A stretch of DNA of 64,000 nucleotides, taken from Brucella grignonensis. GTDB lineage: Bacteria > Pseudomonadota > Alphaproteobacteria > Rhizobiales > Rhizobiaceae. A model generated the notes under the pieces. It searched no databases and was not told where the DNA came from. It worked only from the letters and a program-made list of their open reading frames with translations. The DNA lies in NCBI RefSeq assembly GCF_002252505.1, contig NZ_NNRL01000157.1, positions 186,001 to 250,000 on the forward strand, given 5' to 3'. The translations under genes were made by a program, and so were the position numbers. Each line of letters starts with the position of its first letter. Position 1 is the stretch's first letter. Below are positions 1 to 64,000 of this stretch, one piece after another.

Positions 1-626
1 GGCACTTTCGGATTGCGACCAACCAGCGATTCAATCGCATTGGCAAGATCAAGTGTGCGCGTGAAAGGCTGTGCTTCGCGGCGCTTTTCGATCATGCGGG
101 CTATGCGTCCTGCATTGCGTTCTTCACCCAGAAAATTGAAGATGCGTGCAAGATCGCCCATTTTCAGGCGGTTCACCACATCAGCCGCACTTGGGCCCAT
201 GCGTGACATGCGCATGTCGAGAGGCCCGTCTTTCTGGAAGGAAAAGCCACGCTCGGCTTCATCGATCTGCATCGACGAGACACCGATATCGAGCACAACG
301 CCATCCACTTTCGCGCCTTCTCCCTCGACTTTTTTAACGGCTTCATCCAGTGCCGAGAACCGGCTTTCGACCAGATTGAGCTTGCCTTCGAACTGCTTTT
401 CCATGGCGCGACCGGCTGCAATTGCGGTCGGATCGCGGTCGATAGCGATGACGTTTGCACCCTCTTCCAGAATACGCCGCGTATAACCGCCTGCACCGAA
501 TGTGCCATCGACGATTATTTTGCCGGATTCGGGCTTCAGGGCATCGATCACTTCGGAAATAAGCACCGGAACGTGACGGACCTGAGCCCCTTCGGCTTGA
601 GATTGGTCTCCGCCGAGGCTAGCCAT
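1..626 (-). CDS. rsmH: 16S rRNA (cytosine-1402-N4)-methyltransferase, 5' part
   Basis: Only the first ~208 codons are in the window; the gene runs off the left edge. RsmH (MraW) uses S-adenosylmethionine to methylate N4 of C1402 in 16S rRNA and usually heads the cell-division/cell-wall (dcw) cluster. The translation begins [14 protein letters not shown] and has the SAM-binding stretch [11 protein letters not shown] near residue 40, [11 protein letters not shown], and the family segments [18 protein letters not shown] and [14 protein letters not shown]. Two in-frame ATGs lie side by side (start at 629 or 626). The second is preferred by similarity to Brucella RsmH, and an AAGGA sits 8 nt upstream of it. 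No mraZ-like frame lies immediately upstream. Confidence 0.95.
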
Positions 627-629
627 CAT

Positions 630-925
630 CCCGATCCTTTCCCGGGATCAAGTCCCGCTATCCTGTGTTTTCTGTATGGATTCCGGCCAATTGTAGACAA
701 GCTTCTATTTGGCGGATTCGTTCAAACAGTTATCGGATATTAAGCTTAATGAACCGTTATCCTTTGCCGCGCCCATTCAGAAAACCGAGGCTTATACAAA
801 AGTTTTTCTGGCACGATTTTGCATGACCCGAAGCCCGTAAACAGCGCTTCCGAGCAGCTATCAATTCGTCGAGTATCCAAACAGCACGATCACATATTTA
901 TGAAAAAAGCCCCCATTTGCTGCCG
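630..925. other. AT-rich intergenic region between rsmH and mntH
   Basis: Divergent intergenic space. No frame on either strand looks coding. It must contain the rsmH promoter on the minus strand, but no convincing -35/-10 pair was singled out. MraZ, which often precedes rsmH, is not encoded here. Confidence 0.6.
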
Positions 926-976
926 TTGACGGCAAGCCATGCCGGCGTTATTAATTGCAAATAATTCGCAATTGCA
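926..976 (+). promoter_or_regulatory. mntH promoter with Mur-like operator
   Basis: A TTGACG at 926-931 and a TATTAA at 949-954 are 17 bp apart, a good sigma-70 promoter for mntH. Directly after the -10 lies TTGCAAATAATTCGCAATTG plus CA (955-976), an imperfect palindrome with outer arms TGCAA/TTGCA. It resembles Mur-responsive sequences reported upstream of manganese transporter genes in rhizobia and Brucella. Mur is a manganese-sensing Fur-family repressor. The site overlaps the expected transcription start, which suits repression when manganese is plentiful. Motif similarity is from memory. Confidence 0.65.
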
Positions 977-1086
977 TTTTGAAAGCTCAACGCATGGCAT
1001 TTAAGATGGCTCCTCGGGGAAGCACGTCCCCCGCTCCGCAAGACGTTACATTTGAAGGCTGGCGTCGGGATCGGGGCGAAGCGTCC

Positions 1087-2376
1087 ATGTCTGACGTCCA
1101 CCGATCGATCCGGGTCAGCCGATCAGGCTCAAAACTTCGCCGCGCGACAGCTTTTTTCGGCCCCGGCTATCTGGTCGCCGTTGGCTATATGGACCCCGGC
1201 AACTGGGCAACATCGCTCGCTGGCGGTTCCCGCTTCGGCTACATGTTGCTGTCGATCGTACTCATTTCAAATCTCATGGCAGTACTTCTGCAAGCACTAT
1301 GCACCCGTCTTGCCGTTGCGACGGGCCGCGATCTCGCTCAGGCCTGCCGCGATGCCTATCCGCGCTTTCTCGCCTGGCCTCTGTGGTTTTTGGCAGAACT
1401 TGCCATCTGCGCCACTGATCTTGCTGAGGTTATCGGGACTGCAATCGGCCTTAATCTTCTTTTCGGCATTCCACTGGAAATCGGCGTCATCATTACCGCC
1501 GCAGACGTGCTTCTTGTTCTCTATCTCCAGAATAAGGGCTTTCGTCGGGTCGAAGCGCTCATCATCACGCTGTTAGGCGTAATTGCCCTCTGCTTCCTGA
1601 TCCAGATTTTGATGGCAGAACCCAAATGGGGCGAAGTAATCCGCGGCTTTGCACCAACGACAGAAATTCTCCGCAATCCGGATATGCTTTATATAGCATT
1701 GGGCATTATTGGTGCGACCGTGATGCCGCATAACCTCTATCTGCATTCCGGCATCATCCAGACGCGCGATTACGGGCATACTTTGCCAGAAAAACGCGAA
1801 GCAATCCGCTTTGCAACGCTCGACTCGACGATTGCCCTTACCTTCGCACTGCTGGTCAATGCCTCGATCCTGATCCTCGCCGCAGCGAGCTTCAATGCAA
1901 CGGGCAATACCACCGTCGAAGATCTCGACAAAGCCCACGCCTTGCTCAACCCGTTGCTTGGTTCCGCTCTAGCCCCAACACTGTTTGCAATTGCGCTGCT
2001 ATGCTGCGGGCTTAACTCGACCATCACGGCGACCATGGCTGGTCAGATCGTGATGGAAGGCTTTATCGATATCAAACTGAAGCCCTGGTTGCGTCGCGCC
2101 ATCACCCGCTTCGTCGCTATCGTGCCAGCGGCCATAGTTACGATCATGTATGGCTCGCAAGGAACGACGGAACTTCTGATCCTGTCACAGGTCGTACTCA
2201 GCCTGCAGCTTCCTTTTGCGATCATCCCGCTTGTGATGTTTACGGCAGAAAAGAAAAAGATGGGTGCTCTGGTGGCACCGCGCTGGGTAACAATCCTTGC
2301 GGCAGTTACCGCCGCCATCATCGTCGTGTTGAACATGAAACTCATCTACGACTTCTTCACAGGCGTACCCATTTGA
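1087..2376 (+). CDS. mntH: Mn2+/divalent metal transporter of the NRAMP family
   Basis: 429-residue inner-membrane proton-coupled importer of Mn2+ (also Fe2+). Family landmarks are [20 protein letters not shown] in helix 1 (the DPGN metal site) and [13 protein letters not shown] in helix 6 (the MPH metal-binding motif). About eleven hydrophobic helices fill the rest. The frame is open upstream to 955, but the ATG at 1087 ([11 protein letters not shown]) fits family length and leaves the Mur-like operator and a ~110-nt leader outside the gene. A strong hairpin terminator follows. In Brucella, MntH is the main high-affinity manganese importer; the operator suggests manganese control here. Confidence 0.95.
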
Positions 2377-2384
2377 GACGGCAC

Positions 2385-2418
2385 AGCGGCTTTCCAACCC
2401 GGAAAGCCGCTGTTTTTT
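2385..2418. terminator. Bidirectional terminator between mntH and SDR gene
   Basis: Perfect 11-bp stem (AGCGGCTTTCC / GGAAAGCCGCT, 2385-2411) with a 5-nt loop, followed by six T on the plus strand. It terminates mntH and just overlaps the stop codon of the convergent SDR gene. Confidence 0.9.
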
Positions 2419-3166
2419 ATTTGACCGCTGAATTGCCACCATCGGCGTAAAGCGCTGAACCAGTGACAAAACTCCCCATTGGCCCTGCAAGAAAGAGTGC
2501 CGCTTGGGCAATTTCTTCAGGCTGCGCAATCCGCTTCATTGCATGGAGACCCGCCGCCCACTCTTTCTGAGCGTCACCGCCTGCCATTGGCGTATCAACA
2601 CCGCCCGGCAGGAGCGCATTGGCCCGAATGCCTAGCGATCCGTAGTCTGCGGTAATGCCTTTGACCAAGCCCATCAACCCAGCTTTGGATGCACCATAGA
2701 GCGACATTCCCGGAATACCGACACTGGTGCCGACAAAGGTTGACGTGAAAATGATCGACCCCCCGCCGGACTTGAGCATCAATGGTATCTGCAACTTCGT
2801 GCCAAGAAATGCCGACGTCAGATTGCCTGCAATCACATTGTTCCAGTCAACAAGGCTTGCCTCAATTAACGGGGCGATTGGACCCACAGTGCCCGCATTA
2901 TTGAAAGCAATATCAAGGCGACCAAATTCGCTTTGAGCAGCGGCAACCAGCCTTTCATGTGTCTTCATCTGAGAAACATCGCCGACCACACAATATGCCT
3001 GCCCGCCAAGTTCTCCGATACTCTGTGCTACTTGCTCAAGCCCGGCCTCATTGCGGGCATTCAACACAACTGCAGCACCTTCTGAAGCAAACAACAGTGC
3101 CGTAGCACGACCTATTCCCGATGATGCGCCAGTGATGATTGCGACTTTATCTTTTAAGCTCGACAT
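2417..3166 (-). CDS. SDR family NAD(P)-dependent oxidoreductase
   Basis: 249-residue classical short-chain dehydrogenase/reductase. The nucleotide-binding motif TGASSGIG is near residue 12, NNAG near 88, the catalytic serine lies in GGSIIFTSTFVG, and the Y-x-x-x-K pair is in SLYGASKAG. A C-terminal SFVTGSALYADGG is typical. Start chosen at 3166 (MSSLKDK) because GGAGG lies 5 nt upstream; the frame could begin ten codons earlier. Convergent with mntH. The substrate cannot be told from sequence; the FabG-like sugar/polyol dehydrogenase group is closest in appearance. Confidence 0.9.
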   Translation of the reverse strand: MSSLKDKVAIITGASSGIGRATALLFASEGAAVVLNARNEAGLEQVAQSIGELGGQAYCVVGDVSQMKTHERLVAAAQSEFGRLDIAFNNAGTVGPIAPLIEASLVDWNNVIAGNLTSAFLGTKLQIPLMLKSGGGSIIFTSTFVGTSVGIPGMSLYGASKAGLMGLVKGITADYGSLGIRANALLPGGVDTPMAGGDAQKEWAAGLHAMKRIAQPEEIAQAALFLAGPMGSFVTGSALYADGGNSAVK

Positions 3167-3277
3167 GGAAACCTCCTTGGTTGGGAGGCTCCGCAATAGA
3201 TGTGCAATGAGAACACAACTATCCGTTTCCTGCGATCAAAGGGAAATATCGGTTAGCCATTACGGAGAGTAAAAAAT

Positions 3278-3701
3278 GTCAGTCGGTCTGTAAGCCGGGT
3301 TCTGTATGGCCGGACTTGCGTCCAACGTGGCAGCCATTCATCTGGGACGGATGTCGCCACCCGCCTCTTGCAACCCACCCGGACGGCTGATCCGGAAACT
3401 GATTATCAGCTCTTTCGGGCTGATGCGCCGTCCCTATTCGGTTTTGCTCCCAGTGGGGTTTACCGTGCCGCCTGTGTTGCCACCGGCGCGGTGGGCTCTT
3501 ACCCCACCCTTTCACCCTTACCCCGTCATCCCTGCCGCTTCTTGAAAGCGGTACGGAAGACGGGGCGGTCTGCTTTCTGTGGCACTATCCCTGGGGTCAC
3601 CCCCGCCGGGCGTTACCCGGCACCGTATTTCCATGGAGCCCGGACTTTCCTCACCTGCCGCCTTTCGGCATATGACAAGCGCGGCTGCCCGACCGACTGA
3701 C
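3278..3701 (-). ncRNA. rnpB: RNase P RNA, bacterial class A
   Basis: Ribozyme component that removes 5' leaders from pre-tRNAs. Read on the minus strand, the 5' GTCAGTCGGTC (3691-3701) pairs with the 3' GACCGACTGAC (3278-3288) to form P1. The conserved core GAGGAAAGTCCGGGCTCC lies near the 5' end (about 3640-3660). Near the 3' end are the universally conserved TACAGAACCCGGCTTACAGA-type segment and AGATGAATGGCTGCC. Length ~424 nt suits alphaproteobacteria. The small reading frames crossing it are spurious. Confidence 0.96.
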
Positions 3702-3765
3702 GGCGCGTATATAGCATGATCGTTCAAAGTGGGAACCGGGTTTCGAAAAAAACTATACGCAACAG

Positions 3766-3797
3766 AAAAGCCGGCAGCGAAACCGCTACCGGCTTTT
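3766..3797. terminator. Hairpin terminator downstream of lytic transglycosylase gene
   Basis: AAAAGCCGG at 3767-3774 pairs with CCGGCTTTT (3789-3797), with short T runs on both strands. In the minus direction it follows the lytic transglycosylase gene and the palindromic repeat, just upstream of rnpB. Confidence 0.65.
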
Positions 3798-3853
3798 CGT
3801 TCACATCATCGACCTGAAACACTACGCAGCCGACAAAGTGAATCTGAATATTG

Positions 3854-3957
3854 GAGCGCATCCCGAAAAGTGTGAAACGGTTTTCGGACAAAGATGCGCG
3901 TTAAAACAAATATTTAGAGCGCCGATCTGATCCAATCAGATCGAAACGCGCTCTAAA
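3854..3957 (+). repeat. Bru-RS-like palindromic repeat, copy 1 (type A)
   Basis: 104-bp element with two stem-loops. The first is GCGCATC-CCGAAAA ... TTTTCGG-GATGCGC; the second is GATCTGATCCAATCAGATC, bounded by TTTAGAGC / GCTCTAA ends. Its edge supplies the TAG stop of the lytic transglycosylase gene on the minus strand. It matches in size and design the Bru-RS elements described in Brucella. Confidence 0.9.
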
Positions 3958-4627
3958 GTCCGGCCATATAGGACTTAACCGAGCTGCAATATTTTGCAGA
4001 GGTTGGGTTCATGCGCTTTGCGCCATGACCGGCATTGTATTTGAGGATCGTGCCGCAGGTGCTGCCGCCACCGAGCTTCTGTGCCTGAGCAAGATACTTC
4101 ATACCGAACTGGATATTGGTCGATGGTTCATAGAGACCCTTGGCCGACCCTGTGTAGCCCAGACCGCGAGCCGTCGAGAGCTTGATCTGCATCAGGCCAA
4201 TTTCACCGGCAGCACCCCGAACGTTTGGCTGGAAATTGCTTTCGTGACGAACAACGGCATGGGCCAGCGAAGAAGAGACGCCGTAGGTTGCTGCATAACG
4301 ATTGATAATCTGGGAGTAGCCCTTGCCGCTCTGCACAGACTTTGAAGTCTCACCACGCACCTTGGAACGCTTTGCACTTTTAGCTGTTGGAGCAGCACGC
4401 TTGGTGATGACCGAAACCTTCTTGGCAGTCTGTTTCTGTTCTGCACGTGCGGCTGCGCGGGATGCCTTTTCTGACTTGTTGGCTTCAGCAGTCTTATTCT
4501 GTGCCCGTGCCTTGAGCAGGTCCGCGAGATTGGTTGGCTCATTAACAGGAGCACTCATCGCAGAATTAAGGCCAAAGGAACTCATGGCGCCAATGAGAGC
4601 GCATACAACAACAAATTTTATTTTCAT
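3953..4627 (-). CDS. Secreted lytic transglycosylase, SLT domain
   Basis: 224 residues. A signal peptide (MKIKFVVVCALIGAMSSFGL, cut near MSA-PVNE) is followed by a basic, Lys/Ala-rich spacer to about residue 95. The C-terminal SLT domain has the catalytic glutamate in AVVRHESNFQP, then GEIGLMQIKLSTARGLGY and a final ILKYNAG. It would cleave the MurNAc-GlcNAc bond of peptidoglycan in the periplasm. Two cysteines near the end (GSTCGTIL, KYCSSV) may form a disulfide. The stop codon TAG lies inside the adjacent palindromic repeat, so the original C-terminus may have been altered by repeat insertion. Confidence 0.93.
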   Translation of the reverse strand: MKIKFVVVCALIGAMSSFGLNSAMSAPVNEPTNLADLLKARAQNKTAEANKSEKASRAAARAEQKQTAKKVSVITKRAAPTAKSAKRSKVRGETSKSVQSGKGYSQIINRYAATYGVSSSLAHAVVRHESNFQPNVRGAAGEIGLMQIKLSTARGLGYTGSAKGLYEPSTNIQFGMKYLAQAQKLGGGSTCGTILKYNAGHGAKRMNPTSAKYCSSVKSYMAGL

Positions 4628-4948
4628 AACCTACCGTCTTGGATCGTTTTTATGGGGCATTGCTGGTCTTGGGGGCAGCAATGCCGTTTATTTATGATCC
4701 CGCTCGACAAGCATTTTTGCCCGCCCGTCACCGCTGGGAATGGCAGATCATTTGCTGGGGAAATGCAGCCGAAGATTGGTCGGGGAAGTAAAATAGTCTT
4801 ACAGGTTGTAATAAACGCTGTCACATTTCGTGATGCGCGTCACAGTGGAAGAGGATCACCACCTAAAGCTGCAATTGTTCTAATTTGATGAAACTATTAC
4901 GGAAATATGAATGTAGGGTTCTGCTCGACCATACAGAACCACGCGCGG
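4628..4948. other. Intergenic region, no gene seen
   Basis: About 320 bp between two minus-strand genes. It carries the promoter region of the lytic transglycosylase. No coding frame, hairpin terminator or known repeat was recognised. Confidence 0.5.
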
Positions 4949-5755
4949 TCAAGCGGTAACATTTTGCAACGAAAAAATCAGCCTGTAGAGGGTATCTATA
5001 GTAGATACGTCGGCTACACCGTCCACATTTTGTGTCCGAAAATGTCGCTGAAAGGCCTTAATCACGGTTTGTGTGGCCTCATCGAACACACCATTGATCT
5101 CGATTTTATAGCCATAAAGGGCAAGCATGGACTGCAAAGCCTCCACTGGCTGGCCCTGTTCACCACGCGCGAGGAAGCGTCCACCACGGATCGGCGTTGG
5201 TTCGATATAGTGTCCAATGCCTGCTTCATGCAGTTGCTTCCATGGGAAGTTATGCCCCGGATCAGTCTTGCGTTCCGGTGCAATATCGGAATGCGCGAGA
5301 ACGTTTTCCGGTCGAATTTCGTAGCGCCCGCATATGTTGCGACACAGATCGATAACGGATTCTATCTGACGGTCTGCGAATGGTGGATAGTTTTCCAGAT
5401 TGCCAGGATTGACGATCTCAATGCCGATGGAAGCCGAATTGATATCAGTCTCGCCCTTCCAGAAGCTCTGGCCTGCATGCCATGCCCGTGCCTTTTCAGA
5501 CACCATCTGCACCACACGTCCATCTTCGTGAACGAGATAATGAGCGGAAACTTCGCGCTCGGGCGACTTGAGCACCTCCAAAGCCTCTTCAGCCGTTGCC
5601 AGCCCTGTATAATGCAGAATGAGATAGGTCGGCGTCTTGCCATCGCGACGCGGACCAAAATTTGGTGATGCATCCAGCAAAGCGGTCGGATAATCGGGCG
5701 TTTTCAAAGACAGTTCCGCTACCAATTCTTCCTGCGAAGCATCCACGCTGCTCAT
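4949..5755 (-). CDS. N-acetylmuramoyl-L-alanine amidase (AmiD/AmpD type) with peptidoglycan-binding domain
   Basis: 268 residues. An Amidase_2 domain spans roughly residues 25-175, with zinc ligands in LILHYTG and VLAHSDIAPERKTDPG and the typical GIEIVNPG and SAHYLVHEDG segments. A C-terminal PG_binding_1 domain follows (LQSMLALYGY ... INGVFDEATQTVIKAFQRHF). It cleaves the amide between MurNAc and the stem peptide. There is no evident signal peptide, so it may act in the cytoplasm on muropeptides or be exported another way. Start at 5755 because its ATG overlaps the TGA of the upstream TerB/J gene (ATGA) with GGAGG 5 nt upstream, indicating translational coupling. Confidence 0.93.
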   Translation of the reverse strand: MSSVDASQEELVAELSLKTPDYPTALLDASPNFGPRRDGKTPTYLILHYTGLATAEEALEVLKSPEREVSAHYLVHEDGRVVQMVSEKARAWHAGQSFWKGETDINSASIGIEIVNPGNLENYPPFADRQIESVIDLCRNICGRYEIRPENVLAHSDIAPERKTDPGHNFPWKQLHEAGIGHYIEPTPIRGGRFLARGEQGQPVEALQSMLALYGYKIEINGVFDEATQTVIKAFQRHFRTQNVDGVADVSTIDTLYRLIFSLQNVTA

Positions 5756-6462
5756 GCGGCCTCCAATTGTTTTTCGACACTTGCCCAAGCCGCATTGATG
5801 GCTGCAAGACGTGCATTCGCGATATTTATGAATTCCAGCGGAAGGCCTTCCGCAACGAGCCGATCCGGATGGTGTTCTTTCACCAATGACCGGTAGCGCT
5901 TGCGCGCATCCTCGAAAGAAACGCCGCGCACCAGCCCGAGAATGGCGTATGGGTCGCCCTCACCGCGATTGACATGCCGCAGTGCAATACGTTCAAAACT
6001 TTCCTCATCAAAGCCGAAAATCTCGGCAACACTCGACAAGAAAGCCATTTCCTTATCGTGCACATAACCGTCAGCGGTTGCGATATGAAAGAGACCATCG
6101 AGAATATCTTCAAGCAGATGACAGTTCTCATCGCCTTCCCGACATAGGCCAGCAAGCTGGCGTGCGTAGCTCTCATAGCCCGCTACGTCCTGCTGAGCGA
6201 GATTATACAAGCGAACCACATGGGCATGCTCTTCTGGCGGCACGGAGAAAATGCTCTGGAATGCGCGGAACTCATCCTGTGTCACCACCCCGTCCGCTTT
6301 GGCCATTTTGGCTGAAAGCGCAATCATCGCAATGGAGAATGCAACACGCCTGCGCGTATCTGCATCGCCTTCAAACACCGTTCGCACAGCCTCGATAACG
6401 CTTGAAATAGCGTTCGCCGTGACGGAGGTGACAAACTCACCGATGCGGACCCAGATCGACAT
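5752..6462 (-). CDS. TerB-like and J-domain protein (DjlA-like, no membrane anchor)
   Basis: 236 residues. A TerB-type helical domain covers about residues 35-160 (KMAKADGVVTQDEF and ATADGYVHDKEMAFL are the paired acidic motifs). A C-terminal J domain with the HPD motif (KEHHPDRL) would stimulate a DnaK-type ATPase. This is the layout of DjlA, but the N-terminal membrane helix of DjlA is missing. The gene overlaps the amidase gene by 4 bp, so the two are co-translated. The link to cell-wall turnover is inferred from that coupling only. Confidence 0.9.
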   Translation of the reverse strand: MSIWVRIGEFVTSVTANAISSVIEAVRTVFEGDADTRRRVAFSIAMIALSAKMAKADGVVTQDEFRAFQSIFSVPPEEHAHVVRLYNLAQQDVAGYESYARQLAGLCREGDENCHLLEDILDGLFHIATADGYVHDKEMAFLSSVAEIFGFDEESFERIALRHVNRGEGDPYAILGLVRGVSFEDARKRYRSLVKEHHPDRLVAEGLPLEFINIANARLAAINAAWASVEKQLEAA

Positions 6463-6561
6463 GAATCGTTTCTATATAATTCCGTAAAGACTGGAAACAG
6501 CAACCCGTTACAATCGACGAAAAAACAATAATTTAGAAGAATATGCGCTCAGTAGAGAGAA

Positions 6562-7002
6562 TTATTGCGCAGTCTGGCGAGCCTCGAACGAACGCTGTGC
6601 GGCAGCGACTGCCGCTTCACCGGCGGCCTGAACCTGTTCAGCGCTCTGGCCAACAGACTTCGCAGCAGTTTCCGCATTGTTGCGTGCGCGTTCGATGGCA
6701 GCTTTCTGCTCTTCAGCTGTCATAACACCGGCATTATCCTGCAAAGCTTTGATCAGATCAGGCCCAGCCTGCTTGTCAGCGTCAGGCGCCGGAGCAGCAG
6801 TGTTTTGTTCTGGCTGCGTTGGAGCAGCAGACTGCTCTTGCTCTCCTCTACCGCAAGCGGCAAGGGCAACAAGAACGACAGCGGAAATCAGAAACAGAAA
6901 ATGACGGCTCATAACAAAAGCCATAACCGAAGAAAGCCTGCGTTTGAACATGGAAAACGCAGTTATATTGTCTTTATTGACGACCACTGCATAATTATCC
7001 AT
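6562..7002 (-). CDS. Putative alanine/glutamine-rich lipoprotein
   Basis: Up to 146 residues; family not recognised. A hydrophobic segment (FLFLISAVVLVALAAC) ends in a lipobox, so it is probably a lipoprotein lipidated at that cysteine. The mature part is low-complexity, first Pro/Ala/Gln-rich, then a charged Ala/Glu-rich helix likely to be coiled coil. The frame begins at 7002, but a signal peptide fits better from Met31 (start 6912, MSRHFLFL); neither start has a strong ribosome site. It lies alone between the TerB/J gene and a repeat. Confidence 0.7.
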   Translation of the reverse strand: MDNYAVVVNKDNITAFSMFKRRLSSVMAFVMSRHFLFLISAVVLVALAACGRGEQEQSAAPTQPEQNTAAPAPDADKQAGPDLIKALQDNAGVMTAEEQKAAIERARNNAETAAKSVGQSAEQVQAAGEAAVAAAQRSFEARQTAQ

Positions 7003-7079
7003 CAGCTTTGCTCTTTTCGGGGCAAATGGCGACCCGCTGACCGGACCGCCATTCTTTTACCAGCAAGAATCTCTGGCAT

Positions 7080-7252
7080 TAAAGCGCATCCCGAAAAGTG
7101 TGAAACGGTTTTCGGACAAGATGCGCGTGAAAACAAATGACTAGAGCACCGATCTGATCCAATCAGATCAGTGCTCGAAAATCACGCTAGCTGCAATTTT
7201 AAGCACGTCTTTATCCGAAAACCGGTTCCCACTTTTGGGAGACATGCTTTAG
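7080..7252. repeat. Composite Bru-RS-like repeat, copy 2 (type A plus inverted half element)
   Basis: 7080-7177 is a full type-A element (GCGCATCCCGAAAAGTGTGA onward, then GATCTGATCCAATCAGATC). 7200-7252 is a second, inverted half element carrying only the first stem-loop (CCGAAAACCGGTTCCCACTT). The right end supplies the TAA stop of the small lipoprotein gene on the minus strand. A short related fragment also lies near 3728-3745. Confidence 0.85.
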
Positions 7253-7467
7253 TTTGCAGGCGGCGAACCGGTCGTTCCTGGCGTCGAAGGCGCAGGTGCT
7301 GGTGTCATCGGCGTCGTTGTATCGTTGTTTGAAGGTGCTGCTGGTGCAGCCGGCGCTTCAGGCGAGGGTGATGCCGGTGCCTTGCTGGCATCGTTTGAAT
7401 TGTCGCTGCAAGCTGCAAGCCCCAAAAACGATAAGGCAGCAACCGAAGTAATCAAAAATTTCTTCAT
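7249..7467 (-). CDS. Small Pro/Ala/Thr-rich lipoprotein
   Basis: 72 residues: signal peptide MKKFLITSVAALSFLGLAAC with lipobox LGLAAC, then a disordered tail rich in Pro, Ala, Ser and Thr. AAGGAGA precedes the ATG by about 8 nt. No catalytic or binding domain is visible; it may be a short surface or periplasmic lipoprotein. The stop codon lies in the neighbouring palindromic repeat. Confidence 0.85.
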   Translation of the reverse strand: MKKFLITSVAALSFLGLAACSDNSNDASKAPASPSPEAPAAPAAPSNNDTTTPMTPAPAPSTPGTTGSPPAN

Positions 7468-7731
7468 GATGGCTCTCCTTCCCTAAAATCCAGCGTTGCG
7501 GGGATATAGCCAACGCTGTTTTGGTTTTCCGTGTCTGACCGTTCTGACCGGTCAATCACCTTACGAAGACAGTCGTCACACCACTTTTGGGTCCCCGGTG
7601 ATGCTTTTCGACGATGCCAACGTCACACCAGAAAACGGCACGCATAGGGAAAGGTTCTCTCAAATAGTTTTACGGCCGGTAACAAACCGCCATAATAACA
7701 AAGTTTTAACCATAATTTGCCCCCGAAACAG

Positions 7732-7749
7732 CCGTCACGCCCCTGTCAC
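7732..7749 (+). promoter_or_regulatory. Pho box upstream of btaAB
   Basis: CCGTCAC-GCCC-CTGTCAC: two 7-mers at 11-bp period, matching 5/7 and 6/7 of the PhoB half-site CTGTCAT. It lies about 115 bp before btaA, in the otherwise non-coding 7468-7864 interval. Betaine-lipid genes are PhoB-controlled in Sinorhizobium meliloti, which supports the reading. Confidence 0.65.
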
Positions 7750-7864
7750 CGGCGGATGCTTAACTCTCACAAACAAGGCTGGATTCGCCTTGGAACTTTC
7801 GCGCATCTTGTCCGAAATCATTCAGAATTTTCGGAATGCGCCCAAAAAATACGGGGAGCATGGA

Positions 7865-9100
7865 ATGACGGGCCCAAATGCCAACGGCACAATCCTCAAG
7901 CGCGCAGTCACACAAAACCATGCGCTTTCGCGCGATGGCGTATCCGAAAGGCTATTCGCCTGGCTCTTCAAAGGGCTGGTCTATCCCCAGATATGGGAAG
8001 ACCCCGAAGTGGATATGGCAGCGCTCGCCATTCAGCCCGGCCACCGCATCGTGACCATCGCTTCAGGCGGCTGCAATGCTCTCTCATATCTGACAGCAGA
8101 CCCGGCCTCGGTCGAGGCTGTTGATCTCAACAGCGCCCATGTCGCCTTCAACCGCCTGAAACTTGGCGCTTTGAAGCATCTGCCGGATTATGCCAGCTTC
8201 TATCGTTTCTATGGCAAGGCCGATGACAAGGCCAATCTCGCAGCTTATCAACGCTTCATCCGTCCGCATCTTGATAGTGAAAGTCGCGCCTATTGGGAAA
8301 AGCGCAAATGGAGCGGCCGTCAGCGTATCTCTATCTTCTCGAGGGATCTCTATCGTCACGGATTGCTGGGCGTCTTTATCGGCATGGGCCACCGCGTCGC
8401 TCGTCTCTATGGCATAGACCCGCGCGACATCCTTAAAGCCCGCACAATGGAAGAACAGCGCAGCTTCTTCGACACTGCCCTCGCCCCCCTGTTTGAAAAA
8501 CGCATGGTGCGCTGGGCAACAGCCCGCAAATCGTCGCTGTTTGGCCTCGGCATTCCGCCTCAGCAATATGACGCACTGGCGACAGCCGGAAATGGCGACA
8601 TGGCATTTGTCCTGCGCGCCCGGCTCGAAAAGCTCGCCTGCGCCTTCCCCCTGACCGAGAACTATTTCGCGTGGCAGGCCTTTGGCCGTGGTTATAGCGG
8701 CGATGAAGAAGCAGGCCCCCTGCCCCCATATCTCTCAAGGGCAAATTTTGACACCGTTCGCGCGCGCGTTGACCGCATGACGGTGCGGAATGCCAATTAC
8801 ACTGAGTTTCTCAGCCAAAAGCCCGCCGGATCAGTAGACCGTTACATCTTACTCGACGCACAGGACTGGATGAATGACGCCCAGCTCAATGCGCTCTGGA
8901 GCGAAATTACGCGCACGGCTGCTGCGGGTGCACGCGTCATCTTCCGCACAGCGGCAGAGCCAAGCCTGCTGCCTGGCCGGGTTGATCCATCGATCCTTGA
9001 ACATTGGCACTACCGTGAAGAAGAGTCCCGCATGCTGCATGATCGCGACCGCTCCTCTATTTATGGCGGCTTTCACCTCTATGTTTTGAAGGGCGCATGA
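7865..9100 (+). CDS. btaA: S-adenosylmethionine:diacylglycerol 3-amino-3-carboxypropyltransferase
   Basis: 411-residue first enzyme of diacylglyceryl-N,N,N-trimethylhomoserine (DGTS) betaine-lipid synthesis. It moves the 3-amino-3-carboxypropyl group of SAM to diacylglycerol at the inner membrane. Recognised by LVYPQIWEDPEVDM and the SAM-site stretch IVTIASGGCNALSYL with downstream VEAVDLNSAHVAF. Start at 7865 (MTGPNANG) with GGGGAG upstream; the frame is open further upstream but that part is regulatory. Only 1 bp separates it from btaB, so the two form an operon. A Pho box upstream suggests induction under phosphate limitation. Confidence 0.93.
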   Translation: MTGPNANGTILKRAVTQNHALSRDGVSERLFAWLFKGLVYPQIWEDPEVDMAALAIQPGHRIVTIASGGCNALSYLTADPASVEAVDLNSAHVAFNRLKLGALKHLPDYASFYRFYGKADDKANLAAYQRFIRPHLDSESRAYWEKRKWSGRQRISIFSRDLYRHGLLGVFIGMGHRVARLYGIDPRDILKARTMEEQRSFFDTALAPLFEKRMVRWATARKSSLFGLGIPPQQYDALATAGNGDMAFVLRARLEKLACAFPLTENYFAWQAFGRGYSGDEEAGPLPPYLSRANFDTVRARVDRMTVRNANYTEFLSQKPAGSVDRYILLDAQDWMNDAQLNALWSEITRTAAAGARVIFRTAAEPSLLPGRVDPSILEHWHYREEESRMLHDRDRSSIYGGFHLYVLKGA

Positions 9101-9101
9101 T

Positions 9102-9785
9102 ATGGGCACCAATCCGCAACGAACTCAGGGGCAAATCAAGGGTATCGATCACGCTACTCTGATGGACCGGGTTTATAAGCGGCAGCGTCATTTCTACGAT
9201 GCCACGCGCAAATATTATCTTTTGGGTCGCGACCCTATGATTGCGGGACTAAACTTGCCTCAAGGCGGCAGTGTGCTTGAAATCGGCTGCGGCACAGGAC
9301 GTAATCTTGTCAAAACAGCGCAAAACTACCCCGACGCAACACTCTTCGGCATCGATATTTCGGCTGAAATGCTGGACACAGCACGTCAGGCAGCACAGCG
9401 TGCCGGGATTGCAGATCGCACCAGACTTGAACGTGCCGATGCCACGCATTTCGATCCTGCGGCCCTTTTTGGTCAGGATAGCTTTGATCGTATCTTCATT
9501 TCCTATGCGGTTTCGATGATACCTCAATGGCAATCGGTCATTCGGGAAAGCATCCGACACTTAAAACCGGGTGGCGAGCTGCATATCGTTGACTTCGGCG
9601 ATCAACAACGCCTGCCACGATGGTTTAAGAAGATGCTCTTCACATGGCTTGGATGGTTCCATGTGACACCGCGTGATGATCTTTTCAGCATCGCAGATAC
9701 GATGGCTTTAGAACAGGGCGCCACATCCAAACGCATGAATCTTTATCGCGGCTTTGCGTGGATAGCTGTCATTCGCGCCGGATAG
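9102..9785 (+). CDS. btaB: Diacylglycerylhomoserine N-methyltransferase
   Basis: 227-residue class I SAM methyltransferase that trimethylates diacylglycerylhomoserine to DGTS. SAM motif I is VLEIGCGTGRNLV (about residue 58), motif II LFGIDISAEML, and the post-motif HLKPGGELHIVDFGD is typical. The assignment rests on its position 1 bp after btaA; alone it would be called a generic methyltransferase. A predicted membrane-associated segment (FKKMLFTWLGWFHV) fits a lipid substrate. Confidence 0.92.
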   Translation: MGTNPQRTQGQIKGIDHATLMDRVYKRQRHFYDATRKYYLLGRDPMIAGLNLPQGGSVLEIGCGTGRNLVKTAQNYPDATLFGIDISAEMLDTARQAAQRAGIADRTRLERADATHFDPAALFGQDSFDRIFISYAVSMIPQWQSVIRESIRHLKPGGELHIVDFGDQQRLPRWFKKMLFTWLGWFHVTPRDDLFSIADTMALEQGATSKRMNLYRGFAWIAVIRAG

Positions 9786-9927
9786 ATTTCCGACGGCTCT
9801 TTTGATTATCCCTCAGCCGGTGCGACACAATCTATTTCCCGCAAAGTTTTGCCAGCATAGCTGATGACGTTCGCACCCGGATCGCGTAACCGTTGTTAAG
9901 ATTGATTCGCGACATCGGGACCACTGT

Positions 9928-10761
9928 ATGAACCGTCTGGCCAACCGCAGCATTCTTGCCCTTGGTGTTTTCCTTCTGTCCGCCTGTACGACAGTGGATT
10001 ATGACTTTTCCGATGTGAAAAAGTCCCGCAATTCAATGCAGCAGATGGCGCAGCCAAGCGGAGCGGTCAATGCGCCGCGGTTCGGTGACCGCAAGCCGTT
10101 CGAATGGACAGGCCGGACACCATGGCATTATCCGATCCACGGCACAGATGTTTCCAAATATCAGGTCGACGTCGACTGGAACGCGGTGCGGCGCAGCGGC
10201 ATTTCCTTTGTCTTCATCAAGGCAACCGAAGGCGGCGACCGTTTCGATGACCGCTTCACCGAACACTGGAACGGCGCAAAACAGGCCGGTATTCCACGCA
10301 GTGCCTATCACTTCTATTATTTCTGCCGCCCGGCTATCGAACAGGCACGCTGGTATATCCAGAATGTGCCCCGCGATCCGAATGCACTGCCTCCCGTTCT
10401 CGATATGGAATGGAACGCCAGTTCGCCGAGTTGCAAGCTCAGACCAAATGCGGTTGTGGTTCGCAAGGAAATGAAGATTTTCCTCGATGCCGTCGAAAAG
10501 CACTATGGCAAGCGCCCTATCATTTACACGACGGTCGACTTCTTCGATGAAAATGACCTGAACCAGATGCGCGAATATCCATTCTGGCTGCGATCCACGG
10601 CCGGTCATCCGACCGAGAAATACGGACCGCATCCATGGACCTTCTGGCAATATACCGGAACGGGCACTATTCCAGGCATCAAGGGTGATGCAGATATTAA
10701 CGTGTTTGCTGGCAGTGCGGGCGCTTGGAAAAAGTGGCTGGAAAGCAACAAGGTCCGTTAA
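9928..10761 (+). CDS. Glycoside hydrolase family 25 lysozyme, lipoprotein
   Basis: 277 residues. Signal peptide with lipobox (LGVFLLSAC), a ~50-residue linker, then a GH25 muramidase domain. Landmarks: GTDVSKYQVDVDW (first acidic residue), FVFIKATEGGDRFDD, AYHFYYFCRP, the catalytic LDMEWN pair, and the C-terminal FWQYTGTGTIPGI with DADINVF. It should cut MurNAc-GlcNAc bonds from a membrane-anchored position. It is followed after 115 bp by a lytic transglycosylase gene on the same strand. Confidence 0.93.
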   Translation: MNRLANRSILALGVFLLSACTTVDYDFSDVKKSRNSMQQMAQPSGAVNAPRFGDRKPFEWTGRTPWHYPIHGTDVSKYQVDVDWNAVRRSGISFVFIKATEGGDRFDDRFTEHWNGAKQAGIPRSAYHFYYFCRPAIEQARWYIQNVPRDPNALPPVLDMEWNASSPSCKLRPNAVVVRKEMKIFLDAVEKHYGKRPIIYTTVDFFDENDLNQMREYPFWLRSTAGHPTEKYGPHPWTFWQYTGTGTIPGIKGDADINVFAGSAGAWKKWLESNKVR

Positions 10762-10876
10762 CTCATCCTTAATTGGGTGCTCACACCAAGTTTTGCTTCA
10801 TTTCCGATGCGTGATGGGGCAATAGCTTGGAAAACCCGACGGGGAGACCTCCCCCTCTGAATTGTGAGTTTTTTCG

Positions 10877-12121
10877 ATGAAAATTTTAGCTTCAGTGATG
10901 GCTACCGCCTTGCTGGCATCGACTGTAATATCTGTTGCCCAATCTGGCGCAAAGGCTTCCGGTTCTCCCGCACCGGCTGCTAGCGCCGACAGCAACGTCA
11001 ACCTGCCAAAGCCAGAATGCGAGATCGATTACGGTCAGTGGATGAACAATCTGACCAAGGAAGCACGCGAAGCGGGCGTTGGCGAAAAGGGAATAGCTGA
11101 ACTGCATAAGGCGTCGCTCGAACAGAAAGTTCTTGATCGCGACCGCAAGCAGACGGTCTTCAACCTGACTTTCACCGAGTTTTCCAAGCGGCTCATCTCT
11201 GAAGCGCGCCTGAAGAATGGCCAGAACAATCTGGTCAAATATGCCGATGTCTTCAAGAAAGTCGAAGACACCTATGGCGTACCGGGTCCTGTACTTGCCG
11301 CTTTTTGGGGTCTCGAAACCGACTACGGTGCCATTCAGGGTGATTTCGACACGCTCAATGCACTTGTGACGCTTTCTTATGACTGCCGCCGTCCGGATCT
11401 GTTCCGTCCGCAGCTCATCGCTCTTCTTAAGCTGTTCGATACCGGCGTTGTCGATGCTGCCACAACGGGCGCGTGGGCTGGCGAGATTGGTATGATGCAG
11501 CTTCTGCCGAAGGATTATCTTGAGCGCGGCGTTGATGGCGACGGCGATGGCAAGGTCGACCTGAAGAACAGCGTTCCCGATGCAATGATGACCGCTGGCC
11601 GCATGATTTCCGAACTCGGCTGGAAGCGTGGCGAGCCGTGGCTCGAAGAAGTGCGTATTACCAAAGATCTGCCTTGGGAAGAATCCATTCGCACCAATCG
11701 CAAGCCACACTCATGGTGGGCTGAGCAGGGCGTGGTTGGGCTTAAGGGGCCACTCGGCCCCGATGACGGCGATGCATCGCTGCTCCTGCCACTGGGTCGC
11801 AAAGGCCCTGCATTCCTATCCTATGCAAATTTCGATATTTTCGTGGAATGGAACAAGTCGATTGTTTACGCGACAACGGCTGCCTACTTCGCCACCCGCC
11901 TCGCTGGCGCACCTGCCTTCAATCCCGGCAATCCTGATCAGGGACTGACGCAGGAACAAATGAAGGAATTGCAGACCAAGCTTCAGGCCCGTGGCTATGA
12001 CATGGGCAAGATCGACGGCGTTTTCGGTATCCTGACCCGCGATGCCGTTCGCACCGAACAATTGCGCCTTGGAATGCCTGCCGATTCATGGCCAACGCCT
12101 GAACTGCTCGAAAAGCTCTAA
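10877..12121 (+). CDS. Lytic murein transglycosylase, MltB/SLT_2 family
   Basis: 414 residues. Signal peptide at the N-terminus (no lipobox), SLT_2 catalytic domain about residues 45-335 and a C-terminal PG_binding_1 domain (LQTKLQARGYDMGKIDGVFG). The catalytic glutamate is in LAAFWGLETDYGA; further family marks are WAGEIGMMQLLPKDYLERG and GVDGDGDGKVDL. It makes 1,6-anhydromuropeptides from peptidoglycan in the periplasm. A hairpin terminator follows at once. Confidence 0.94.
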   Translation: MKILASVMATALLASTVISVAQSGAKASGSPAPAASADSNVNLPKPECEIDYGQWMNNLTKEAREAGVGEKGIAELHKASLEQKVLDRDRKQTVFNLTFTEFSKRLISEARLKNGQNNLVKYADVFKKVEDTYGVPGPVLAAFWGLETDYGAIQGDFDTLNALVTLSYDCRRPDLFRPQLIALLKLFDTGVVDAATTGAWAGEIGMMQLLPKDYLERGVDGDGDGKVDLKNSVPDAMMTAGRMISELGWKRGEPWLEEVRITKDLPWEESIRTNRKPHSWWAEQGVVGLKGPLGPDDGDASLLLPLGRKGPAFLSYANFDIFVEWNKSIVYATTAAYFATRLAGAPAFNPGNPDQGLTQEQMKELQTKLQARGYDMGKIDGVFGILTRDAVRTEQLRLGMPADSWPTPELLEKL

Positions 12122-12134
12122 ACCAAAGTAAATC

Positions 12135-12162
12135 AAAGGCGCGGACCAACCTCCGCGCCTTT
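12135..12162 (+). terminator. Terminator after MltB-like gene
   Basis: AAAGGCGCGGA (12135-12145) pairs with TCCGCGCCTTT (12152-12162), 6-nt loop. The T tail is short. Confidence 0.8.
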
Positions 12163-12188
12163 CAACTTTTGCAAGTTATTCAAGCGCC

Positions 12189-13124
12189 ATGATCTCCACC
12201 CTCATCATCGTTCTGCCCGTCTTCGCCCTCATCTTTTCAGGTTGGGGTGCATTCAAGCTGAAGATATTGGGGCCGCACGCGATCGCTGAGCTTAACCGTT
12301 TCGTTGTCTACCTCGCCTTGCCTGCCCTGCTTTTCGACATCATGGCCAATACCCACGGCAGCGATTTATGGCAGCCGGGCTTTATCAGCGTCTTTCTATT
12401 GAGCAGCGCTATCGCCTTTGCCCTGCCCTTCGTTATCCGTCTTCGTGGCAAGTTATCCTTAGCCGACAATGCGCTTGATGGATTGAACGCCGCCTATCCA
12501 AATACCGGCTATATGGGCATCCCGCTTTCGATGATCGCTTTCGGATCAGGCGTTCTGGCGGCGACAACAATTTCCATTATCATCACCGTCTGTGTAACCT
12601 TTGCCTTTGCTATCATTCTGATCGAAATCGGCATGCAGACAGAAAAGAAGCCGCTACGCCTTGTCTGGAAAGTCGCGCGATCCTTGATCCGCAATCCGCT
12701 TCTCTTTGCACCAGCGCTGGGAACGCTCGTATCGTTCTCAGGCCTCACCATCCCTGCTCCCGCCGAAACTTTTCTGAAAATGCTCGGTGGTGCAGCGTCA
12801 CCCTGTGCGCTCGTGGCACTCGGCCTTTTCCTCGCACAACCCCGCAAGATCGAACGCGACAGTGTCAATGCAATCGCCTTCCTCGTTTCGGTCAAGCTTA
12901 TCGTCATGCCGTTGGCAACGTGGTTACTGGCGGTCTATGTCTTCGGGCTTCCGCCACACCTGGCGCAGAGTGCAACACTGCTCGCAGCACTGCCGGCTGG
13001 CACCGGTCCCTTCATGCTTGCAGAACATTATCGCCGCGAAGCAGCCATTACGTCGAATGTCATCCTTTATTCGACCATTCTGTCGGTGTTCACCTTGTCA
13101 GGATTCCTCGCTTTAATCCGCTAA
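12189..13124 (+). CDS. AEC family (auxin efflux carrier-like) permease
   Basis: 311 residues, about ten membrane helices in two halves. Typical AEC features are the N-terminal LNRFVVYLALPALLFD with its helix-breaking ALPAL, YPNTGYMGIPL in the first half, and LGGAASPCALVALGLFL in the second. Relatives export or import small organic anions such as malate or malonate; the substrate here is unknown. The inverted repeat AAAGAGCCAATT / AATTGGCGCTTT at about 13137-13181 may end transcription. Confidence 0.9.
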   Translation: MISTLIIVLPVFALIFSGWGAFKLKILGPHAIAELNRFVVYLALPALLFDIMANTHGSDLWQPGFISVFLLSSAIAFALPFVIRLRGKLSLADNALDGLNAAYPNTGYMGIPLSMIAFGSGVLAATTISIIITVCVTFAFAIILIEIGMQTEKKPLRLVWKVARSLIRNPLLFAPALGTLVSFSGLTIPAPAETFLKMLGGAASPCALVALGLFLAQPRKIERDSVNAIAFLVSVKLIVMPLATWLLAVYVFGLPPHLAQSATLLAALPAGTGPFMLAEHYRREAAITSNVILYSTILSVFTLSGFLALIR

Positions 13125-13379
13125 GCGGTGATGCAAAAGAGCCAATTGGCCAGTCACAGCCGGGTCAAAATTGGCGCTTTCGTGGCATTTTCATGAAATG
13201 TGAACAAATTTTTACAGTTAAAAATTTCAAAGACTTAGCTGGTAAACAAAAGGTTTTTTTCGCTGTCACCGCTTATTGCAGTACGAAATGTTCTTTCGTT
13301 TGATCCAATTTGCGCTTAGATTCCGGTTCTCTACCAGCGCGCGCCCGGCCTCGTCGGGTGCATATAAGGAGACAGACCA

Positions 13380-13466
13380 ATGGGACTTACGCGATCTTTG
13401 AATGTCCTCATGATCTGTGCAGCATTCGCATTTGTTGCAGCGTTGATAGCAGGCGTTATTCCCTGA
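13380..13466 (+). CDS. 28-residue single-span membrane protein
   Basis: ATG at 13380 is preceded by AAGGAGA about 7 nt upstream. The product starts MGLTRSLNVLMICAAFAFVA and ends in a proline; it is one hydrophobic helix (about residues 8-27) with a single positive residue before it, so the N-terminus should stay inside. It has its own terminator (13545-13572) and a ~250-bp upstream region, so it looks like an independent unit. Family and function are unknown. The strong ribosome site and one clean helix argue for translation. Confidence 0.7.
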   Translation: MGLTRSLNVLMICAAFAFVAALIAGVIP

Positions 13467-13544
13467 ATTGGGATAGCCAAGCCATTATGGCGGCATCGGT
13501 TCTTGAGGATAAACCGACCCGTTTTAGATACAAAATCTAAAGAG

Positions 13545-13572
13545 AAGCCCGGTTTTCAAACCGGGCTTTTTT
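13545..13572. terminator. Bidirectional terminator between small membrane protein and metF
   Basis: AAGCCCGGTTT (13545-13555) pairs with AAACCGGGCTT (13558-13568), followed by a T run. It serves the plus-strand small gene and lies 4 bp after the metF stop on the minus strand. Confidence 0.9.
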
Positions 13573-13576
13573 CATT

Positions 13577-14488
13577 TCAGGCAACTTCCAATTCAGCATC
13601 AATCTTAGGTCTGATGCCAATCATATGGCAGATCGCAAACGGCAGATCGGCTCTGTTCATCGTATAGAAATGGAAATCCTGCACGCCACGTTCGATGAGG
13701 TCCATCACCTGCTCCGCAGCAATGGCCGCAGCAACAAGCTGATGCGTCTGCGGATCTTTATCCAGCCCGTCGAAACGCTCGGCCAGCCACGCCGGAATAT
13801 GTGTCGCAGAACGGGCACAGAAGTTGCTGACCTGCTTGAAATTATGCACCGGCAAAACACCCGGAACAATCGGGATATATATACCAGCACGGCGCACGCG
13901 CTCGACATAACGCTCATAAAGATCATTATCGAAGAAGAACTGCGTAATGGCACGTGTCGCGCCATTATCAACCTTACGCTTGAGCATATCGATGTCGGTG
14001 GCGAAATCCGGGCTTTCAGGATGTTTTTCCGGATAAGCCGAAACCGAAATGTCGAAATCGGAAAGCTTGCGCAGACCTCCAACCAGGTCGGCACCATTCT
14101 GATAGCCACCCTGCGTCGGCACATATTTCTCGCCAATACCGCTGGCAGGGTCGCCACGCAGCGCGACAAAGCGATTGACGCCAAGGGCCGCAAATTCCTG
14201 TGCAGCGCGATCCACTTCCTCGCGCGTCGCATCAACACAGGTCAGATGAGCCGCAGGCTCAATATCGGTTTCTTTAAGAATACGCGCGACCGTACGGATG
14301 GTACGCTCGCGAGTAGAGCCGCCGGCACCGTAAGTCACAGAGACGAATTCAGGCTTGAGCGGCGCAAGGCGCGTCACGGTTTCCCACAGACGCTGTTCCA
14401 TTTCTTCCGTCTTGGGCGGAAAAAACTCGAACGATACGCGGGTGGTCTGGCCGATATCCGATCGGCGGGAAAGACCGTAAAAGCCCAT
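13577..14488 (-). CDS. metF: 5,10-methylenetetrahydrofolate reductase
   Basis: 303 residues, FAD-dependent TIM barrel that makes 5-methyl-THF for methionine synthesis. Marks: VSFEFFPPKTEEME at the N-terminus (catalytic Glu), FVSVTYGAGGSTR, HLTCVDATREEV, RFVALRGDPASG, and ISVSAYPEKHPE. Its ATG overlaps the TAA of the upstream SahR-like regulator (TAATG), so the two genes are translationally coupled. Expression is likely controlled by that regulator through the operator at 15525-15544. Confidence 0.96.
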   Translation of the reverse strand: MGFYGLSRRSDIGQTTRVSFEFFPPKTEEMEQRLWETVTRLAPLKPEFVSVTYGAGGSTRERTIRTVARILKETDIEPAAHLTCVDATREEVDRAAQEFAALGVNRFVALRGDPASGIGEKYVPTQGGYQNGADLVGGLRKLSDFDISVSAYPEKHPESPDFATDIDMLKRKVDNGATRAITQFFFDNDLYERYVERVRRAGIYIPIVPGVLPVHNFKQVSNFCARSATHIPAWLAERFDGLDKDPQTHQLVAAAIAAEQVMDLIERGVQDFHFYTMNRADLPFAICHMIGIRPKIDAELEVA

Positions 14489-15498
14489 TAGACTGTCTCC
14501 GTTATGCTTGCATTTTGCGGCGCTGGATCGGCAATCAGCAAGCGCGGGTCATTGGCAAGCCAAAGCTTGACCGTCAATCCGTCGTCACCATTTGCAGCCT
14601 TTGGCCCCAATTCAGTCGTCCTGGCAGGTTCAAGCCCTGCATCTTTCAACCATCCCAGCATCTGCTCGTCGCTAAAGCCAAGCCTTAGATGCGCATGTTC
14701 CTCACGCAGGAACTCGAGCCTGTGCGGTGCAAAGTCAACAATCAGCAAGCGTCCACCGGGGCGAAGCGCACGCGCCGCCTCACGGATTGCGGCGAGCGGA
14801 TCATCGAGGAAGTGCAGAACCTGGTGGATTGTCACCAGATCGAAATTTTCGCGTTCGACGGGCAGCGCATAGACGTCTCCCTGCCGGACCTGCGCATTGC
14901 CGACCGATGCGAGATCGAGATTGGCACGCGCCACCGAGAGCATGTCGCGATTGATATCGATACCCAATCCACGCACATAAAGCGGCGAAAACAGCTCTAA
15001 CAGTCGGCCCGTTCCCGTACCGACATCAAGCATGGCCTGAAAATGCTTGTCGCCAATGATGCCTTTGAGAGCCGCTTCCACTGCGTTTTCGGAAACATGC
15101 AACTTGCGGATCTCATCCCAGCTACCAGCATTGGCACTGAAATAAGCTGCAGCCTTTTCCTGACGGCTGGATTTAACCTGCGACAGCCGCTCCATATCAC
15201 GTTCGATCAATGGATCGGCCGCATCAAGCCGCTGCAGAAGATTGCGTGCGACTTCACCGCACAGCGCATTGTCCGACAGACGAAAATAGGCCCAGGCACC
15301 TTCCTGATAGCGATCAATAAGATCGGCTTCGCCCAGCAGCTTGAGATGGCGCGAAACACGCGGCTGCGATTGACCCAGAATTGTGGTCAGGTCTGAAACG
15401 GTGAGATCACCCTTGGAAAGAAGCGCAAGAATGCGCAAGCGGCTTGGTTCTGCCACTGCTTTTAACACATCCACCATCTGATCGAGCTGCAAGCGCAA
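14488..15498 (-). CDS. ArsR-family regulator fused to a SAM-dependent methyltransferase domain (SahR-like)
   Basis: 336 residues from a TTG start at 15498, chosen because GGAG lies 8 nt upstream and because the longer frame (to 15597) would run through the operator. Residues ~5-90 are an ArsR winged helix (VAEPSRLRILALL, LGQSQPRVSRHLKLL). Residues ~130-300 are a class I methyltransferase fold (LDVGTGTGRLLELF, LVTIHQVLHFLDDPLAAIRE, RALRPGGRLLIVDF). Lacking the metal-binding cysteines of classic ArsR, it probably senses SAM or SAH. The family SahR, predicted by comparative genomics to control the methionine cycle, has this architecture. Coupled to metF by a 1-bp overlap. Confidence 0.88.
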   Translation of the reverse strand: MRLQLDQMVDVLKAVAEPSRLRILALLSKGDLTVSDLTTILGQSQPRVSRHLKLLGEADLIDRYQEGAWAYFRLSDNALCGEVARNLLQRLDAADPLIERDMERLSQVKSSRQEKAAAYFSANAGSWDEIRKLHVSENAVEAALKGIIGDKHFQAMLDVGTGTGRLLELFSPLYVRGLGIDINRDMLSVARANLDLASVGNAQVRQGDVYALPVERENFDLVTIHQVLHFLDDPLAAIREAARALRPGGRLLIVDFAPHRLEFLREEHAHLRLGFSDEQMLGWLKDAGLEPARTTELGPKAANGDDGLTVKLWLANDPRLLIADPAPQNASITETV

Positions 15499-15524
15499 TT
15501 CGCAATCTCCATACACCTCTAAAG

Positions 15525-15544
15525 ATATAAAGATATGTTTATAT
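15525..15544. promoter_or_regulatory. Palindromic operator upstream of SahR-like gene and metF
   Basis: ATATAAA-GATATG-TTTATAT: 7-bp inverted arms around a 6-bp centre, about 27 bp before the regulator's start. A/T-rich ATATAAA...TTTATAT palindromes have been proposed as SahR sites (from memory). Likely autoregulation of the regulator-metF operon. Confidence 0.6.
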
Positions 15545-15755
15545 GAAGTGCGGCTTGAGCGCAAGAAATTTTCGCGATGCAATGCACAGCAAAACAATAC
15601 CGGCCCTTTGGGAAGTCATTTGAGCTGGAGAACAACCGAGTTATGATTATTGCGAATCTTGCTTCGAGCGCCTTAACATATTGAATCTACGCATCGCATT
15701 TTCCGGCATCGTTTCCGGTTTTGAACGGGAACTGTAGCGTGAAAGGAAGACGGCT

Positions 15756-16079
15756 ATGAGTGCAGGCACTGTACGCCAGAAGGCAATTGCAAAATCTCTC
15801 ACACTTTTGCTTCCTGCCGTCCCCTATTCGGATTCAGAACCAATTCGCGCTGCAGCTCTTGCGCCGCATATGAAAACGCTTCCACCATCAATTGCAGTAT
15901 GGCTTGCGACCGTGGCCCATGTTCGTCACATGCACACCGACTACGACACACTGCGCGATGATGGATATGACAAGGATTCAGCACGCTTCTTTGTAATGGA
16001 TGCCATCAACTCCAAACTGACAGAATGGCGCGCGACACGCCTCGTCACCGCAGATGAGGATGAAGCGGCGGTAATGTAA
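15756..16079 (+). CDS. DUF2293 domain protein
   Basis: 107 residues. The middle part (IAVWLATVAHVRHMHTDYDT ... GYDKDSARFFVMDAINSKL) matches the DUF2293 family found in alphaproteobacteria. No signal peptide or membrane helix. Function unknown; in this family the domain often stands alone as here. A palindromic repeat follows. Confidence 0.85.
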   Translation: MSAGTVRQKAIAKSLTLLLPAVPYSDSEPIRAAALAPHMKTLPPSIAVWLATVAHVRHMHTDYDTLRDDGYDKDSARFFVMDAINSKLTEWRATRLVTADEDEAAVM

Positions 16080-16117
16080 CCGCCGCCTGAAGGCAGCGTT
16101 CATTTATTCAGGATTTG

Positions 16118-16216
16118 AAGCGCATCCCGAAAAGTGTGAAACGGTTTTCGGGATGCGCGTCAAAACAAACGGTTAGAGCGACCTTTGTACGCCCCAGAGG
16201 GCGCACGGCGCTCTAA
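16118..16216 (+). repeat. Bru-RS-like palindromic repeat, copy 3 (divergent type A)
   Basis: The first stem-loop is standard (GCGCATCCCGAAAAGTGTGA ... TTTTCGGGATGCGCG). The second keeps the TTAGAGCG / GCGCTCTAA ends but has a different inner stem (ACGCCC...GGGCGCA). Confidence 0.85.
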
Positions 16217-16230
16217 TGAAGTTGATTATC

Positions 16231-16995
16231 TTATTTTCTGGCAACGATAAAAATTCGTGGGAAGCGCAACAATACGCGACCGTCATTCAGTGTTGGATAG
16301 AATTCCTCAAGGCGTGATTTGTAGGCTTTCAAAAATTCGCGCTGCTCATCATCGTTCAATGGATCAAGAAACGGACGCAGACCCGTAGATTTCACCCACT
16401 CAATAATAGCGTCTACATCGGCCAGCTGATGATTATAAATCACATGCCAGATATCGACGCGGGAAGCTTGACCGATCAAAGCATTATAATAATCGGCAGC
16501 AGGCGGCAGCGGTGCCCTGCCCTTATCGCCAATCTTGGCCTTAAAGGGGTCAGTTTTGGCAACTTCGCGCATCAATATATGGGTCGGTTCACCCATATTA
16601 TCCGGCATCTGCACAGCGAGATAAGCGCCGCTGTGAAGCTGTGACAGAAGTCGTCGCATCTGCTCCTTGTGATCCGGAATCCACTGAAACACGGCATTGG
16701 AAAACAACACATCCGTTTCAGCATCTGGTTCAAACTTTGTCAGATCACCCAGAGCGAAATCCAGCTGAGGCAGGCGTTGTCTGGCTTTATCAATCATATC
16801 CGGCGATGTGTCGAAGCCGGAAACCTGAGCATCTGGCCAGCGTTCAGCCAAAAGTTCGGTGGAGTTTCCGGGACCGCAACCAATATCAACCACCTTGCGC
16901 GGACTATCGATCGCTATTTGAGCGAGAAGGTCGGCTGCCGGGCGGCTACGTTCATCCTCAAACTTCAGATACTGCTTTGCGGACCAGTCTTTCAT
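16231..16995 (-). CDS. tam: Trans-aconitate 2-methyltransferase
   Basis: 254 residues. Starts [20 protein letters not shown], the hallmark N-terminus of Tam, followed by SAM motif [20 protein letters not shown] and [10 protein letters not shown]. It detoxifies trans-aconitate, which inhibits aconitase, by methyl esterification in the cytoplasm. Start at 16995 because AGTGGAG and GGGGAGGAG lie just upstream and the ettA terminator occupies the sequence before it. Confidence 0.94.
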
Positions 16996-17015
16996 TCTCC
17001 ACTCCTCCCCAATAA

Positions 17016-17043
17016 AAAGGCCGGTGCATAGCACCGGCCTTTG
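17016..17043 (-). terminator. Terminator after ettA
   Basis: AAAGGCCGGTGC pairs with GCACCGGCCTTT around a 3-nt loop, followed on the minus strand by TTTTTATT. It lies 6 bp after the ettA stop and just upstream of tam. Confidence 0.88.
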
Positions 17044-17048
17044 ATTTC

Positions 17049-18698
17049 TTAGCGCGTCAGCGGCTTGTAGGTTACCCGCTTCGGATTGACGCTTTCAGGT
17101 CCAAGACGGCGGACCTTGTCAGCTTCGTAATCCTCGAAGTTGCCTTCGAACCATTCAACATGGCTATCGCCTTCGAATGCCAGAATATGCGTTGCCAGAC
17201 GGTCGAGGAACATACGATCGTGGGAGATGATAACAGCGCAGCCAGCATACTTTTCAAGCGCATCTTCGAGCGCTGCCAGCGTTTCGGTATCAAGATCGTT
17301 GGTCGGTTCGTCGAGGAGCAGAACGTTGCCGCCTGCCTGCAGCATCTTAGCAAGATGCACGCGGTTACGCTGACCACCGGACAGATTGCCGACTTTCGCC
17401 TGCTGATCGCCGCCCTTGAAGTTGAACGCACCGCAATAAGCGCGGGAGTTCATTTCAAACTTGCCAAGCTTGATAATGTCATTACCGCCAGAAATTTCTT
17501 CCCAGACATTCTTGTTCGGATCCAGGTGATCGCGGCTCTGATCAACGTAACCAAGATGAACCGTGTCACCGATACGGATCGAACCGGAATCCGGCTTTTC
17601 CTGACCGGTAATCATCTTGAACAGTGTCGACTTACCGGCACCGTTCGGACCGATAACACCGACAATACCACCTGGAGGCAGCTTGAATGTCAGATTTTCG
17701 ATCAGCATACGGTCGCCAAACGACTTGGTCAGACCTTCAGCTTCAATAACCACCTGACCGAGGCGCTCACCAGCAGGGATCAGAATCTGGGCATCGCCCG
17801 GACGCTGATTGTTGGCGGCTTCAACGAGCTGATCATAGGCCTTGATACGGGCCTTCGACTTAGACTGACGTGCTTTCGGGCTTGCGGCAATCCATTGGCG
17901 TTCACGTTCAAGCGCCTTCTGGCGCGAATCTTCTTCGCGGCCTTCTTGAATCATGCGCTTGGATTTGGCTTCCAGATAGGCAGAATAGTTGCCTTCATAA
18001 GGAATGCCACGACCACGATCGAGTTCAAGAATCCAGCCCGTCACATTGTCAAGGAAGTAGCGATCGTGCGTGATAAGCAGGACAGCGCCTTCATATTCGC
18101 GTAGATGCTTTTCCAGCCATGCGGTGGTTTCAGCGTCAAGGTGGTTGGTCGGCTCGTCAAGCAGAAGCAGGTCAGGCTTCGAAAGCAGCAGCTTACAAAG
18201 CGCCACACGACGACGTTCACCACCCGAAAGCGTTGTGACATCGGCGTCAGCAGGCGGGCAGCGCAGGGCTTCCATCGCCATTTCGACCTGGCTGTCCAGA
18301 TCCCAGAGGTTCTGGCTGTCGATGAGATCCTGAAGCGCCGCACCTTCGTCGGCTGTTTCATCAGAATAATTCATCATCAGCTCGTTATAACGGTCGAGAA
18401 TAGCCGTTTTCTTGGCTACACCTTCCATTACATTGCCGAGCACGGTCTTTTCAGGGTCGAGATGCGGTTCCTGTGCAAGGTAACCACAAGTCGCACCGTC
18501 TGCGAGCCAGGCTTCACCGGTGAAGTCCTTGTCGAGACCGGCCATGATCTTGAGAATTGTCGATTTACCGGCGCCGTTTGGTCCGAGAATACCAATCTTC
18601 GCATCTGGATAGAATGACAGATGAAGATTTTCGATAACCTTCTTGGCGCCGTAGGCCTTATTCAGCCCGGACATATGATAGATGAATTGGCGTGCCAT
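17049..18698 (-). CDS. ettA: Energy-dependent translational throttle protein, ABC-F family
   Basis: 549 residues, soluble ABC-F ATPase that binds the ribosomal E site and gates entry into elongation according to ATP/ADP. Two ATP-binding cassettes: Walker [10 protein letters not shown] in each, signatures [11 protein letters not shown] and [11 protein letters not shown], Walker [13 protein letters not shown] and [11 protein letters not shown]. Between them is the P-site tRNA interaction linker ([20 protein letters not shown]). Start at 18698 ([17 protein letters not shown]) by family length; the frame is open 68 codons further but those are not conserved-looking. Confidence 0.96.
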
Positions 18699-19188
18699 AA
18701 AGCGCGTCGTCTCCACAGGTTGGAAAGCGCGGTTCGACCTGATGTCGAAGCGCGGGAAATTGCTGCTGGCTATGTAGGCGAAATAGCGCGCGGAAGCAAA
18801 CATCATCGCACGGATTACACCGATCACTCTCATTGCGAGAGCGAAGCACTGATTTTTCTGTGTCCCAAAATAAATGAAACCGGGCGCGGATATTTCCGTC
18901 ACCCGGTTTCCCCTCTGGCCACCACTCGGGAAAGTATCCTCCCTTTCACCGAATGGCCTGCTAGTTATGCCTTAAAGACTGGAATTCGACGCCCCTGAAT
19001 TCTCTTCAAAACTCCGTTCATATCCCCTGATAAAGACAGATTTGCCCAGGATTTTGTGGTTTTCAAGCGGAATTTGCTCAAAAAATACAAATGCCTAAAA
19101 TTAATTCATTCAACCTCCTGGTGCCTTTTTTAAAGACGCGACCAAAAGAGAATTTGACTATTTGCGCGGCATAAATTCTGATGGTCTT
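18699..19188. other. Divergent intergenic region, no gene seen
   Basis: 490 bp between ettA and the hydrolase gene. It holds an inverted repeat (GAAACCGGG at about 18876 with CCCGGTTTC at 18902) that could act as a terminator or regulatory hairpin. The right half is AT-rich. No reading frame looks coding. Confidence 0.5.
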
Positions 19189-20133
19189 ATGACATTTGAA
19201 ACCATCCATCACCTGCCTCTGACAGACGAAATCGAACTGCCTTATCGGCAGTCGCTTACCGCCACACCAAAAGCGGTGGTACAAATCTGCCATGGGCTTG
19301 CCGAACACTCGGCCCGCTATGCACGTTTTGCCGCAGCACTGAACCAGGCCGGTTATCATGCTTATGCGCATGACCATCGGGGACACGGTGCAAATATCGG
19401 CCCACACGCACCCAAAGGAATATTCGCACTCAAAGACGGCTATAGAGTGGCCATCAATGATGTTCTTTCACTCAACCGCCATATTCATGCGATGCATCCA
19501 GACTTACCAGTGGTTTTATTCGGGCATTCAATGGGTGGGCTTATCGCACTGAACTACGCACTTACGTATTCGGATACGATTGATGCTGTCGCCGTGTGGA
19601 ACGCTAATTTCAACGGTGGCATCGAGAACAGTGCAGCGATGGCATTGCTTTATGCCGAGCGTATGCTCAAAGGCTCGGACGTACCAAGCGCAATCCTGCC
19701 GAAGCTTACATTCCGCGCATGGGGTAATTCCATTCCTGGCCATCGCACAGCATTTGACTGGCTTTCACGCGATGCGTCAGAAGTGGCAGCCTATGTGAAC
19801 GATCCTCTCTGCGGCTTTGATGCAAGTGTGGCACTCTGGATTGACGTCTTCCGGATGATGAAAAATGGCGCAACCGACAGTAATTTTGCGAACATCCGCA
19901 AAGACCTGCCGTTTAATATCGTCGGTGGAACGGAAGACCCTGCCACAGACAAAGCTAGGGCCACGCGCAAACTGGCGGATAGAATGCAGGCGATGGACTT
20001 TAGCAATGTTACTTGCAATATCTATCCCGGCACGCGCCATGAAAGCCTGAACGAGATCAATCGAGATGAGGTGACGCAGAATTTTCTGGATTGGCTCACC
20101 GAGGTACTTCCGTACAGCCGCATCTCCGGTTAA
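19189..20133 (+). CDS. Alpha/beta hydrolase, monoacylglycerol lipase/lysophospholipase type
   Basis: 314 residues. Serine nucleophile in VVLFGHSMGGLIAL, oxyanion and lid features HDHRGHGAN and QICHGLAEHSARY, aspartate in NIVGGTEDPAT and histidine in YPGTRHESLNE. This is the PldB/monoglyceride lipase branch. No signal peptide is seen, so it should be cytoplasmic or membrane-associated. The start is uncertain: ATG at 19189 lacks a clear ribosome site, and a TTG nine codons upstream is possible. Confidence 0.88.
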   Translation: MTFETIHHLPLTDEIELPYRQSLTATPKAVVQICHGLAEHSARYARFAAALNQAGYHAYAHDHRGHGANIGPHAPKGIFALKDGYRVAINDVLSLNRHIHAMHPDLPVVLFGHSMGGLIALNYALTYSDTIDAVAVWNANFNGGIENSAAMALLYAERMLKGSDVPSAILPKLTFRAWGNSIPGHRTAFDWLSRDASEVAAYVNDPLCGFDASVALWIDVFRMMKNGATDSNFANIRKDLPFNIVGGTEDPATDKARATRKLADRMQAMDFSNVTCNIYPGTRHESLNEINRDEVTQNFLDWLTEVLPYSRISG

Positions 20134-20302
20134 AACCTGCAGATATTCAAATACCGGATCAAACTCACGATTTCTTGAAACGTCTTGGTTTGCCTCGCAA
20201 TCAATGTTATGGAGCCCGCCTTGCGCGCTACAGGGCATCTATACATAAACATTAAGCACACCGGTTTTACGGCAAATGCGCAAGGAATGAAGGAAGCTCC
20301 GC

Positions 20303-21034
20303 TTGGCAACACCAACGATTTCTGTGGTCATCCCCTGCCGCAATGAGGCCGACAATCTCGCTTTTCTGCTCGATGAAGTCGACAATGCCATGCTTGGTCG
20401 CTCATATGAAGTGATCGTCGTGGATGATGGCTCGACAGATTCCACGAGCGACGTGCTTGCAGGTCGTATCCATGCGGGCAGGCCGCTGCGCCATATCCGC
20501 CATGACCGTTCAGCCGGACAGAGTGCCGCTTTGCGTTCAGGTGTCTTTGCAGCTCACGGCCAGATTGTTGTCACGATGGATGGCGACGGGCAGAACAATC
20601 CCGCCTATTTGCCAGCGCTCGCAGATGCTCTCATTAATGCAGGTCCGGCCTTTGGTATTGCCGCCGGACAGCGCCTCAAGCGCACAGACACCAAGCTCAA
20701 GCAGCTTTCCTCGCGCTTTGCCAATAATCTGCGCGGTTCTATCCTGAAAGATAAGACCCGCGATTCTGGTTGCGGTCTAAAGGCGCTGCACACCGATCTT
20801 TTCCGTCAGTTGCCGTTCTTCGACGGCTGGCACCGTTATCTGCCCTCGCTGGCCCTTCGCGAAGGTTTTGATGTCGTACATATCGATGTTACCGACCGCG
20901 AACGCCGCCACGGCAAATCCAATTATGGCATTCTGGACCGCGGCCTGCGCGGTATTCTCGACCTTTATGGCGTTTGGTGGTTGCGCAAGCGCCGCAAGGT
21001 TGTGCCGCGTGTGACGGAGATTACCCATGACTGA
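20303..21034 (+). CDS. Glycosyltransferase family 2, dolichol-phosphate mannosyltransferase-like
   Basis: 243 residues. GT-A fold with ISVVIPCRNEADNLAFLLDE, VIVVDDGSTDST, and the metal-binding TMDGDGQNNP; C-terminal GKSNYGILDRGLRGILDLYG is typical of DPM/ArnC-type enzymes that load a sugar on a polyprenyl phosphate. There are no C-terminal membrane helices. It starts with TTG at 20303, with AAGGAAG 6 nt upstream. It overlaps the LAB_N gene by 8 bp. Likely part of envelope glycolipid or lipid A modification. Confidence 0.9.
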   Translation: MATPTISVVIPCRNEADNLAFLLDEVDNAMLGRSYEVIVVDDGSTDSTSDVLAGRIHAGRPLRHIRHDRSAGQSAALRSGVFAAHGQIVVTMDGDGQNNPAYLPALADALINAGPAFGIAAGQRLKRTDTKLKQLSSRFANNLRGSILKDKTRDSGCGLKALHTDLFRQLPFFDGWHRYLPSLALREGFDVVHIDVTDRERRHGKSNYGILDRGLRGILDLYGVWWLRKRRKVVPRVTEITHD

Positions 21035-21356
21035 TGTTCTCAGCAGCCTCGTTCAATGGCTTCACGATGTATTCGTGGCTCAATGGGACGGCTGGATCGT
21101 TTTGGGCTTTGTTGCGCAGGCCTGCTTCACCATGCGTTTCGTCGTGCAGTGGCTGGCGTCGGAAAAGGCCAAGAGAAGCGTCATGCCAGTGGCATTCTGG
21201 TTCTTTTCGCTCTTTGGCGGCGCACTTCTTCTGATCTATGCGATACAACGCAAGGATCCCGTCTTTATCGCCGGTCAGGGATTCGGCCTGATTGTCTATA
21301 TCCGCAATCTCTGGCTCATCGCCAACGAGAAGAAGCGAATTGCAACAGCAGACTAA
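21027..21356 (+). CDS. LAB_N (lipid A biosynthesis N-terminal) domain membrane protein
   Basis: 109 residues with three membrane helices. Marks of the LAB_N family are FVAQACFTMRFVVQWLASE, KRSVMPVAFWFFSLFGG and FGLIVYIRNLWLI. Such proteins are usually encoded between a DPM-like glycosyltransferase and an ArnT-like transferase and are thought to help move or modify lipid-linked sugars. Here the upstream GT2 gene overlaps it, but no ArnT-like gene follows; a terminator comes 22 bp later. Confidence 0.88.
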   Translation: MTDVLSSLVQWLHDVFVAQWDGWIVLGFVAQACFTMRFVVQWLASEKAKRSVMPVAFWFFSLFGGALLLIYAIQRKDPVFIAGQGFGLIVYIRNLWLIANEKKRIATAD

Positions 21357-21378
21357 CCCTCTCGCACGGTTCAAAATC

Positions 21379-21413
21379 AAAACGCCGATCTGATAATGTC
21401 AGATCGGCGTTTT
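21379..21413. terminator. Bidirectional terminator between LAB_N gene and ugd
   Basis: 15-bp perfect stem AAAACGCCGATCTGA / TCAGATCGGCGTTTT with a 5-nt loop. It serves both convergent units. The core GATCTGA...TCAGATC recalls the second stem of the palindromic repeats. Confidence 0.9.
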
Positions 21414-21424
21414 AGTTTAGAATA

Positions 21425-22735
21425 TCAAACTTTATGCGTGCGCCCGACCGAGCGATAATTCAAGCCGGTGCCAGCAACATCATCTGCCTTATAGACATTA
21501 CGCATATCGATCAGCACATTGCCCTCCATCACACTCGCAATGCGTCTGAGATCGAGTGCGCGATATGCATTCCACTCGGTAAGCAGTGCTACGACGCCAG
21601 CGCCTTTTGCTGCTTCATAAGCCGAACTACACCAAGTCACATCCGGCAGGACCAGTTTTGCGGCTTCCATTGCCTCAGGATCGTGGGCGCGGACAGAAAT
21701 GCCTGCGTTCTGAATAGCCGCAATAATGTCGAGCGACGGAGACTCACGAATATCATCCGTGTTCGGTTTGAACGCGACACCAAGCACAGCAACAGTCTTT
21801 GCACCGCTTTCATGAGCAGCGGCAACAATGCGCTCTGCCATCGACTGTTTGCGTGCTTCGTTGACCGCGATGACTTCTTCGATCAGAGACTGCGGCGCAT
21901 CGTATTTTTTGCCTGTGGCAGCAAACGCCCGTGTATCTTTGGGAAAGCATGAGCCGCCAAAACCCGGCCCCGCATGAAGAAACTTGGAGCCGATGCGGTT
22001 GTCCATGCCAATGGCGCGAGCAACTTCCTGCACATTGCCGCCAGTTTTCTCACAAAGATCAGCGACCTGGTTGATGAAGGTTACTTTCATCGCAAGAAAT
22101 GCATTGGCGGCGTATTTGATGATTTCGGCATTTTCAAGCGATGTGACAACCATTGGCGTCTCACGCAGATATAGCGGGCGGTAAAGCCGCTGCATAGCAG
22201 CCCTGCCGCGCTCATCATCAACGCCAACCACCACACGGTCGGGGCGCATGAAATCTTCAATTGCCGAGCCTTCGCGCAGAAATTCCGGGTTTGATACCAT
22301 CGAGAATTCAACGCCTGGACGCGCAGCGGCAATACGATCGCGAATACGCGCATTGGTGCCGACAACAACCGTCGACTTGATGACGACCACCGCACCCGGC
22401 TTCATTGCGGCTGCGATCTCGTCAGCAGCAGCCTCGATATATTGCAGATCTGCCTCGCCATCGCCACGCCGCGATGGTGTGCCGACAGCGATCAAAATCA
22501 CATCGGCATCTGCAACACTGGTTGCAAGATCGGTACTAAACTCCAGCCGGCCGTCACGAATATTTCGCGCCATGAGCTCATCGAGCCCTGGTTCGAAAAT
22601 CGTGACCTTACCCGCAGTCAGCCGTTCGATGATCGACGGGTTTTTGTCGACACAGGTAACGTGAAAGCCAAATTCGGCAAAACACACACCTGAAACCAGA
22701 CCCACATAGCCCGTTCCGATCATCGCCAGCTTCAT
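21425..22735 (-). CDS. ugd: UDP-glucose 6-dehydrogenase
   Basis: 436 residues. NAD-binding N-terminus MKLAMIGTGYVGLVSG, dehydrogenase marks SNPEFLREGSAI and GPGFGGSCFPKDT (catalytic Cys), and C-terminal VAVLGVAFKPNTDDIRESPS. It oxidises UDP-glucose to UDP-glucuronate, feeding envelope polysaccharide and lipid A acidic sugars. Monocistronic by position: a terminator lies after it and the next gene upstream is 22 bp away on the same strand, so co-transcription with the isomerase gene is likely. Confidence 0.96.
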   Translation of the reverse strand: MKLAMIGTGYVGLVSGVCFAEFGFHVTCVDKNPSIIERLTAGKVTIFEPGLDELMARNIRDGRLEFSTDLATSVADADVILIAVGTPSRRGDGEADLQYIEAAADEIAAAMKPGAVVVIKSTVVVGTNARIRDRIAAARPGVEFSMVSNPEFLREGSAIEDFMRPDRVVVGVDDERGRAAMQRLYRPLYLRETPMVVTSLENAEIIKYAANAFLAMKVTFINQVADLCEKTGGNVQEVARAIGMDNRIGSKFLHAGPGFGGSCFPKDTRAFAATGKKYDAPQSLIEEVIAVNEARKQSMAERIVAAAHESGAKTVAVLGVAFKPNTDDIRESPSLDIIAAIQNAGISVRAHDPEAMEAAKLVLPDVTWCSSAYEAAKGAGVVALLTEWNAYRALDLRRIASVMEGNVLIDMRNVYKADDVAGTGLNYRSVGRTHKV

Positions 22736-22757
22736 ATGTTCAACCCTTCAATTTAGC

Positions 22758-23444
22758 TTAAAGCCATTTATCATAGTCCGACACCAAGAGGTGTAGCGGC
22801 TTCTCATTTTCTTCAATATTGGAGAAGCGTCCGATCGGCTCGCGGAAAATATTGTCTGTCAGATCGTCATTGACCGTCGATACTTCACCGATCAGCACGT
22901 CAGCGCCCTCACCCCAGAAGGCGTGCCAGTTGCCCGGCAGCAGCGTGACACTTTCGCCCGGCGCGAGCTTGAGATGTGCACCTGCCTTCTGCGTAACCAG
23001 ACGACCGTCCGTCGCAACCGTGACATCGGTTTCTTCATCGACGCTGCCGTCGGCACGCGAATTGAAAAGCTCAAGCACCAGCGTACCACCACCACGATTG
23101 ATGATGTCTTCTGCCTTCACCACATGGCGATGCATTGGCGAAATCTGGTTCTTGCGCGAAATCATGATTTTTTCGGCATAAAGCATACCGCCACCGCGCT
23201 TGAGATCTTCAGCATTGCCATTGCGTGTGGTGAAAAGAAACAGACCGAGATCGGCAAACTTGCCCTGACCGTAATCGGTAATATCCCATCCGAGGCGACC
23301 ATCGAGAATTGCCTTTGCATCGCTCGACGTGCGCGTTTTCAGCTCTTCTGGCGACCAATAAGCGAAGGGAGGCATGATATAGCCAAAGGAGCGGATGAAA
23401 GCATCGCTCTCACGGATAATCTCATTAATTTCTGAACGTTTCAT
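22758..23444 (-). CDS. D-lyxose isomerase-like cupin
   Basis: 228 residues. Matches the D-lyxose ketol-isomerase family: AYWSPEELKTR near the N-terminus, YAEKIMISRKNQISPMHRH with metal-binding histidines, followed by the conserved glutamate in KAEDIINRGGG, and a second cupin histidine in LLPGNWHAFWGEG. Members interconvert D-lyxose and D-xylulose or related sugars with Mn2+. Start at 23444 (MKRSEINEI); AGAGG and GGGAGG lie upstream. Only 22 bp from ugd, suggesting an operon in sugar metabolism. Confidence 0.87.
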   Translation of the reverse strand: MKRSEINEIIRESDAFIRSFGYIMPPFAYWSPEELKTRTSSDAKAILDGRLGWDITDYGQGKFADLGLFLFTTRNGNAEDLKRGGGMLYAEKIMISRKNQISPMHRHVVKAEDIINRGGGTLVLELFNSRADGSVDEETDVTVATDGRLVTQKAGAHLKLAPGESVTLLPGNWHAFWGEGADVLIGEVSTVNDDLTDNIFREPIGRFSNIEENEKPLHLLVSDYDKWL

Positions 23445-23801
23445 GGCCTCTAAGCCTCCCATGGAATGAAACCGGATATATTTGACAGCTTGGTAACCGG
23501 CTTTCTGCCATTTTGGCAATCCCATGCGCGTAAGTCACACATATTTGCGAAATGCTGCGCGTCATTTTGACGTGTCGTCTTTACGCGAAAATCATGTCGC
23601 ATCCCAATGCGCGTTTAGAACATTTCAATGATTGAATCATGACAACGAAAGCCAGTCTGAACAGAACCGAATGAACGGACAAGCCATTGAGATAACGGGA
23701 AAAGCCGTGCTTTCGGAAGACAACGGGAACAGTAGGTCGAGCAAACGTCGCTGAGAGAACAGCACAAGCACGACCTTTATACGGCACAAAGGGTCGATTC
23801 T
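23445..23801. other. Divergent intergenic region upstream of gbcA
   Basis: 357 bp, no coding frame accepted. It should hold promoters for both divergent units. Several short inverted repeats (for example CGCGTCATTTTGACGTG near 23561) could be operators, but none was recognised. Confidence 0.5.
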
Positions 23802-25049
23802 ATGGACGTTCGCAACGAAATGCTGGGGCTTTTGACCGGGCGTGACCCAAATTTCAGCCTGGAACAGAAGTTTTACACTGATCCTGACTATTACAAGCTG
23901 GATCTGGAAAACATCTTTTACCGCGACTGGCTGTTTGTCGGCCATGACTGCGAACTGCCGAAAACAGGCTCCTACATGACAGTGCAGGTTGGTGCCTATC
24001 CCGTCGTGATCGTGCGCGATGCGCAAGGCGGCATCCGCGCGTTCCACAATTCCTGCCGCCATCGCGGCTCGCGCATCTGTTCGGCGGAAAAAGGCACCGC
24101 TGCCAAGCTCGTCTGCCCTTATCACCAGTGGACTTATGAACTCGATGGCCGCCTGTTGTTCGCACGTCAGGTCGGCCCGGACTTCAAGCCCGCAGAATAC
24201 GGTCTGAAGCAGGTTCATTGCGAGAGCGTTGCTGGCTACATCTATGTCTGCCTCGCGGACGAAGCACCTGACTTCAACAGCTTCCGCAATCTGGTCGAGC
24301 CTTACCTCGCACCACACAACATCAAGGAAGCCAAGGTCGCCTTTGAAAGCTCGATCATCGAGAAAGGCAACTGGAAGCTGGTGTGGGAAAACAACCGCGA
24401 ATGCTATCACTGCGCGGCCAACCATCCGGAACTTTGCCGCACCTATCCTGAAGCACCAAGCGCAACCGGCGTTCAGGGTGTGATGGAAGACCCCGAAATC
24501 AACCAACTCTGGAAAAACTGCGCTTCCATCGGTCTGCCCGCTGAATTCAACATGTCGGAAGATGGTCGCTATCGCATCACACGCATTCCACTGCTGCGTG
24601 ATGCCGTGAGCTATACCATGTCGGGCAAACCTGCCGTTAAGAAGCCACTGAGCGATAAGGTGTCGGGCAATACCAATATCGGCGCCATGCTCCTCTTCAA
24701 TTATCCGTCCACATGGAACCATCTGATGGTCGATCACGCGATTTCCTTCCGCGTGCTGCCAATCAGTGCCGAAGAAACCATGGTCACGACCAAATGGCTG
24801 GTTCACAAGGATGCCGTTGAAGGCGTTGATTACAATCTCGATGAGTTGACCCATGTCTGGATTCAGACCAATGATCAGGACCGTCAGATTGTAGAAGAAA
24901 ATGCCATTGGCATTCGCTCACCCGCCTACCAGCCCGGCCCTTATTCGGTCGAGCATGAAGGTGGTGTGATGCAGTTTCTCGAATGGTACACCAACACCAT
25001 CACACCTCGCCTGAAAGGCGAGACTACAAAGCTTAGTCGCGTAGCTTGA
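23802..25049 (+). CDS. gbcA: Rieske non-heme iron oxygenase, glycine-betaine/stachydrine demethylase type
   Basis: 415 residues. Rieske [2Fe-2S] ligands C85-x-H87 (CRHRGS) and C105-x2-H108 (CPYHQW). The mononuclear iron site is in LVWENNRECYHCAANHPELC. This is the GbcA/Stc2 group that removes one methyl from a betaine (glycine betaine, proline betaine or a similar quaternary amine) using electrons from its partner reductase. The reductase gene follows 30 bp downstream, as in gbcAB of Pseudomonas. Which betaine is used cannot be decided from sequence. Confidence 0.88.
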   Translation: MDVRNEMLGLLTGRDPNFSLEQKFYTDPDYYKLDLENIFYRDWLFVGHDCELPKTGSYMTVQVGAYPVVIVRDAQGGIRAFHNSCRHRGSRICSAEKGTAAKLVCPYHQWTYELDGRLLFARQVGPDFKPAEYGLKQVHCESVAGYIYVCLADEAPDFNSFRNLVEPYLAPHNIKEAKVAFESSIIEKGNWKLVWENNRECYHCAANHPELCRTYPEAPSATGVQGVMEDPEINQLWKNCASIGLPAEFNMSEDGRYRITRIPLLRDAVSYTMSGKPAVKKPLSDKVSGNTNIGAMLLFNYPSTWNHLMVDHAISFRVLPISAEETMVTTKWLVHKDAVEGVDYNLDELTHVWIQTNDQDRQIVEENAIGIRSPAYQPGPYSVEHEGGVMQFLEWYTNTITPRLKGETTKLSRVA

Positions 25050-25079
25050 AGTAAACTGAAATAGAGAAGTGAGAAGGCC

Positions 25080-26192
25080 ATGCAGCCTCTGAAATATCTG
25101 GATGAGATGCTGCCGTGGAACGACAGGTTGCAGATGCTGCAATGCATCTCGGCCATCGAAGAAGCGCCAGACGTCATGACCTTCTCCTTCAAAACTCAGG
25201 ATGACAACTGGTTTCGCTACACACCGGGACAGTTCATCACGCTCGAACTTCCAATCGAGCGCTCCGATGGACTTGGCCCGGTATTACGCACCTATACGCT
25301 CTCATCCACACCTTCGCGCCCCTACCATATCTCGGTTACGGTCAAAGCGCAGAAAGACAGCATTGGCACCCGCTGGATGCTCGATAATCTGCGTCCGCCG
25401 ATGACCATCAAGGCCTATGGCCCCAATGGCGATTTCTCACTCGCCAACCATCCGAGCGAAAAATATCTTTTCGTCTCGGCTGGCTCCGGCATTACACCGA
25501 TGGTGTCGATGACGCGCTGGCTTTTCGATTGCGCACCGGCAACCGATGTAGCCTTCATCAATTGTGCACGCACACCCGATGACATCATCTTCCGCAAAGA
25601 ACTGGAGCTTCTCTCCGGTCGCATGGAAGCCATGCATCTTGCTTTCATTGTGGAACAATCATCGGCGCGCCATGTCTGGCCGGGTCTGCATGGCCGCATC
25701 GACCGCGCACGACTTGAACTGCTGGCACCCGATTTCCTGCATCGCAAAGTATTCTGCTGCGGACCTGAGCCATTCATGAATGGCGTGCGTGGCCTTCTGG
25801 AGCAATCCGGCTTCAATATGGCCAATTATCATCAGGAAAGCTTCCAGCCTGCGACTGAAATTTCTGCAGTGCCAGTACCCTCGGCACTGCAAGTCGATAC
25901 ACCTGCGGCTCCAACAAAACCTGCTGTCGCACCCGCGAGCGTCGTCTTCAGCCTGTCAGGCGTCGAAGTTGAATGCACGGAAAACGACACCATCCTGCTC
26001 GCAGCCCGCAATGGCGGGCTTAAAATCCCAAGCGCCTGCGAGTTCGGTATCTGCGGAACCTGCAAAGTGAAATGCATCGGCGGTGAGACGGAAATGAACC
26101 ACAATGGCGGCATCCGTGACGACGAGATCGCAGATGGCTATATTCTCGCCTGCTGCAGCCGCCCGCGTGGCCGTGTCGAAATTGATGCGTAG
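25080..26192 (+). CDS. gbcB: Ferredoxin:NAD(P)H reductase partner of the Rieske oxygenase
   Basis: 370 residues. FAD-binding RTYTLSSTPSRPYHISVTVK, NAD-binding FVSAGSGITPMVSMTRW and CCGPEPFMNGVR, a Pro/Ala-rich hinge at about 268-285, then a plant-type [2Fe-2S] ferredoxin with CEFGICGTCKVK and a final cysteine in ILACCSRPRG. It passes electrons from NAD(P)H to GbcA. AGAAGTGAGAAGG precedes the ATG. The TAG stop is the first triplet of a small palindrome that begins a repeat-rich spacer. Confidence 0.9.
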   Translation: MQPLKYLDEMLPWNDRLQMLQCISAIEEAPDVMTFSFKTQDDNWFRYTPGQFITLELPIERSDGLGPVLRTYTLSSTPSRPYHISVTVKAQKDSIGTRWMLDNLRPPMTIKAYGPNGDFSLANHPSEKYLFVSAGSGITPMVSMTRWLFDCAPATDVAFINCARTPDDIIFRKELELLSGRMEAMHLAFIVEQSSARHVWPGLHGRIDRARLELLAPDFLHRKVFCCGPEPFMNGVRGLLEQSGFNMANYHQESFQPATEISAVPVPSALQVDTPAAPTKPAVAPASVVFSLSGVEVECTENDTILLAARNGGLKIPSACEFGICGTCKVKCIGGETEMNHNGGIRDDEIADGYILACCSRPRGRVEIDA

Positions 26193-26228
26193 AGCGCAGT
26201 GCGCTCTACCAGTTTAAATTATGAAGTA

Positions 26229-26336
26229 GTTACAGCGGTTCCAGTTAAGACTGAATCGTTGGAGCCGCTGTAACTATTTGTTTTTTCGCATTATCCTACG
26301 CAAAACTGCTTCGCACTTTTTGCTGGAAATGCTTTA
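26229..26336 (-). repeat. Palindromic repeat, copy 4 (type B)
   Basis: Sister of the copy at 43798-43903, in inverse orientation: TTACAGCGG...CCGCTGTAA outer stem, then TTTTTCGCATTATCCTACGC and a GCTTCGCACTTTTTGCTGG segment. It supplies the TAA stop of the PhnA-like gene. Confidence 0.85.
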
Positions 26337-26555
26337 AGCCTTCTTCAGAAATTCGGTACGCAGCACGAGGCCTTTGACCTGCTTAGTGCTGCAATCAACT
26401 TCATCCGGATTGCCAGTTAGACGAATGCCTTTGACCAGCGTGCCACGCTTGAGTGTCGTTGACGTTCCTTTGACCTTCAAATCCTTGATGAGCGTAACGG
26501 AATCACCGTCGTTGAGCTGCGTCCCGTTGCTGTCGCGCGTGATTTCATCAGTCAT
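26334..26555 (-). CDS. PhnA/YjdM C-terminal domain protein
   Basis: 73 residues. The sequence DSNGTQLNDGDSVTLIKDLK, then LKRGTLVKGIRL and a terminal RTEFLKK, is the PhnA_C SH3-like domain. The zinc-ribbon N-terminus of full-length YjdM (about 110 residues) is absent, so this is a short form. Start at 26555 because AGGGG lies 5 nt upstream; a second ATG two codons earlier abuts the ribosome site. Despite the name, no link to phosphonate breakdown has been shown for the family. Confidence 0.88.
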   Translation of the reverse strand: MTDEITRDSNGTQLNDGDSVTLIKDLKVKGTSTTLKRGTLVKGIRLTGNPDEVDCSTKQVKGLVLRTEFLKKA

Positions 26556-26686
26556 GATCATCCCCTGTCCAGATAGATAAAGCCGGTCGTTAGCATCAAA
26601 GACAATGTAATACCAGAACGCTGATATTGACTGGTATGCGCCTGCGCCGCTGACTATAATTACATGAAAACAGTCAGGAGCATCTT

Positions 26687-27316
26687 ATGATTGGTCATGC
26701 CCTTCTCGTCGTTGATGTGCAAAATGATTTCTGCCCTGGTGGCGCGCTGGCCGTCGATAAGGGTGATGAAATTCTACCGGCTATCAACCGGCTGATTGAC
26801 GAGAGTGAGCATGTCATTCTGACACAAGACTGGCATCCGGCGGGACATTCCAGCTTTGCAACCAGTCATCCCGGAAAAAGGCCATTCGATACCATCCATA
26901 TGCCCTATGGCCCGCAAACATTATGGCCGGATCACTGCGTTCAGGGCATGCACGGTGCGGATTTTCATCCGGATTTGCAATGGACCCGTGCGCAGATGCT
27001 TATCCGCAAGGGGTTCCGCATAGGAGTGGACAGCTATTCGGCCCTGTTCGAGAACGATCACCAGACCCCTACGGGCCTTGCCGGATACCTGCGCGAGCGC
27101 AACATCGGTTCATTGACACTGGCCGGTTTGGCGACGGATTTCTGCGTGGCTTTCTCAGCACTTGATGCAGTTTCACACGGCTTTCAAGTGCGTGTTCGGC
27201 TGGACGCCTGCCGCGGCATAGACATCGGCGGTTCCATGAATACCATGCTCGAAAAAATGCAAAAGGCGGGCGTTGAACTCATCAACGAACCCGCCCTTGC
27301 ATCACATTTGCTCTGA
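26687..27316 (+). CDS. pncA: Nicotinamidase/pyrazinamidase
   Basis: 209 residues, isochorismatase-fold amidase that converts nicotinamide to nicotinate in NAD salvage. Catalytic Asp in VVDVQNDFCPGG, metal ligands in TQDWHPAGHSSF, catalytic Lys in LIRKGF, and catalytic Cys in AGLATDFCVAFSA. CAGGAGC lies upstream of the ATG. Its stop codon abuts the stop codon of the convergent DUF2165 gene with no spacer. Confidence 0.96.
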   Translation: MIGHALLVVDVQNDFCPGGALAVDKGDEILPAINRLIDESEHVILTQDWHPAGHSSFATSHPGKRPFDTIHMPYGPQTLWPDHCVQGMHGADFHPDLQWTRAQMLIRKGFRIGVDSYSALFENDHQTPTGLAGYLRERNIGSLTLAGLATDFCVAFSALDAVSHGFQVRVRLDACRGIDIGGSMNTMLEKMQKAGVELINEPALASHLL

Positions 27317-27817
27317 CTATTTCTGAATTTCACCATCAGGCAGAACGACATAGATCAGCACAGCAATGATGGTTATGAAGAAGCGGAATGCAGATTCAAT
27401 TCCGTTCCATGTAGATGACATCCACATGCCGAACCATTCGCCACCGATAGACATAAAGCCAACCTGCCAGACGAGGAAGCCAACCGAAAGACCGGCAATG
27501 GCCCATTTCTTGGAACGGTTGAAGCTTCCTGCATCCCCGCCCAGGCGGCCAAACATTGCGAAAGCGCCAATCCAACAAAGAATAGCTGTCAGCGTTTCTG
27601 CGGCAATGATCAAAATGTAACCGGCATTGTGCAGGAAATTGCTGTCTATGGCGCGATATTTGATCGTCGCATCAGGAAAAATCGTATCCATGAGCAAAAC
27701 GTGCTGCACAAACGCGAAATTACTGCCGTAGTCGGTAATATTGCCAAAGGAAACGAGTGTTGCGAAGAAGGCAATTGCCGCAACGAATGCGGTTTTGCTC
27801 AAACGAGTAACGACCAT
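27317..27817 (-). CDS. DUF2165 small integral membrane protein
   Basis: 166 residues with four membrane helices. Segments such as LVSFGNITDYGSNFAFVQHV, FVQHVLLMDTIFP and GGEWFGMWMSSTWNG are characteristic of DUF2165. Start at 27817 (MVVTRLSKTAF) with GAGAGGGG upstream; the open frame begins 32 codons earlier. Function unknown. Its stop codon directly abuts that of pncA. Confidence 0.88.
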   Translation of the reverse strand: MVVTRLSKTAFVAAIAFFATLVSFGNITDYGSNFAFVQHVLLMDTIFPDATIKYRAIDSNFLHNAGYILIIAAETLTAILCWIGAFAMFGRLGGDAGSFNRSKKWAIAGLSVGFLVWQVGFMSIGGEWFGMWMSSTWNGIESAFRFFITIIAVLIYVVLPDGEIQK

Positions 27818-27943
27818 GGAAAACCCCTCTCCAAAAAAGTCGCAGCCGCAGCCTCGTCGAGACCTGCGGCCTATGCTGATATGCTCTGACCAATAGAGCC
27901 AGAAGCTCACCAAGGCTGGCCAACTCTTTCGATTCGGTCAACA

Positions 27944-27992
27944 GAGCATTTACAGTAAAAGTGTGAAGCGGTTTGCGTCGGATAATACGTAA
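27944..27992 (+). repeat. Palindromic repeat fragment, copy 5 (type B, degenerate)
   Basis: AGAGCATTTACAGTAAAAGT followed by GTGAAGCGGTTTGCGTCGGA and TAATACGT resembles the first stem of type B (GCATTTCC...GCGAAGCGGTTTTGCG...ATAATGCGT) with mismatches. Confidence 0.6.
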
Positions 27993-28002
27993 AAAACAAA
28001 CA

Positions 28003-28028
28003 AAAAAGGCGGCTTCGAGCCGCCTTTT
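28003..28028. terminator. Terminator after DUF475 gene
   Basis: AAAAGGCGGCT pairs with AGCCGCCTTTT around TCG; T/A runs on both strands. Confidence 0.88.
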
Positions 28029-28049
28029 AATAACTTTGAATCCAGATAC

Positions 28050-29117
28050 TTAGTGCAACGCGGCCTCATCAGCCTCTTTCTGCCACTCAGGATTATTCCT
28101 GTTGAAGCGGATTGACGACATCAAGGAGAGGCCGATTAACACAGCACCGATCAAGCCGGTAATGACTTCCGGAATATGCACCAGCGTCTGCACATACATG
28201 ATCACAGCCAGCACCAGAATGGCGTAAAACGCGCCATGCTCCAGATAACGATACTGACCAAGTGTCTTGCGCTCGACCAGCATGATGGTGAGCGAGCGTA
28301 CGTAGAACGCGCCGATACCAAGGCCGATCGCAATGACAAACAGATTGGTCGTCAGCGCAAATGCGCCGATAACACCGTCGAATGAGAAGCTGGCATCGAG
28401 CACTTCAAGATAAATGAAGGCACCAAGACCGCCGCGATGGACCATATCCACCTGTTCCTGCGATGCGTCCAGCACTTCACCCAAGCCTTCGACAGCCAGA
28501 AAGGTCAGCAGACCGAACAGCGCTGCGACCAGGAATGTGTGCGAATGCTCGGCATCGAGCTGGTAAGAGAAGAACAGGATAAGCGCGATGGCAACGCCGA
28601 TTTCAACACCTTGAACCGATGCGAATTTCGACATGCGGCTTTCAATGATCTTGACCCAATGCACGTCCTTTTCAACATCGAAGAAGTATTTCATGCCGAC
28701 CATGAGCAGGAATGTGCCGCCAAATGCCGCGATACCCGTGTGGGATTCCGCGATCACCCGCGCATATTCATCCGGCTGCCATATAGCGAGTTTCAGCGCA
28801 GAAATCGGATCTGTCCACATGGCAACCGCAACGATTGCGAGCGGAAAAATGATGCGCATGCCGAAGACGGCGATGATGATACCCCAGGTCAAAAACCGAT
28901 GCTGCCATTGCGGCGTCATATCACGCAGAATGCGCGCATTAACGATAGCATTGTCGAATGAGAGGGAAATTTCGAGAACACTCAACACCGCACAGATAAT
29001 GAAGACAGAAACCATGCCTCCAATAGTGCCAGTCGTCGAATACCCAAGCCAGAGAGCGCAGAGAAGTCCAATGACCGTGAAAAATGCCGGCCAAATGAAA
29101 TACTTATAAGTGGTCAT
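28050..29117 (-). CDS. DUF475 (TerC-related) integral membrane protein
   Basis: 355 residues, about nine membrane helices. The paired acidic motifs EISLSFDNAIVNARILRDM and EVLDASFSFDGVIGAFALT mark the DUF475 relatives of TerC, which are implicated in metal (manganese) handling or tellurite resistance. The 284-bp space upstream on the minus strand has a GC-rich block (about 29160-29215) within AT-rich sequence; it was examined for a yybP-ykoY riboswitch but no clear match was found. Confidence 0.88.
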   Translation of the reverse strand: MTTYKYFIWPAFFTVIGLLCALWLGYSTTGTIGGMVSVFIICAVLSVLEISLSFDNAIVNARILRDMTPQWQHRFLTWGIIIAVFGMRIIFPLAIVAVAMWTDPISALKLAIWQPDEYARVIAESHTGIAAFGGTFLLMVGMKYFFDVEKDVHWVKIIESRMSKFASVQGVEIGVAIALILFFSYQLDAEHSHTFLVAALFGLLTFLAVEGLGEVLDASQEQVDMVHRGGLGAFIYLEVLDASFSFDGVIGAFALTTNLFVIAIGLGIGAFYVRSLTIMLVERKTLGQYRYLEHGAFYAILVLAVIMYVQTLVHIPEVITGLIGAVLIGLSLMSSIRFNRNNPEWQKEADEAALH

Positions 29118-29401
29118 CGCGAACCATTTGTTTTTTAGTTTATGAGGCAGGCTGAACTACCGGTCCGACAATCCGTTGGGCCGACGGCGCTTCTCCTGCG
29201 GCGCAAGAGCTTATGTAAGAAGTAGACAGATCGGGGGCAAGGAAGATCATGGCGAAATTTTGTTCACGAAAAAAGGCACCCCTCAAGATAACGTGATCGA
29301 GCGTGCGTGCAAAATTTTTCAGTAAAAAGCCACATGGTAATTACCACGATTTGTCATAGACTTATCGCCAGTGCCCATCCGGGATAATGAGGATAATTGC
29401 C

Positions 29402-29701
29402 ATGATAACGGGACCGCAATGCCGCGCCGCACGAGCACTGGTGGAATTCACGCGGGAGCGACTGGCTCAGCTCTCGGGTATTGATGCTGGGATAATCGAG
29501 CATTTTGAACGAAAGATTGGCTCCCCATCGGATGAGCAGGTCCAAATCCTGCAGGAGACGCTCGAAAAAGTCGGCGCACAATTCATATGGGAGAATGGCG
29601 GCGGACTTGGTGTGCGGCTGAAATTCAACCGCTCGGAATCAAAGCGCATTGCCAACATGGAAAATGAAGGCGGCGTCGTGGGCTACGACGATGTCCCCTG
29701 A
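29402..29701 (+). CDS. Small helix-turn-helix (XRE-like) transcriptional regulator
   Basis: 99 residues. The first ~65 form an XRE-type HTH: CRAARALVEFTRERLAQLSG, IDAGIIEHFERKIGSPSDEQ, LQETLEKVGAQFI. A short tail ends YDDVP. The ATG at 29402 has GAGG 9 nt upstream; an in-frame ATG at 29387 lacks a site. Such single-domain HTH proteins (about 100 residues) are common in rhizobia; the target is unknown. A terminator follows. Confidence 0.85.
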   Translation: MITGPQCRAARALVEFTRERLAQLSGIDAGIIEHFERKIGSPSDEQVQILQETLEKVGAQFIWENGGGLGVRLKFNRSESKRIANMENEGGVVGYDDVP

Positions 29702-29709
29702 CAAAAGCA

Positions 29710-29737
29710 AAAGGGCGACCTTTCAAGTCGCCCTTTG
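29710..29737. terminator. Terminator after HTH gene
   Basis: AAAGGGCGACC / AGTCGCCCTTT hairpin with a short loop and T-rich tail; convergent with the hydrolase gene ending at 29771. Confidence 0.8.
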
Positions 29738-29770
29738 TTTCGCCGCCCTTTATTTCAATGAGAACTCAGC

Positions 29771-30883
29771 CTATTTTTTCTCGATAAGTGAAGCAGGCTC
29801 AAGCTTCGGGCGCATCTGAATAGTGACCATGTCCTTGGCATCAAGATCAAGGTCCTTGAAAGAGACACCGCGCAGAACCGGATCGTCATACGTCTTTACG
29901 TAATAAACCTGGTTTTTCAGATCGCCGATTGTACTCCACTGGGTATACTCAGCGGGTGTATTCGGCTCTTCAATCCAACCCTTCGGGATATCGAAGTTGT
30001 TTACGATATGCTCTGCAAGCCGCACACTTTCCGGACCGCTTGCAACAGGCTTGGCCGAAAGAACAAAGGCACTGGCTCGCACGAAACGCGACGGAGGTGT
30101 GGTATCGCCCGGAATGCCCAACATGCCCGAACCTTCACCAAGTGGCTTGATTTCAGCACCAAGAATTTTCACTGGCTTGGCATTGTTTGGGGAAAGTTTG
30201 ACGTAATTCCGCAGATTGGTCATATGCCAGTCAAATGAAGGCGCATTGGTCATCACGCCAAGCGGATTGTCATAGATCTTCAGCTTGCCATCAACTGGTT
30301 CAATAACGATCGAAGCGCCGCTTGCATCGTGAAGTGTGTAATGCAGCGGCGGTGCAATGCCCATGTTCTTCTGAATAACGGTCACGACGGAAATGTCGCT
30401 CAGAGCTTCTTTCACTTCGGCAACCGTGGCAAAATTCGTCAGCGCCCAGGTCAGGACATCCCATGGTGCAAGACTGTTTTCAGCCTTCGCGTCAGCCGGG
30501 TCGGCATATTTGGCGAAATCCGGGAAATAGAGAACGCCGCCAGTCAGACCCTTCTCGTTCATGCCGTCGGCAAGCGCGGTAACGCCAAAAGCGTTCATAC
30601 CGACAGCCGCATACTTGGCTTTCCAAGTCTTGGCCACTTTACCGTCTGCAGGTGTAGCGGCAATATCAAAGTTGCGCGGCAATACGATCATTTGTGAATC
30701 GATCGGGAACGCAAACTCCATCGTGCGTCCGTAAACGATGCTTCCATCCGTAGTAGGCAATACAAAACTCGTGCAGGCTTGCGCTACCTGCGGAATGACG
30801 AGCGCCGAAGCAAGTGCCGCAATCGCTGCTGTGCGAGCCAATGCCCGGCATGAAGACTTCCAGATAGACCAGTTCTTTTGCAT
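29771..30883 (-). CDS. Periplasmic choloylglycine hydrolase-family protein (paralog 1)
   Basis: 370 residues, Ntn-hydrolase fold (linear amide C-N hydrolases). A signal peptide ends at AQA, exposing Cys37 (CTSFVLP) as the N-terminal nucleophile. Family landmarks include YGRTMEF, ALADGMNEKGLTGGVLYFP and VMTNAPSFDWHMTNLRNY. Brucella choloylglycine hydrolase cleaves conjugated bile salts and contributes to infection; this protein may do the same or act on an acyl-homoserine lactone or penicillin V-like amide. A second paralog lies 3 kb away (33901-34968). Confidence 0.92.
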   Translation of the reverse strand: MQKNWSIWKSSCRALARTAAIAALASALVIPQVAQACTSFVLPTTDGSIVYGRTMEFAFPIDSQMIVLPRNFDIAATPADGKVAKTWKAKYAAVGMNAFGVTALADGMNEKGLTGGVLYFPDFAKYADPADAKAENSLAPWDVLTWALTNFATVAEVKEALSDISVVTVIQKNMGIAPPLHYTLHDASGASIVIEPVDGKLKIYDNPLGVMTNAPSFDWHMTNLRNYVKLSPNNAKPVKILGAEIKPLGEGSGMLGIPGDTTPPSRFVRASAFVLSAKPVASGPESVRLAEHIVNNFDIPKGWIEEPNTPAEYTQWSTIGDLKNQVYYVKTYDDPVLRGVSFKDLDLDAKDMVTIQMRPKLEPASLIEKK

Positions 30884-31150
30884 GATAACCTCATCACAAA
30901 ATTAGATGTCTGGATTTGAGAAATGCAGCCACCTGGAGGAGCTCAGCTACATTTGGGGAACCAGAAACATTCATTAATCCAATCGCAGGCGAATAGAACG
31001 GCCGCATCATAGCAAAGTCAACTAACAAAACTTCTGTATTGTCTTTATTTTTCCATTTATTTCTTGCCATGATTAACATAATCATTGGCCATGCCTTTAT
31101 AGGTTCAGTCTTTTATATGTTTCTAAATTAGGTTCCGAGGGGACAATGCC

Positions 31151-32011
31151 GTGATCAGAAACAATTCTCGTTCCGATAGCAAAAATTTACTGAACACTAC
31201 TTTTAGCAATATTATATTAGCTACATCTTTTATAATAACGGCAGCCAGCGTATCCCACGCAGCAGACGTTGTCGCGCCTCCTCCCGTGCAGACCGAAATT
31301 CAGGATCAGCAACGCTGGCGCGTTATCTTCAGCCCTTATGTCTGGGGCGCGTCATTGAATGGCAAAGCCGGCCTGCTTGGATTGAGCACGAATGTCGACG
31401 TACCGTTCAGGGACATTCTGGATAATCTCGACATGAGCCTTATGGGCAATGTCGACATAACGAACGGCACATTCGGCGTTTATTTTGACGGCCAATATAC
31501 CAAAACCAGCCAGGACGCCGACATTCGTGACGAACAGCTCGACATGGACATCAAGTCCACGACACTTTCGGGTGGTGTCTATTATCGCCTCTATGAACAA
31601 CAGCTGGACGGCACCACGCTTTTCGGCGGACAGCGGATTTTCGCCATTGAACCGACCGTAGGCGTACGCTGGACCGAGCTCAAGGCGCAGGTCAACGTGG
31701 GACCGTTCAGCGCATCTCGGAAAGCAGACTGGACCGATCCGTTTATCGGCACCCGCGTCTTCTACGACATCAATGACCGCTGGAACATTTTTGCTGAAGC
31801 CGACATCGGTGGTTTCGGTGCGGGCACCAAGCTCAGCGCGAACGGCCAGATTTATCTTGGCTATCGCACCTTGGTATTCGACGTCCCAACCACTTGGCGT
31901 GTTGGTTATCGTGCGCTCTATCAGGATTACCGGGACAATGATGGCGCCGAAAAGTTCAAATATGACGTGACACAGCACGGACCAGTGATCGGCCTCTCCG
32001 TTCAGTTCTGA
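31151..32011 (+). CDS. Outer-membrane beta-barrel protein
   Basis: 286 residues. Starts at GTG with GAGGGG 8 nt upstream. The N-terminus is AT-rich and codes a long signal peptide cut near SHA-ADVV. The mature part alternates polar and hydrophobic residues and ends in VQF, the C-terminal aromatic signature for outer-membrane insertion. Strand-like segments include RWRVIFSPYVWGASLNGKAG, GTFGVYFDGQYTK and LIFDV-like TLVFDVPTTWRVGYRALYQD. It resembles small porin-like barrels of Rhizobiales; substrate unknown. Confidence 0.85.
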   Translation: MIRNNSRSDSKNLLNTTFSNIILATSFIITAASVSHAADVVAPPPVQTEIQDQQRWRVIFSPYVWGASLNGKAGLLGLSTNVDVPFRDILDNLDMSLMGNVDITNGTFGVYFDGQYTKTSQDADIRDEQLDMDIKSTTLSGGVYYRLYEQQLDGTTLFGGQRIFAIEPTVGVRWTELKAQVNVGPFSASRKADWTDPFIGTRVFYDINDRWNIFAEADIGGFGAGTKLSANGQIYLGYRTLVFDVPTTWRVGYRALYQDYRDNDGAEKFKYDVTQHGPVIGLSVQF

Positions 32012-32023
32012 TCCTGTCTTCTG

Positions 32024-32052
32024 AAGCCGCTGGATGTTTCCGGCGGCTTTTT
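32024..32052 (+). terminator. Terminator after beta-barrel gene
   Basis: AAGCCGCTGG (32024-32033) pairs with CCGGCGGCTT (32040-32049), 6-nt loop, then TTT. Confidence 0.85.
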
Positions 32053-32240
32053 GTTTTGCTTCCGCAACAAAAGACATTGCCCACATTGATCGAGCGGAAG
32101 CTCTTTATTTAGCATGAAATAACTTGTCGCTATTTCATGCTTGCAAGATTGAGTGATATGGCCTCAACTATCTGAACAGGCTTGATGATTTTGACAGGAA
32201 CCATTCGTAAATATGGACCTGCATTCATCATCCGCCTGTA

Positions 32241-32344
32241 TTAGAGCGCATCCCGAAAAGTGTGAAACGGTTTTCGGATTAGATGCGTGTAAAGACAAGC
32301 ATTTAGAGCGCCGATCGGATTCAATCCGATCTAAACGCGTTCTA
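32241..32344 (+). repeat. Bru-RS-like palindromic repeat, copy 6 (type A)
   Basis: TTAGAGCGCATCCCGAAAAG onward with both stem-loops; the second stem is GATCGGATTCAATCCGATC, a variant with compensatory changes in both arms. It ends 19 bp before the DUF4239 gene. Confidence 0.9.
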
Positions 32345-32363
32345 GTGGGGCGTTGGGCGCGGG

Positions 32364-33128
32364 ATGAATTATATTTTCGAACTATCCGTTTATCTTTCTT
32401 TTGTGACCTTCGCAGCTCTCGGCGTGGGCGTCTATTTCGTTGGTCGTTTCGCGCTTCACATCCTGTCCCGCCATGCCAATCATGACATTCTATCCATCCC
32501 GATTGGAGCCTTCATCGGCACCATTGCGACAGCATGGGCGCTGTCATTGGGATTTGTTGCAGCAGACATCTGGACAGCCAACTCAAAAGCGGATCAGGCG
32601 ACCAGCGAGGAAAGATCATCCATTTCGCGGCTGATAGGAGCAGCAAGTCCAGACATTCTGAATGCACCCGTACTCGTGACGTCTCTTTCCGAGTATCGCG
32701 CGGCAGTCGTCAAAGACGAATGGCTTGAAAACAGCAACATCTCGCCTGCCCATTCCGTTGAAGTTGCATTGCAGAATATACGGCGAGAGATCGTGAAGCT
32801 TGCAAAGACAGACATTCCGTCACCGATAATATCGCAGCTCGTGCACGACTTCGACGAATTACAGGATGCGCGCAACACGCGCCTCTCTGTCGGCTCGACA
32901 TCCGTTGACATGTACAAATGGTATTTACTGTTTTCATTGACGATCCTGACCATCATCACTATCGCAGCCACACATGCAGACAGAGTAAGTGCCGGCATCA
33001 AGGCCATGGTAATCTATTCGATCACGGCTGCTTTTTGTCTTTGGATCCTCGCGATCCATGCCAATCCATATCAGGGCATAGAGCGGCTCGAACCGTCGCT
33101 GCTATTTACAAACCAGAAAGCGGGTTGA
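32364..33128 (+). CDS. DUF4239 (bestrophin-like) membrane protein
   Basis: 254 residues with two N-terminal membrane helices, a ~110-residue soluble loop and two C-terminal helices, the DUF4239 pattern. Core segment: IGAFIGTIATAWALSLGFVA and later VGSTSVDMYKWYLLFSLTIL. Function unknown; related proteins are called bestrophin-like channels by distant homology. The secreted protein gene begins 8 bp downstream, so the two probably form an operon. Confidence 0.82.
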   Translation: MNYIFELSVYLSFVTFAALGVGVYFVGRFALHILSRHANHDILSIPIGAFIGTIATAWALSLGFVAADIWTANSKADQATSEERSSISRLIGAASPDILNAPVLVTSLSEYRAAVVKDEWLENSNISPAHSVEVALQNIRREIVKLAKTDIPSPIISQLVHDFDELQDARNTRLSVGSTSVDMYKWYLLFSLTILTIITIAATHADRVSAGIKAMVIYSITAAFCLWILAIHANPYQGIERLEPSLLFTNQKAG

Positions 33129-33136
33129 TCTTTCGA

Positions 33137-33700
33137 ATGAAATTTCTTTCGATAGCCATCGCAGCACTGACGCTCTTCGCAGCATTGCCAAAGGCCGAAG
33201 CACAGACCTTTCGCGTCTGTCATGGCTACGAGTGTTACTATCAGACCAAGCTAACGCTATCCGCTCAAGATTTACGCCGCATACAAAATCTCATGCAGCA
33301 AGGCGCTCAATCGGCGGCTGCCGAACGCAAAGCCCTGAGAGCTGCGATTGCACTATTTGAACAACGCAGCACAGCAATAATCGGTATTCGTGACAAGCCA
33401 CGCATGCAGTTTGGCAAGGCACGAATCAAAGGACAGATGGACTGCATCGATGAATCGACCAATACGGACAATTTCATCCGCTACCTGAATTCTCGCGGCT
33501 GGCTCAAACATCACACTCCTGTGCGCAAAACCGCACGAGGAAGCTTTTTCGATGGTCGCTATCCCCATTGGACTGCGGTTATCCAAGCCAAGGATGGTGA
33601 GCGCTGGGCAGTTGATTCCTGGTACGAAGCAGGCGGCGGCCCGCCCGACATCATGCCACTGGCTGAGTGGAAGCGCCGCGGCTATGGCGGCGAAAGATAA
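33137..33700 (+). CDS. Secreted protein with possible Cys-His-Asp catalytic triad
   Basis: 187 residues with a clear signal peptide (MKFLSIAIAALTLFAALPKA, cut near AEA-QT). The mature part begins FRVCHGYECYYQTKL and has a conserved-looking C-terminal half: MDCIDESTNTDNFIRYLNSR, then DGRYPHWTAVI and RWAVDSWYE. The order Cys, His, Asp with this spacing is that of transglutaminase-like cysteine peptidases. It belongs to a family of exported alphaproteobacterial proteins with no known function, so the enzyme proposal is inference. Start at 33137 within a longer open frame. Confidence 0.8.
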   Translation: MKFLSIAIAALTLFAALPKAEAQTFRVCHGYECYYQTKLTLSAQDLRRIQNLMQQGAQSAAAERKALRAAIALFEQRSTAIIGIRDKPRMQFGKARIKGQMDCIDESTNTDNFIRYLNSRGWLKHHTPVRKTARGSFFDGRYPHWTAVIQAKDGERWAVDSWYEAGGGPPDIMPLAEWKRRGYGGER

Positions 33701-33784
33701 ATATGGATTGAGTGCTTCAGAGACCTTCTAATGGACTTATCAAAAGCAAGCGCCCATGCCTGATGAATATGCAGGCCGTTTCAC

Positions 33785-33890
33785 CTAGAGCATCTCCAGT
33801 TTATCTTGAATTATAGGAAATGCTCTATCTCTTTGTTTTTATGCGCATCTTATTCCGAAAACCGCTTCGTATTTTTCGGGATGCGCTCTA
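33785..33890 (-). repeat. Palindromic repeat, copy 7 (type A, diverged, inverse orientation)
   Basis: Runs from CTAGAGCATCTCC to CGGGATGCGCTCTA. The first-stem half is type A (GCGCATCTTATTCCGAAAAC ... TTTTTCGGGATGCGC); the other half is AGAGCATCTCC...GGAAATGCTCT. Its end is 10 bp before the start codon of the second hydrolase gene. Confidence 0.85.
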
Positions 33891-33900
33891 GGGGGTATCA

Positions 33901-34968
33901 ATGGTTATTCTGAAAAAGTCCTTAGCAGCAGCGTGCACCAGTGCTCTTGTCGCTGTCAGCATGTTTGCCGCACCTGTCGCTGAAGCCTGCACGCGTGTCG
34001 TTTATCTTGGAGCCAATAATCAGGTAATTACGGCGCGTTCCATGGACTGGAAAGTCGATGTTGGCACCAATCTGTGGATTTTCCCGCGCGGTATGGATCG
34101 CAGTGGCGAAGCCGGACCCAACTCCATCAAATGGACGTCCAAATATGGCAGCGTCATCTCCTCCGGCTACGATATTTCGACGACCGACGGAATGAACGAA
34201 GCTGGCCTCGTGGCCAATGTGCTCTGGTTGGTAGAGTCCGAATACCCGAAATATGATGGCACCGGCCCCGGCCTTTCCATCGCAGCCTGGGCGCAGTATG
34301 TGCTCGATAACTTTGCCACGGTCGACGAAGCTGTCAAAGAGCTCAGCACCAATCCGTTCACAATCGTAACCGACAATGTGCCCGGCCAAAACAGGCTGGC
34401 GACCCTGCATCTCTCCATATCGGATGCGTTAGGAGATAGTGCAATCGTCGAATATATCGACGGTAAGCAGGTCATCCATCACAGCCGTGAGTATCAGGTA
34501 ATGACCAATTCGCCGACATTTGACGAACAGCTTGCGCTGCACTCTTATTGGTCGCAAATTGGCGGAACCGTCATGTTACCGGGCACAAACCGGGCATCAG
34601 ATCGTTTCACACGCGCTGCTTTCTACATAAACGCCGTACCAAAATCCGAAGAGCCTGTCGAAGCTCTTGCGAGTGTTTTCGGCGTCATTCGCAACGCATC
34701 AGTCCCGTTCGGCATCACGACACCTGATGAGCCAAATATCTCCTCAACACGCTGGCGCACAGTTTCAGATCAGAAGCGTAAACTCTATTTCTTTGAATCA
34801 GCCCTGACACCGAATGTTTTCTGGGTCGACCTGAATGCGATAGACTTCTCTTCCGACAAGGGAAAAGTGCAGAAACTCGATCTTGGCCCGGATCAGCGCA
34901 ACATCTTTTCTGGCGTTGTGAACAAGGACTTCAAGGACGCAGAGCCCTTCAAATTCCTGGGGCTTTAA
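33901..34968 (+). CDS. Periplasmic choloylglycine hydrolase-family protein (paralog 2)
   Basis: 355 residues. Signal peptide ends at VAEA, exposing Cys30 (CTRVVYLGANNQV) as nucleophile. Landmarks: TARSMDWKVDVGTNLWIFPR, STTDGMNEAGLVANVLWLVE, LSISDALGDSAIVEYIDGK and QVMTNSPTFDEQL. It is clearly related to, but diverged from, the protein at 29771-30883. Substrate class as there. Its ribosome site (GGGGGT) sits at the boundary of the palindromic repeat just upstream, so its leader has been shaped by that element. A strong terminator follows. Confidence 0.92.
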   Translation: MVILKKSLAAACTSALVAVSMFAAPVAEACTRVVYLGANNQVITARSMDWKVDVGTNLWIFPRGMDRSGEAGPNSIKWTSKYGSVISSGYDISTTDGMNEAGLVANVLWLVESEYPKYDGTGPGLSIAAWAQYVLDNFATVDEAVKELSTNPFTIVTDNVPGQNRLATLHLSISDALGDSAIVEYIDGKQVIHHSREYQVMTNSPTFDEQLALHSYWSQIGGTVMLPGTNRASDRFTRAAFYINAVPKSEEPVEALASVFGVIRNASVPFGITTPDEPNISSTRWRTVSDQKRKLYFFESALTPNVFWVDLNAIDFSSDKGKVQKLDLGPDQRNIFSGVVNKDFKDAEPFKFLGL

Positions 34969-34971
34969 CGA

Positions 34972-35002
34972 AATGAAGCCCTGCCCTCGACAGGGCTTCA
35001 TT
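34972..35002. terminator. Bidirectional terminator between hydrolase and IalB-like genes
   Basis: AATGAAGCCCTG (34972-34983) pairs with CAGGGCTTCATT (34991-35002); 7-nt loop. Confidence 0.88.
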
Positions 35003-35020
35003 CTTATATCTCTATCACAT

Positions 35021-35515
35021 TCAGCAGCGGTCGACGCGCTGAAGCGAAGCAGACAATCCCATCAACGAAAATGTATAGCGCGTTTGCGTACCACGTGCCG
35101 ATGTAGCCTGCACATTTACAGTGCGACCAGACCGCATGGCGCTGACGATGCGTGCCTCATCACCGACATTCTGCGCCCACGCCCGGTTGCCTTCGCTAAA
35201 GAACGGAAACTGTGCTCCGTCAATCATGACCTTAACGGTGCTATCCGCTTTCAGATCATATCCCATCACGAGCTGCGGGCTGTAGCTTGCACCAGACTTG
35301 GAAAGAATAATGAAATTATCGCCATGCCGAACGCCTGCCGGAAGGAAACTCGACGGCACAGTCAGGGCATAGCACTTGTTCCCGGGCAGCTGCGTGTTTT
35401 GGTAAACGCCCCAGTCCTTGAACTCACCAATGTGACTCGTTTTAGCCGAAGCCGCGAGAGAACTCGCCACCAACCCTGCAAGCGCCAACGCAACAGTGGT
35501 TGTCTTTTTAGTCAT
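35021..35515 (-). CDS. Invasion-associated locus B (IalB)-like secreted protein
   Basis: 164 residues. Signal peptide to about ASA, then TSHIGEFKDWGVYQNTQLPG NKCYAL: the KDW motif and paired cysteines (KCYAL ... final DRC) are typical of IalB-family periplasmic proteins, first linked to erythrocyte invasion in Bartonella and common in rhizobia and brucellae. Start at 35515 (MTKKTTTVAL) with GGAGG 9 nt upstream. The exact role here is unknown. Confidence 0.85.
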   Translation of the reverse strand: MTKKTTTVALALAGLVASSLAASAKTSHIGEFKDWGVYQNTQLPGNKCYALTVPSSFLPAGVRHGDNFIILSKSGASYSPQLVMGYDLKADSTVKVMIDGAQFPFFSEGNRAWAQNVGDEARIVSAMRSGRTVNVQATSARGTQTRYTFSLMGLSASLQRVDRC

Positions 35516-35665
35516 TGCCCGAAACCTCCATAATGTTACCAATCACGTGACATAAAAAATTGTTTCATTGCGTTACTATTTCCTTAACAGACTCCCAAAA
35601 ACTTGTTGAACGGAGAAAATGGCCGTGGCTACGCACACTTTACGGATAAAAAACCCGCCTGGCGA

Positions 35666-35772
35666 TTAGAGCACGTTTCGATCTGATTGGATCAGATCAG
35701 CGCTCCAAATATTTGTTTTAACGCGCATCTTTGTCCGAAAACCCGTTTCACACTTTTCGGGATGCGCTCTAA
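35666..35772 (-). repeat. Bru-RS-like palindromic repeat, copy 8 (type A, inverse orientation)
   Basis: TTAGAGCACGTTTCGATCTG to GGGATGCGCTCTAA; both stem-loops intact (GATCTGATTGGATCAGATC and CCGAAAAC...TTTTCGG). It lies between the IalB-like gene and the integrase remnant. Confidence 0.92.
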
Positions 35773-35836
35773 ATCGGGCGGACTGCAACCATTATGGACC
35801 TGCAAAACCGATCAGATTGAAATTCACTTCAATGCT

Positions 35837-35970
35837 TAAAAGCGGAACTGGAGGCCGAGAGAACAGCGGCAACTTCAGCGTTGAGGGCTTTCTGGCAGGG
35901 TGCAGCTCTTTGGGAATCGGCCAACGGAAGTATAACACTCCGTTTCTGGACTTAGTTAGATAGGCCGGAT
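35837..35970 (-). pseudogene. Remnant of a tyrosine-integrase N-terminus
   Basis: A stretch translating as AYLTKSRNGVLYFRWPIPKE, then LHPARKPSTLKLPLFSRPPV, resembles the N-terminal SAM-like part of phage/island integrases (pattern: ...RNGVYYFRRRIPKELR...KRSLGTRDP...). After this the similarity is lost within a few codons; there is no catalytic domain, and no clean start. It lies on the minus strand just beyond the 3' end of the tRNA gene, where island integrases usually sit. Interpreted as scar of an excised or decayed integrative element. Confidence 0.6.
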
Positions 35971-36042
35971 TGAACAACCCATGTCTCCCTTGGATGTTCC
36001 ACCTATGAAATCCAAGGTCTAAGTCTTCGCTTTTTAAGGAAA

Positions 36043-36119
36043 TGGTGGGCCCGGAGGGACTCGAACCCCCAACCAAGCGGTTATGAGCCGCCGGCTCTAA
36101 CCAATTGAGCTACAGGCCC
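36043..36119 (-). tRNA. tRNA-Ile2 (CAU anticodon, lysidine-modified)
   Basis: Minus-strand cloverleaf: acceptor GGGCCTG/CGGGCCC, D arm TAGCTCAATTGGTTAGAGC, anticodon loop CTCATAA with CAU, T arm GGGGGTTCGAGTCCCTC, encoded CCA. A CAU anticodon may be Met, fMet or Ile2. C4-G69 and C5-G68 pairs in the acceptor, the GGCGGCTCATAACCGC anticodon stem and the TTGG variable region match Ile2, a TilS substrate that reads AUA. Annotation pipelines often call it Met. Confidence 0.9.
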
Positions 36120-36393
36120 CACGCAACACAGCACCTACCCTAAAGAAAGACGGGATACAAGCTGTCAATTGCACGAGTTGCCCTAATGCGCACATATTCG
36201 ATTGTCATGCATGCAACCCAAGACACGATTCACCTGGATTGAACCCTTTGGTTGCAATTCAACTGTGTTTCAGGCCAGATATTGTGGCGTTTTGCTTTAG
36301 AGGGAACTTAAATACATTAATGACAAAGCAGAAATGGCCTTTCATGGAGACTGCTTTGCACAAGCTGCCTCAACTTTCTCTACAGGAGATTTT

Positions 36394-37155
36394 ATGAAGA
36401 ACCGCGCTACCACCCTTCTTGCCACCACATTTTCGGCAATCATGCTCGCAGGTGCACTTTCATTGCCAGCCGCAGCGCAGGAGAATCAGATGACGAAGCA
36501 GGCCGCGCGTATTGCGGTGACCGGCGAAGGCAAGATGACCTCTGCCCCGGACATGGCTATTCTCAACCTCACTGTATTGCGCGATGCTGAAACTGCGCGC
36601 GACGCAATGACGGCCAACAATGAAGCAATGACCAAAGTACTGGAAGCAATGAAGAAAGCTGGCGTCGAGGAGCGCGATCTCCAGACAAGCGGCATCAACA
36701 TTCAGCCTCGCTATGTCTACCCCGACGACAAGAACGGCCTGAAGGAACCAAAGATCAGCGGTTACAGCGTATCCAATAGCCTGACCGTACGTGTGCGTGA
36801 TCTGGACAAGGTTGGCAATGTACTTGATGAGTCCGTGACGCTCGGCGTCAATCAGGGTGGCGATCTCACCTTCGTCAATGACAACCCGGCAGCCACCATC
36901 AACGAAGCGCGCAAGCGCGCCGTAGCGGATGCGATTGCCAAGGCTAAGACACTTGCCGATGCAGCAGGCGTCGGCCTCGGCCGCGTCGTTGAAATCAACG
37001 AACTGAGCCGCCCACCTATGCCAATGCCAATCGCGCGTCAGGCCAAGATGATGGCCGCTTCCGTGCCTCAGGATGCCGTTCCTGTCGCAGCTGGCGAGAA
37101 TAGCTACGATGTCTCGGTTAATGTCGTTTTCGAAATCAAGGAACAACAAAAGTAA
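36394..37155 (+). CDS. bp26: Periplasmic immunogenic protein BP26/Omp28, SIMPL domain
   Basis: 253 residues. Signal peptide cut at AAAQ-ENQ, then a SIMPL (DUF541) domain: [57 protein letters not shown] and [20 protein letters not shown]. It is near-identical in layout to Brucella BP26, a serodiagnostic antigen that forms ring-like oligomers in the periplasm. Start at 36394 ([10 protein letters not shown]) with AGGAGA upstream. Differences from remembered Brucella BP26 in the C-terminal [14 protein letters not shown] suggest an Ochrobactrum-type strain. Confidence 0.95.
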
Positions 37156-37197
37156 AAAGGGCGATTATTCGCCCCGTTTTACCGATCAAGATAATAC

Positions 37198-37229
37198 AAA
37201 AGCCAGCCTGAGTCTCAGGCTGGCTTTTG
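37198..37229. terminator. Bidirectional terminator after bp26
   Basis: AAAAGCCAGCCTGAG pairs with CTCAGGCTGGCTTTT nearly without loop; convergent genes on both sides. Confidence 0.9.
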
Positions 37230-37246
37230 TTCAATCAAGGATGCAA

Positions 37247-37603
37247 TTAGCGGATAATCGGGCAACCGCGCACATTGGCGAATACAACGCCGGTCGGACG
37301 ACCATGGCGGAAGCCACGAACCTGAACCGATTTTCCGCGATAAATGATGCGTGCATTGCGGATACCCATACGGTGCGCCTTCATTTTGGCACCTTCAACC
37401 GAGCAGGCGGGACCGCGCCGCGAAGGGCGGGCATGATGACGATTGCCACGATAATCGATATTGATCACAGGCGAATGTGCTGCCGTGCTCATCGCAGGAG
37501 CTGACGTGGGCGATGCAGCATTTGCTGAAGCACCAGCAGTGAAGACAGCAGCAAAACCGATTGCGGCAGTGACAACGAATGACTTGAGCGACATTGCGGA
37601 CAT
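37247..37603 (-). CDS. Small secreted basic protein, function unknown
   Basis: 118 residues. Signal peptide (LKSFVVTAAIGFAAVFTAGA, cut near ANA-AS), a Ser/Ala/Pro linker, then a basic region rich in Arg and His (RGNRHHARPSRRGPACSVEG ... GRPTGVVFANVRGCPIIR) with two cysteines that may pair. GAAAGGG precedes the ATG. Not recognised as a named family; similar short exported Arg-rich proteins are common in Brucellaceae and Rhizobiaceae. Confidence 0.78.
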   Translation of the reverse strand: MSAMSLKSFVVTAAIGFAAVFTAGASANAASPTSAPAMSTAAHSPVINIDYRGNRHHARPSRRGPACSVEGAKMKAHRMGIRNARIIYRGKSVQVRGFRHGRPTGVVFANVRGCPIIR

Positions 37604-37848
37604 CTTGAAACCCTTTCGAACTTTGGCGGGTGATCCTCACCCGAGGCAGCCGATAAGTAGCCCATCGAATATGAACACAAAGCCAAGTTCGCGTTCATAT
37701 GGCATTCAGCTTAGTAAACATTACTACAGGACTACACACAGCCTTTTTAAGAAAATTATTAGAAAACAAATAGTTAAATAGAACAGAGGCCAAACGGAAA
37801 CGACAGGAGAGCGAACATTAAATTTAATTAATGCGCTCCATAGGGCGA

Positions 37849-38295
37849 TTAATCCAATGGAACCATGTGTTGGATGTACTCTTCTTCATCCTTGAGTTCA
37901 TGGTCGAATGCTGTCACCTTGCCACGAACAGAAACGCCAGCTTCGTAGATTGTATCGGGCGACCCGGAAACAAGCGGGTGCCACCAATAAAGATCTGCAC
38001 CTTCTGCAACGAGTCGATAAGCGCAGGTGGCCGGTAGCCAGTTGACCTCGTAGACGATTTCCGGCGTCAGAAACACGCAATCGGGCACAGTTTTGCGACG
38101 GTTCGGATAGTCACTGCATTTGCAGCTATCTGCGTCCAGAAGCGTGCAGGCCACTGTCGTCCAGTAGACTTCCTCTGTATCATCATCCAGCAATTTATGC
38201 AGGCAGCACTGGCCGCAACCGTCGCACAGGCTTTCCCATTCCTGTCGGTTCATTTGCTCAAGCGATTTGGTTTGCCAAAAAGGTTTCTTGTTCAT
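37849..38295 (-). CDS. UPF0260 (YcgN) cysteine-cluster protein
   Basis: 148 residues. The N-terminal cysteine cluster ([13 protein letters not shown], then [27 protein letters not shown] and LPATCAYR) defines the YcgN/UPF0260 family. [13 protein letters not shown] and GVSVRGKV are conserved further marks. The cysteines probably bind an iron-sulfur cluster or zinc; the function is unknown. A decayed repeat lies just upstream. Confidence 0.92.
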
Positions 38296-38307
38296 TATGC
38301 TGCATAT

Positions 38308-38350
38308 AGAGCATTTCCGGCAAAAGTGCGTAGCAGTTGCGTCCGCAATA
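38308..38350 (+). repeat. Palindromic repeat fragment, copy 9 (type B, degenerate)
   Basis: TAGAGCATTTCCGGCAAAAG TGCGTAGCAGTTGCGT matches the left part of type B with several changes. It lies 13 bp upstream of the UPF0260 start codon. Confidence 0.6.
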
Positions 38351-38527
38351 ACACGGGCAAATCGTCGCCCTTCCCTATTGAATGCCGGGGCATCGTTGAG
38401 TTAGATAACGCTTGTCATCCTTATGACCGTAAGCGTCTTACGTTAGGCAACGCATCAATTTAGCTGGGAACGGCTATCAGTTTTGATGTTTCGTTGTCCG
38501 TTCTCTGCATAATATTCAGGAATACAC

Positions 38528-38788
38528 ATGTCTCAGTTTAACGGTTCACGCCGCAGAAAACTGCCAGCGCGTTATGCGTCTATTGTTATGCCATTTATTC
38601 TCTCGATCATGATGACTTTCATTGTCTCACTGATCGCAACCGCGAAAAGCCTGGGCTTTACGCACCCGGACCTCGCGCATAGCTGGATGACCGCGTGGGC
38701 TCTTTCATGGCTCGTTGCTTTTCCGGTGCTGCTGGCTATTTTGCCAATCGTCCGAAAGCTGGTCGGCTTCGTCTGCCATCCACACTGA
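38528..38788 (+). CDS. DUF2798 membrane protein
   Basis: 86 residues, two membrane helices: VMPFILSIMMTFIVSLIATA and WALSWLVAFPVLLAILPIVR, joined by a short loop (HPDLAHSWM). This is the DUF2798 pattern, of unknown function. A terminator shared with the convergent HlyU-like gene follows. Confidence 0.88.
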   Translation: MSQFNGSRRRKLPARYASIVMPFILSIMMTFIVSLIATAKSLGFTHPDLAHSWMTAWALSWLVAFPVLLAILPIVRKLVGFVCHPH

Positions 38789-38798
38789 CAGGCTCAAA

Positions 38799-38832
38799 TA
38801 AAAAGCCGCGCATATTTAATGCGCGGCTTTTT
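38799..38832. terminator. Bidirectional terminator between DUF2798 and HlyU-like genes
   Basis: AAAAAGCCGCGCAT pairs with ATGCGCGGCTTTTT around a short AT loop. Confidence 0.9.
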
Positions 38833-38851
38833 CAATTCTGTTTTCAGCTAT

Positions 38852-39142
38852 TCAGCGGAAAATCGCTTCGCCCTGCTCATCGACAATCTGGCGGCCTTTG
38901 TTCAGCGAAATGCTGGCGGCATCTTCGATACCGGGACAACGATCTGCGCGGACAAAGCGGTGCTCTTTCAACTCGCCATTGATCGTCTTCGAGATAACAC
39001 CACAAACCTGATACTGTCCGCCTTCGCTGTAAGGCGTTGCGATAATCAGAAAATCCTTGTGCTCAAGGCGTCCGGCTTCTTTTGGTGCTGCTGGCGTTTC
39101 TTCCGTTGAGTCACCGCCAAAAAGGCGCTTCAAAAAAGACAT
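38852..39142 (-). CDS. HlyU-family protein
   Basis: 96 residues. EHKDFLIIATPYSEGGQYQV and KTINGELKEHRFVRADRCPG match the HlyU/PF10115 domain, named for a Vibrio haemolysin activator; in alphaproteobacteria it is a small protein of unclear role and need not be a regulator. GAGGGAG precedes the ATG. It lies just downstream of rpoD on the same strand but a terminator separates them. Confidence 0.85.
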   Translation of the reverse strand: MSFLKRLFGGDSTEETPAAPKEAGRLEHKDFLIIATPYSEGGQYQVCGVISKTINGELKEHRFVRADRCPGIEDAASISLNKGRQIVDEQGEAIFR

Positions 39143-39161
39143 AACGCTCCCTCTCTTCTAT

Positions 39162-39196
39162 AAAAATCGCCCGAAACCGTATCCGGCCTCGGGCGA
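39162..39196 (-). terminator. Terminator after rpoD
   Basis: TCGCCCGA (39167-39174) pairs with TCGGGCGA (39189-39196); five T follow on the minus strand. Confidence 0.88.
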
Positions 39197-39203
39197 AAAA
39201 TTC

Positions 39204-41222
<2,019 letters not shown>

Positions 41223-41817
41223 ATTGCTCGTCTCCAGGCGACACCGGTCGCGTCTAAGATATATAGAGTGGTCAAACGGTTTTGCGAGAGCGCCGTCTAA
41301 CTGTTGATTCTGCGAATAGCTGATTTCGTGTTAATGCCGAATTAACCCTGCCGTCATTAACCGATCCTGCCGTCTCCAAATTCCTGTGAGTAGATCCGGG
41401 ATCAATGATCGCCTTTAAGGCCCCGTCCGGTCTTTGACTGTTGCCCATCAAGGCAAATTTCAGGAGTCCACTTAGGGAACGTTTATCAATATCAGTTCTC
41501 CAGAGCATGTTTTGATCTGATTGAATCAGATCGACGCTCTGAAGATTCTTTCAAAGCATAATCTTATCGATCCTCGTTTCACTCCGGTCGGATTATGCCC
41601 TAATCCATGCTCGAACTGTCGTGATTCCGTCATTTGTGCCGCACGTCAAGAGCGACTCACCTGATTCGGGTCTAAAAAGCGAATCATTTATTGTCGCGGC
41701 GCATTCTCAGGCCTTTAAGCCGCTGAAGATTCGCGAAACCCCACCATTTCCGGCAGTTTCGAGTCATCAAGCGATTCAAAGTGATTCGGGCACCACGAGT
41801 GCCTCACTTAAGAGCGG
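41223..41817. other. Intergenic region between rpoD and dnaG
   Basis: 595 bp, containing the rpoD promoter region and the repeat at 41500-41602. A plus-strand frame at 41621-41890 runs into the 3' end of dnaG and shows no family likeness, so it was not accepted. Confidence 0.55.
41500..41602 (-). repeat. Palindromic repeat, copy 10 (type A half with a new second stem)
   Basis: CAGAGCATGTTTTGATCTGA with GATCTGATTGAATCAGATC and GACGCTCTG gives the usual second stem. The other half is replaced by GCATAATCTTATC ... GGTCGGATTATGC. Confidence 0.8.
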
Positions 41818-43773
41818 TCACGAACCGCCGGATGCGCGTCCTGAGGAAAGCCCAAAACCGTCAATGAGGGCTTCGGTTGCTTCTGCCTGAGCAATCTGTT
41901 TTTGAATATCAATAAGTCGAGCGAAGATTTCGCCCGTTTCATCACTATCAAGCGATGCTTCAACAGCGCGCAGTTCCCTATGTAGGGTGCGCGCGCGCTG
42001 ATGCAAGTGAAGCGCCTGCTTTAATGCTTCGCGGACGTCGTCCTCCGCCGCTTGCGATGTCGCGGTCCATTCCCGCGTCCGCCGAACAACGGCTTCCAGC
42101 GTTTCGATCAATTCGCTATGACCGGCTGCAACCAGCGCCTTGCGCATGGCAAAGCCATCTTCGACATGATCCGTCGCCAGAACGTCGAGCATCGCCAGAT
42201 GCAAAACCTTCAAAGCCTCATGTTCGAGATCAAGCGCCGCCATTGTTTCAAAGTCTTCTTCGATCAGACGCGGATGATTAAGCAGCATCAGTACGATTGC
42301 AGTTTCACGCAGGGGCGCATTACGTTTTTTGACCATGTTGGAGCGGGTCAAGCTATCGGAGTAAGCTAACCGGCCTCCAGCAACCAGCCCTACTCCGCGA
42401 CCACCTTGTGCACCGCGACCTTTATCTTTTCCGCGATTGAATGCGCCGCCGCCGCGTTGTGCATTCTGCCGCCCCTGACCAAAGAAAGCCTGCGCACGTT
42501 CGCGCATTTCCTGGCTGTAGTGCCGACGAATATCTTCATTCGCAATGCGGCTGGTAATTTCGCGCAAGCGCGCTTCGAGTTCCGCGCGACGCTCAGGCGT
42601 ATCGAACACACCCGCTGCCGTTTCACGCGTCCAGACCATATCGACCAGCGGACGGGCATCGCGCAAAACAGAATAAAAAGCCGAAGCCCCCTCAGCCTTA
42701 ACCAGATCGTCCGGGTCCTGTCCTTCCGGCAGCATCGCAAAGCGCAAGGATTTCCCCGGCTGCAAAGTAGGCAGTCCAAGATCAGCAGCACGATGCGCCG
42801 CACGAACACCTGCTCCGTCACCATCAAAACACAGGATCGGCTCAGGGCTGATCCGCCACAACAATTCAAGCTGCTCTTCGGTCAGCGCCGTTCCAAGCGG
42901 AGCCACCGCCTGATGAATGCCCGCCTGCGCCAGCGCGATAACATCCATATAGCCCTCAACCGCAATGATCGGCTTGGCTGGCTCGCCGCCCTGCGGCTGG
43001 CAAGCTTTACGCGCACGAAGGCCGTTATAAAGCACGCGGCCCTTATGGAAGAGCTCGGTTTCAGGCGAATTCAAATATTTCGCAGGCGCGTCAGCAGAAA
43101 GTGCTCGCCCCCCAAAAGCGATGATGCGTCCGCGCAAGTCCTCAATAGGAAACATGATACGATCGCGGAAGCGATCATAGGAAACAGCGATACCCTCGCC
43201 ATGAACGACAAGACCGCAGGCTTCGATCTGGTCTTTTGAAATGCCTTTGCTTGCCAGAAACTCCTTGAGCGCGTTGCGTGATTCCGGACCATAGCCGATA
43301 CGGAATGTCTGTTGCGTTGCGCTCGAAAGGCCGCGATCACGCAAATAGGCGCGCGCCTTCGCGCCCGACGCACTTTGCAGCTGGCTTTCAAAAAACTGCG
43401 CCGCAAGCTCCATCACATCATAGAGCGTCGCACGCTGCGCTTCGCGCTTTTCCATTTCCGGATCACGCGCTGGCATCGGCACACCGGCCATATCGGCAAC
43501 ACGCTCGACGGCTTCGGGAAAACTCGCACCTTCCAGATCGGTCAGGAACTTGAAGTGATCACCAGTCACCCCACAACCAAAGCAGTGATAACGACCCTTA
43601 CGGTCCTCACAGTGAAAGCTTGGGGTTTTCTCGCCATGAAACGGGCAACAGCCCCAGAAATCACCTTTTGGCGGGTTGCTCTTCTTTCGGTCAAACGAAA
43701 CGCGCGTTCCGATCAGCGTCGAGATCGGCACACGATCTCTAATCTCATCAAGGAAGGATGGCGGAAAACGCAT
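41818..43773 (-). CDS. dnaG: DNA primase
   Basis: 651 residues. Zinc-binding domain CPFHGEKTPSFHCED and YHCFGCGVTGDH, polymerase core with the Toprim motifs (IIAVEGYMDVIALAQAG, EPILCFDGDGAG), and a C-terminal helicase-binding region. It makes RNA primers at the replication fork with DnaB. A Gly/Arg-rich linker (QNAQRGGGAFNRGKDKGRGA) precedes the C-terminal domain. Start at 43773 (MRFPPSFLDEIRD) by family; a GTG four codons earlier is also open. Confidence 0.97.
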   Translation of the reverse strand: MRFPPSFLDEIRDRVPISTLIGTRVSFDRKKSNPPKGDFWGCCPFHGEKTPSFHCEDRKGRYHCFGCGVTGDHFKFLTDLEGASFPEAVERVADMAGVPMPARDPEMEKREAQRATLYDVMELAAQFFESQLQSASGAKARAYLRDRGLSSATQQTFRIGYGPESRNALKEFLASKGISKDQIEACGLVVHGEGIAVSYDRFRDRIMFPIEDLRGRIIAFGGRALSADAPAKYLNSPETELFHKGRVLYNGLRARKACQPQGGEPAKPIIAVEGYMDVIALAQAGIHQAVAPLGTALTEEQLELLWRISPEPILCFDGDGAGVRAAHRAADLGLPTLQPGKSLRFAMLPEGQDPDDLVKAEGASAFYSVLRDARPLVDMVWTRETAAGVFDTPERRAELEARLREITSRIANEDIRRHYSQEMRERAQAFFGQGRQNAQRGGGAFNRGKDKGRGAQGGRGVGLVAGGRLAYSDSLTRSNMVKKRNAPLRETAIVLMLLNHPRLIEEDFETMAALDLEHEALKVLHLAMLDVLATDHVEDGFAMRKALVAAGHSELIETLEAVVRRTREWTATSQAAEDDVREALKQALHLHQRARTLHRELRAVEASLDSDETGEIFARLIDIQKQIAQAEATEALIDGFGLSSGRASGGS

Positions 43774-43797
43774 TACGATTGTCACTTTCGGGTCAGA

Positions 43798-43903
43798 TAA
43801 GCATTTCCAGCAAAAAGTGCGAAGCGGTTTTGCGTAGGATAATGCGTAAAAACAAATAATTACAGCGCTTTCAACGATTCAGTCTTAACTGGAACCGCTG
43901 TAA
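43798..43903 (+). repeat. Palindromic repeat, copy 11 (type B)
   Basis: TAAGCATTTCCAGCAAAAAG, GCGAAGCGGTTTTGCGTAGG, ATAATGCGT, then TTACAGCG...CGCTGTAA around AACGATTCAGTCTTAACTGG. Full-length sister of the copy at 26229-26336. Confidence 0.9.
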
Positions 43904-44026
43904 ACATGGCATCCAGTCAATGATATATAGGCCCGCGCAGACGGACAGTCCATCATACACAAACGGCCCTCCCCGCTAATCACATGCAGCAAGCCTCTTA
44001 ATTACAATCATTGCACACAGTCGCGA

Positions 44027-44055
44027 CATTCATAAAACTGTCATATAGTTGTCAC
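44027..44055 (+). promoter_or_regulatory. Pho box array upstream of Na/Pi cotransporter
   Basis: Three 7-mers at 11-bp period: CATTCAT-AAAA-CTGTCAT-ATAG-TTGTCAC. The middle one is a perfect PhoB half-site and the third differs at two positions. It lies ~150 bp before the GTG start, in an otherwise empty 43774-44201 interval apart from the repeat. Predicts induction by phosphate starvation. Confidence 0.75.
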
Positions 44056-44201
44056 ATTACAATTGTGACGCTTGATTTAAGTGCATTTCCAGACCATATT
44101 TCTGGCGAATATGGTTAGCCGGAACATATTTTTTCTTTATTTGTTGCGTAAGCTTAACCCAATCGAGATCCAACTCTCTTCACACCCTGAAAGGATTTTC
44201 C

Positions 44202-45878
44202 GTGAACGGTTCTTTAGTCCTTTTGCATCTTGCCGGTGCAGTCGCGCTCCTACTCTGGGCGACACGCATGGTGCGAACAGGAGTGGAGCGTGCCTATGGT
44301 GATCGTTTGCGTCGCCGCTTGCGCAATCAGATGCAGAATCCGCTGCTTTCGATAGCCTTTGGCCTTATTCTGGCAATCGCCTTGCAGAGCTCGACTGCCG
44401 TGACGCTTCTGGTCGGCTCTTTCGTCGGATCGGGTATCGTCAGCGGTGTTGCCGGCTTGATGGCGGTGCGCGGCGGTGAACTTGGTTCAGCGCTCGTTGT
44501 GAAAATCCTGAGCTACGATCTGACGCTGTTGGTTCCACTCTGCCTTGTTTCCGGTACAGCCATTTTCATGACGACAGAGCGGCGTGACTGGCGTCAGATC
44601 GGGCGCATCCTCGTTGGCATCGGTTTGCTCATCATGTCACTGGAAATGACAGGACAGGCAACAGAGCCACTGCGCCAGAGTGAGCTTCTGCCCGTCATCG
44701 TGGATTATCTCTCCAACGATCCCGTGACTGCCTATCTTCTGGCAGCTTTGATGACGTGGTTGTTTCATTCCAGCATCGCGGGTGTCATCCTGCTGACCAC
44801 TTTCGCATCGCGCGGACTAATCACGCCCGAACTTGCGGTGGTCATGGTGCTTGGCGTCAATCTTGGCTCCTCCATCATCGCGCCAATCCTGACCCGCAAC
44901 GCGCCACCTGAGACCCGTGTCGTGCCGCTCGGCAATCTGTTGATGCGCGGTGCTGGTTCGCTGCTCATGCTGATCCTGTTTGAAACCTTCAAGCCCTCAA
45001 TTGGCTTCCTTGGTGGTGATCCTGTTTCACAGGTGGTCAACGCACACATTCTGTTCAACGTCATCGTCATGGTCGCAGGCATTCCATTGTCTGGACTGGT
45101 GCTCCGTGCGACTGAAGCGCTGGTTCATCTCAATTCAGACAATAACGCACCCGCCCAGCCGCTTGAAGTCGAAGAGTATAGTGCTCTTGATAATGCAGTC
45201 CTTGACCGGCCTTCCCAGGCTCTCGCCAATGCAACCCGCGAAGTCGTCGGCGTTTGCGATACAATTGAAGTGATGCTGCGTCGGATTATCGATCTCTACG
45301 AAAAGCCGGATCAGGCACGCATCAACGAACTGGCAAGCCTCGACGACCGGGTCGACAAGAAACATGCAGCCATCAAGCTTTATCTTACCAAGCTCGCAAG
45401 CAAAGATCTCGATGAGTTTGAAGCTTTGCGGATGCAGGAACTGATGGGTGCATGTGTGAAGCTCGAACAGGTTGGTGATATCATCGTGCGCAACATGCTC
45501 GCGCATGTTCAGAAAAAGATGGATCATAACCTCGAATTCACAGAGGAAGGCTGGAAAGAGCTCAGCCATTTCCACGCCATGGTGCTGGCCAACGCGCATA
45601 TGGCGTTCAACGTCATCGTCTCGCGTGATGGTCGCACCGCACGTCTGCTCGTGCAGGAAAAAGACAATCTGCGTGATCTGGAAAAGCAGACGAGTATGCG
45701 TCACTTCTCGCGGCTACGCGAGGGTTCAACACGTAGCATCGAGACAAGCACCATCCATCTCGATACTATTCGCGATTTGAAGCAGATCAATTCGTTGCTC
45801 GCATCAATGGCTTATCCAGTCCTTGAAGAACAAGGATTGCTCGGCTCGACGCGCTTGAAAGCAGCAAAACAAAACTAG
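44202..45878 (+). CDS. Na+/phosphate cotransporter (NptA/PNaS family) with PhoU-like domain
   Basis: 558 residues. Two inverted Na/Pi-cotransporter repeats, each with a QSS motif neighbourhood: ILAIALQSSTAVTLLVGSFV and TWLFHSSIAGVILLTTF. About nine membrane helices reach to residue ~300. The C-terminal ~230 residues are helical and PhoU-like (ATREVVGVCDTIEVMLRRII, ACVKLEQVGDIIVRNMLAHV). It should import (or export) phosphate with sodium at the inner membrane. GTG start with AAAGGAT upstream. The Pho box array upstream fits a role in phosphate supply. Confidence 0.9.
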   Translation: MNGSLVLLHLAGAVALLLWATRMVRTGVERAYGDRLRRRLRNQMQNPLLSIAFGLILAIALQSSTAVTLLVGSFVGSGIVSGVAGLMAVRGGELGSALVVKILSYDLTLLVPLCLVSGTAIFMTTERRDWRQIGRILVGIGLLIMSLEMTGQATEPLRQSELLPVIVDYLSNDPVTAYLLAALMTWLFHSSIAGVILLTTFASRGLITPELAVVMVLGVNLGSSIIAPILTRNAPPETRVVPLGNLLMRGAGSLLMLILFETFKPSIGFLGGDPVSQVVNAHILFNVIVMVAGIPLSGLVLRATEALVHLNSDNNAPAQPLEVEEYSALDNAVLDRPSQALANATREVVGVCDTIEVMLRRIIDLYEKPDQARINELASLDDRVDKKHAAIKLYLTKLASKDLDEFEALRMQELMGACVKLEQVGDIIVRNMLAHVQKKMDHNLEFTEEGWKELSHFHAMVLANAHMAFNVIVSRDGRTARLLVQEKDNLRDLEKQTSMRHFSRLREGSTRSIETSTIHLDTIRDLKQINSLLASMAYPVLEEQGLLGSTRLKAAKQN

Positions 45879-45879
45879 G

Positions 45880-45903
45880 AAAGCCCCGCGTGAGCGGGGC
45901 TTT
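45880..45903. terminator. Terminator after Na/Pi cotransporter
   Basis: AAGCCCCGC / GCGGGGCTT hairpin with a TGA-containing loop and a TTTT tail. Confidence 0.85.
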
Positions 45904-45924
45904 TCATTGAAGACGACGACGCTT

Positions 45925-46377
45925 CTACTGAAGAAGCGTTTTTACCAGCGCGCTGGCCTTTGTGAAATCCATCTGACCAGCATAGCGCTCCTTAAGAGCT
46001 GCCATCACCTTGCCCATATCCCGCAAACCTTGCGCGCCGATTTCGGTGATCACATCTGCACAGGCTTTTTTGATTTCATCATCACTCATCTGCACAGGCA
46101 GAAAACCGCTGATGATAGCAATTTCCGCACGCTCGCCTTCGGCGAGCTCAATACGGTTGCCTTCTTCATAAATGCGAGCGGATTCTTCGCGCTGCTTCAC
46201 CATCTTGCCCAAAATGCCGAGCAGTTCTTCATCGCCAACCGGATCCTTGCCCGCACCGCGATTGGCAATATCACGGTCCTTCACCGCCGCCATGATCAGA
46301 CGCAATGTCGACAGGCGCAGCTTATCCTGTGCCTTCATAGCCTGAGTGAGTGCCTGAGAAATCTCCTGGCGAAGCAT
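45925..46377 (-). CDS. GatB/YqeY domain protein
   Basis: 150 residues. Single YqeY domain: ALTQAMKAQDKLRLSTLRLI, ILGKMVKQREESARIYEEGN, ISGFLPVQMSDDEI and GKVMAALKERYAGQMDFTKA. Related to the tail of the GatB amidotransferase subunit; stand-alone versions are thought to bind tRNA or be involved in tRNA charging but are uncharacterised. AGGAGAG precedes the ATG. Confidence 0.93.
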   Translation of the reverse strand: MLRQEISQALTQAMKAQDKLRLSTLRLIMAAVKDRDIANRGAGKDPVGDEELLGILGKMVKQREESARIYEEGNRIELAEGERAEIAIISGFLPVQMSDDEIKKACADVITEIGAQGLRDMGKVMAALKERYAGQMDFTKASALVKTLLQ

Positions 46378-46604
46378 ACGTCTCTCCTGACGGTGTTAGT
46401 GCATACCGTCGAAAAGCAAAAACTCGCCTTCCCTTGACGTCATGCGTGAGAATGAAAAATCAGAGCCCTTGTATCCAGAACCGGGGCCATAAAGCAATCA
46501 CACGCCTATTCCGAGCTGTCAGAACAACCATCATAGAAAGCCGCCAACATAGAAAAAATGAGACATCACTCTCATAATTTCCTGAAAAGCTTGCGTTCAA
46601 ACGA

Positions 46605-46695
46605 TTGACCCCGCGCCCAAGTTTCTCTATTGCTCAGGGCTTAGCAGGACATCGGCATGTGCTCGCGGCGGGAAGTTTAATCCCCGCTGCTTTTT
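46605..46695 (+). promoter_or_regulatory. carA promoter, leader peptide and intrinsic terminator (candidate attenuator)
   Basis: TTGACC (46605-46610) and TATTGC (46628-46633) are 17 bp apart. Downstream, AGGA precedes by 7 nt an 8-codon frame ATGTGCTCGCGGCGGGAAGT T-TAA (46657-46680), product MCSRREV with tandem arginine codons. The two CGG codons lie in the 5' arm of an 8-bp hairpin (GCGGCGGG 46665-46672 with CCCGCTGC 46683-46690, one G-T pair) followed by TTTTT. This looks like transcription attenuation ahead of carA. The rest of 46378-46833 holds no gene. Confidence 0.55.
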
Positions 46696-46833
46696 GGCGC
46701 ATATATGGCCCCATAAACTCCATTTTTCAAGCTGTCTGACATCGGGCGGTTGAAACATGGATACATGCCGCATGACTGATAACGTAGAACGCGCGCCAGA
46801 CGGCAAGCGCGAAACCTGACAGGAGTGCACGCC

Positions 46834-48057
46834 ATGACCGAAGCCACATCGAAGACAGCACCCTGGACGACTGCAAAGCGAACCGCCGTTCTTGTGCTTG
46901 CAGATGGCACAGTGATTGAAGGCAAAGGCCTTGGCGCAACTGGAGCAATTGAAGCCGAAGTGGTCTTCAATACCGCCCTCACCGGCTATGAAGAAATTCT
47001 GACCGATCCATCCTATGCCGGACAAATCGTGACTTTCACCTTCCCGCATATCGGCAATGTAGGCACCAATGCGGAAGACGTGGAAGACCTCACGCCTGCC
47101 AATCGTCACGGCGCTGTGGGCGCAATTTTCAAAGCCGACATCACCAACCCATCCAATTTCCGCGCTTCAGAAAATCTCGATACATGGCTGAAGAACCGTG
47201 GCGTCATCGCACTGGCTGACATCGATACGCGCGCCCTCACCTCGCTTATCCGCGAACGTGGCGCGCAGAATGCGGTGATCGCCCATGATCCGGAAGGGAA
47301 GTTCGACATCGACGCGCTCAAGGCTCGCGCTGCAAACTGGAGCGGTCTTGAAAATCTCGATCTGGCAAAGGATGTCACCATCGGCCAGAGCCTCACTTGG
47401 GACCAAACGCCGTGGACGCTGGAAGACGGCTACGGCGAACAGTCAGACACGCAATATCATGTTGTCGCGCTCGACTTTGGTGTGAAGCGCAACATTCTGC
47501 GTCTGCTGTCAGGCCTTGGTGCCAAGGTCACTGTATTGCCAGCCACGGCCACTGCAGAGGACGTTCTCGCCTATAATCCAGACGGCATCTTCCTTTCCAA
47601 TGGCCCCGGCGATCCGGCAGCAACCGGCAAATATGCCGTGCCAACGATCCAGAAGCTCGTAGACAGCGAATTGCCAGTTTTCGGCATCTGCCTCGGCCAT
47701 CAAATGCTGGCATTGGCGCTTGGTGCCAAGACCGAAAAGATGCATCAGGGCCATCATGGCGCCAACCATCCGGTCAAGGATTACACCACCGGCAAGGTCG
47801 AAATCGTATCGATGAACCATGGCTTTGCGGTCGATTCCGACAGCCTGCCAGAACACGTCGAAGAAACACATGTTTCGCTGTTTGACGGCACCAATTGCGG
47901 CCTGCGCGTTATCGGCAAGCCGATCTTCTCGGTACAGCATCACCCGGAAGCCTCTCCTGGCCCGCAGGACAGCCATTACCTCTTCCGCCGGTTCATCAAC
48001 CTGATCCGCGAGAAGAAGGGCGAAGCTCTTCTTCCAGAGCGCGAACAGGCAGCGTGA
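46834..48057 (+). CDS. carA: Carbamoyl-phosphate synthase small subunit
   Basis: 407 residues. N-terminal CPSase small-chain domain ([40 protein letters not shown]) and a C-terminal class I glutamine amidotransferase with Cys in [18 protein letters not shown] and His-x-Glu in [12 protein letters not shown]. It hydrolyses glutamine to supply ammonia to CarB for arginine and pyrimidine synthesis. Start at 46834 with AGGAG 8 nt upstream. carB is not adjacent: a metallopeptidase gene on the other strand lies between. Confidence 0.97.
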
Positions 48058-48100
48058 TTCAACTCCTGAGCGTTATGAATTAAGACGTTGTTAAGAAAAG

Positions 48101-48127
48101 AAAAGCCGGGATTTGATCCCGGCTTTT
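48101..48127. terminator. Bidirectional terminator between carA and ypfJ
   Basis: AAAAGCCGGGAT pairs with ATCCCGGCTTTT, followed by further T; good in both directions. Confidence 0.9.
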
Positions 48128-48153
48128 TTCATTCCCGATATCCGCATTAGCGA

Positions 48154-49092
48154 TCAAACATCACCACTAAATGTATCGCAGGATTCGATCTTGCCGCTCT
48201 GGAACCCACGCTGGAACCATTTGGCACGTTGTGCCGATGTGCCGTGGTTGAAGCTTTCAGGTACAACATAACCCTGACTTCTCTTTTGCAGCGTATCATC
48301 GCCAATCTGATGGGCGGCATTGATCGCTTCTTCGAGGTCGCCTGCTTCCAGAATGCCCTTCTGATCCGTGTAGTAGCCCCAGACACCTGCAAAGCAGTCT
48401 GCCTGCAACTCAACACGCACCGACATCTGATTGGCTTGCGCTTCGTTCATCTGCTGACGCATCTGGTTAAAGCGCGGCAGAATACCGAGCAGGTTCTGAA
48501 CATGGTGCCCCACTTCATGCGAAATCACATAGGCATTGGCAAAGTCGCCCGATGCGCCAAAGCGTTTGGCGAGTTCGTTAAAAAATGTCAGATCGAGATA
48601 AAGCTTACGGTCGCCGGGGCAATAGAACGGGCCAGATGCCGAAGAGGCCATGCCGCAGGCTGAACGCACGCCATCGGAAAATAGGACCATTGTTGGCGGT
48701 GTATAGGTCTGTCCGCGCGACTGGAAAATGCCGCTCCAGACATCTTCTGTTTCGGCAAGAACAGTGCGTGCAAACTGCGTTGCCTCATCATTGGCAACTG
48801 TACCGCCTTCAGCCGCCGTGCGGCCGCTGCTCTGCTGTGTCTGCGTAGAATTGATGCTGCCATCACCGAACAGAAACGGCAGTGGATCAATGCCAAACGC
48901 ACGCAATACAAAGAACATCACAACCAGAATGAGAATCCCGGAAAGACCGCCACCGCGAACGATGCGGAAACCCGGCCCGCCCATTCCGCCGCCGAGGCCA
49001 CCACCGCGGCTAAACCCACCGCCAAGGCCACCGCTTTGTTGCCCCCGAACATCTTCCACATTGTCGCTTTGTCTACGGCCTTGCCAACGCAT
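48154..49092 (-). CDS. ypfJ: Membrane-anchored neutral zinc metallopeptidase, YpfJ/KPN_02809 family
   Basis: 312 residues. Starts MRWQGRRQSDNVEDVRGQQ, the family signature, then a Gly/Arg-rich stretch, one membrane helix (LSGILILVVMFFVLRAFGI), and a periplasmic metallopeptidase domain with the zinc motif ISHEVGHHVQNLLG, plus FYCPGDRKLYLDLTFFNEL and LQADCFAGVWGYY. Start at 49092 with GGGGAG 7 nt upstream. The proteolytic function is inferred from HExxH; few members have been studied. Confidence 0.93.
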   Translation of the reverse strand: MRWQGRRQSDNVEDVRGQQSGGLGGGFSRGGGLGGGMGGPGFRIVRGGGLSGILILVVMFFVLRAFGIDPLPFLFGDGSINSTQTQQSSGRTAAEGGTVANDEATQFARTVLAETEDVWSGIFQSRGQTYTPPTMVLFSDGVRSACGMASSASGPFYCPGDRKLYLDLTFFNELAKRFGASGDFANAYVISHEVGHHVQNLLGILPRFNQMRQQMNEAQANQMSVRVELQADCFAGVWGYYTDQKGILEAGDLEEAINAAHQIGDDTLQKRSQGYVVPESFNHGTSAQRAKWFQRGFQSGKIESCDTFSGDV

Positions 49093-49383
49093 TGACCAAC
49101 TCCCCTTCACAAGGCCGTCTCATAAAAAGACAGCAGCAATCTGTTGCATGTAATTGTCGCACAAACAGTTGGCACGGCAACATAAAAAGTAAATGGCAAA
49201 ACCAATCACAAACAAAGACATGATCGCAACATATGAAGCAATGAAAGGTTGCAGATCGGCGCCTTGTTTGCGAATTTTCGTGAATGCCCGCATTTTCTTT
49301 TAAATAAGGGCATTTGTGGGGTTCCGCTTTGTACCATCATTGCCTATAAGGCCAGCTTAGCCCACAGAATTTCTCTCTGCCAA

Positions 49384-49409
49384 CCCGCCGGTAAACCGTG
49401 CGGGCTTTT
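49384..49409 (+). promoter_or_regulatory. Terminator-like hairpin in the carB leader
   Basis: CCCGCCGG-TAAA-CCG-T-GCGGG then CTTTT, ending about 30 bp before the carB ATG. Upstream lies a possible leader frame (GTG at about 49315, AAGGG five nt before) with arginine codons. The remainder of 49093-49440 shows no gene. Candidate attenuator, paired in logic with the one before carA. Confidence 0.45.
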
Positions 49410-49440
49410 CTGGCAGGCTAAGAACAAGGAAAACGCCCCC

Positions 49441-52400
49441 ATGCCGAAACGTACAGATATCAAATCGATCCTGATTATCGGCGCGGGCCCCATTGTTATC
49501 GGCCAGGCTTGCGAGTTCGATTACTCGGGCACGCAGGCTTGTAAGGCGTTGAAAGAGGAAGGCTACCGCATCATCCTCGTCAACTCCAATCCAGCGACGA
49601 TCATGACCGATCCAGATCTGGCAGATGCGACTTATATCGAACCGATCACGCCTGAAGTTGTCGCCAAGATCATTGCCAAGGAACGCCCTGATGCGCTGTT
49701 GCCGACCATGGGCGGCCAGACCGCACTGAACACCGCATTGTCTCTGCGCCGCATGGGCGTGCTGGAGCGCTATAATGTCGAGATGATCGGCGCCAATGCA
49801 GAAGCCATCGACAAGGCAGAAGATCGCGCACTCTTCCGTGAAGCCATGGAAAAGATCGGCCTCGATACACCGACTTCGATGCTCGCCAATGCGACCGAGA
49901 TCAAGGAAGAAGATCGCAAGCGCCACGAAACCAAGCGTAACGAAGTGAAGGCGCAATATTCTGGCGACGATCTGGATAAGGCACTCGACAAGCTCGAAAC
50001 CGAATGGCAGCTCGGCGAAGTCGAACGCAAGCAACGCTACATGAGCCACGCGCTTGCCAAGGCTGCGCAAGCAATGGATGTCGTTGGCCTGCCTGCCATC
50101 ATCCGTCCGAGCTTCACACTCGGCGGCACTGGCGGTGGCATTGCCTATAACCGCCAGGAATTCTTTGAAATCATCGAACGCGGTCTGGATGCATCGCCAA
50201 CGACCGAAGTTCTGATCGAAGAATCGGTTCTGGGTTGGAAAGAGTATGAAATGGAAGTCGTCCGCGACAAGGCGGACAACTGCATCATCATCTGCTCGAT
50301 CGAAAACCTCGATCCGATGGGCGTGCATACCGGCGACAGTATCACCGTTGCGCCTGCACTGACGTTGACCGACAAAGAATACCAGATCATGCGTAACGCC
50401 TCGATTGCGGTGCTGCGCGAGATCGGCGTTGAAACCGGCGGCTCCAACGTGCAGTTCGCGATCAACCCGGCCAATGGCCGTATGATCGTGATTGAAATGA
50501 ACCCACGTGTGTCGCGTTCTTCGGCGCTTGCTTCCAAGGCAACTGGCTTCCCGATTGCCAAGGTCGCCGCCAAGCTTGCTGTCGGTTATACGCTGGACGA
50601 ACTCGACAACGACATCACCGGCGGTGCAACGCCTGCCTCGTTCGAGCCATCGATCGACTATGTCGTCACCAAGATCCCACGTTTCGCCTTCGAGAAATTT
50701 CCTGGCTCCTCGCCGATCCTGACCACTGCCATGAAATCGGTCGGTGAAGTCATGGCCATTGGCCGTACTTTCCAGGAAAGCTTGCAGAAGGCGCTCCGCG
50801 GTCTCGAAACCGGCCTGACGGGTCTCGACGAAATCGCCATTCCGGGTATCGATGACGGCGACGAAAAGAACGCAATCCGCGCTGCCATCGGCACACCGAC
50901 GCCAGATCGCTTGCGCATGGTCGCACAGGCAATGCGCCTTGGCCTGACCACAGAACAGGTTCATGATGCATCCAAGATTGATCCTTGGTTCCTCGAACAG
51001 ATCGAAGCCATCGTAAAGACCGAAGAGCGCATTCGCGAACATGGCCTGCCGCAGGACGCTGAAAACCTGCGCATGCTGAAAGCCATGGGCTTTTCCGACG
51101 CGCGTCTTGCGAGCCTGATCGGCAAAGATGCTGAAGATGTCGCAAAGCTGCGTAGCAAGCTCGACGTTCATCCGGTCTATAAGCGCATTGATACTTGCGC
51201 TGCCGAATTCGCATCGCCGACCGCATACATGTACTCGACCTATGAAACGCCATTCGTCGGTCAGCCGCGCTCGGAAGCCGAAGTATCGGATCGCAAGAAG
51301 GTCGTCATTCTCGGCGGCGGTCCAAACCGTATCGGTCAGGGCATCGAGTTCGATTATTGCTGCTGCCATGCGGCCTTCGCGCTCAATGATGCTGACTATG
51401 AAGCCATCATGATCAACTGCAACCCGGAAACGGTTTCAACTGATTATGACACGTCCGACCGCCTCTATTTCGAGCCGCTGACTGCAGAAGACGTACTGGA
51501 AATCCTGCGCGTTGAGCAGGAAAAGGGCACGCTGCACGGCGTCATCGTTCAGTTCGGCGGCCAGACACCGCTCAAGCTCGCCAATGCGCTTGAAAAGGCT
51601 GGCATTCCGATCCTCGGTACTTCGCCGGACGCTATCGACCTTGCAGAAGATCGTGATCGCTTCCAGAAGCTGCTGATCAAGCTCGGCCTCAACCAGCCAA
51701 AGAATGGCATCGCCTATTCGGTTGAACAGGCACGCCTGATTGCAGCAGACCTTGGTTTCCCGCTTGTCGTGCGCCCATCCTATGTTCTGGGTGGTCGCGC
51801 CATGCAGATCATCCATGACGAACGCTCGCTGCAGAACTATCTGCTCGACACCGTTCCGGAACTGGTGCCGGAAGACATCAAGGCCAAGTATCCGAACGAC
51901 AAGACCGGCCAGATCAACACGCTGCTCGGCAAGAACCCGCTCCTGTTCGATACCTATCTGACACAGGCAATTGAAGTGGATGTCGACTGCCTTTGTGATG
52001 GTAAGGAAAGCTATGTTTCCGGCATCATGGAGCATATCGAAGAAGCTGGCATTCACTCTGGCGACAGTGCCTGCTCGCTGCCGGTTCATACGCTTTCGCC
52101 TGAAATCGTGGCCGAGCTCGAGCGCCAGACAGCATTGCTTGCTAAGGCACTCAATGTCGGTGGCTTGATGAATGTGCAATTTGCCATCAAGGACGACGAA
52201 ATCTTCATCCTTGAAGTCAATCCACGCGCATCGCGTACGGTTCCATTCGTCGCCAAGACGGTCGGCACGCCGATTGCCAAGGTCGCAGCCCGCATCATGG
52301 CTGGCGAAAGTCTGGAAGCCGCACTCGGTGCCTATGGCGGCAAGCCGAAGACGCCTTCCCGCCCACATATTGCGGTCAAGGAAGCTGTGTTCCCATTCGC

Positions 52401-52929
52401 CCGCTTCCCCGGCGTTGACACATTGCTTGGACCGGAAATGCGCTCAACCGGCGAAGTCATGGGCCTCGACTACGACTACGCTCTCGCCTTCGCAAAGGCG
52501 CAGCTCGGCGCAGGCGTTGAACTGCCACGCGAAGGCACGGTTTTCGTATCCGTCCGTGACGAAGACAAGGAACGCGTACTCGGTGCGGTCCGCAAACTGG
52601 TCAGCATCGGCTTCAAGGTCATGGCGACAGGTGGAACACAACAGTTCCTTGAAGCGAATGGTGTGGAATCGACCAAGATCAATAAGGTCATCGAAGGTCG
52701 TCCACATGTCGAAGATGCGATCCGCAATCGCCAGATTCATCTCGTCTTCAACACGACCGACAGCGCAAGCGCAGTCTCCGATTCCAAGTCGATCCGTCGT
52801 GCAACGCTGATGCAGAAGCTGCCTTACTATACGACGATGGCCGGTGCCGAAGCCGCGGCTGAGGCTATTGCGGCGCTTAAGGCAGGATCGCTGGAGGTTC
52901 GTCCACTTCAGGATTACTTCCGCGATTAA
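49441..52929 (+). CDS. carB: Carbamoyl-phosphate synthase large subunit
   Basis: 1162 residues. Two homologous ATP-grasp halves (N-half [20 protein letters not shown] and [14 protein letters not shown]-half [17 protein letters not shown] and [13 protein letters not shown]) and a C-terminal MGS-like allosteric domain ([18 protein letters not shown]). It builds carbamoyl phosphate from bicarbonate, ammonia and 2 ATP with CarA. Start at 49441 ([12 protein letters not shown]). The frame is open 64 codons upstream but that part is not family sequence. The N-half contains a ~90-residue insertion typical of alphaproteobacteria. The stop TAA lies in a repeat fragment. Confidence 0.98.
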
Positions 52930-52980
52930 AGCGCTTTCCGAAAAGTGCGAAGCGGTTTTGCGTAGGATAATGCGCAAAAG
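52926..52980 (+). repeat. Palindromic repeat fragment, copy 12 (type B, first stem only)
   Basis: TTAAAGCGCTTTCCGAAAAG TGCGAAGCGGTTTTGCGTAG GATAATGCGCAAAAG; the second stem is missing. Its first bases form the carB stop codon. Confidence 0.8.
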
Positions 52981-53001
52981 CAACGCATTACACGAGAATG
53001 G

Positions 53002-53034
53002 AAAAGGCCGCAGAAAACAATCTGCGGCCTTTTG
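53002..53034. terminator. Bidirectional terminator between carB and ABC gene
   Basis: AAAAGGCCGCAGA pairs with TCTGCGGCCTTTT, 6-nt loop, then TGTTTT. Confidence 0.92.
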
Positions 53035-53061
53035 TTTTGATAGGTGTTATATAGGCGGCTC

Positions 53062-54891
53062 TTATTCCGCTGCTTCCGCTTGATGGGGCAACCGAAGCGG
53101 ATCCGCCTGCAAGTCCATTTCCAGATGCAATTGCCGCGTGAACAGACCATTATGGCCCAAGCCTTTGCCGATATGGATGACGGCGGCCTCCTTTAACGGA
53201 CCTGTCAGAATGGCATAAGCGCGCTTTCGCGCCTCTTCATCCATACCATCCAGCGTACCATCAATCACGATCCAGCTTGGGTTTTGCAGCACAAGCCGGG
53301 CCAGAGCGAGGCTCTGTTGTTCATCCTCGGTCAGCGTGCGATCCCATCGCAGGATACGGTCGATTTGCGGTGTCAGCCGCTCCAATCCTGCGAGTTTCAA
53401 CACGTCCGCCACCTGATTTTTTGAGAAATCAGCGGCATTCAAAGGATAGACCACCGCATCATGGAGATTGCCGGGCGGGATATAGGGCGCATGCGGAATG
53501 AACACCACACGATCTCCAGCAGGCAATCCGATCCGCCCGCTCCCCCAAGGCCACAAGCCACCAAGCGCGCGGAAAAACCGGCTCCGTTCGGTTTCCGTCG
53601 CGCCAGTCACAAACAGGCGTTCACCGGGGTTGATGCTGGCGTGCGTCTCAACCAGATTGAGGCACCCATCAGGCACAGCAATAGACAGGGCATCGATCGT
53701 CAGCCGCTCGTCCTCGTTTGTTTCCAGAACTATCTGGCGATCGATGTGACCAATTTCATCCATGCGCAATATCGCTTGTCGAAAGCTCGCCACGCGCAGC
53801 AGCGTTGCGCGCCAATCGGCAATCGCGCCAAAATTATCGACAAACCAGCGCAGCGAATTATGAACCTGCGTGAAAGCGCCGACGGCCATCATCAAACCGC
53901 CAAATGTCAGCCCGCCCGAAAAATAGACCGGCGCCGCAACAAGGATCGGGGCGACAATGGTGAACCAGCCATAGCCGGCCGTGACCCATGTCAGATTGGT
54001 CGTCGCAATGACAATGCGCTTGATAGCAACCAGCACTGCGTCAAGATCAATATCCAGCCTGCGGCGTTCATCAGCCTCACCACGTGCCAGTGTGACAGCA
54101 TCGATGTGCTCATTCACCCGCATTAATGAGAAGCGGAAGTCAGCCTCCCGCGCGTAACGGTTGGCATTGTGATTAACAAGGCTGCGGCCGACAAACCATG
54201 ACAGCAGCGACGCCGAACCCGCATAAAAAACCGCCGCCCAAACCATATAGCCCGGTATGGAAAAGCTATACCCCCAAAGGTGAAATACAAAGCCACTCGA
54301 CAGGGACCACAGGACGCCAACGAAGCTGACGAGAATGACTGTGGATTGCAGCAGATTAATGCCCAGATCGCTCGTGGTCTCGGCAAGATGGCGTGCGTCC
54401 TCATGCAGTCGTTGATCCGGATTGATGCCAATTTCGCCAGCCTTCGCAAGACGGAACGCTCGCCTCGGCTGCAACCATTCACCCACCAGATCGCGCGCCA
54501 GCCCTTCTCGCAGCTTCAGTTTGAACATCTGATTCAGCCAGGTTTGCGACACATTCAGAAGAAGGACCGATCCGGCGATAACAAAAAAGATCAGAAGTTG
54601 ATGAAAGAAGTCGCCCAAATTGCGATCGGACAAAGCATTATAGAACGGTACGTTCCAGCGATTGATTGCAACCTGCCCCACGGCGATCAAAACAATCAGA
54701 ACGAAGATACCAGTTCCCAGCGCAATCAACTGATTGCGAACCGGCGATACCCAGAAGGCGCTCATCATCATGCGTGCTTGCGAAAAGAGATCGCTGCCGT
54801 CCTGCGTGCCACGATCAGCTTTCTGATTAGCGCTATCGCGCCCCTGCGGCTTTTCCTGCTTTGACTTCGACACCAAGTCTTTCCTCATCAA
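53062..54891 (-). CDS. SbmA/BacA-type ABC membrane protein with degenerate ATPase domain
   Basis: 609 residues. Residues 1-380: an ABC_membrane_2 (SbmA_BacA/YddA) domain with about six helices, including NRWNVPFYNALSDRNLGDFF and DQRLHEDARHLAETTSDLGI. Residues 390-600: an ABC ATPase fold in which every catalytic motif is altered. Walker A is G-A-T-E-T-E-R-S (no GK), Q-loop IPHAPYIPPG (His for Gln), signature LTEDEQQ (no SGG/SLG), Walker B IVIDGTLDGMD (no catalytic Glu), H-switch IHIGKG (no His). No frameshift breaks it, so it is probably a working protein that does not hydrolyse ATP, or hydrolyses it poorly. BacA-like proteins import peptides using the proton gradient. Confidence 0.88.
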   Translation of the reverse strand: MMRKDLVSKSKQEKPQGRDSANQKADRGTQDGSDLFSQARMMMSAFWVSPVRNQLIALGTGIFVLIVLIAVGQVAINRWNVPFYNALSDRNLGDFFHQLLIFFVIAGSVLLLNVSQTWLNQMFKLKLREGLARDLVGEWLQPRRAFRLAKAGEIGINPDQRLHEDARHLAETTSDLGINLLQSTVILVSFVGVLWSLSSGFVFHLWGYSFSIPGYMVWAAVFYAGSASLLSWFVGRSLVNHNANRYAREADFRFSLMRVNEHIDAVTLARGEADERRRLDIDLDAVLVAIKRIVIATTNLTWVTAGYGWFTIVAPILVAAPVYFSGGLTFGGLMMAVGAFTQVHNSLRWFVDNFGAIADWRATLLRVASFRQAILRMDEIGHIDRQIVLETNEDERLTIDALSIAVPDGCLNLVETHASINPGERLFVTGATETERSRFFRALGGLWPWGSGRIGLPAGDRVVFIPHAPYIPPGNLHDAVVYPLNAADFSKNQVADVLKLAGLERLTPQIDRILRWDRTLTEDEQQSLALARLVLQNPSWIVIDGTLDGMDEEARKRAYAILTGPLKEAAVIHIGKGLGHNGLFTRQLHLEMDLQADPLRLPHQAEAAE

Positions 54892-55052
54892 AATCGTTTG
54901 TGGCAGATGTGAAACGTTGCGGAAAAAATCCAGCTTTTATCGCGTTGTTCTTAACCAATTCCGATTGCGCTCTATAGCAATATTTTGGAACTTTTGCGTG
55001 AGCCCTGATCCTGTCACGATAGTACAAAGTGTAGATTGCGCGAAGGCTTCCA

Positions 55053-55493
55053 ATGACTGCATTGACCAAAGCAATTGATAAAGTTCTGATTTACGCCACA
55101 TGGAACGACAAGCTTCTGGTCTTCAGCGAGCCGGAAAATCCAGACATGCCGCTTCAGGTTCCGGGTGGAACGGTCGATGAGGGCGAAGCAATCCAAGCTG
55201 CAGCCTATCGCGAGTTTCACGAAGAGACCGGCATCCTCAAAACCTCCGGCATGCGTAGTCTTGAAAGCGTGACCTACGAATATATCGAGCCTACCCACAC
55301 AGAGACACATCGTCGTCACTGCTTTCATCTGCCGTTGGATGGCAAATTTTCCGATCAATAGCACCACTATGAAATGGTTCCCTGTGACGGAAACAAACCA
55401 ATTCTTTTCAAATTGTTCTGGCTGCCTTTGATAGAAGCAAGTGCACGCATTGGCCTGGGAATGGGGAAAAGCATTACAAAAATAGGCCTTTAG
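55053..55493 (+). pseudogene. NUDIX hydrolase gene interrupted by an in-frame TAG
   Basis: The frame starts MTALTKAIDKVLIYATWNDK and carries a complete Nudix box (GGTVDEGEAIQAAAYREFHEETGI split here as GGTVDEGEAI and REFHEETGI). It stops after 102 residues at TAG (55359-55361). The same frame continues as HHYEMVPCDGNKPILFKLFW, then LPLIEASARIGLGMGKSI, to a second TAG at 55491-55493. The continuation looks like the C-terminal half of the family, in which a Trp often stands at the stop position, so a TGG-to-TAG change is likely. A sequencing error or strain-specific decay are alternatives. Confidence 0.75.
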
Positions 55494-55685
55494 AGATAGC
55501 ACAGCCTGTCTTGTGTTGGTCAAATTTGTCGCATATAGTCTTGTCATCGATTTTTCGGTCAAGTGACTTTGCGACCCGCCCGGCCTGCCGTGCTTCCTGA
55601 CGATCTCCTGTCCATAAATTCGATTCACAGGGACGTGTGCGAAGCATACGGACTAACGACTACTAATGTTACAAAGGAATTTCCC

Positions 55686-55895
55686 ATGGCTACGGGAACA
55701 GTTAAGTGGTTCAACACGACCAAGGGCTTCGGCTTCATTCAGCCTGATCAGGGCGGCACGGACGTATTCGTCCACATTTCCGCTGTTCAGCGCGCTGGTC
55801 TGGCCACGCTTGATGAAGGCCAGAAGGTTTCGTACGAAATCGTACAGGACCGTCGTTCGGGCCGTTCGTCTGCCGACAACCTCGTCGCAGCGTAA
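55686..55895 (+). CDS. Cold-shock domain protein (CspA family)
   Basis: 69 residues. Single cold-shock OB fold with RNP1 KGFGFIQP and RNP2 [27 protein letters not shown] is typical of rhizobial Csp proteins. AAGGAATTT precedes the ATG and a ~190-nt leader upstream may carry cold-responsive structure. Binds single-stranded RNA/DNA as an RNA chaperone. A terminator follows. Confidence 0.97.
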
Positions 55896-55916
55896 TTTTT
55901 GCCGATTAGGCAAACG

Positions 55917-55943
55917 AAAGGCGGGGCAATACCCCGCCTTTTT
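55917..55943 (+). terminator. Terminator after csp gene
   Basis: AAAGGCGGGG-CAATA-CCCCGCCTTT then TTC; strong GC stem. Confidence 0.9.
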
Positions 55944-56014
55944 CTTTATCAGGAATATTTCGCGGATAAGCGGGAACCGGCTTTCCGATAGTGATATGCG
56001 CAATAAAATTTTGA

Positions 56015-56626
56015 TCAAGGCAACCAGTCCAGCGAGACGTGGCCCTCATCCGCAGCCACACGAGCAAGCCACGCATTGACCGCCGGATAGTGCTCCATGT
56101 TGAAGCCGCCCCGATGGGCCTCATGCGTATAAGCATAAAGAGCAATATCAGCCACCGTCAGACTATCACCAACCAGAAAAGGTGTCTTTTTCAGCTGCTC
56201 TTCCATGACACCAAGCGCCTTGTCGCCACCCACAAGCGTCGATGCAAGACGTTCAGGCGTCGCATCACGTGCACGCTCCGGATAGACCATCAAGGCACGA
56301 CGCACAGCGATATAGGGCTCATGACTATATTGCTCGAAGAACAGCCATTGATAAACAAGCGCCCGTTCATAGGCGTCTTTCGGCAGATAGCGCGTATTCT
56401 CGGCCAGGTAGAGAAGCATCGCATTCGATTCGGCAATGAACCGGCCATCATCAAGTTCCAGCAGAGGAACTTTACCATTCGGATTTTTCGCCAGATATTC
56501 GGGCGTTCGCGTCGAACCGTCGAGCGAAGAAACAGTGACGTGCTTAAACGTCTTTCCCAGTTTGGCGAGCAAAAGCCGGGGCTTATAGCAGTTTCCGGAA
56601 TCAGGCTGTGAATAGATTGTGAGCAT
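56015..56626 (-). CDS. Glutathione S-transferase family protein
   Basis: 203 residues. N-terminal thioredoxin fold (MLTIYSQPDSGNCYKPRLLL, NPNGKVPLLELDDGRFIAES with the Ser that binds glutathione's gamma-glutamyl group) and helical C-terminal domain (PFLVGDSLTVADIALYAYTH). AGGAGAAGCGG precedes the ATG at 56626. Substrate unknown; a beta- or nu-type GST is possible. Confidence 0.92.
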   Translation of the reverse strand: MLTIYSQPDSGNCYKPRLLLAKLGKTFKHVTVSSLDGSTRTPEYLAKNPNGKVPLLELDDGRFIAESNAMLLYLAENTRYLPKDAYERALVYQWLFFEQYSHEPYIAVRRALMVYPERARDATPERLASTLVGGDKALGVMEEQLKKTPFLVGDSLTVADIALYAYTHEAHRGGFNMEHYPAVNAWLARVAADEGHVSLDWLP

Positions 56627-56852
56627 CCGCTTCTCCTGTACCGGTATAACATGTCCATCAGAGCGAAAACTGTCCAATCAGTTTCATTGAAACAATATGT
56701 TCGCGGCATTGATGGATCAGAACTTTTGAGCAACACATTCTCGCGAGAAACCGGAATTTCTAGCGAAACTGCAAAGCTTTTGTTGCGATTCGTGCGCCAA
56801 TGCGACATAGAAAGTCCGCAAAACCGGACCGCGCCCGGTGCCGGTTATCTGA

Positions 56853-58079
<1,227 letters not shown>

Positions 58080-58102
58080 ACAGCTCAGACATTGAATGAC
58101 GA

Positions 58103-58124
58103 AGGGGCCGAAAGGCCCCTTTTT
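58103..58124 (+). terminator. Terminator after aspartate aminotransferase gene
   Basis: AGGGGCC-GAAA-GGCCCCT hairpin with GNRA loop and TTTTT tail. Confidence 0.92.
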
Positions 58125-58167
58125 CGTTTCTGCATTTCTGAGAAAAAGAGGCGGCTTGGCAAAAAGC

Positions 58168-58284
58168 CAAAAAAAAAGCCAGACAAATGTCTGGCTTTGA
58201 GTTTTGAAGGTGCCTTTGAGGCAAACCTCCAGAGGGGAACACTCAGCCTGCGCAAATGGGAGGAGGAAACGCAGCGCTGAGATG
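58168..58284 (-). ncRNA. Candidate small RNA with CCTCCTCCC loop (alpha-r14/cuckoo-like)
   Basis: Minus strand. Promoter TTGCAA (58313-58318) and CATATA (58290-58295) with a 17-bp spacer. Transcript from ~58284: stem CTCAGCGCTGCG / CGCAGGCTGAG (58270-58281 with 58242-58252) enclosing a 17-nt loop that contains CCTCCTCCC (58258-58266), an anti-Shine-Dalgarno motif. A middle section CCCCTCTGGAGGTTTGCC follows, then a perfect terminator AGCCAGAC-ATTT-GTCTGGCT with nine T (58169-58177). Length ~117 nt. Same layout as the alpha-r14/cuckoo sRNAs of Rhizobiales, which bind ribosome sites of mRNAs. The interval 58080-58661 otherwise holds only the Pho array. Confidence 0.72.
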
Positions 58285-58521
58285 ATCCTTATATGCCTCG
58301 TGCTCATTGTTTTTGCAATGCAACTTTATAGCAATACAGCTATGCGTTTTATGCATAGCTCGAAAATCAGAAAAACACTAATAATTTCAACCCACTAAAC
58401 ATATTTCACTGAACCAAAATTCTATATCAGCGATATAAAAACAGCCTAAACCGCAGGCAAACGCAAGCTCGCCTTGCCTGTAAAAACAGCAAATCACTTC
58501 CTTCTGCAACATTCATGGGGG

Positions 58522-58561
58522 CTGTCATTAAACTATCACCGCGTTGCATCGAACCTGTCAC
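58522..58561 (+). promoter_or_regulatory. Pho box array upstream of phosphodiesterase-ABC operon
   Basis: CTGTCAT-TAAA-CTATCAC (58522-58539), then CTGTCAC at 58555-58561, in phase with the 11-bp period (two periods further). First and last half-sites match 7/7 and 6/7. It lies ~100 bp before the TTG start of the metallophosphoesterase gene. Confidence 0.75.
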
Positions 58562-58661
58562 AGAAGAGGCATAGAAGCCCTCACCAGGCCGCAGCTATCC
58601 CCGATGAATGCCCAAAATGGCACGCGCTGCGCGCACCCCTTACTTATGAAGGAGCGCCATC

Positions 58662-59507
58662 TTGCGGATCGTTCAGATTACAGATACCCACCTCAGCCCT
58701 ATCAAGCCGCACTTCAATCGCAACTGGGAGCCGCTGGTTGCCTGGATCGATCAGCAAAAGCCCGATCTCGTCATTCACACCGGTGACCTGACCGTCGATG
58801 GCGCAGACGTAGAGGCTGACCTTCTGTTCTGCCGCACCTGCCTGAACGAGCTTCCGGCGCGTGTTCTCAGTCTTCCGGGCAATCACGATATCGGCCATCT
58901 TCCCGAGAGCCACCAGCCGGTCAATCCGCAGCGCCTGATGCGCTGGCGTCGTCATATCGGTCCGGACCGCTGGGCGGAAAATTTCGGCAACTGGCGCATC
59001 ATCGGCCTCAACAGTCTCGTCATCGGCTCCGGTGAAGCCGAAGAAGCAGAACAGTTCCAGTGGCTCGAAGACGAATTGAAGAACAGCGATGGCAAGCCCG
59101 TCGCCGTCTTCGCCCACAAGCCGCTCTTCGTGGACGATCCGGATGAAGGCGACAGCGGCTACTGGGGCATTCGCCCTGCCCCGCGCCAACGTCTTTATGA
59201 TCTCTTCGCTCAGTATAACGTGCAGCTTCATGCCAGCGGCCACCTGCACCGGGCCTGGTCGGGCGCCGCCTTCGGCACGAACTATATCTGGGCGCCTGCC
59301 GCTGCCTTCATCGTTGGGCCAATGGAACGCGATCTCCCTGGCGAGCGCATTCTCGGGGCCGCCATTCACGATCTCGATGAAGTCGCCACAAGCAGCATCG
59401 TCCGCATCGATGAGCTAACGCCCTATGTCATCGATGACGTGGTGCATGAAGTCTATCCGCACCATGCTGGTGACGGCGAGAAAGTCGCTGAGGAGGCAAG
59501 CCAGTGA
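58662..59507 (+). CDS. Metallophosphoesterase (phosphodiesterase) of an ABC-importer operon
   Basis: 281 residues. All calcineurin-like motifs: D-x-H in QITDTHLSP, GD in HTGDLTVDG, GNHD in LPGNHDIGHL, H in VFAHKPLF, and GHLH in HASGHLHRAW. No signal peptide, so it works in the cytoplasm on an imported substrate or on membrane lipids. Closest in form to GpdQ-type glycerophosphodiesterases; PlcP-like phospholipase C is an alternative. TTG start at 58662 with AAGGAG 7 nt upstream. It overlaps the ABC ATPase gene by 4 bp (GTGA) and heads a five-gene operon. Confidence 0.88.
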   Translation: MRIVQITDTHLSPIKPHFNRNWEPLVAWIDQQKPDLVIHTGDLTVDGADVEADLLFCRTCLNELPARVLSLPGNHDIGHLPESHQPVNPQRLMRWRRHIGPDRWAENFGNWRIIGLNSLVIGSGEAEEAEQFQWLEDELKNSDGKPVAVFAHKPLFVDDPDEGDSGYWGIRPAPRQRLYDLFAQYNVQLHASGHLHRAWSGAAFGTNYIWAPAAAFIVGPMERDLPGERILGAAIHDLDEVATSSIVRIDELTPYVIDDVVHEVYPHHAGDGEKVAEEASQ

Positions 59508-60682
59508 GCACGCTCGTCCTTCGCGACATCGGCAAATCCTACGGGGGCAATCGTATTCTCGATGGCATTTCCATCGAAGCAGCAGAAGGCGAATTCATAG
59601 CCCTCGTTGGCCCGTCGGGCTGCGGCAAGAGCACATTGCTGCGTATTCTGGCCGGTCTCGACCATGCGGACGAAGGAAGCGTGGAGTTGGCAGGACGTAA
59701 CATAACGGGCGCTCACCCTGCCGACCGCAACATCGCCATGGTGTTCCAGTCCTACGCGCTCTATCCCCACCTGACGACAGCGCAGAACATCGCGGTGCCG
59801 CTTGCAATGCGTGATCTGACCGCCGTGGAACGCCTGCCAATGATCGGCACTTTCGTTCCCGGCCAGCGCAGGAAGCGCGCCGCCATCCAGAAGCAGGTCA
59901 GGGCAACCGCAACAAGCCTCAAGATCGACCATCTGCTCGACCGCAAGCCGGGCCAGATGTCCGGCGGCCAGCGCCAGCGCGTGGCCCTTGCCCGCGCGCT
60001 CGTCCGCCAGCCCGGTGCATTCCTGATGGATGAACCACTGTCGAACCTCGATGCCAATCTGCGTGTTCACACCCGTGCGGAAATCGTCGAATTGCATCGC
60101 CGCGCCGGTGTCCCGACTATCTATGTGACCCACGATCAGGCCGAAGCGCTCAGCATGGCCGACCGTGTTGCAGTGATGATGGGCGGTAAACTGCTGCAGA
60201 TCGACACGCCAACCGCAATCTATAACGATCCGCGCCATATCGAGGTCGCACAGTTCATCGGCACGCCGCGCATCAATATTCTGGAAGCATTGGTCAGCGA
60301 TAACGGCATGGTGCATTTTGCCGGTCGCCCCATCCTGCAGGGCGTCGCCGCCCATTCCGGTACCAATATCCGCATCGGCATTCGTCCTGAGCATTTTCAG
60401 CTCAAGCCGCATGACAAGACAGGCATTGCGGGCACGGTATCGCGGATCGAATTTCTCGGTTCGGAAGTACTGGTCTATCTCAAGGCTCCCGGCGCCTCAC
60501 AAGATCTCACTGTGAAGCTCACACCCGAACAAGCCCGTGACATTGTCGTCGGCCTGCCGGTGGGCCTGCATTTCGATGCCAGCCACGCCCACCTCTTCGG
60601 AGAAGATGGTTTGCGCCTGCGCCAGCCCGCCGGGAACATCGTCAAACCTGCATCGCCGGCAAAGGCTGCCGCTCATGTCTGA
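59504..60682 (+). CDS. ABC importer ATP-binding protein, UgpC/MalK type
   Basis: 392 residues. Walker A LVGPSGCGKST, Q-loop MVFQSYALYPHLT, signature MSGGQRQRVALARAL, Walker B FLMDEPLSNLDA, H-loop YVTHDQAEA, and a C-terminal TOBE-type regulatory domain (GIRPEHFQL). A ~25-residue insertion after the Q-loop region (IGTFVPGQRRKRAAIQKQ) is unusual. GTG start at 59504 with GAGGAGG upstream. Powers the two permeases that follow; MalK-like subunits couple to sugar, polyol or glycerol-3-phosphate importers. Confidence 0.95.
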   Translation: MSTLVLRDIGKSYGGNRILDGISIEAAEGEFIALVGPSGCGKSTLLRILAGLDHADEGSVELAGRNITGAHPADRNIAMVFQSYALYPHLTTAQNIAVPLAMRDLTAVERLPMIGTFVPGQRRKRAAIQKQVRATATSLKIDHLLDRKPGQMSGGQRQRVALARALVRQPGAFLMDEPLSNLDANLRVHTRAEIVELHRRAGVPTIYVTHDQAEALSMADRVAVMMGGKLLQIDTPTAIYNDPRHIEVAQFIGTPRINILEALVSDNGMVHFAGRPILQGVAAHSGTNIRIGIRPEHFQLKPHDKTGIAGTVSRIEFLGSEVLVYLKAPGASQDLTVKLTPEQARDIVVGLPVGLHFDASHAHLFGEDGLRLRQPAGNIVKPASPAKAAAHV

Positions 60683-61607
60683 TTTTACGCTATCCGGCCC
60701 TGTGGCCACCAGCGCACGCACGGCGGCTGATGAAGCCCGCCGCCGCGAAGAACGTCTTGCGTGGAAACTCGCCTCCCCGGCGATTTTTCTGACTGTACTC
60801 CTCATCCTGCTGCCAACCGCTGCTGTGATCTTCTGGAGCCTGACCAATTTCGAGCTTGGCTATGACGGTTTCGAATTCATCGGGCTGGAAAACTATGCCG
60901 AACTCTTCAGCGACCGAACGTTTCTGGTCTCGCTGAAGAACACCGCCATCTATACCGCGATCGTGGCACCGGCCTCCGTCTTTCTCGGCCTCGGCGTGGC
61001 CCTCCTCATCGAAGGTGAAGTTCGCGGCAAATCCTTCTTCCGCACGGTCTATTTCCTGCCGGTCGCTTCGCTCCTCGTCGCCATGGCAACTGTCTGGCAA
61101 TATCTGCTGCATCCTACACTCGGCCCCGTCAACACCATGCTGGGCATGATCGGCATTGCCGGTCCTAATTGGCTTGGTTCCAGTGACACGGTTCTGACCA
61201 GCCTTGCGATGATCGGCGTATGGCAGAGCGTCGGCTTCAACATGGTGCTGTTTCTAGCCGGGCTCACCGCCATTCCGCGAGAGCTCTATTCGGCTGCCGA
61301 AGTGGACGGCGTGAAAAGCAGCTGGGAACGCTTCCGGCTGGTCACGTGGCCCCTGCTCGGACCCACCACGCTTTTCGTCACGACGATCAGCATCATCAAT
61401 GCCGTGAAGGTGTTTGAGACGGTCAAGACGCTGACCGAAGGCGGCCCGAACAAGGCATCGGAAGTCCTGCTCTGGACCATCTATCAGGAAGGCTTCGTCT
61501 ATCTGCGGGTCGGCTATGCCTCAGCAATGACGGTGATCTTTCTCGCGGTTCTCGTGATCCTGATGATGTTGCAGTTCCGCGTGCTGGACCGTCGCACCCA
61601 TTACTGA
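60675..61607 (+). CDS. ABC sugar-type permease (MalF/UgpA-like)
   Basis: 310 residues, six membrane helices, preceded by a ~35-residue charged N-terminus. The EAA loop is ELYSAAEVDGVKSSWERFRL. The ATG at 60675 overlaps the ATPase gene by 8 bp. The frame extends 46 codons upstream but only inside the ATPase gene. Forms the transmembrane channel with the next gene product. Confidence 0.94.
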   Translation: MSDFTLSGPVATSARTAADEARRREERLAWKLASPAIFLTVLLILLPTAAVIFWSLTNFELGYDGFEFIGLENYAELFSDRTFLVSLKNTAIYTAIVAPASVFLGLGVALLIEGEVRGKSFFRTVYFLPVASLLVAMATVWQYLLHPTLGPVNTMLGMIGIAGPNWLGSSDTVLTSLAMIGVWQSVGFNMVLFLAGLTAIPRELYSAAEVDGVKSSWERFRLVTWPLLGPTTLFVTTISIINAVKVFETVKTLTEGGPNKASEVLLWTIYQEGFVYLRVGYASAMTVIFLAVLVILMMLQFRVLDRRTHY

Positions 61608-61617
61608 GGAAACCCGG

Positions 61618-62439
61618 ATGACATTGGCTCGTTCTTTCCGTCTTGGCATTCTTTCACTGGGTGCCCTGCTTTTTCTCGCGCCCTATATCTTCATGCTGTC
61701 GACGGCAGCAAAATCGCAGCAGGATATTTTCTCGTCCTCCCTGTCGCTGATCCCGCACAACTGGGCACTCCTGGATAATCTTGCCAAGGCATTCAGCCGT
61801 GTGCCGATGGGGCTTTTGCTGTTCAACGGCATAGTCGTCTGCGCGCTCATTCTGGTCATTCAGGTCGTGATCGCCATTCCCTGCGCCTATGCCATGGCAA
61901 AGCTCAATTTCCGCGGCCAGCGTACTATGATGATGATGGTCATGCTCGGCCTGCTCGTGCCGATCCATGCCACCGCATTGCCCTTCTACGTAGGTTTCAA
62001 TCAGCTCGGCGTGCTCAACAGCTATTTTGCTCTCAGTGCTCCGTTCTTCATCTCGGTCTTCGGCATATTCCTGTTTCTGCAATTCTTCCGCGCCATGCCG
62101 GATGATCTCATCAGCGCCGCGCGTCTCGACGGCATGTCAGAGGCAGGCATCGTCATGCGGGTGATCGTACCCAATGCCTGGCCCGCCATCACCGCCTTCT
62201 CGATCTTCTCGGTAGTTGCGCACTGGAACGATCTGTTCTGGCCGCTGATCGTTATCAACGGCATGGAGCGCGCCACGCCGCCATTGGGTCTCCTCTATTT
62301 CCGCGCTGCGGAAGCAGGCGACGATTACGGGGCATTGATGGCGGCAACCCTCATCATCACGCTGCCGCTGCTGCTTGCGTTTCTTGCCGCCCAACGCCGC
62401 TTCATCGAAGGCATCACCCTCACCGGCCTCAAGGGCTGA
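61618..62439 (+). CDS. ABC sugar-type permease (MalG/UgpE-like)
   Basis: 273 residues with six membrane helices. EAA loop: LISAARLDGMSEAGIVMRVI followed by VPNAWPAI. N-terminal SLGALLFLAPYIFMLSTAAK and C-terminal LLAFLAAQRRFIEGITLTGLKG-type end are typical of the CUT1 family. Starts 10 bp after the first permease gene. Confidence 0.94.
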   Translation: MTLARSFRLGILSLGALLFLAPYIFMLSTAAKSQQDIFSSSLSLIPHNWALLDNLAKAFSRVPMGLLLFNGIVVCALILVIQVVIAIPCAYAMAKLNFRGQRTMMMMVMLGLLVPIHATALPFYVGFNQLGVLNSYFALSAPFFISVFGIFLFLQFFRAMPDDLISAARLDGMSEAGIVMRVIVPNAWPAITAFSIFSVVAHWNDLFWPLIVINGMERATPPLGLLYFRAAEAGDDYGALMAATLIITLPLLLAFLAAQRRFIEGITLTGLKG

Positions 62440-62473
62440 ATTCTTCCCTCCCATCCTCCACAGGAGTTCAAAC

Positions 62474-63739
62474 ATGAAACGCTTTTCCAGTGCACTCGCC
62501 GCTCTGGCTATGGCAACAGGCCTCGGCTCGCCCGCCTTTGCCGAAACGACGCTGAACGTGCACTATCCGATGCCAGGCTTTTTCAAGGATGTCATGGCTG
62601 ACATCTCTGGAAAGTTCATGGCAGAAAATCCGGATATCAAGATCAACTTCGTCAGCCCCTCGGCAACCTACGAAGAAGGCATTCAGACGATCATGCGTCA
62701 GGCCGGAACGTCGGAAATGCCGGATATCACCTTCACCGGTTTGAACCGCCTGCGCGTCCTCGCGGAACGCAATATCGGCGTCGACATGAAGCCGCTGGTC
62801 GAAAAAGAAACCGACATGGAAGCACAAGGCTTCACTGATCATCTGTTGAGCCTCGCCCGTGTCGGCGACCGTCAGGTTGGTCTTGCTTTCGCGACCTCCA
62901 ACCCAATCATGTATTACAATGCCGATCTTCTGAAGGCTGCAGGCGGCAATCCCGACACGCCTCCAACCACCTGGGATGCAGTGATCGAGCTCGGCGGCAA
63001 GATCAAGGCGCTTGGCAACGGCAATGAAGGCATTGATTTCCGCTGGCAGGGCGATGACTGGATGTTCTCGGCGCTTCTGTTCGGCGCAGGCGGCACCATG
63101 CTGACCGAAGACGAGAAGAAGGTCGCCTTCGATGGACCGGAAGGGCTCGAAGCCTTCAAGCTGGTCGACCGCATGGTGAAGGAAGGCGGCATGCCGGTTC
63201 TGACCAAGGCAGCGGGTGAGCAGGCTTTCGCTGCTGGCAAGGTCGGCTTCTCGTTCCAGACGACTGGCGCGCTGCGCAACACGATCAAGAATGTCGGCGA
63301 CAAATTCGATCTGCGCACTGCCAAAATCCCTCTTATCAATGCTGAAAAGGGTCGCCTGCCAACCGGTGGCAACGCAGTCGTCATCCTGACAGAAGATCAG
63401 GCAAAGCAGGATGCGGCATGGAAATTCGCCAAGTTCGCCGCTGGACCTTACGGCGCTTCCGTCGTCGTTCCCGGCACCGGCTATGTGCCGAACAACGAAC
63501 TGGCTGCAAAGTCCGACGATTATCTCGGCAAATTCTACGCGGAAAATCCGCTGTTCAAAGCCGGTCTCAGCCAGATGTCGCTGATGATCCCGTGGTATGC
63601 CTTCCCGGGTTCGAACGGCGTGAAGGTGACGCAGACCATCGTGGACAATCTTTCGCGCGTCGTTGAGCAATCCGCCACGCCGGAAGACGCCCTTGCCGAT
63701 GCCTCCAAGGAAGTCCAGCGCCTGCTGCCACGCAAGTAA
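62474..63739 (+). CDS. Periplasmic solute-binding protein, UgpB/CUT1 type
   Basis: 421 residues. Signal peptide MKRFSSALAALAMATGLGSP cut at AFA-ETT. Family marks: LNVHYPMPGFFKDVMADISG, FVSPSATYEEGIQTIMRQAG, NPIMYYNADLLKAAGGNPDT, PPTTWDAVIELGGKI and VGFSFQTTGALRNTIK. CAGGAG precedes the ATG. Ligand unknown; overall it resembles glycerol-3-phosphate/glycerophosphodiester and sugar binders. The Pho array and the phosphodiesterase upstream point to an organophosphate ligand. A strong terminator follows. Confidence 0.93.
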   Translation: MKRFSSALAALAMATGLGSPAFAETTLNVHYPMPGFFKDVMADISGKFMAENPDIKINFVSPSATYEEGIQTIMRQAGTSEMPDITFTGLNRLRVLAERNIGVDMKPLVEKETDMEAQGFTDHLLSLARVGDRQVGLAFATSNPIMYYNADLLKAAGGNPDTPPTTWDAVIELGGKIKALGNGNEGIDFRWQGDDWMFSALLFGAGGTMLTEDEKKVAFDGPEGLEAFKLVDRMVKEGGMPVLTKAAGEQAFAAGKVGFSFQTTGALRNTIKNVGDKFDLRTAKIPLINAEKGRLPTGGNAVVILTEDQAKQDAAWKFAKFAAGPYGASVVVPGTGYVPNNELAAKSDDYLGKFYAENPLFKAGLSQMSLMIPWYAFPGSNGVKVTQTIVDNLSRVVEQSATPEDALADASKEVQRLLPRK

Positions 63740-63757
63740 CCAGCCATCGCCATAAGC

Positions 63758-63790
63758 AAAAAGGGCCGCGCTGGCGATCAGCGCGGCCTT
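63758..63790 (+). terminator. Terminator after ABC operon
   Basis: AAGGGCCGCGCTG / CAGCGCGGCCTT hairpin with a short loop and eight T. Confidence 0.92.
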
Positions 63791-63814
63791 TTTTTTACGA
63801 ACAATAATATACGA

Positions 63815-64000
63815 TCAATAAGTCCAGTTGCGGGCCTTCGAGAACAGGAAGTCACGGAAGGCATGCAGTTTCGCGGAGTTCTTCAAGGCTTCCGGATAGC
63901 AGAAGAAAGTATCGAAGGACGGTATTTCTTCCAGTTCCGGCAGAAGTTGCACCAGACCGGATTCCTTGTCGGCCATATAATCGGGCAGAACGGCGATGCC
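63815..64000 (-). CDS. LysR-family regulator, C-terminal end
   Basis: Last 61 codons only; the gene enters from the right edge. The end of the effector domain reads GIAVLPDYMADKESGLVQLL, then SFDTFFCYPEALKNSAKLHA and FRDFLFSKARNW. The FDTxFxYPE...FRDFL pattern is like the LsrB/VtlR group of rhizobial and Brucella LysR regulators, which control envelope and sRNA genes. The DNA-binding part is outside the window, so the subgroup is tentative. Confidence 0.85.
   Translation of the reverse strand, partial: GIAVLPDYMADKESGLVQLLPELEEIPSFDTFFCYPEALKNSAKLHAFRDFLFSKARNWTY

What the first reader, a model, noticed from the sequence alone, without database searches (positions are those of the whole stretch)
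58168..58318. Unannotated small RNA with a CCTCCTCCC anti-Shine-Dalgarno loop
On the minus strand a 17-bp-spaced promoter, a long stem with CCTCCTCCC displayed in the loop, and a perfect terminator with nine T make a complete ~117-nt transcription unit. The design matches alpha-r14/cuckoo sRNAs of Rhizobiales, which target ribosome binding sites. It lies beside a Pho-controlled transport operon whose mRNAs have GGAG-type ribosome sites. A plus-strand frame here would otherwise invite a false protein call.
Basis: partly seen in the sequence, partly recalled or inferred. Interest (0 to 1): 0.75.

Follow-up and report, generated by a model that had tools for sequence, protein, structure and literature searches.

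The report
AbcR2 small RNA beside its activator
This is the already known bacterial small RNA AbcR2, which shuts down nutrient-uptake genes by covering their ribosome-binding sites; the new hint is that it may also shut down the gene for the protein that switches it on.

Summary
In detail: a ~115-nt minus-strand unit (58283-58169) with promoter-like boxes, a CCTCCTCCC loop and a nine-T terminator. It is alpha-r15 = AbcR (RF02345, 76.2 bits, cut-off 40), not alpha-r14 (24.5, cut-off 58.8). 33 of 34 same-genus relatives hold two or more copies. The neighbour that explains it, vtlR (LysR regulator), crosses the window end at 63815-64720(-), followed by trxB. That order matches Brucella abcR2, published as VtlR-activated (PMC5461406, PMC12595884, passages). 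A VtlR box lies at -62 to -50 in 31 of 34 genomes and in 0 of 30 promoters of the gcvP-type paralogue, which has an RpoH1-like promoter in 30 of 30. The sRNA is thus already known. Two readings are unproven: the vtlR ribosome site pairs strongly with AbcR's second seed (31 of 32 genus sites at or below -13 kcal/mol; 5 of 295 sites of other genes), so AbcR may repress its own activator; and RpoH may drive the paralogue. The adjacent transport operon shows no full seed site.

The parts
58169..58283 (-). AbcR2 (alpha-r15) small RNA gene, about 115 nt
   Evidence: RF02345 76.2 bits, E 8.7e-14; conserved in 34 genus genomes aligned; start and end inferred from sequence, not mapped
58242..58281 (-). 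stem-loop 1, carries the first seed in its loop
   Evidence: fold; 5 of 12 pairs with both-side changes over 48 sequences, 93.5% of cells paired
58257..58266 (-). aSD1 / M1 seed CCUCCUCCCA
   Evidence: contains published M1 CUCCCA and aSD1 CUCCUCCC (PMC5461406, PMC8844928, passages); UCCCA in 49 of 49 distinct genus sRNAs and 97 of 109 distinct ones overall
58231..58240 (-). aSD2 / M2 seed GUUCCCCUCU between hairpins 1 and 2
   Evidence: contains published M2 GUUCCC and aSD2 UUCCCCUC; best AbcR window against vtlR start sites
58205..58231 (-). stem-loop 2
   Evidence: fold; 11 pairs, 94.1% of cells paired, no pair changed on both sides
58169..58198 (-). intrinsic terminator hairpin with nine T
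   Evidence: sequence
58290..58318 (-). promoter boxes TTGCAA-N17-CATATA
   Evidence: sequence; TTGCNN-N17-CATA[ACT] in 33 of 34 genus genomes; not listed by the consensus scan
58333..58345 (-). VtlR/LsrB box GCATAGCTGTATT at -62 to -50
   Evidence: matches GCAT-N3-TG-N3-T; 31 of 34 genus genomes perfect, 0 of 30 gcvP-type paralogues, 0.6% of shuffles
58342..58356 (-). dyad ATGC-N7-GCAT overlapping the VtlR box
   Evidence: 33 of 34 vtlR-linked, 0 of 30 gcvP-type copies
63815..64000 (-). 3' part of vtlR (LysR regulator, 301 aa); the gene continues to 64720 outside the window, and its start region there pairs with aSD2
   Evidence: start-site duplex -16.9 kcal/mol
56877..58079 (+). aminotransferase gene, probably aspartate aminotransferase (aat), conserved left neighbour
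   Evidence: PF00155 E 1.2e-90; best NCBIfam model aspartate transaminase, 576.7 bits but below its cut-off of 617; synteny
58662..63739 (+). phosphoesterase plus Ugp-like ABC transporter operon lying between abcR2 and vtlR; variable within the genus

Best explanation
The segment is the gene for AbcR2, one of two alpha-r15 (AbcR) trans-acting small RNAs of this genome. VtlR, encoded about 5.5 kb away beyond a variable operon, binds the box at -62 to -50 and activates a sigma-70-type promoter. The ~115-nt RNA exposes two C/U-rich seeds (CCUCCUCCC in loop 1 and GUUCCCCUCU between hairpins 1 and 2), which pair with ribosome-binding regions of many uptake and metabolism mRNAs, blocking translation and promoting decay. 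Shown here: family membership, two copies, structure and seed conservation, presence of the VtlR box, vtlR synteny. Taken from papers on relatives: Hfq dependence, VtlR/LsrB activation, target repression. Inferred only: that all this happens in this strain.
For: RF02345 76.2 bits vs gathering 40; second copy in the same genome at 65.3 bits; two or more copies in 33 of 34 same-genus relatives; structure z -6.1 with compensatory changes in stem 1; UCCCA of seed 1 in 49 of 49 distinct genus sequences; conservation peak over transcript and promoter; VtlR box in 31 of 34 genomes vs 0 of 30 for the paralogue; among non-genus loci the copy nearest vtlR has the perfect box in 28 of 43 and six of seven positions in the other 15; aat-abcR-vtlR-trxB order. 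Papers: PMC5461406, PMC12595884, PMC7486931, PMC7143759, PMC9751625 (passages seen); section 5 of PMC8844928 read whole.
Against: No RNA data from this strain. The consensus promoter scan did not list the promoter. The ABC-transporter target class could not be recovered: solute-binding proteins follow 10 of 42 full seed-1 sites against 5 of 23 and 3 of 25 in controls, Fisher p 1.0 and 0.34. In one search one of the 12 stem-1 pairs is broken in 33 of 48 sequences, and the measure 'further pair types' is reached by 50 of 500 shuffles. A review table gives AbcR1 as 116 nt and AbcR2 as 110 nt (PMC9751625), whereas here the vtlR-linked copy is about 115 and the other about 109 nt, so sizes and names do not match cleanly; I name by synteny.
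Confidence: 0.93

Rival explanations
1. It is an alpha-r14 / cuckoo sRNA (NfeR1 type).
For: Shares the CCUCCUCCC loop; the ar14 model gives a weak hit, 24.5 bits.
Against: Below ar14's cut-off of 58.8 bits; only one loop carries the motif, whereas ar14 members carry it in all loops (PMC7143759 passage); the ar15 model passes its cut-off over its full length.
Confidence: 0.02
2. Only a convergent terminator pair between aat and the next operon; no independent RNA.
For: A plus-strand terminator follows aat at 58101-58122, facing the minus-strand one.
Against: The conserved block spans promoter and 115 nt, not just the terminator; compensatory changes in stem 1; a paralogue with the same body and a different promoter elsewhere; relatives' AbcR RNAs were seen on Northern blots (PMC9751625, PMC5461406 passages).
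Confidence: 0.02
3. A plus-strand small protein (62 aa 58092-58280, or 64 aa 58204-58398) is the real gene.
For: Open frames exist; a hypothetical gene is annotated antisense to abcR2 in B. melitensis (PMC12595884 passage).
Against: Conservation follows RNA pairing and seeds and falls off at the RNA ends; both frames run into poorly conserved sequence. Protein-level conservation itself was not tested.
Confidence: 0.01
4. Alternative to the feedback idea: the vtlR start-site match to aSD2 is only a G-rich Shine-Dalgarno kept for translation.
For: Agrobacterium, Neorhizobium, Martelella and Paramesorhizobium have abcR beside vtlR but no strong match; Aureimonas L105 has a match (-13.7) although its genome has no ar15 hit over the cut-off; part of the site is predicted paired; one of 82 other ORFs in held pieces of this genome is as strong.
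Against: 5 of 295 start sites of ten other neighbouring genes reach -13 kcal/mol (3 of 198 for the five with confident starts) against 34 of 56 vtlR rows; permuting aSD2 reaches the real median in 1 of 300; aSD2 is the strongest part of AbcR against vtlR.
Confidence: 0.5

Closest known systems
AbcR2 of Brucella abortus / B. melitensis (alpha-r15, Rfam RF02345)
   Same: Gene order trxB-vtlR-abcR2, antisense open frame, M1 CUCCCA and M2 GUUCCC seeds, VtlR box upstream.
   Different: Here a phosphoesterase + Ugp-like operon lies between abcR2 and vtlR; published sizes of AbcR1/AbcR2 do not match the copies cleanly.
AbcR1 of Sinorhizobium meliloti and Agrobacterium
   Same: LsrB/VtlR-activated, box at -61 to -49 (S. 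meliloti), aSD1 CUCCUCCC and aSD2 UUCCCCUC, next to lsrB/vtlR.
   Different: There AbcR1 and AbcR2 are in tandem beside lsrB/vtlR; here the paralogue lies on another contig beside gcvP. Names are crossed between genera.
NfeR1 / alpha-r14 / cuckoo RNAs
   Same: CCUCCUCCC anti-Shine-Dalgarno loop; NfeR1 is LsrB-activated in S. meliloti (PMC10746234 passages).
   Different: Motif in every loop; separate Rfam family whose cut-off is not met here.

Membership tests
alpha-r15 / AbcR (RF02345) | covariance-model score above the curated cut-off | tested here: met
   76.2 bits vs 40
alpha-r15 / AbcR (RF02345) | three stem-loops, the last an intrinsic terminator | tested here: met
alpha-r15 / AbcR (RF02345) | two seeds, M1 CUCCCA in loop 1 and M2 GUUCCC between hairpins 1 and 2 | tested here: met
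   sequence against PMC5461406 passages
alpha-r15 / AbcR (RF02345) | several copies per genome | tested here: met
   2 copies over the cut-off in this genome; two or more in 33 of 34 same-genus relatives
alpha-r15 / AbcR (RF02345) | Hfq binding and stabilisation | not testable with these tools
   needs RNA-protein data
alpha-r15 / AbcR (RF02345) | represses ABC-transporter mRNAs through the seeds | tested here: inconclusive
   solute-binding genes after full seed-1 sites 10 of 42, controls 5 of 23 and 3 of 25
Brucella abcR2 (VtlR-controlled copy) | near vtlR/trxB, VtlR box upstream | tested here: met
alpha-r14 / NfeR1 / cuckoo | ar14 model score above 58.8 bits | tested here: not met
   24.5 bits
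alpha-r14 / NfeR1 / cuckoo | anti-SD motif in all hairpin loops | tested here: not met
   only loop 1 carries it

The most novel reading that the evidence does not exclude
AbcR and VtlR form a negative feedback loop: VtlR activates abcR2, and AbcR pairs through its second seed with the vtlR ribosome-binding site and represses VtlR synthesis. The pairing is kept in this genus and in Mesorhizobium, present in part of Rhizobium, Hoeflea and others, and missing in Agrobacterium, Neorhizobium, Martelella and several more. Since both AbcR copies carry the second seed, the RpoH1-like promoter of the gcvP-type copy would let stress signals lower VtlR too.
Probability: 0.45. Interest if true: 0.6.

Novelty: already known. 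Interest (0 to 1): 0.38.

Why it matters
The sRNA itself is known, so correct naming prevents a false new-family claim and a false protein call. Its surroundings give two testable predictions for a well-studied system that links transport control to host association: a feedback loop between AbcR and its activator, and a heat-shock-type sigma factor for the paralogue whose regulator a 2022 review lists as unknown in Brucella (PMC9751625, passage seen).

Tried and rejected
Alpha-r14/cuckoo membership: rejected by score. Adjacent operon as target: no full seed-complementary ATG site there; duplexes -3.6 to -12.8 (seed 1) and -2.4 to -8.3 (seed 2) at its five starts (in that call one start was mislabelled 60666, redone at ATG 60675 with the same values).

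Enrichment of solute-binding proteins behind seed-1 sites: TGGGAGGA-N3..12-ATG occurs 52 times against 80 for the other three first bases together and 42 for [ACT]AGGAGGA (backward-read controls 2, 10 and 13), a hint of preference for T, but the downstream genes are not enriched in solute-binding proteins (10 of 42; 5 of 23; 3 of 25; Fisher p 1.0 and 0.34). Rows dropped: of the 52 seed-1 rows 42 frames of at least 60 aa were kept (7 too short, 3 repeats); the first control had loci for 30 of 80 sites (23 frames kept), the second for 35 of 42 (25 kept).

RNAalifold on the 76-sequence mixed alignment found only hairpin 2 and part of the terminator, not stem 1; stem 1 was therefore tested on 48 sequences (47 of the genus plus Paramesorhizobium), with a structure taken from one of them, which favours it somewhat. 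The 76 rows are my choice out of 111 distinct sRNAs: nearly all distal copies of other genera and Martelella were left out. Hence UCCCA 'invariant in 76' is not general: over all, 97 of 109 distinct sequences have it; the 12 without are distal copies and both Martelella copies. Outside the genus the sequences were collected by the core TTCC..CTCTGGAGG, so conservation of that core there is by construction; two third copies (L013, L065) and L054 of another genus lack it.

In one search loci L028 and L055 fell into the wrong class by my rule and were moved by eye; L118 contributes only its distal copy and is left out of the 43. Of the 34 gcvP-type copies 30 were fetched. They are called gcvP-type by sequence; the gcvP neighbour was checked only in this genome. 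In one search the own genome counts twice among the 56 vtlR rows, and the starts of five of the ten control genes are uncertain. The output ran over because of negative indices at locus ends; repeated in clean form.

Full report
What was claimed.

Observation. On the minus strand the sequence reads TTGCAA (58318-58313), 17 nt, CATATA (58295-58290), then a likely start at 58283, a long stem with CCTCCTCCC in the loop (58266-58258), a short second hairpin and a terminator with nine T ending at 58169. The RNA folds at -46.8 kcal/mol, z -6.1, none of 200 shuffles as stable. The terminator was found by the pattern scan; the promoter was not, but its boxes recur in 33 of 34 genus genomes.

Identity. 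A scan of the whole window with Rfam gives RF02345 (ar15) at 58170-58283(-), 76.2 bits, cut-off 40, E 8.7e-14. ar14 scores 24.5 with a cut-off of 58.8. alpha-r15 is the AbcR family (PMC3712013, PMC7143759, passages seen). The published seeds M1 CUCCCA and M2 GUUCCC (PMC5461406, passages) and aSD1 CUCCUCCC and aSD2 UUCCCCUC (PMC8844928, passages) are both present, in the stated places.

Copies and conservation. This genome has one further copy over the cut-off (65.3 bits), on another contig beside gcvP. Of 34 same-genus relatives 33 have two or more copies, six of them three; the one without is 72% complete. Over 34 genomes (own plus those 33) the transcribed region is 92-100% identical per 10-nt bin, the promoter region from about -80 is also conserved (79-96%), and bins beyond are 43-82%. 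UCCCA of seed 1 is in 49 of 49 distinct genus sequences and in 97 of 109 over all genera; the full CCTCCTCCC is in 43 of 49 genus sequences. On 48 sequences stem 1 has five pairs changed on both sides; both helices pair in 93.8% of cells against 32-50% in slid controls; covariation score 0.154 against 0.088 in shuffles, 0 of 500 as high; but one stem-1 pair is broken in 33 of 48 sequences and the number of pair types is reached by 50 of 500 shuffles.

Neighbourhood. Left is an aminotransferase gene (aat), right a calcineurin-like phosphoesterase and a Ugp-like ABC operon (all Ugp models below their curated cut-offs). Across the window end lies a 301-aa LysR protein, window 63815-64720(-), then trxB. 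Its length, its HTH at residues 7-66 and its place next to trxB equal those given for B. melitensis VtlR, where abcR2 lies antisense to the second hypothetical gene downstream (PMC12595884, passage). In B. abortus abcR2 on chromosome I, not abcR1 on chromosome II, is VtlR-controlled (PMC5461406, PMC7486931, passages). By synteny the window gene is abcR2 in Brucella naming. It corresponds to AbcR1 of S. meliloti, and the literature crosses these names (PMC7143759 and PMC8844928 passages call the VtlR-controlled Brucella copy abcR1). The review table's sizes (AbcR1 116, AbcR2 110 nt; PMC9751625) do not fit the synteny and remain unexplained.

Regulatory input. GCAT-N3-TG-N3-T, the VtlR/LsrB box (PMC7486931 passage; PMC8844928 section 5 read whole, where it lies at -61 to -49), is present at -62 to -50 here. 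Of 36 vtlR-linked rows (34 genomes plus two named loci of the genus) 33 match at all seven positions and 3 at six; 0 of 30 gcvP-type copies match; shuffles 0.6%. Outside the genus the copy nearest vtlR matches fully in 28 of 43 and at six positions in 15 of 43. The gcvP-type copy has TTGAA-N16-N[CA]CATAT at a nearly fixed place in 30 of 30 (30 of 34 such copies were fetched), 0 of 34 in the other type, 0 of 1500 in base shuffles. This resembles CTTGAA-N16-CCTATAT, the RpoH1 promoter of S. meliloti PabcR2. That paper aligned homologues from several alphaproteobacteria in a supplement that I could not see, so the idea may be partly in print; for Brucella the review calls the regulator of abcR1 unknown (PMC9751625 passage), and a search for abcR1, RpoH and Brucella listed three papers: PMC8844928, PMC7143759 and PMC3747064, the last not opened.

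Targets. No full seed-1 or seed-2 ATG site lies in the adjacent operon; the only seed-2 pattern match inside the window is the opposite strand of the sRNA gene itself. Its five starts pair at -3.6 to -12.8 and -2.4 to -8.3 kcal/mol. Genome-wide, 10 of 42 genes behind full seed-1 sites are solute-binding proteins against 5 of 23 and 3 of 25 in controls, not significant. The known ABC-transporter regulon is therefore not recovered by this simple test.

A lead on feedback. While checking neighbours I found that the vtlR start region (GAGAGGGGGAGAAG-GTG) pairs with seed 2 at -16.9 kcal/mol. Across 56 vtlR/lsrB rows (own genome counted twice) the median is -14.1 and 34 are at or below -13; for ten other genes of the same neighbourhoods 5 of 295 are, or 3 of 198 for the five genes with confident starts. 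With better start assignment and more genomes: 31 of 32 in the genus (30 loci returned of 34 genomes with vtlR, plus two held earlier), 31 of 62 outside. By label, for 59 of the 62: Mesorhizobium 11 of 11, Rhizobium 10 of 14, Hoeflea 3 of 4, Ensifer 1 of 3, Aureimonas 1 of 4, Ciceribacter 1 of 1, Aquamicrobium 1 of 1, unnamed Rhizobiales or Hyphomicrobiales 3 of 5; none in Agrobacterium (2), Neorhizobium (2), Xaviernesmea (2), Martelella (2), Pseudochrobactrum (2), Allorhizobium (1), Aquibium (1), Chelativorans (1), Paramesorhizobium (1), Bartonella (1) and a record labelled Bacillus (1). The match is not confined to abcR holders: Aureimonas L105 has it at -13.7 though its genome has no ar15 hit over the cut-off. 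Of 300 permutations of the seed one is as strong, and it keeps a UUCCCCUCU core; the best of all 12-nt windows of AbcR covers seed 2. Against 82 ORFs in held parts of this genome, each scored at its best candidate start, one equals or exceeds vtlR and six reach -13; the strongest is an ABC ATPase frame at 17049-18902. The site is only partly unpaired in a local fold. A search for AbcR with vtlR and feedback found no paper; lsrB with AbcR1 and feedback loop found only the NfeR1-NtrBC paper (passages); the four vtlR/lsrB mRNA and transcript phrases gave four papers, of which only PMC7486931 concerns VtlR, and its one passage is about VtlR's regulon. This covers an open-licence library only. I rate the feedback loop at 0.45 until tested.

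Verdict. The feature is real, conserved and already known as AbcR2. The family guess was one family off, and the suggested local target is not supported. The parts that I did not find in print are the predicted AbcR-vtlR feedback and the RpoH-like promoter of the paralogue across this genus.

Noticed in passing
L002 (another contig of this genome), upstream of the gcvP-linked AbcR copy: RpoH1-like promoter TTGAA-N16-N[CA]CATAT in 30 of 30 genus copies fetched; predicts a heat-shock sigma factor as the unknown input of Brucella abcR1.
   Followed up: yes
window 58662-63739: The region between abcR2 and vtlR varies within the genus: vtlR directly adjacent, a gap of about 1.3 kb with a phosphoesterase, or phosphoesterase plus Ugp-like operon (gap sizes read from coordinates).
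   Followed up: partly
L007, L008, L009, L010, L013, L065: Third AbcR-like copies in six genus genomes; four score above the vtlR-linked copy on the ar15 model (up to 95 bits). L008 with flanks matches 357 plasmid records over about half of the query, 266 called conjugative. AbcR-type sRNAs seem common on rhizobial plasmids.
   Followed up: partly
window 13357-13448 (+): Rfam Atu_C9 sRNA match, 52.2 bits vs cut-off 40, although only 92 bases align to a 192-position model; the stretch holds an ATG frame after AAGGAG, so it may be a small protein gene.
   Followed up: no
   Followed up: no
window 17049-18902 (-): ABC ATPase frame (two ABC_tran domains and ABC_tran_Xtn) whose first candidate start pairs with AbcR seed 2 at -18.4 kcal/mol, the strongest of 82 ORFs; possible AbcR target.
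   Followed up: no
L106: Record titled Bacillus subtilis SK6B4 carries aat and vtlR like Pseudochrobactrum (86% identity to the queries, similar to L086), so the assembly is probably mislabelled.
   Followed up: no
own genome: T before GGGAGGA at start sites is about twice as common as each other base on average (52 vs 80 for the three others together), perhaps related to pairing with AbcR seed 1.
   Followed up: partly
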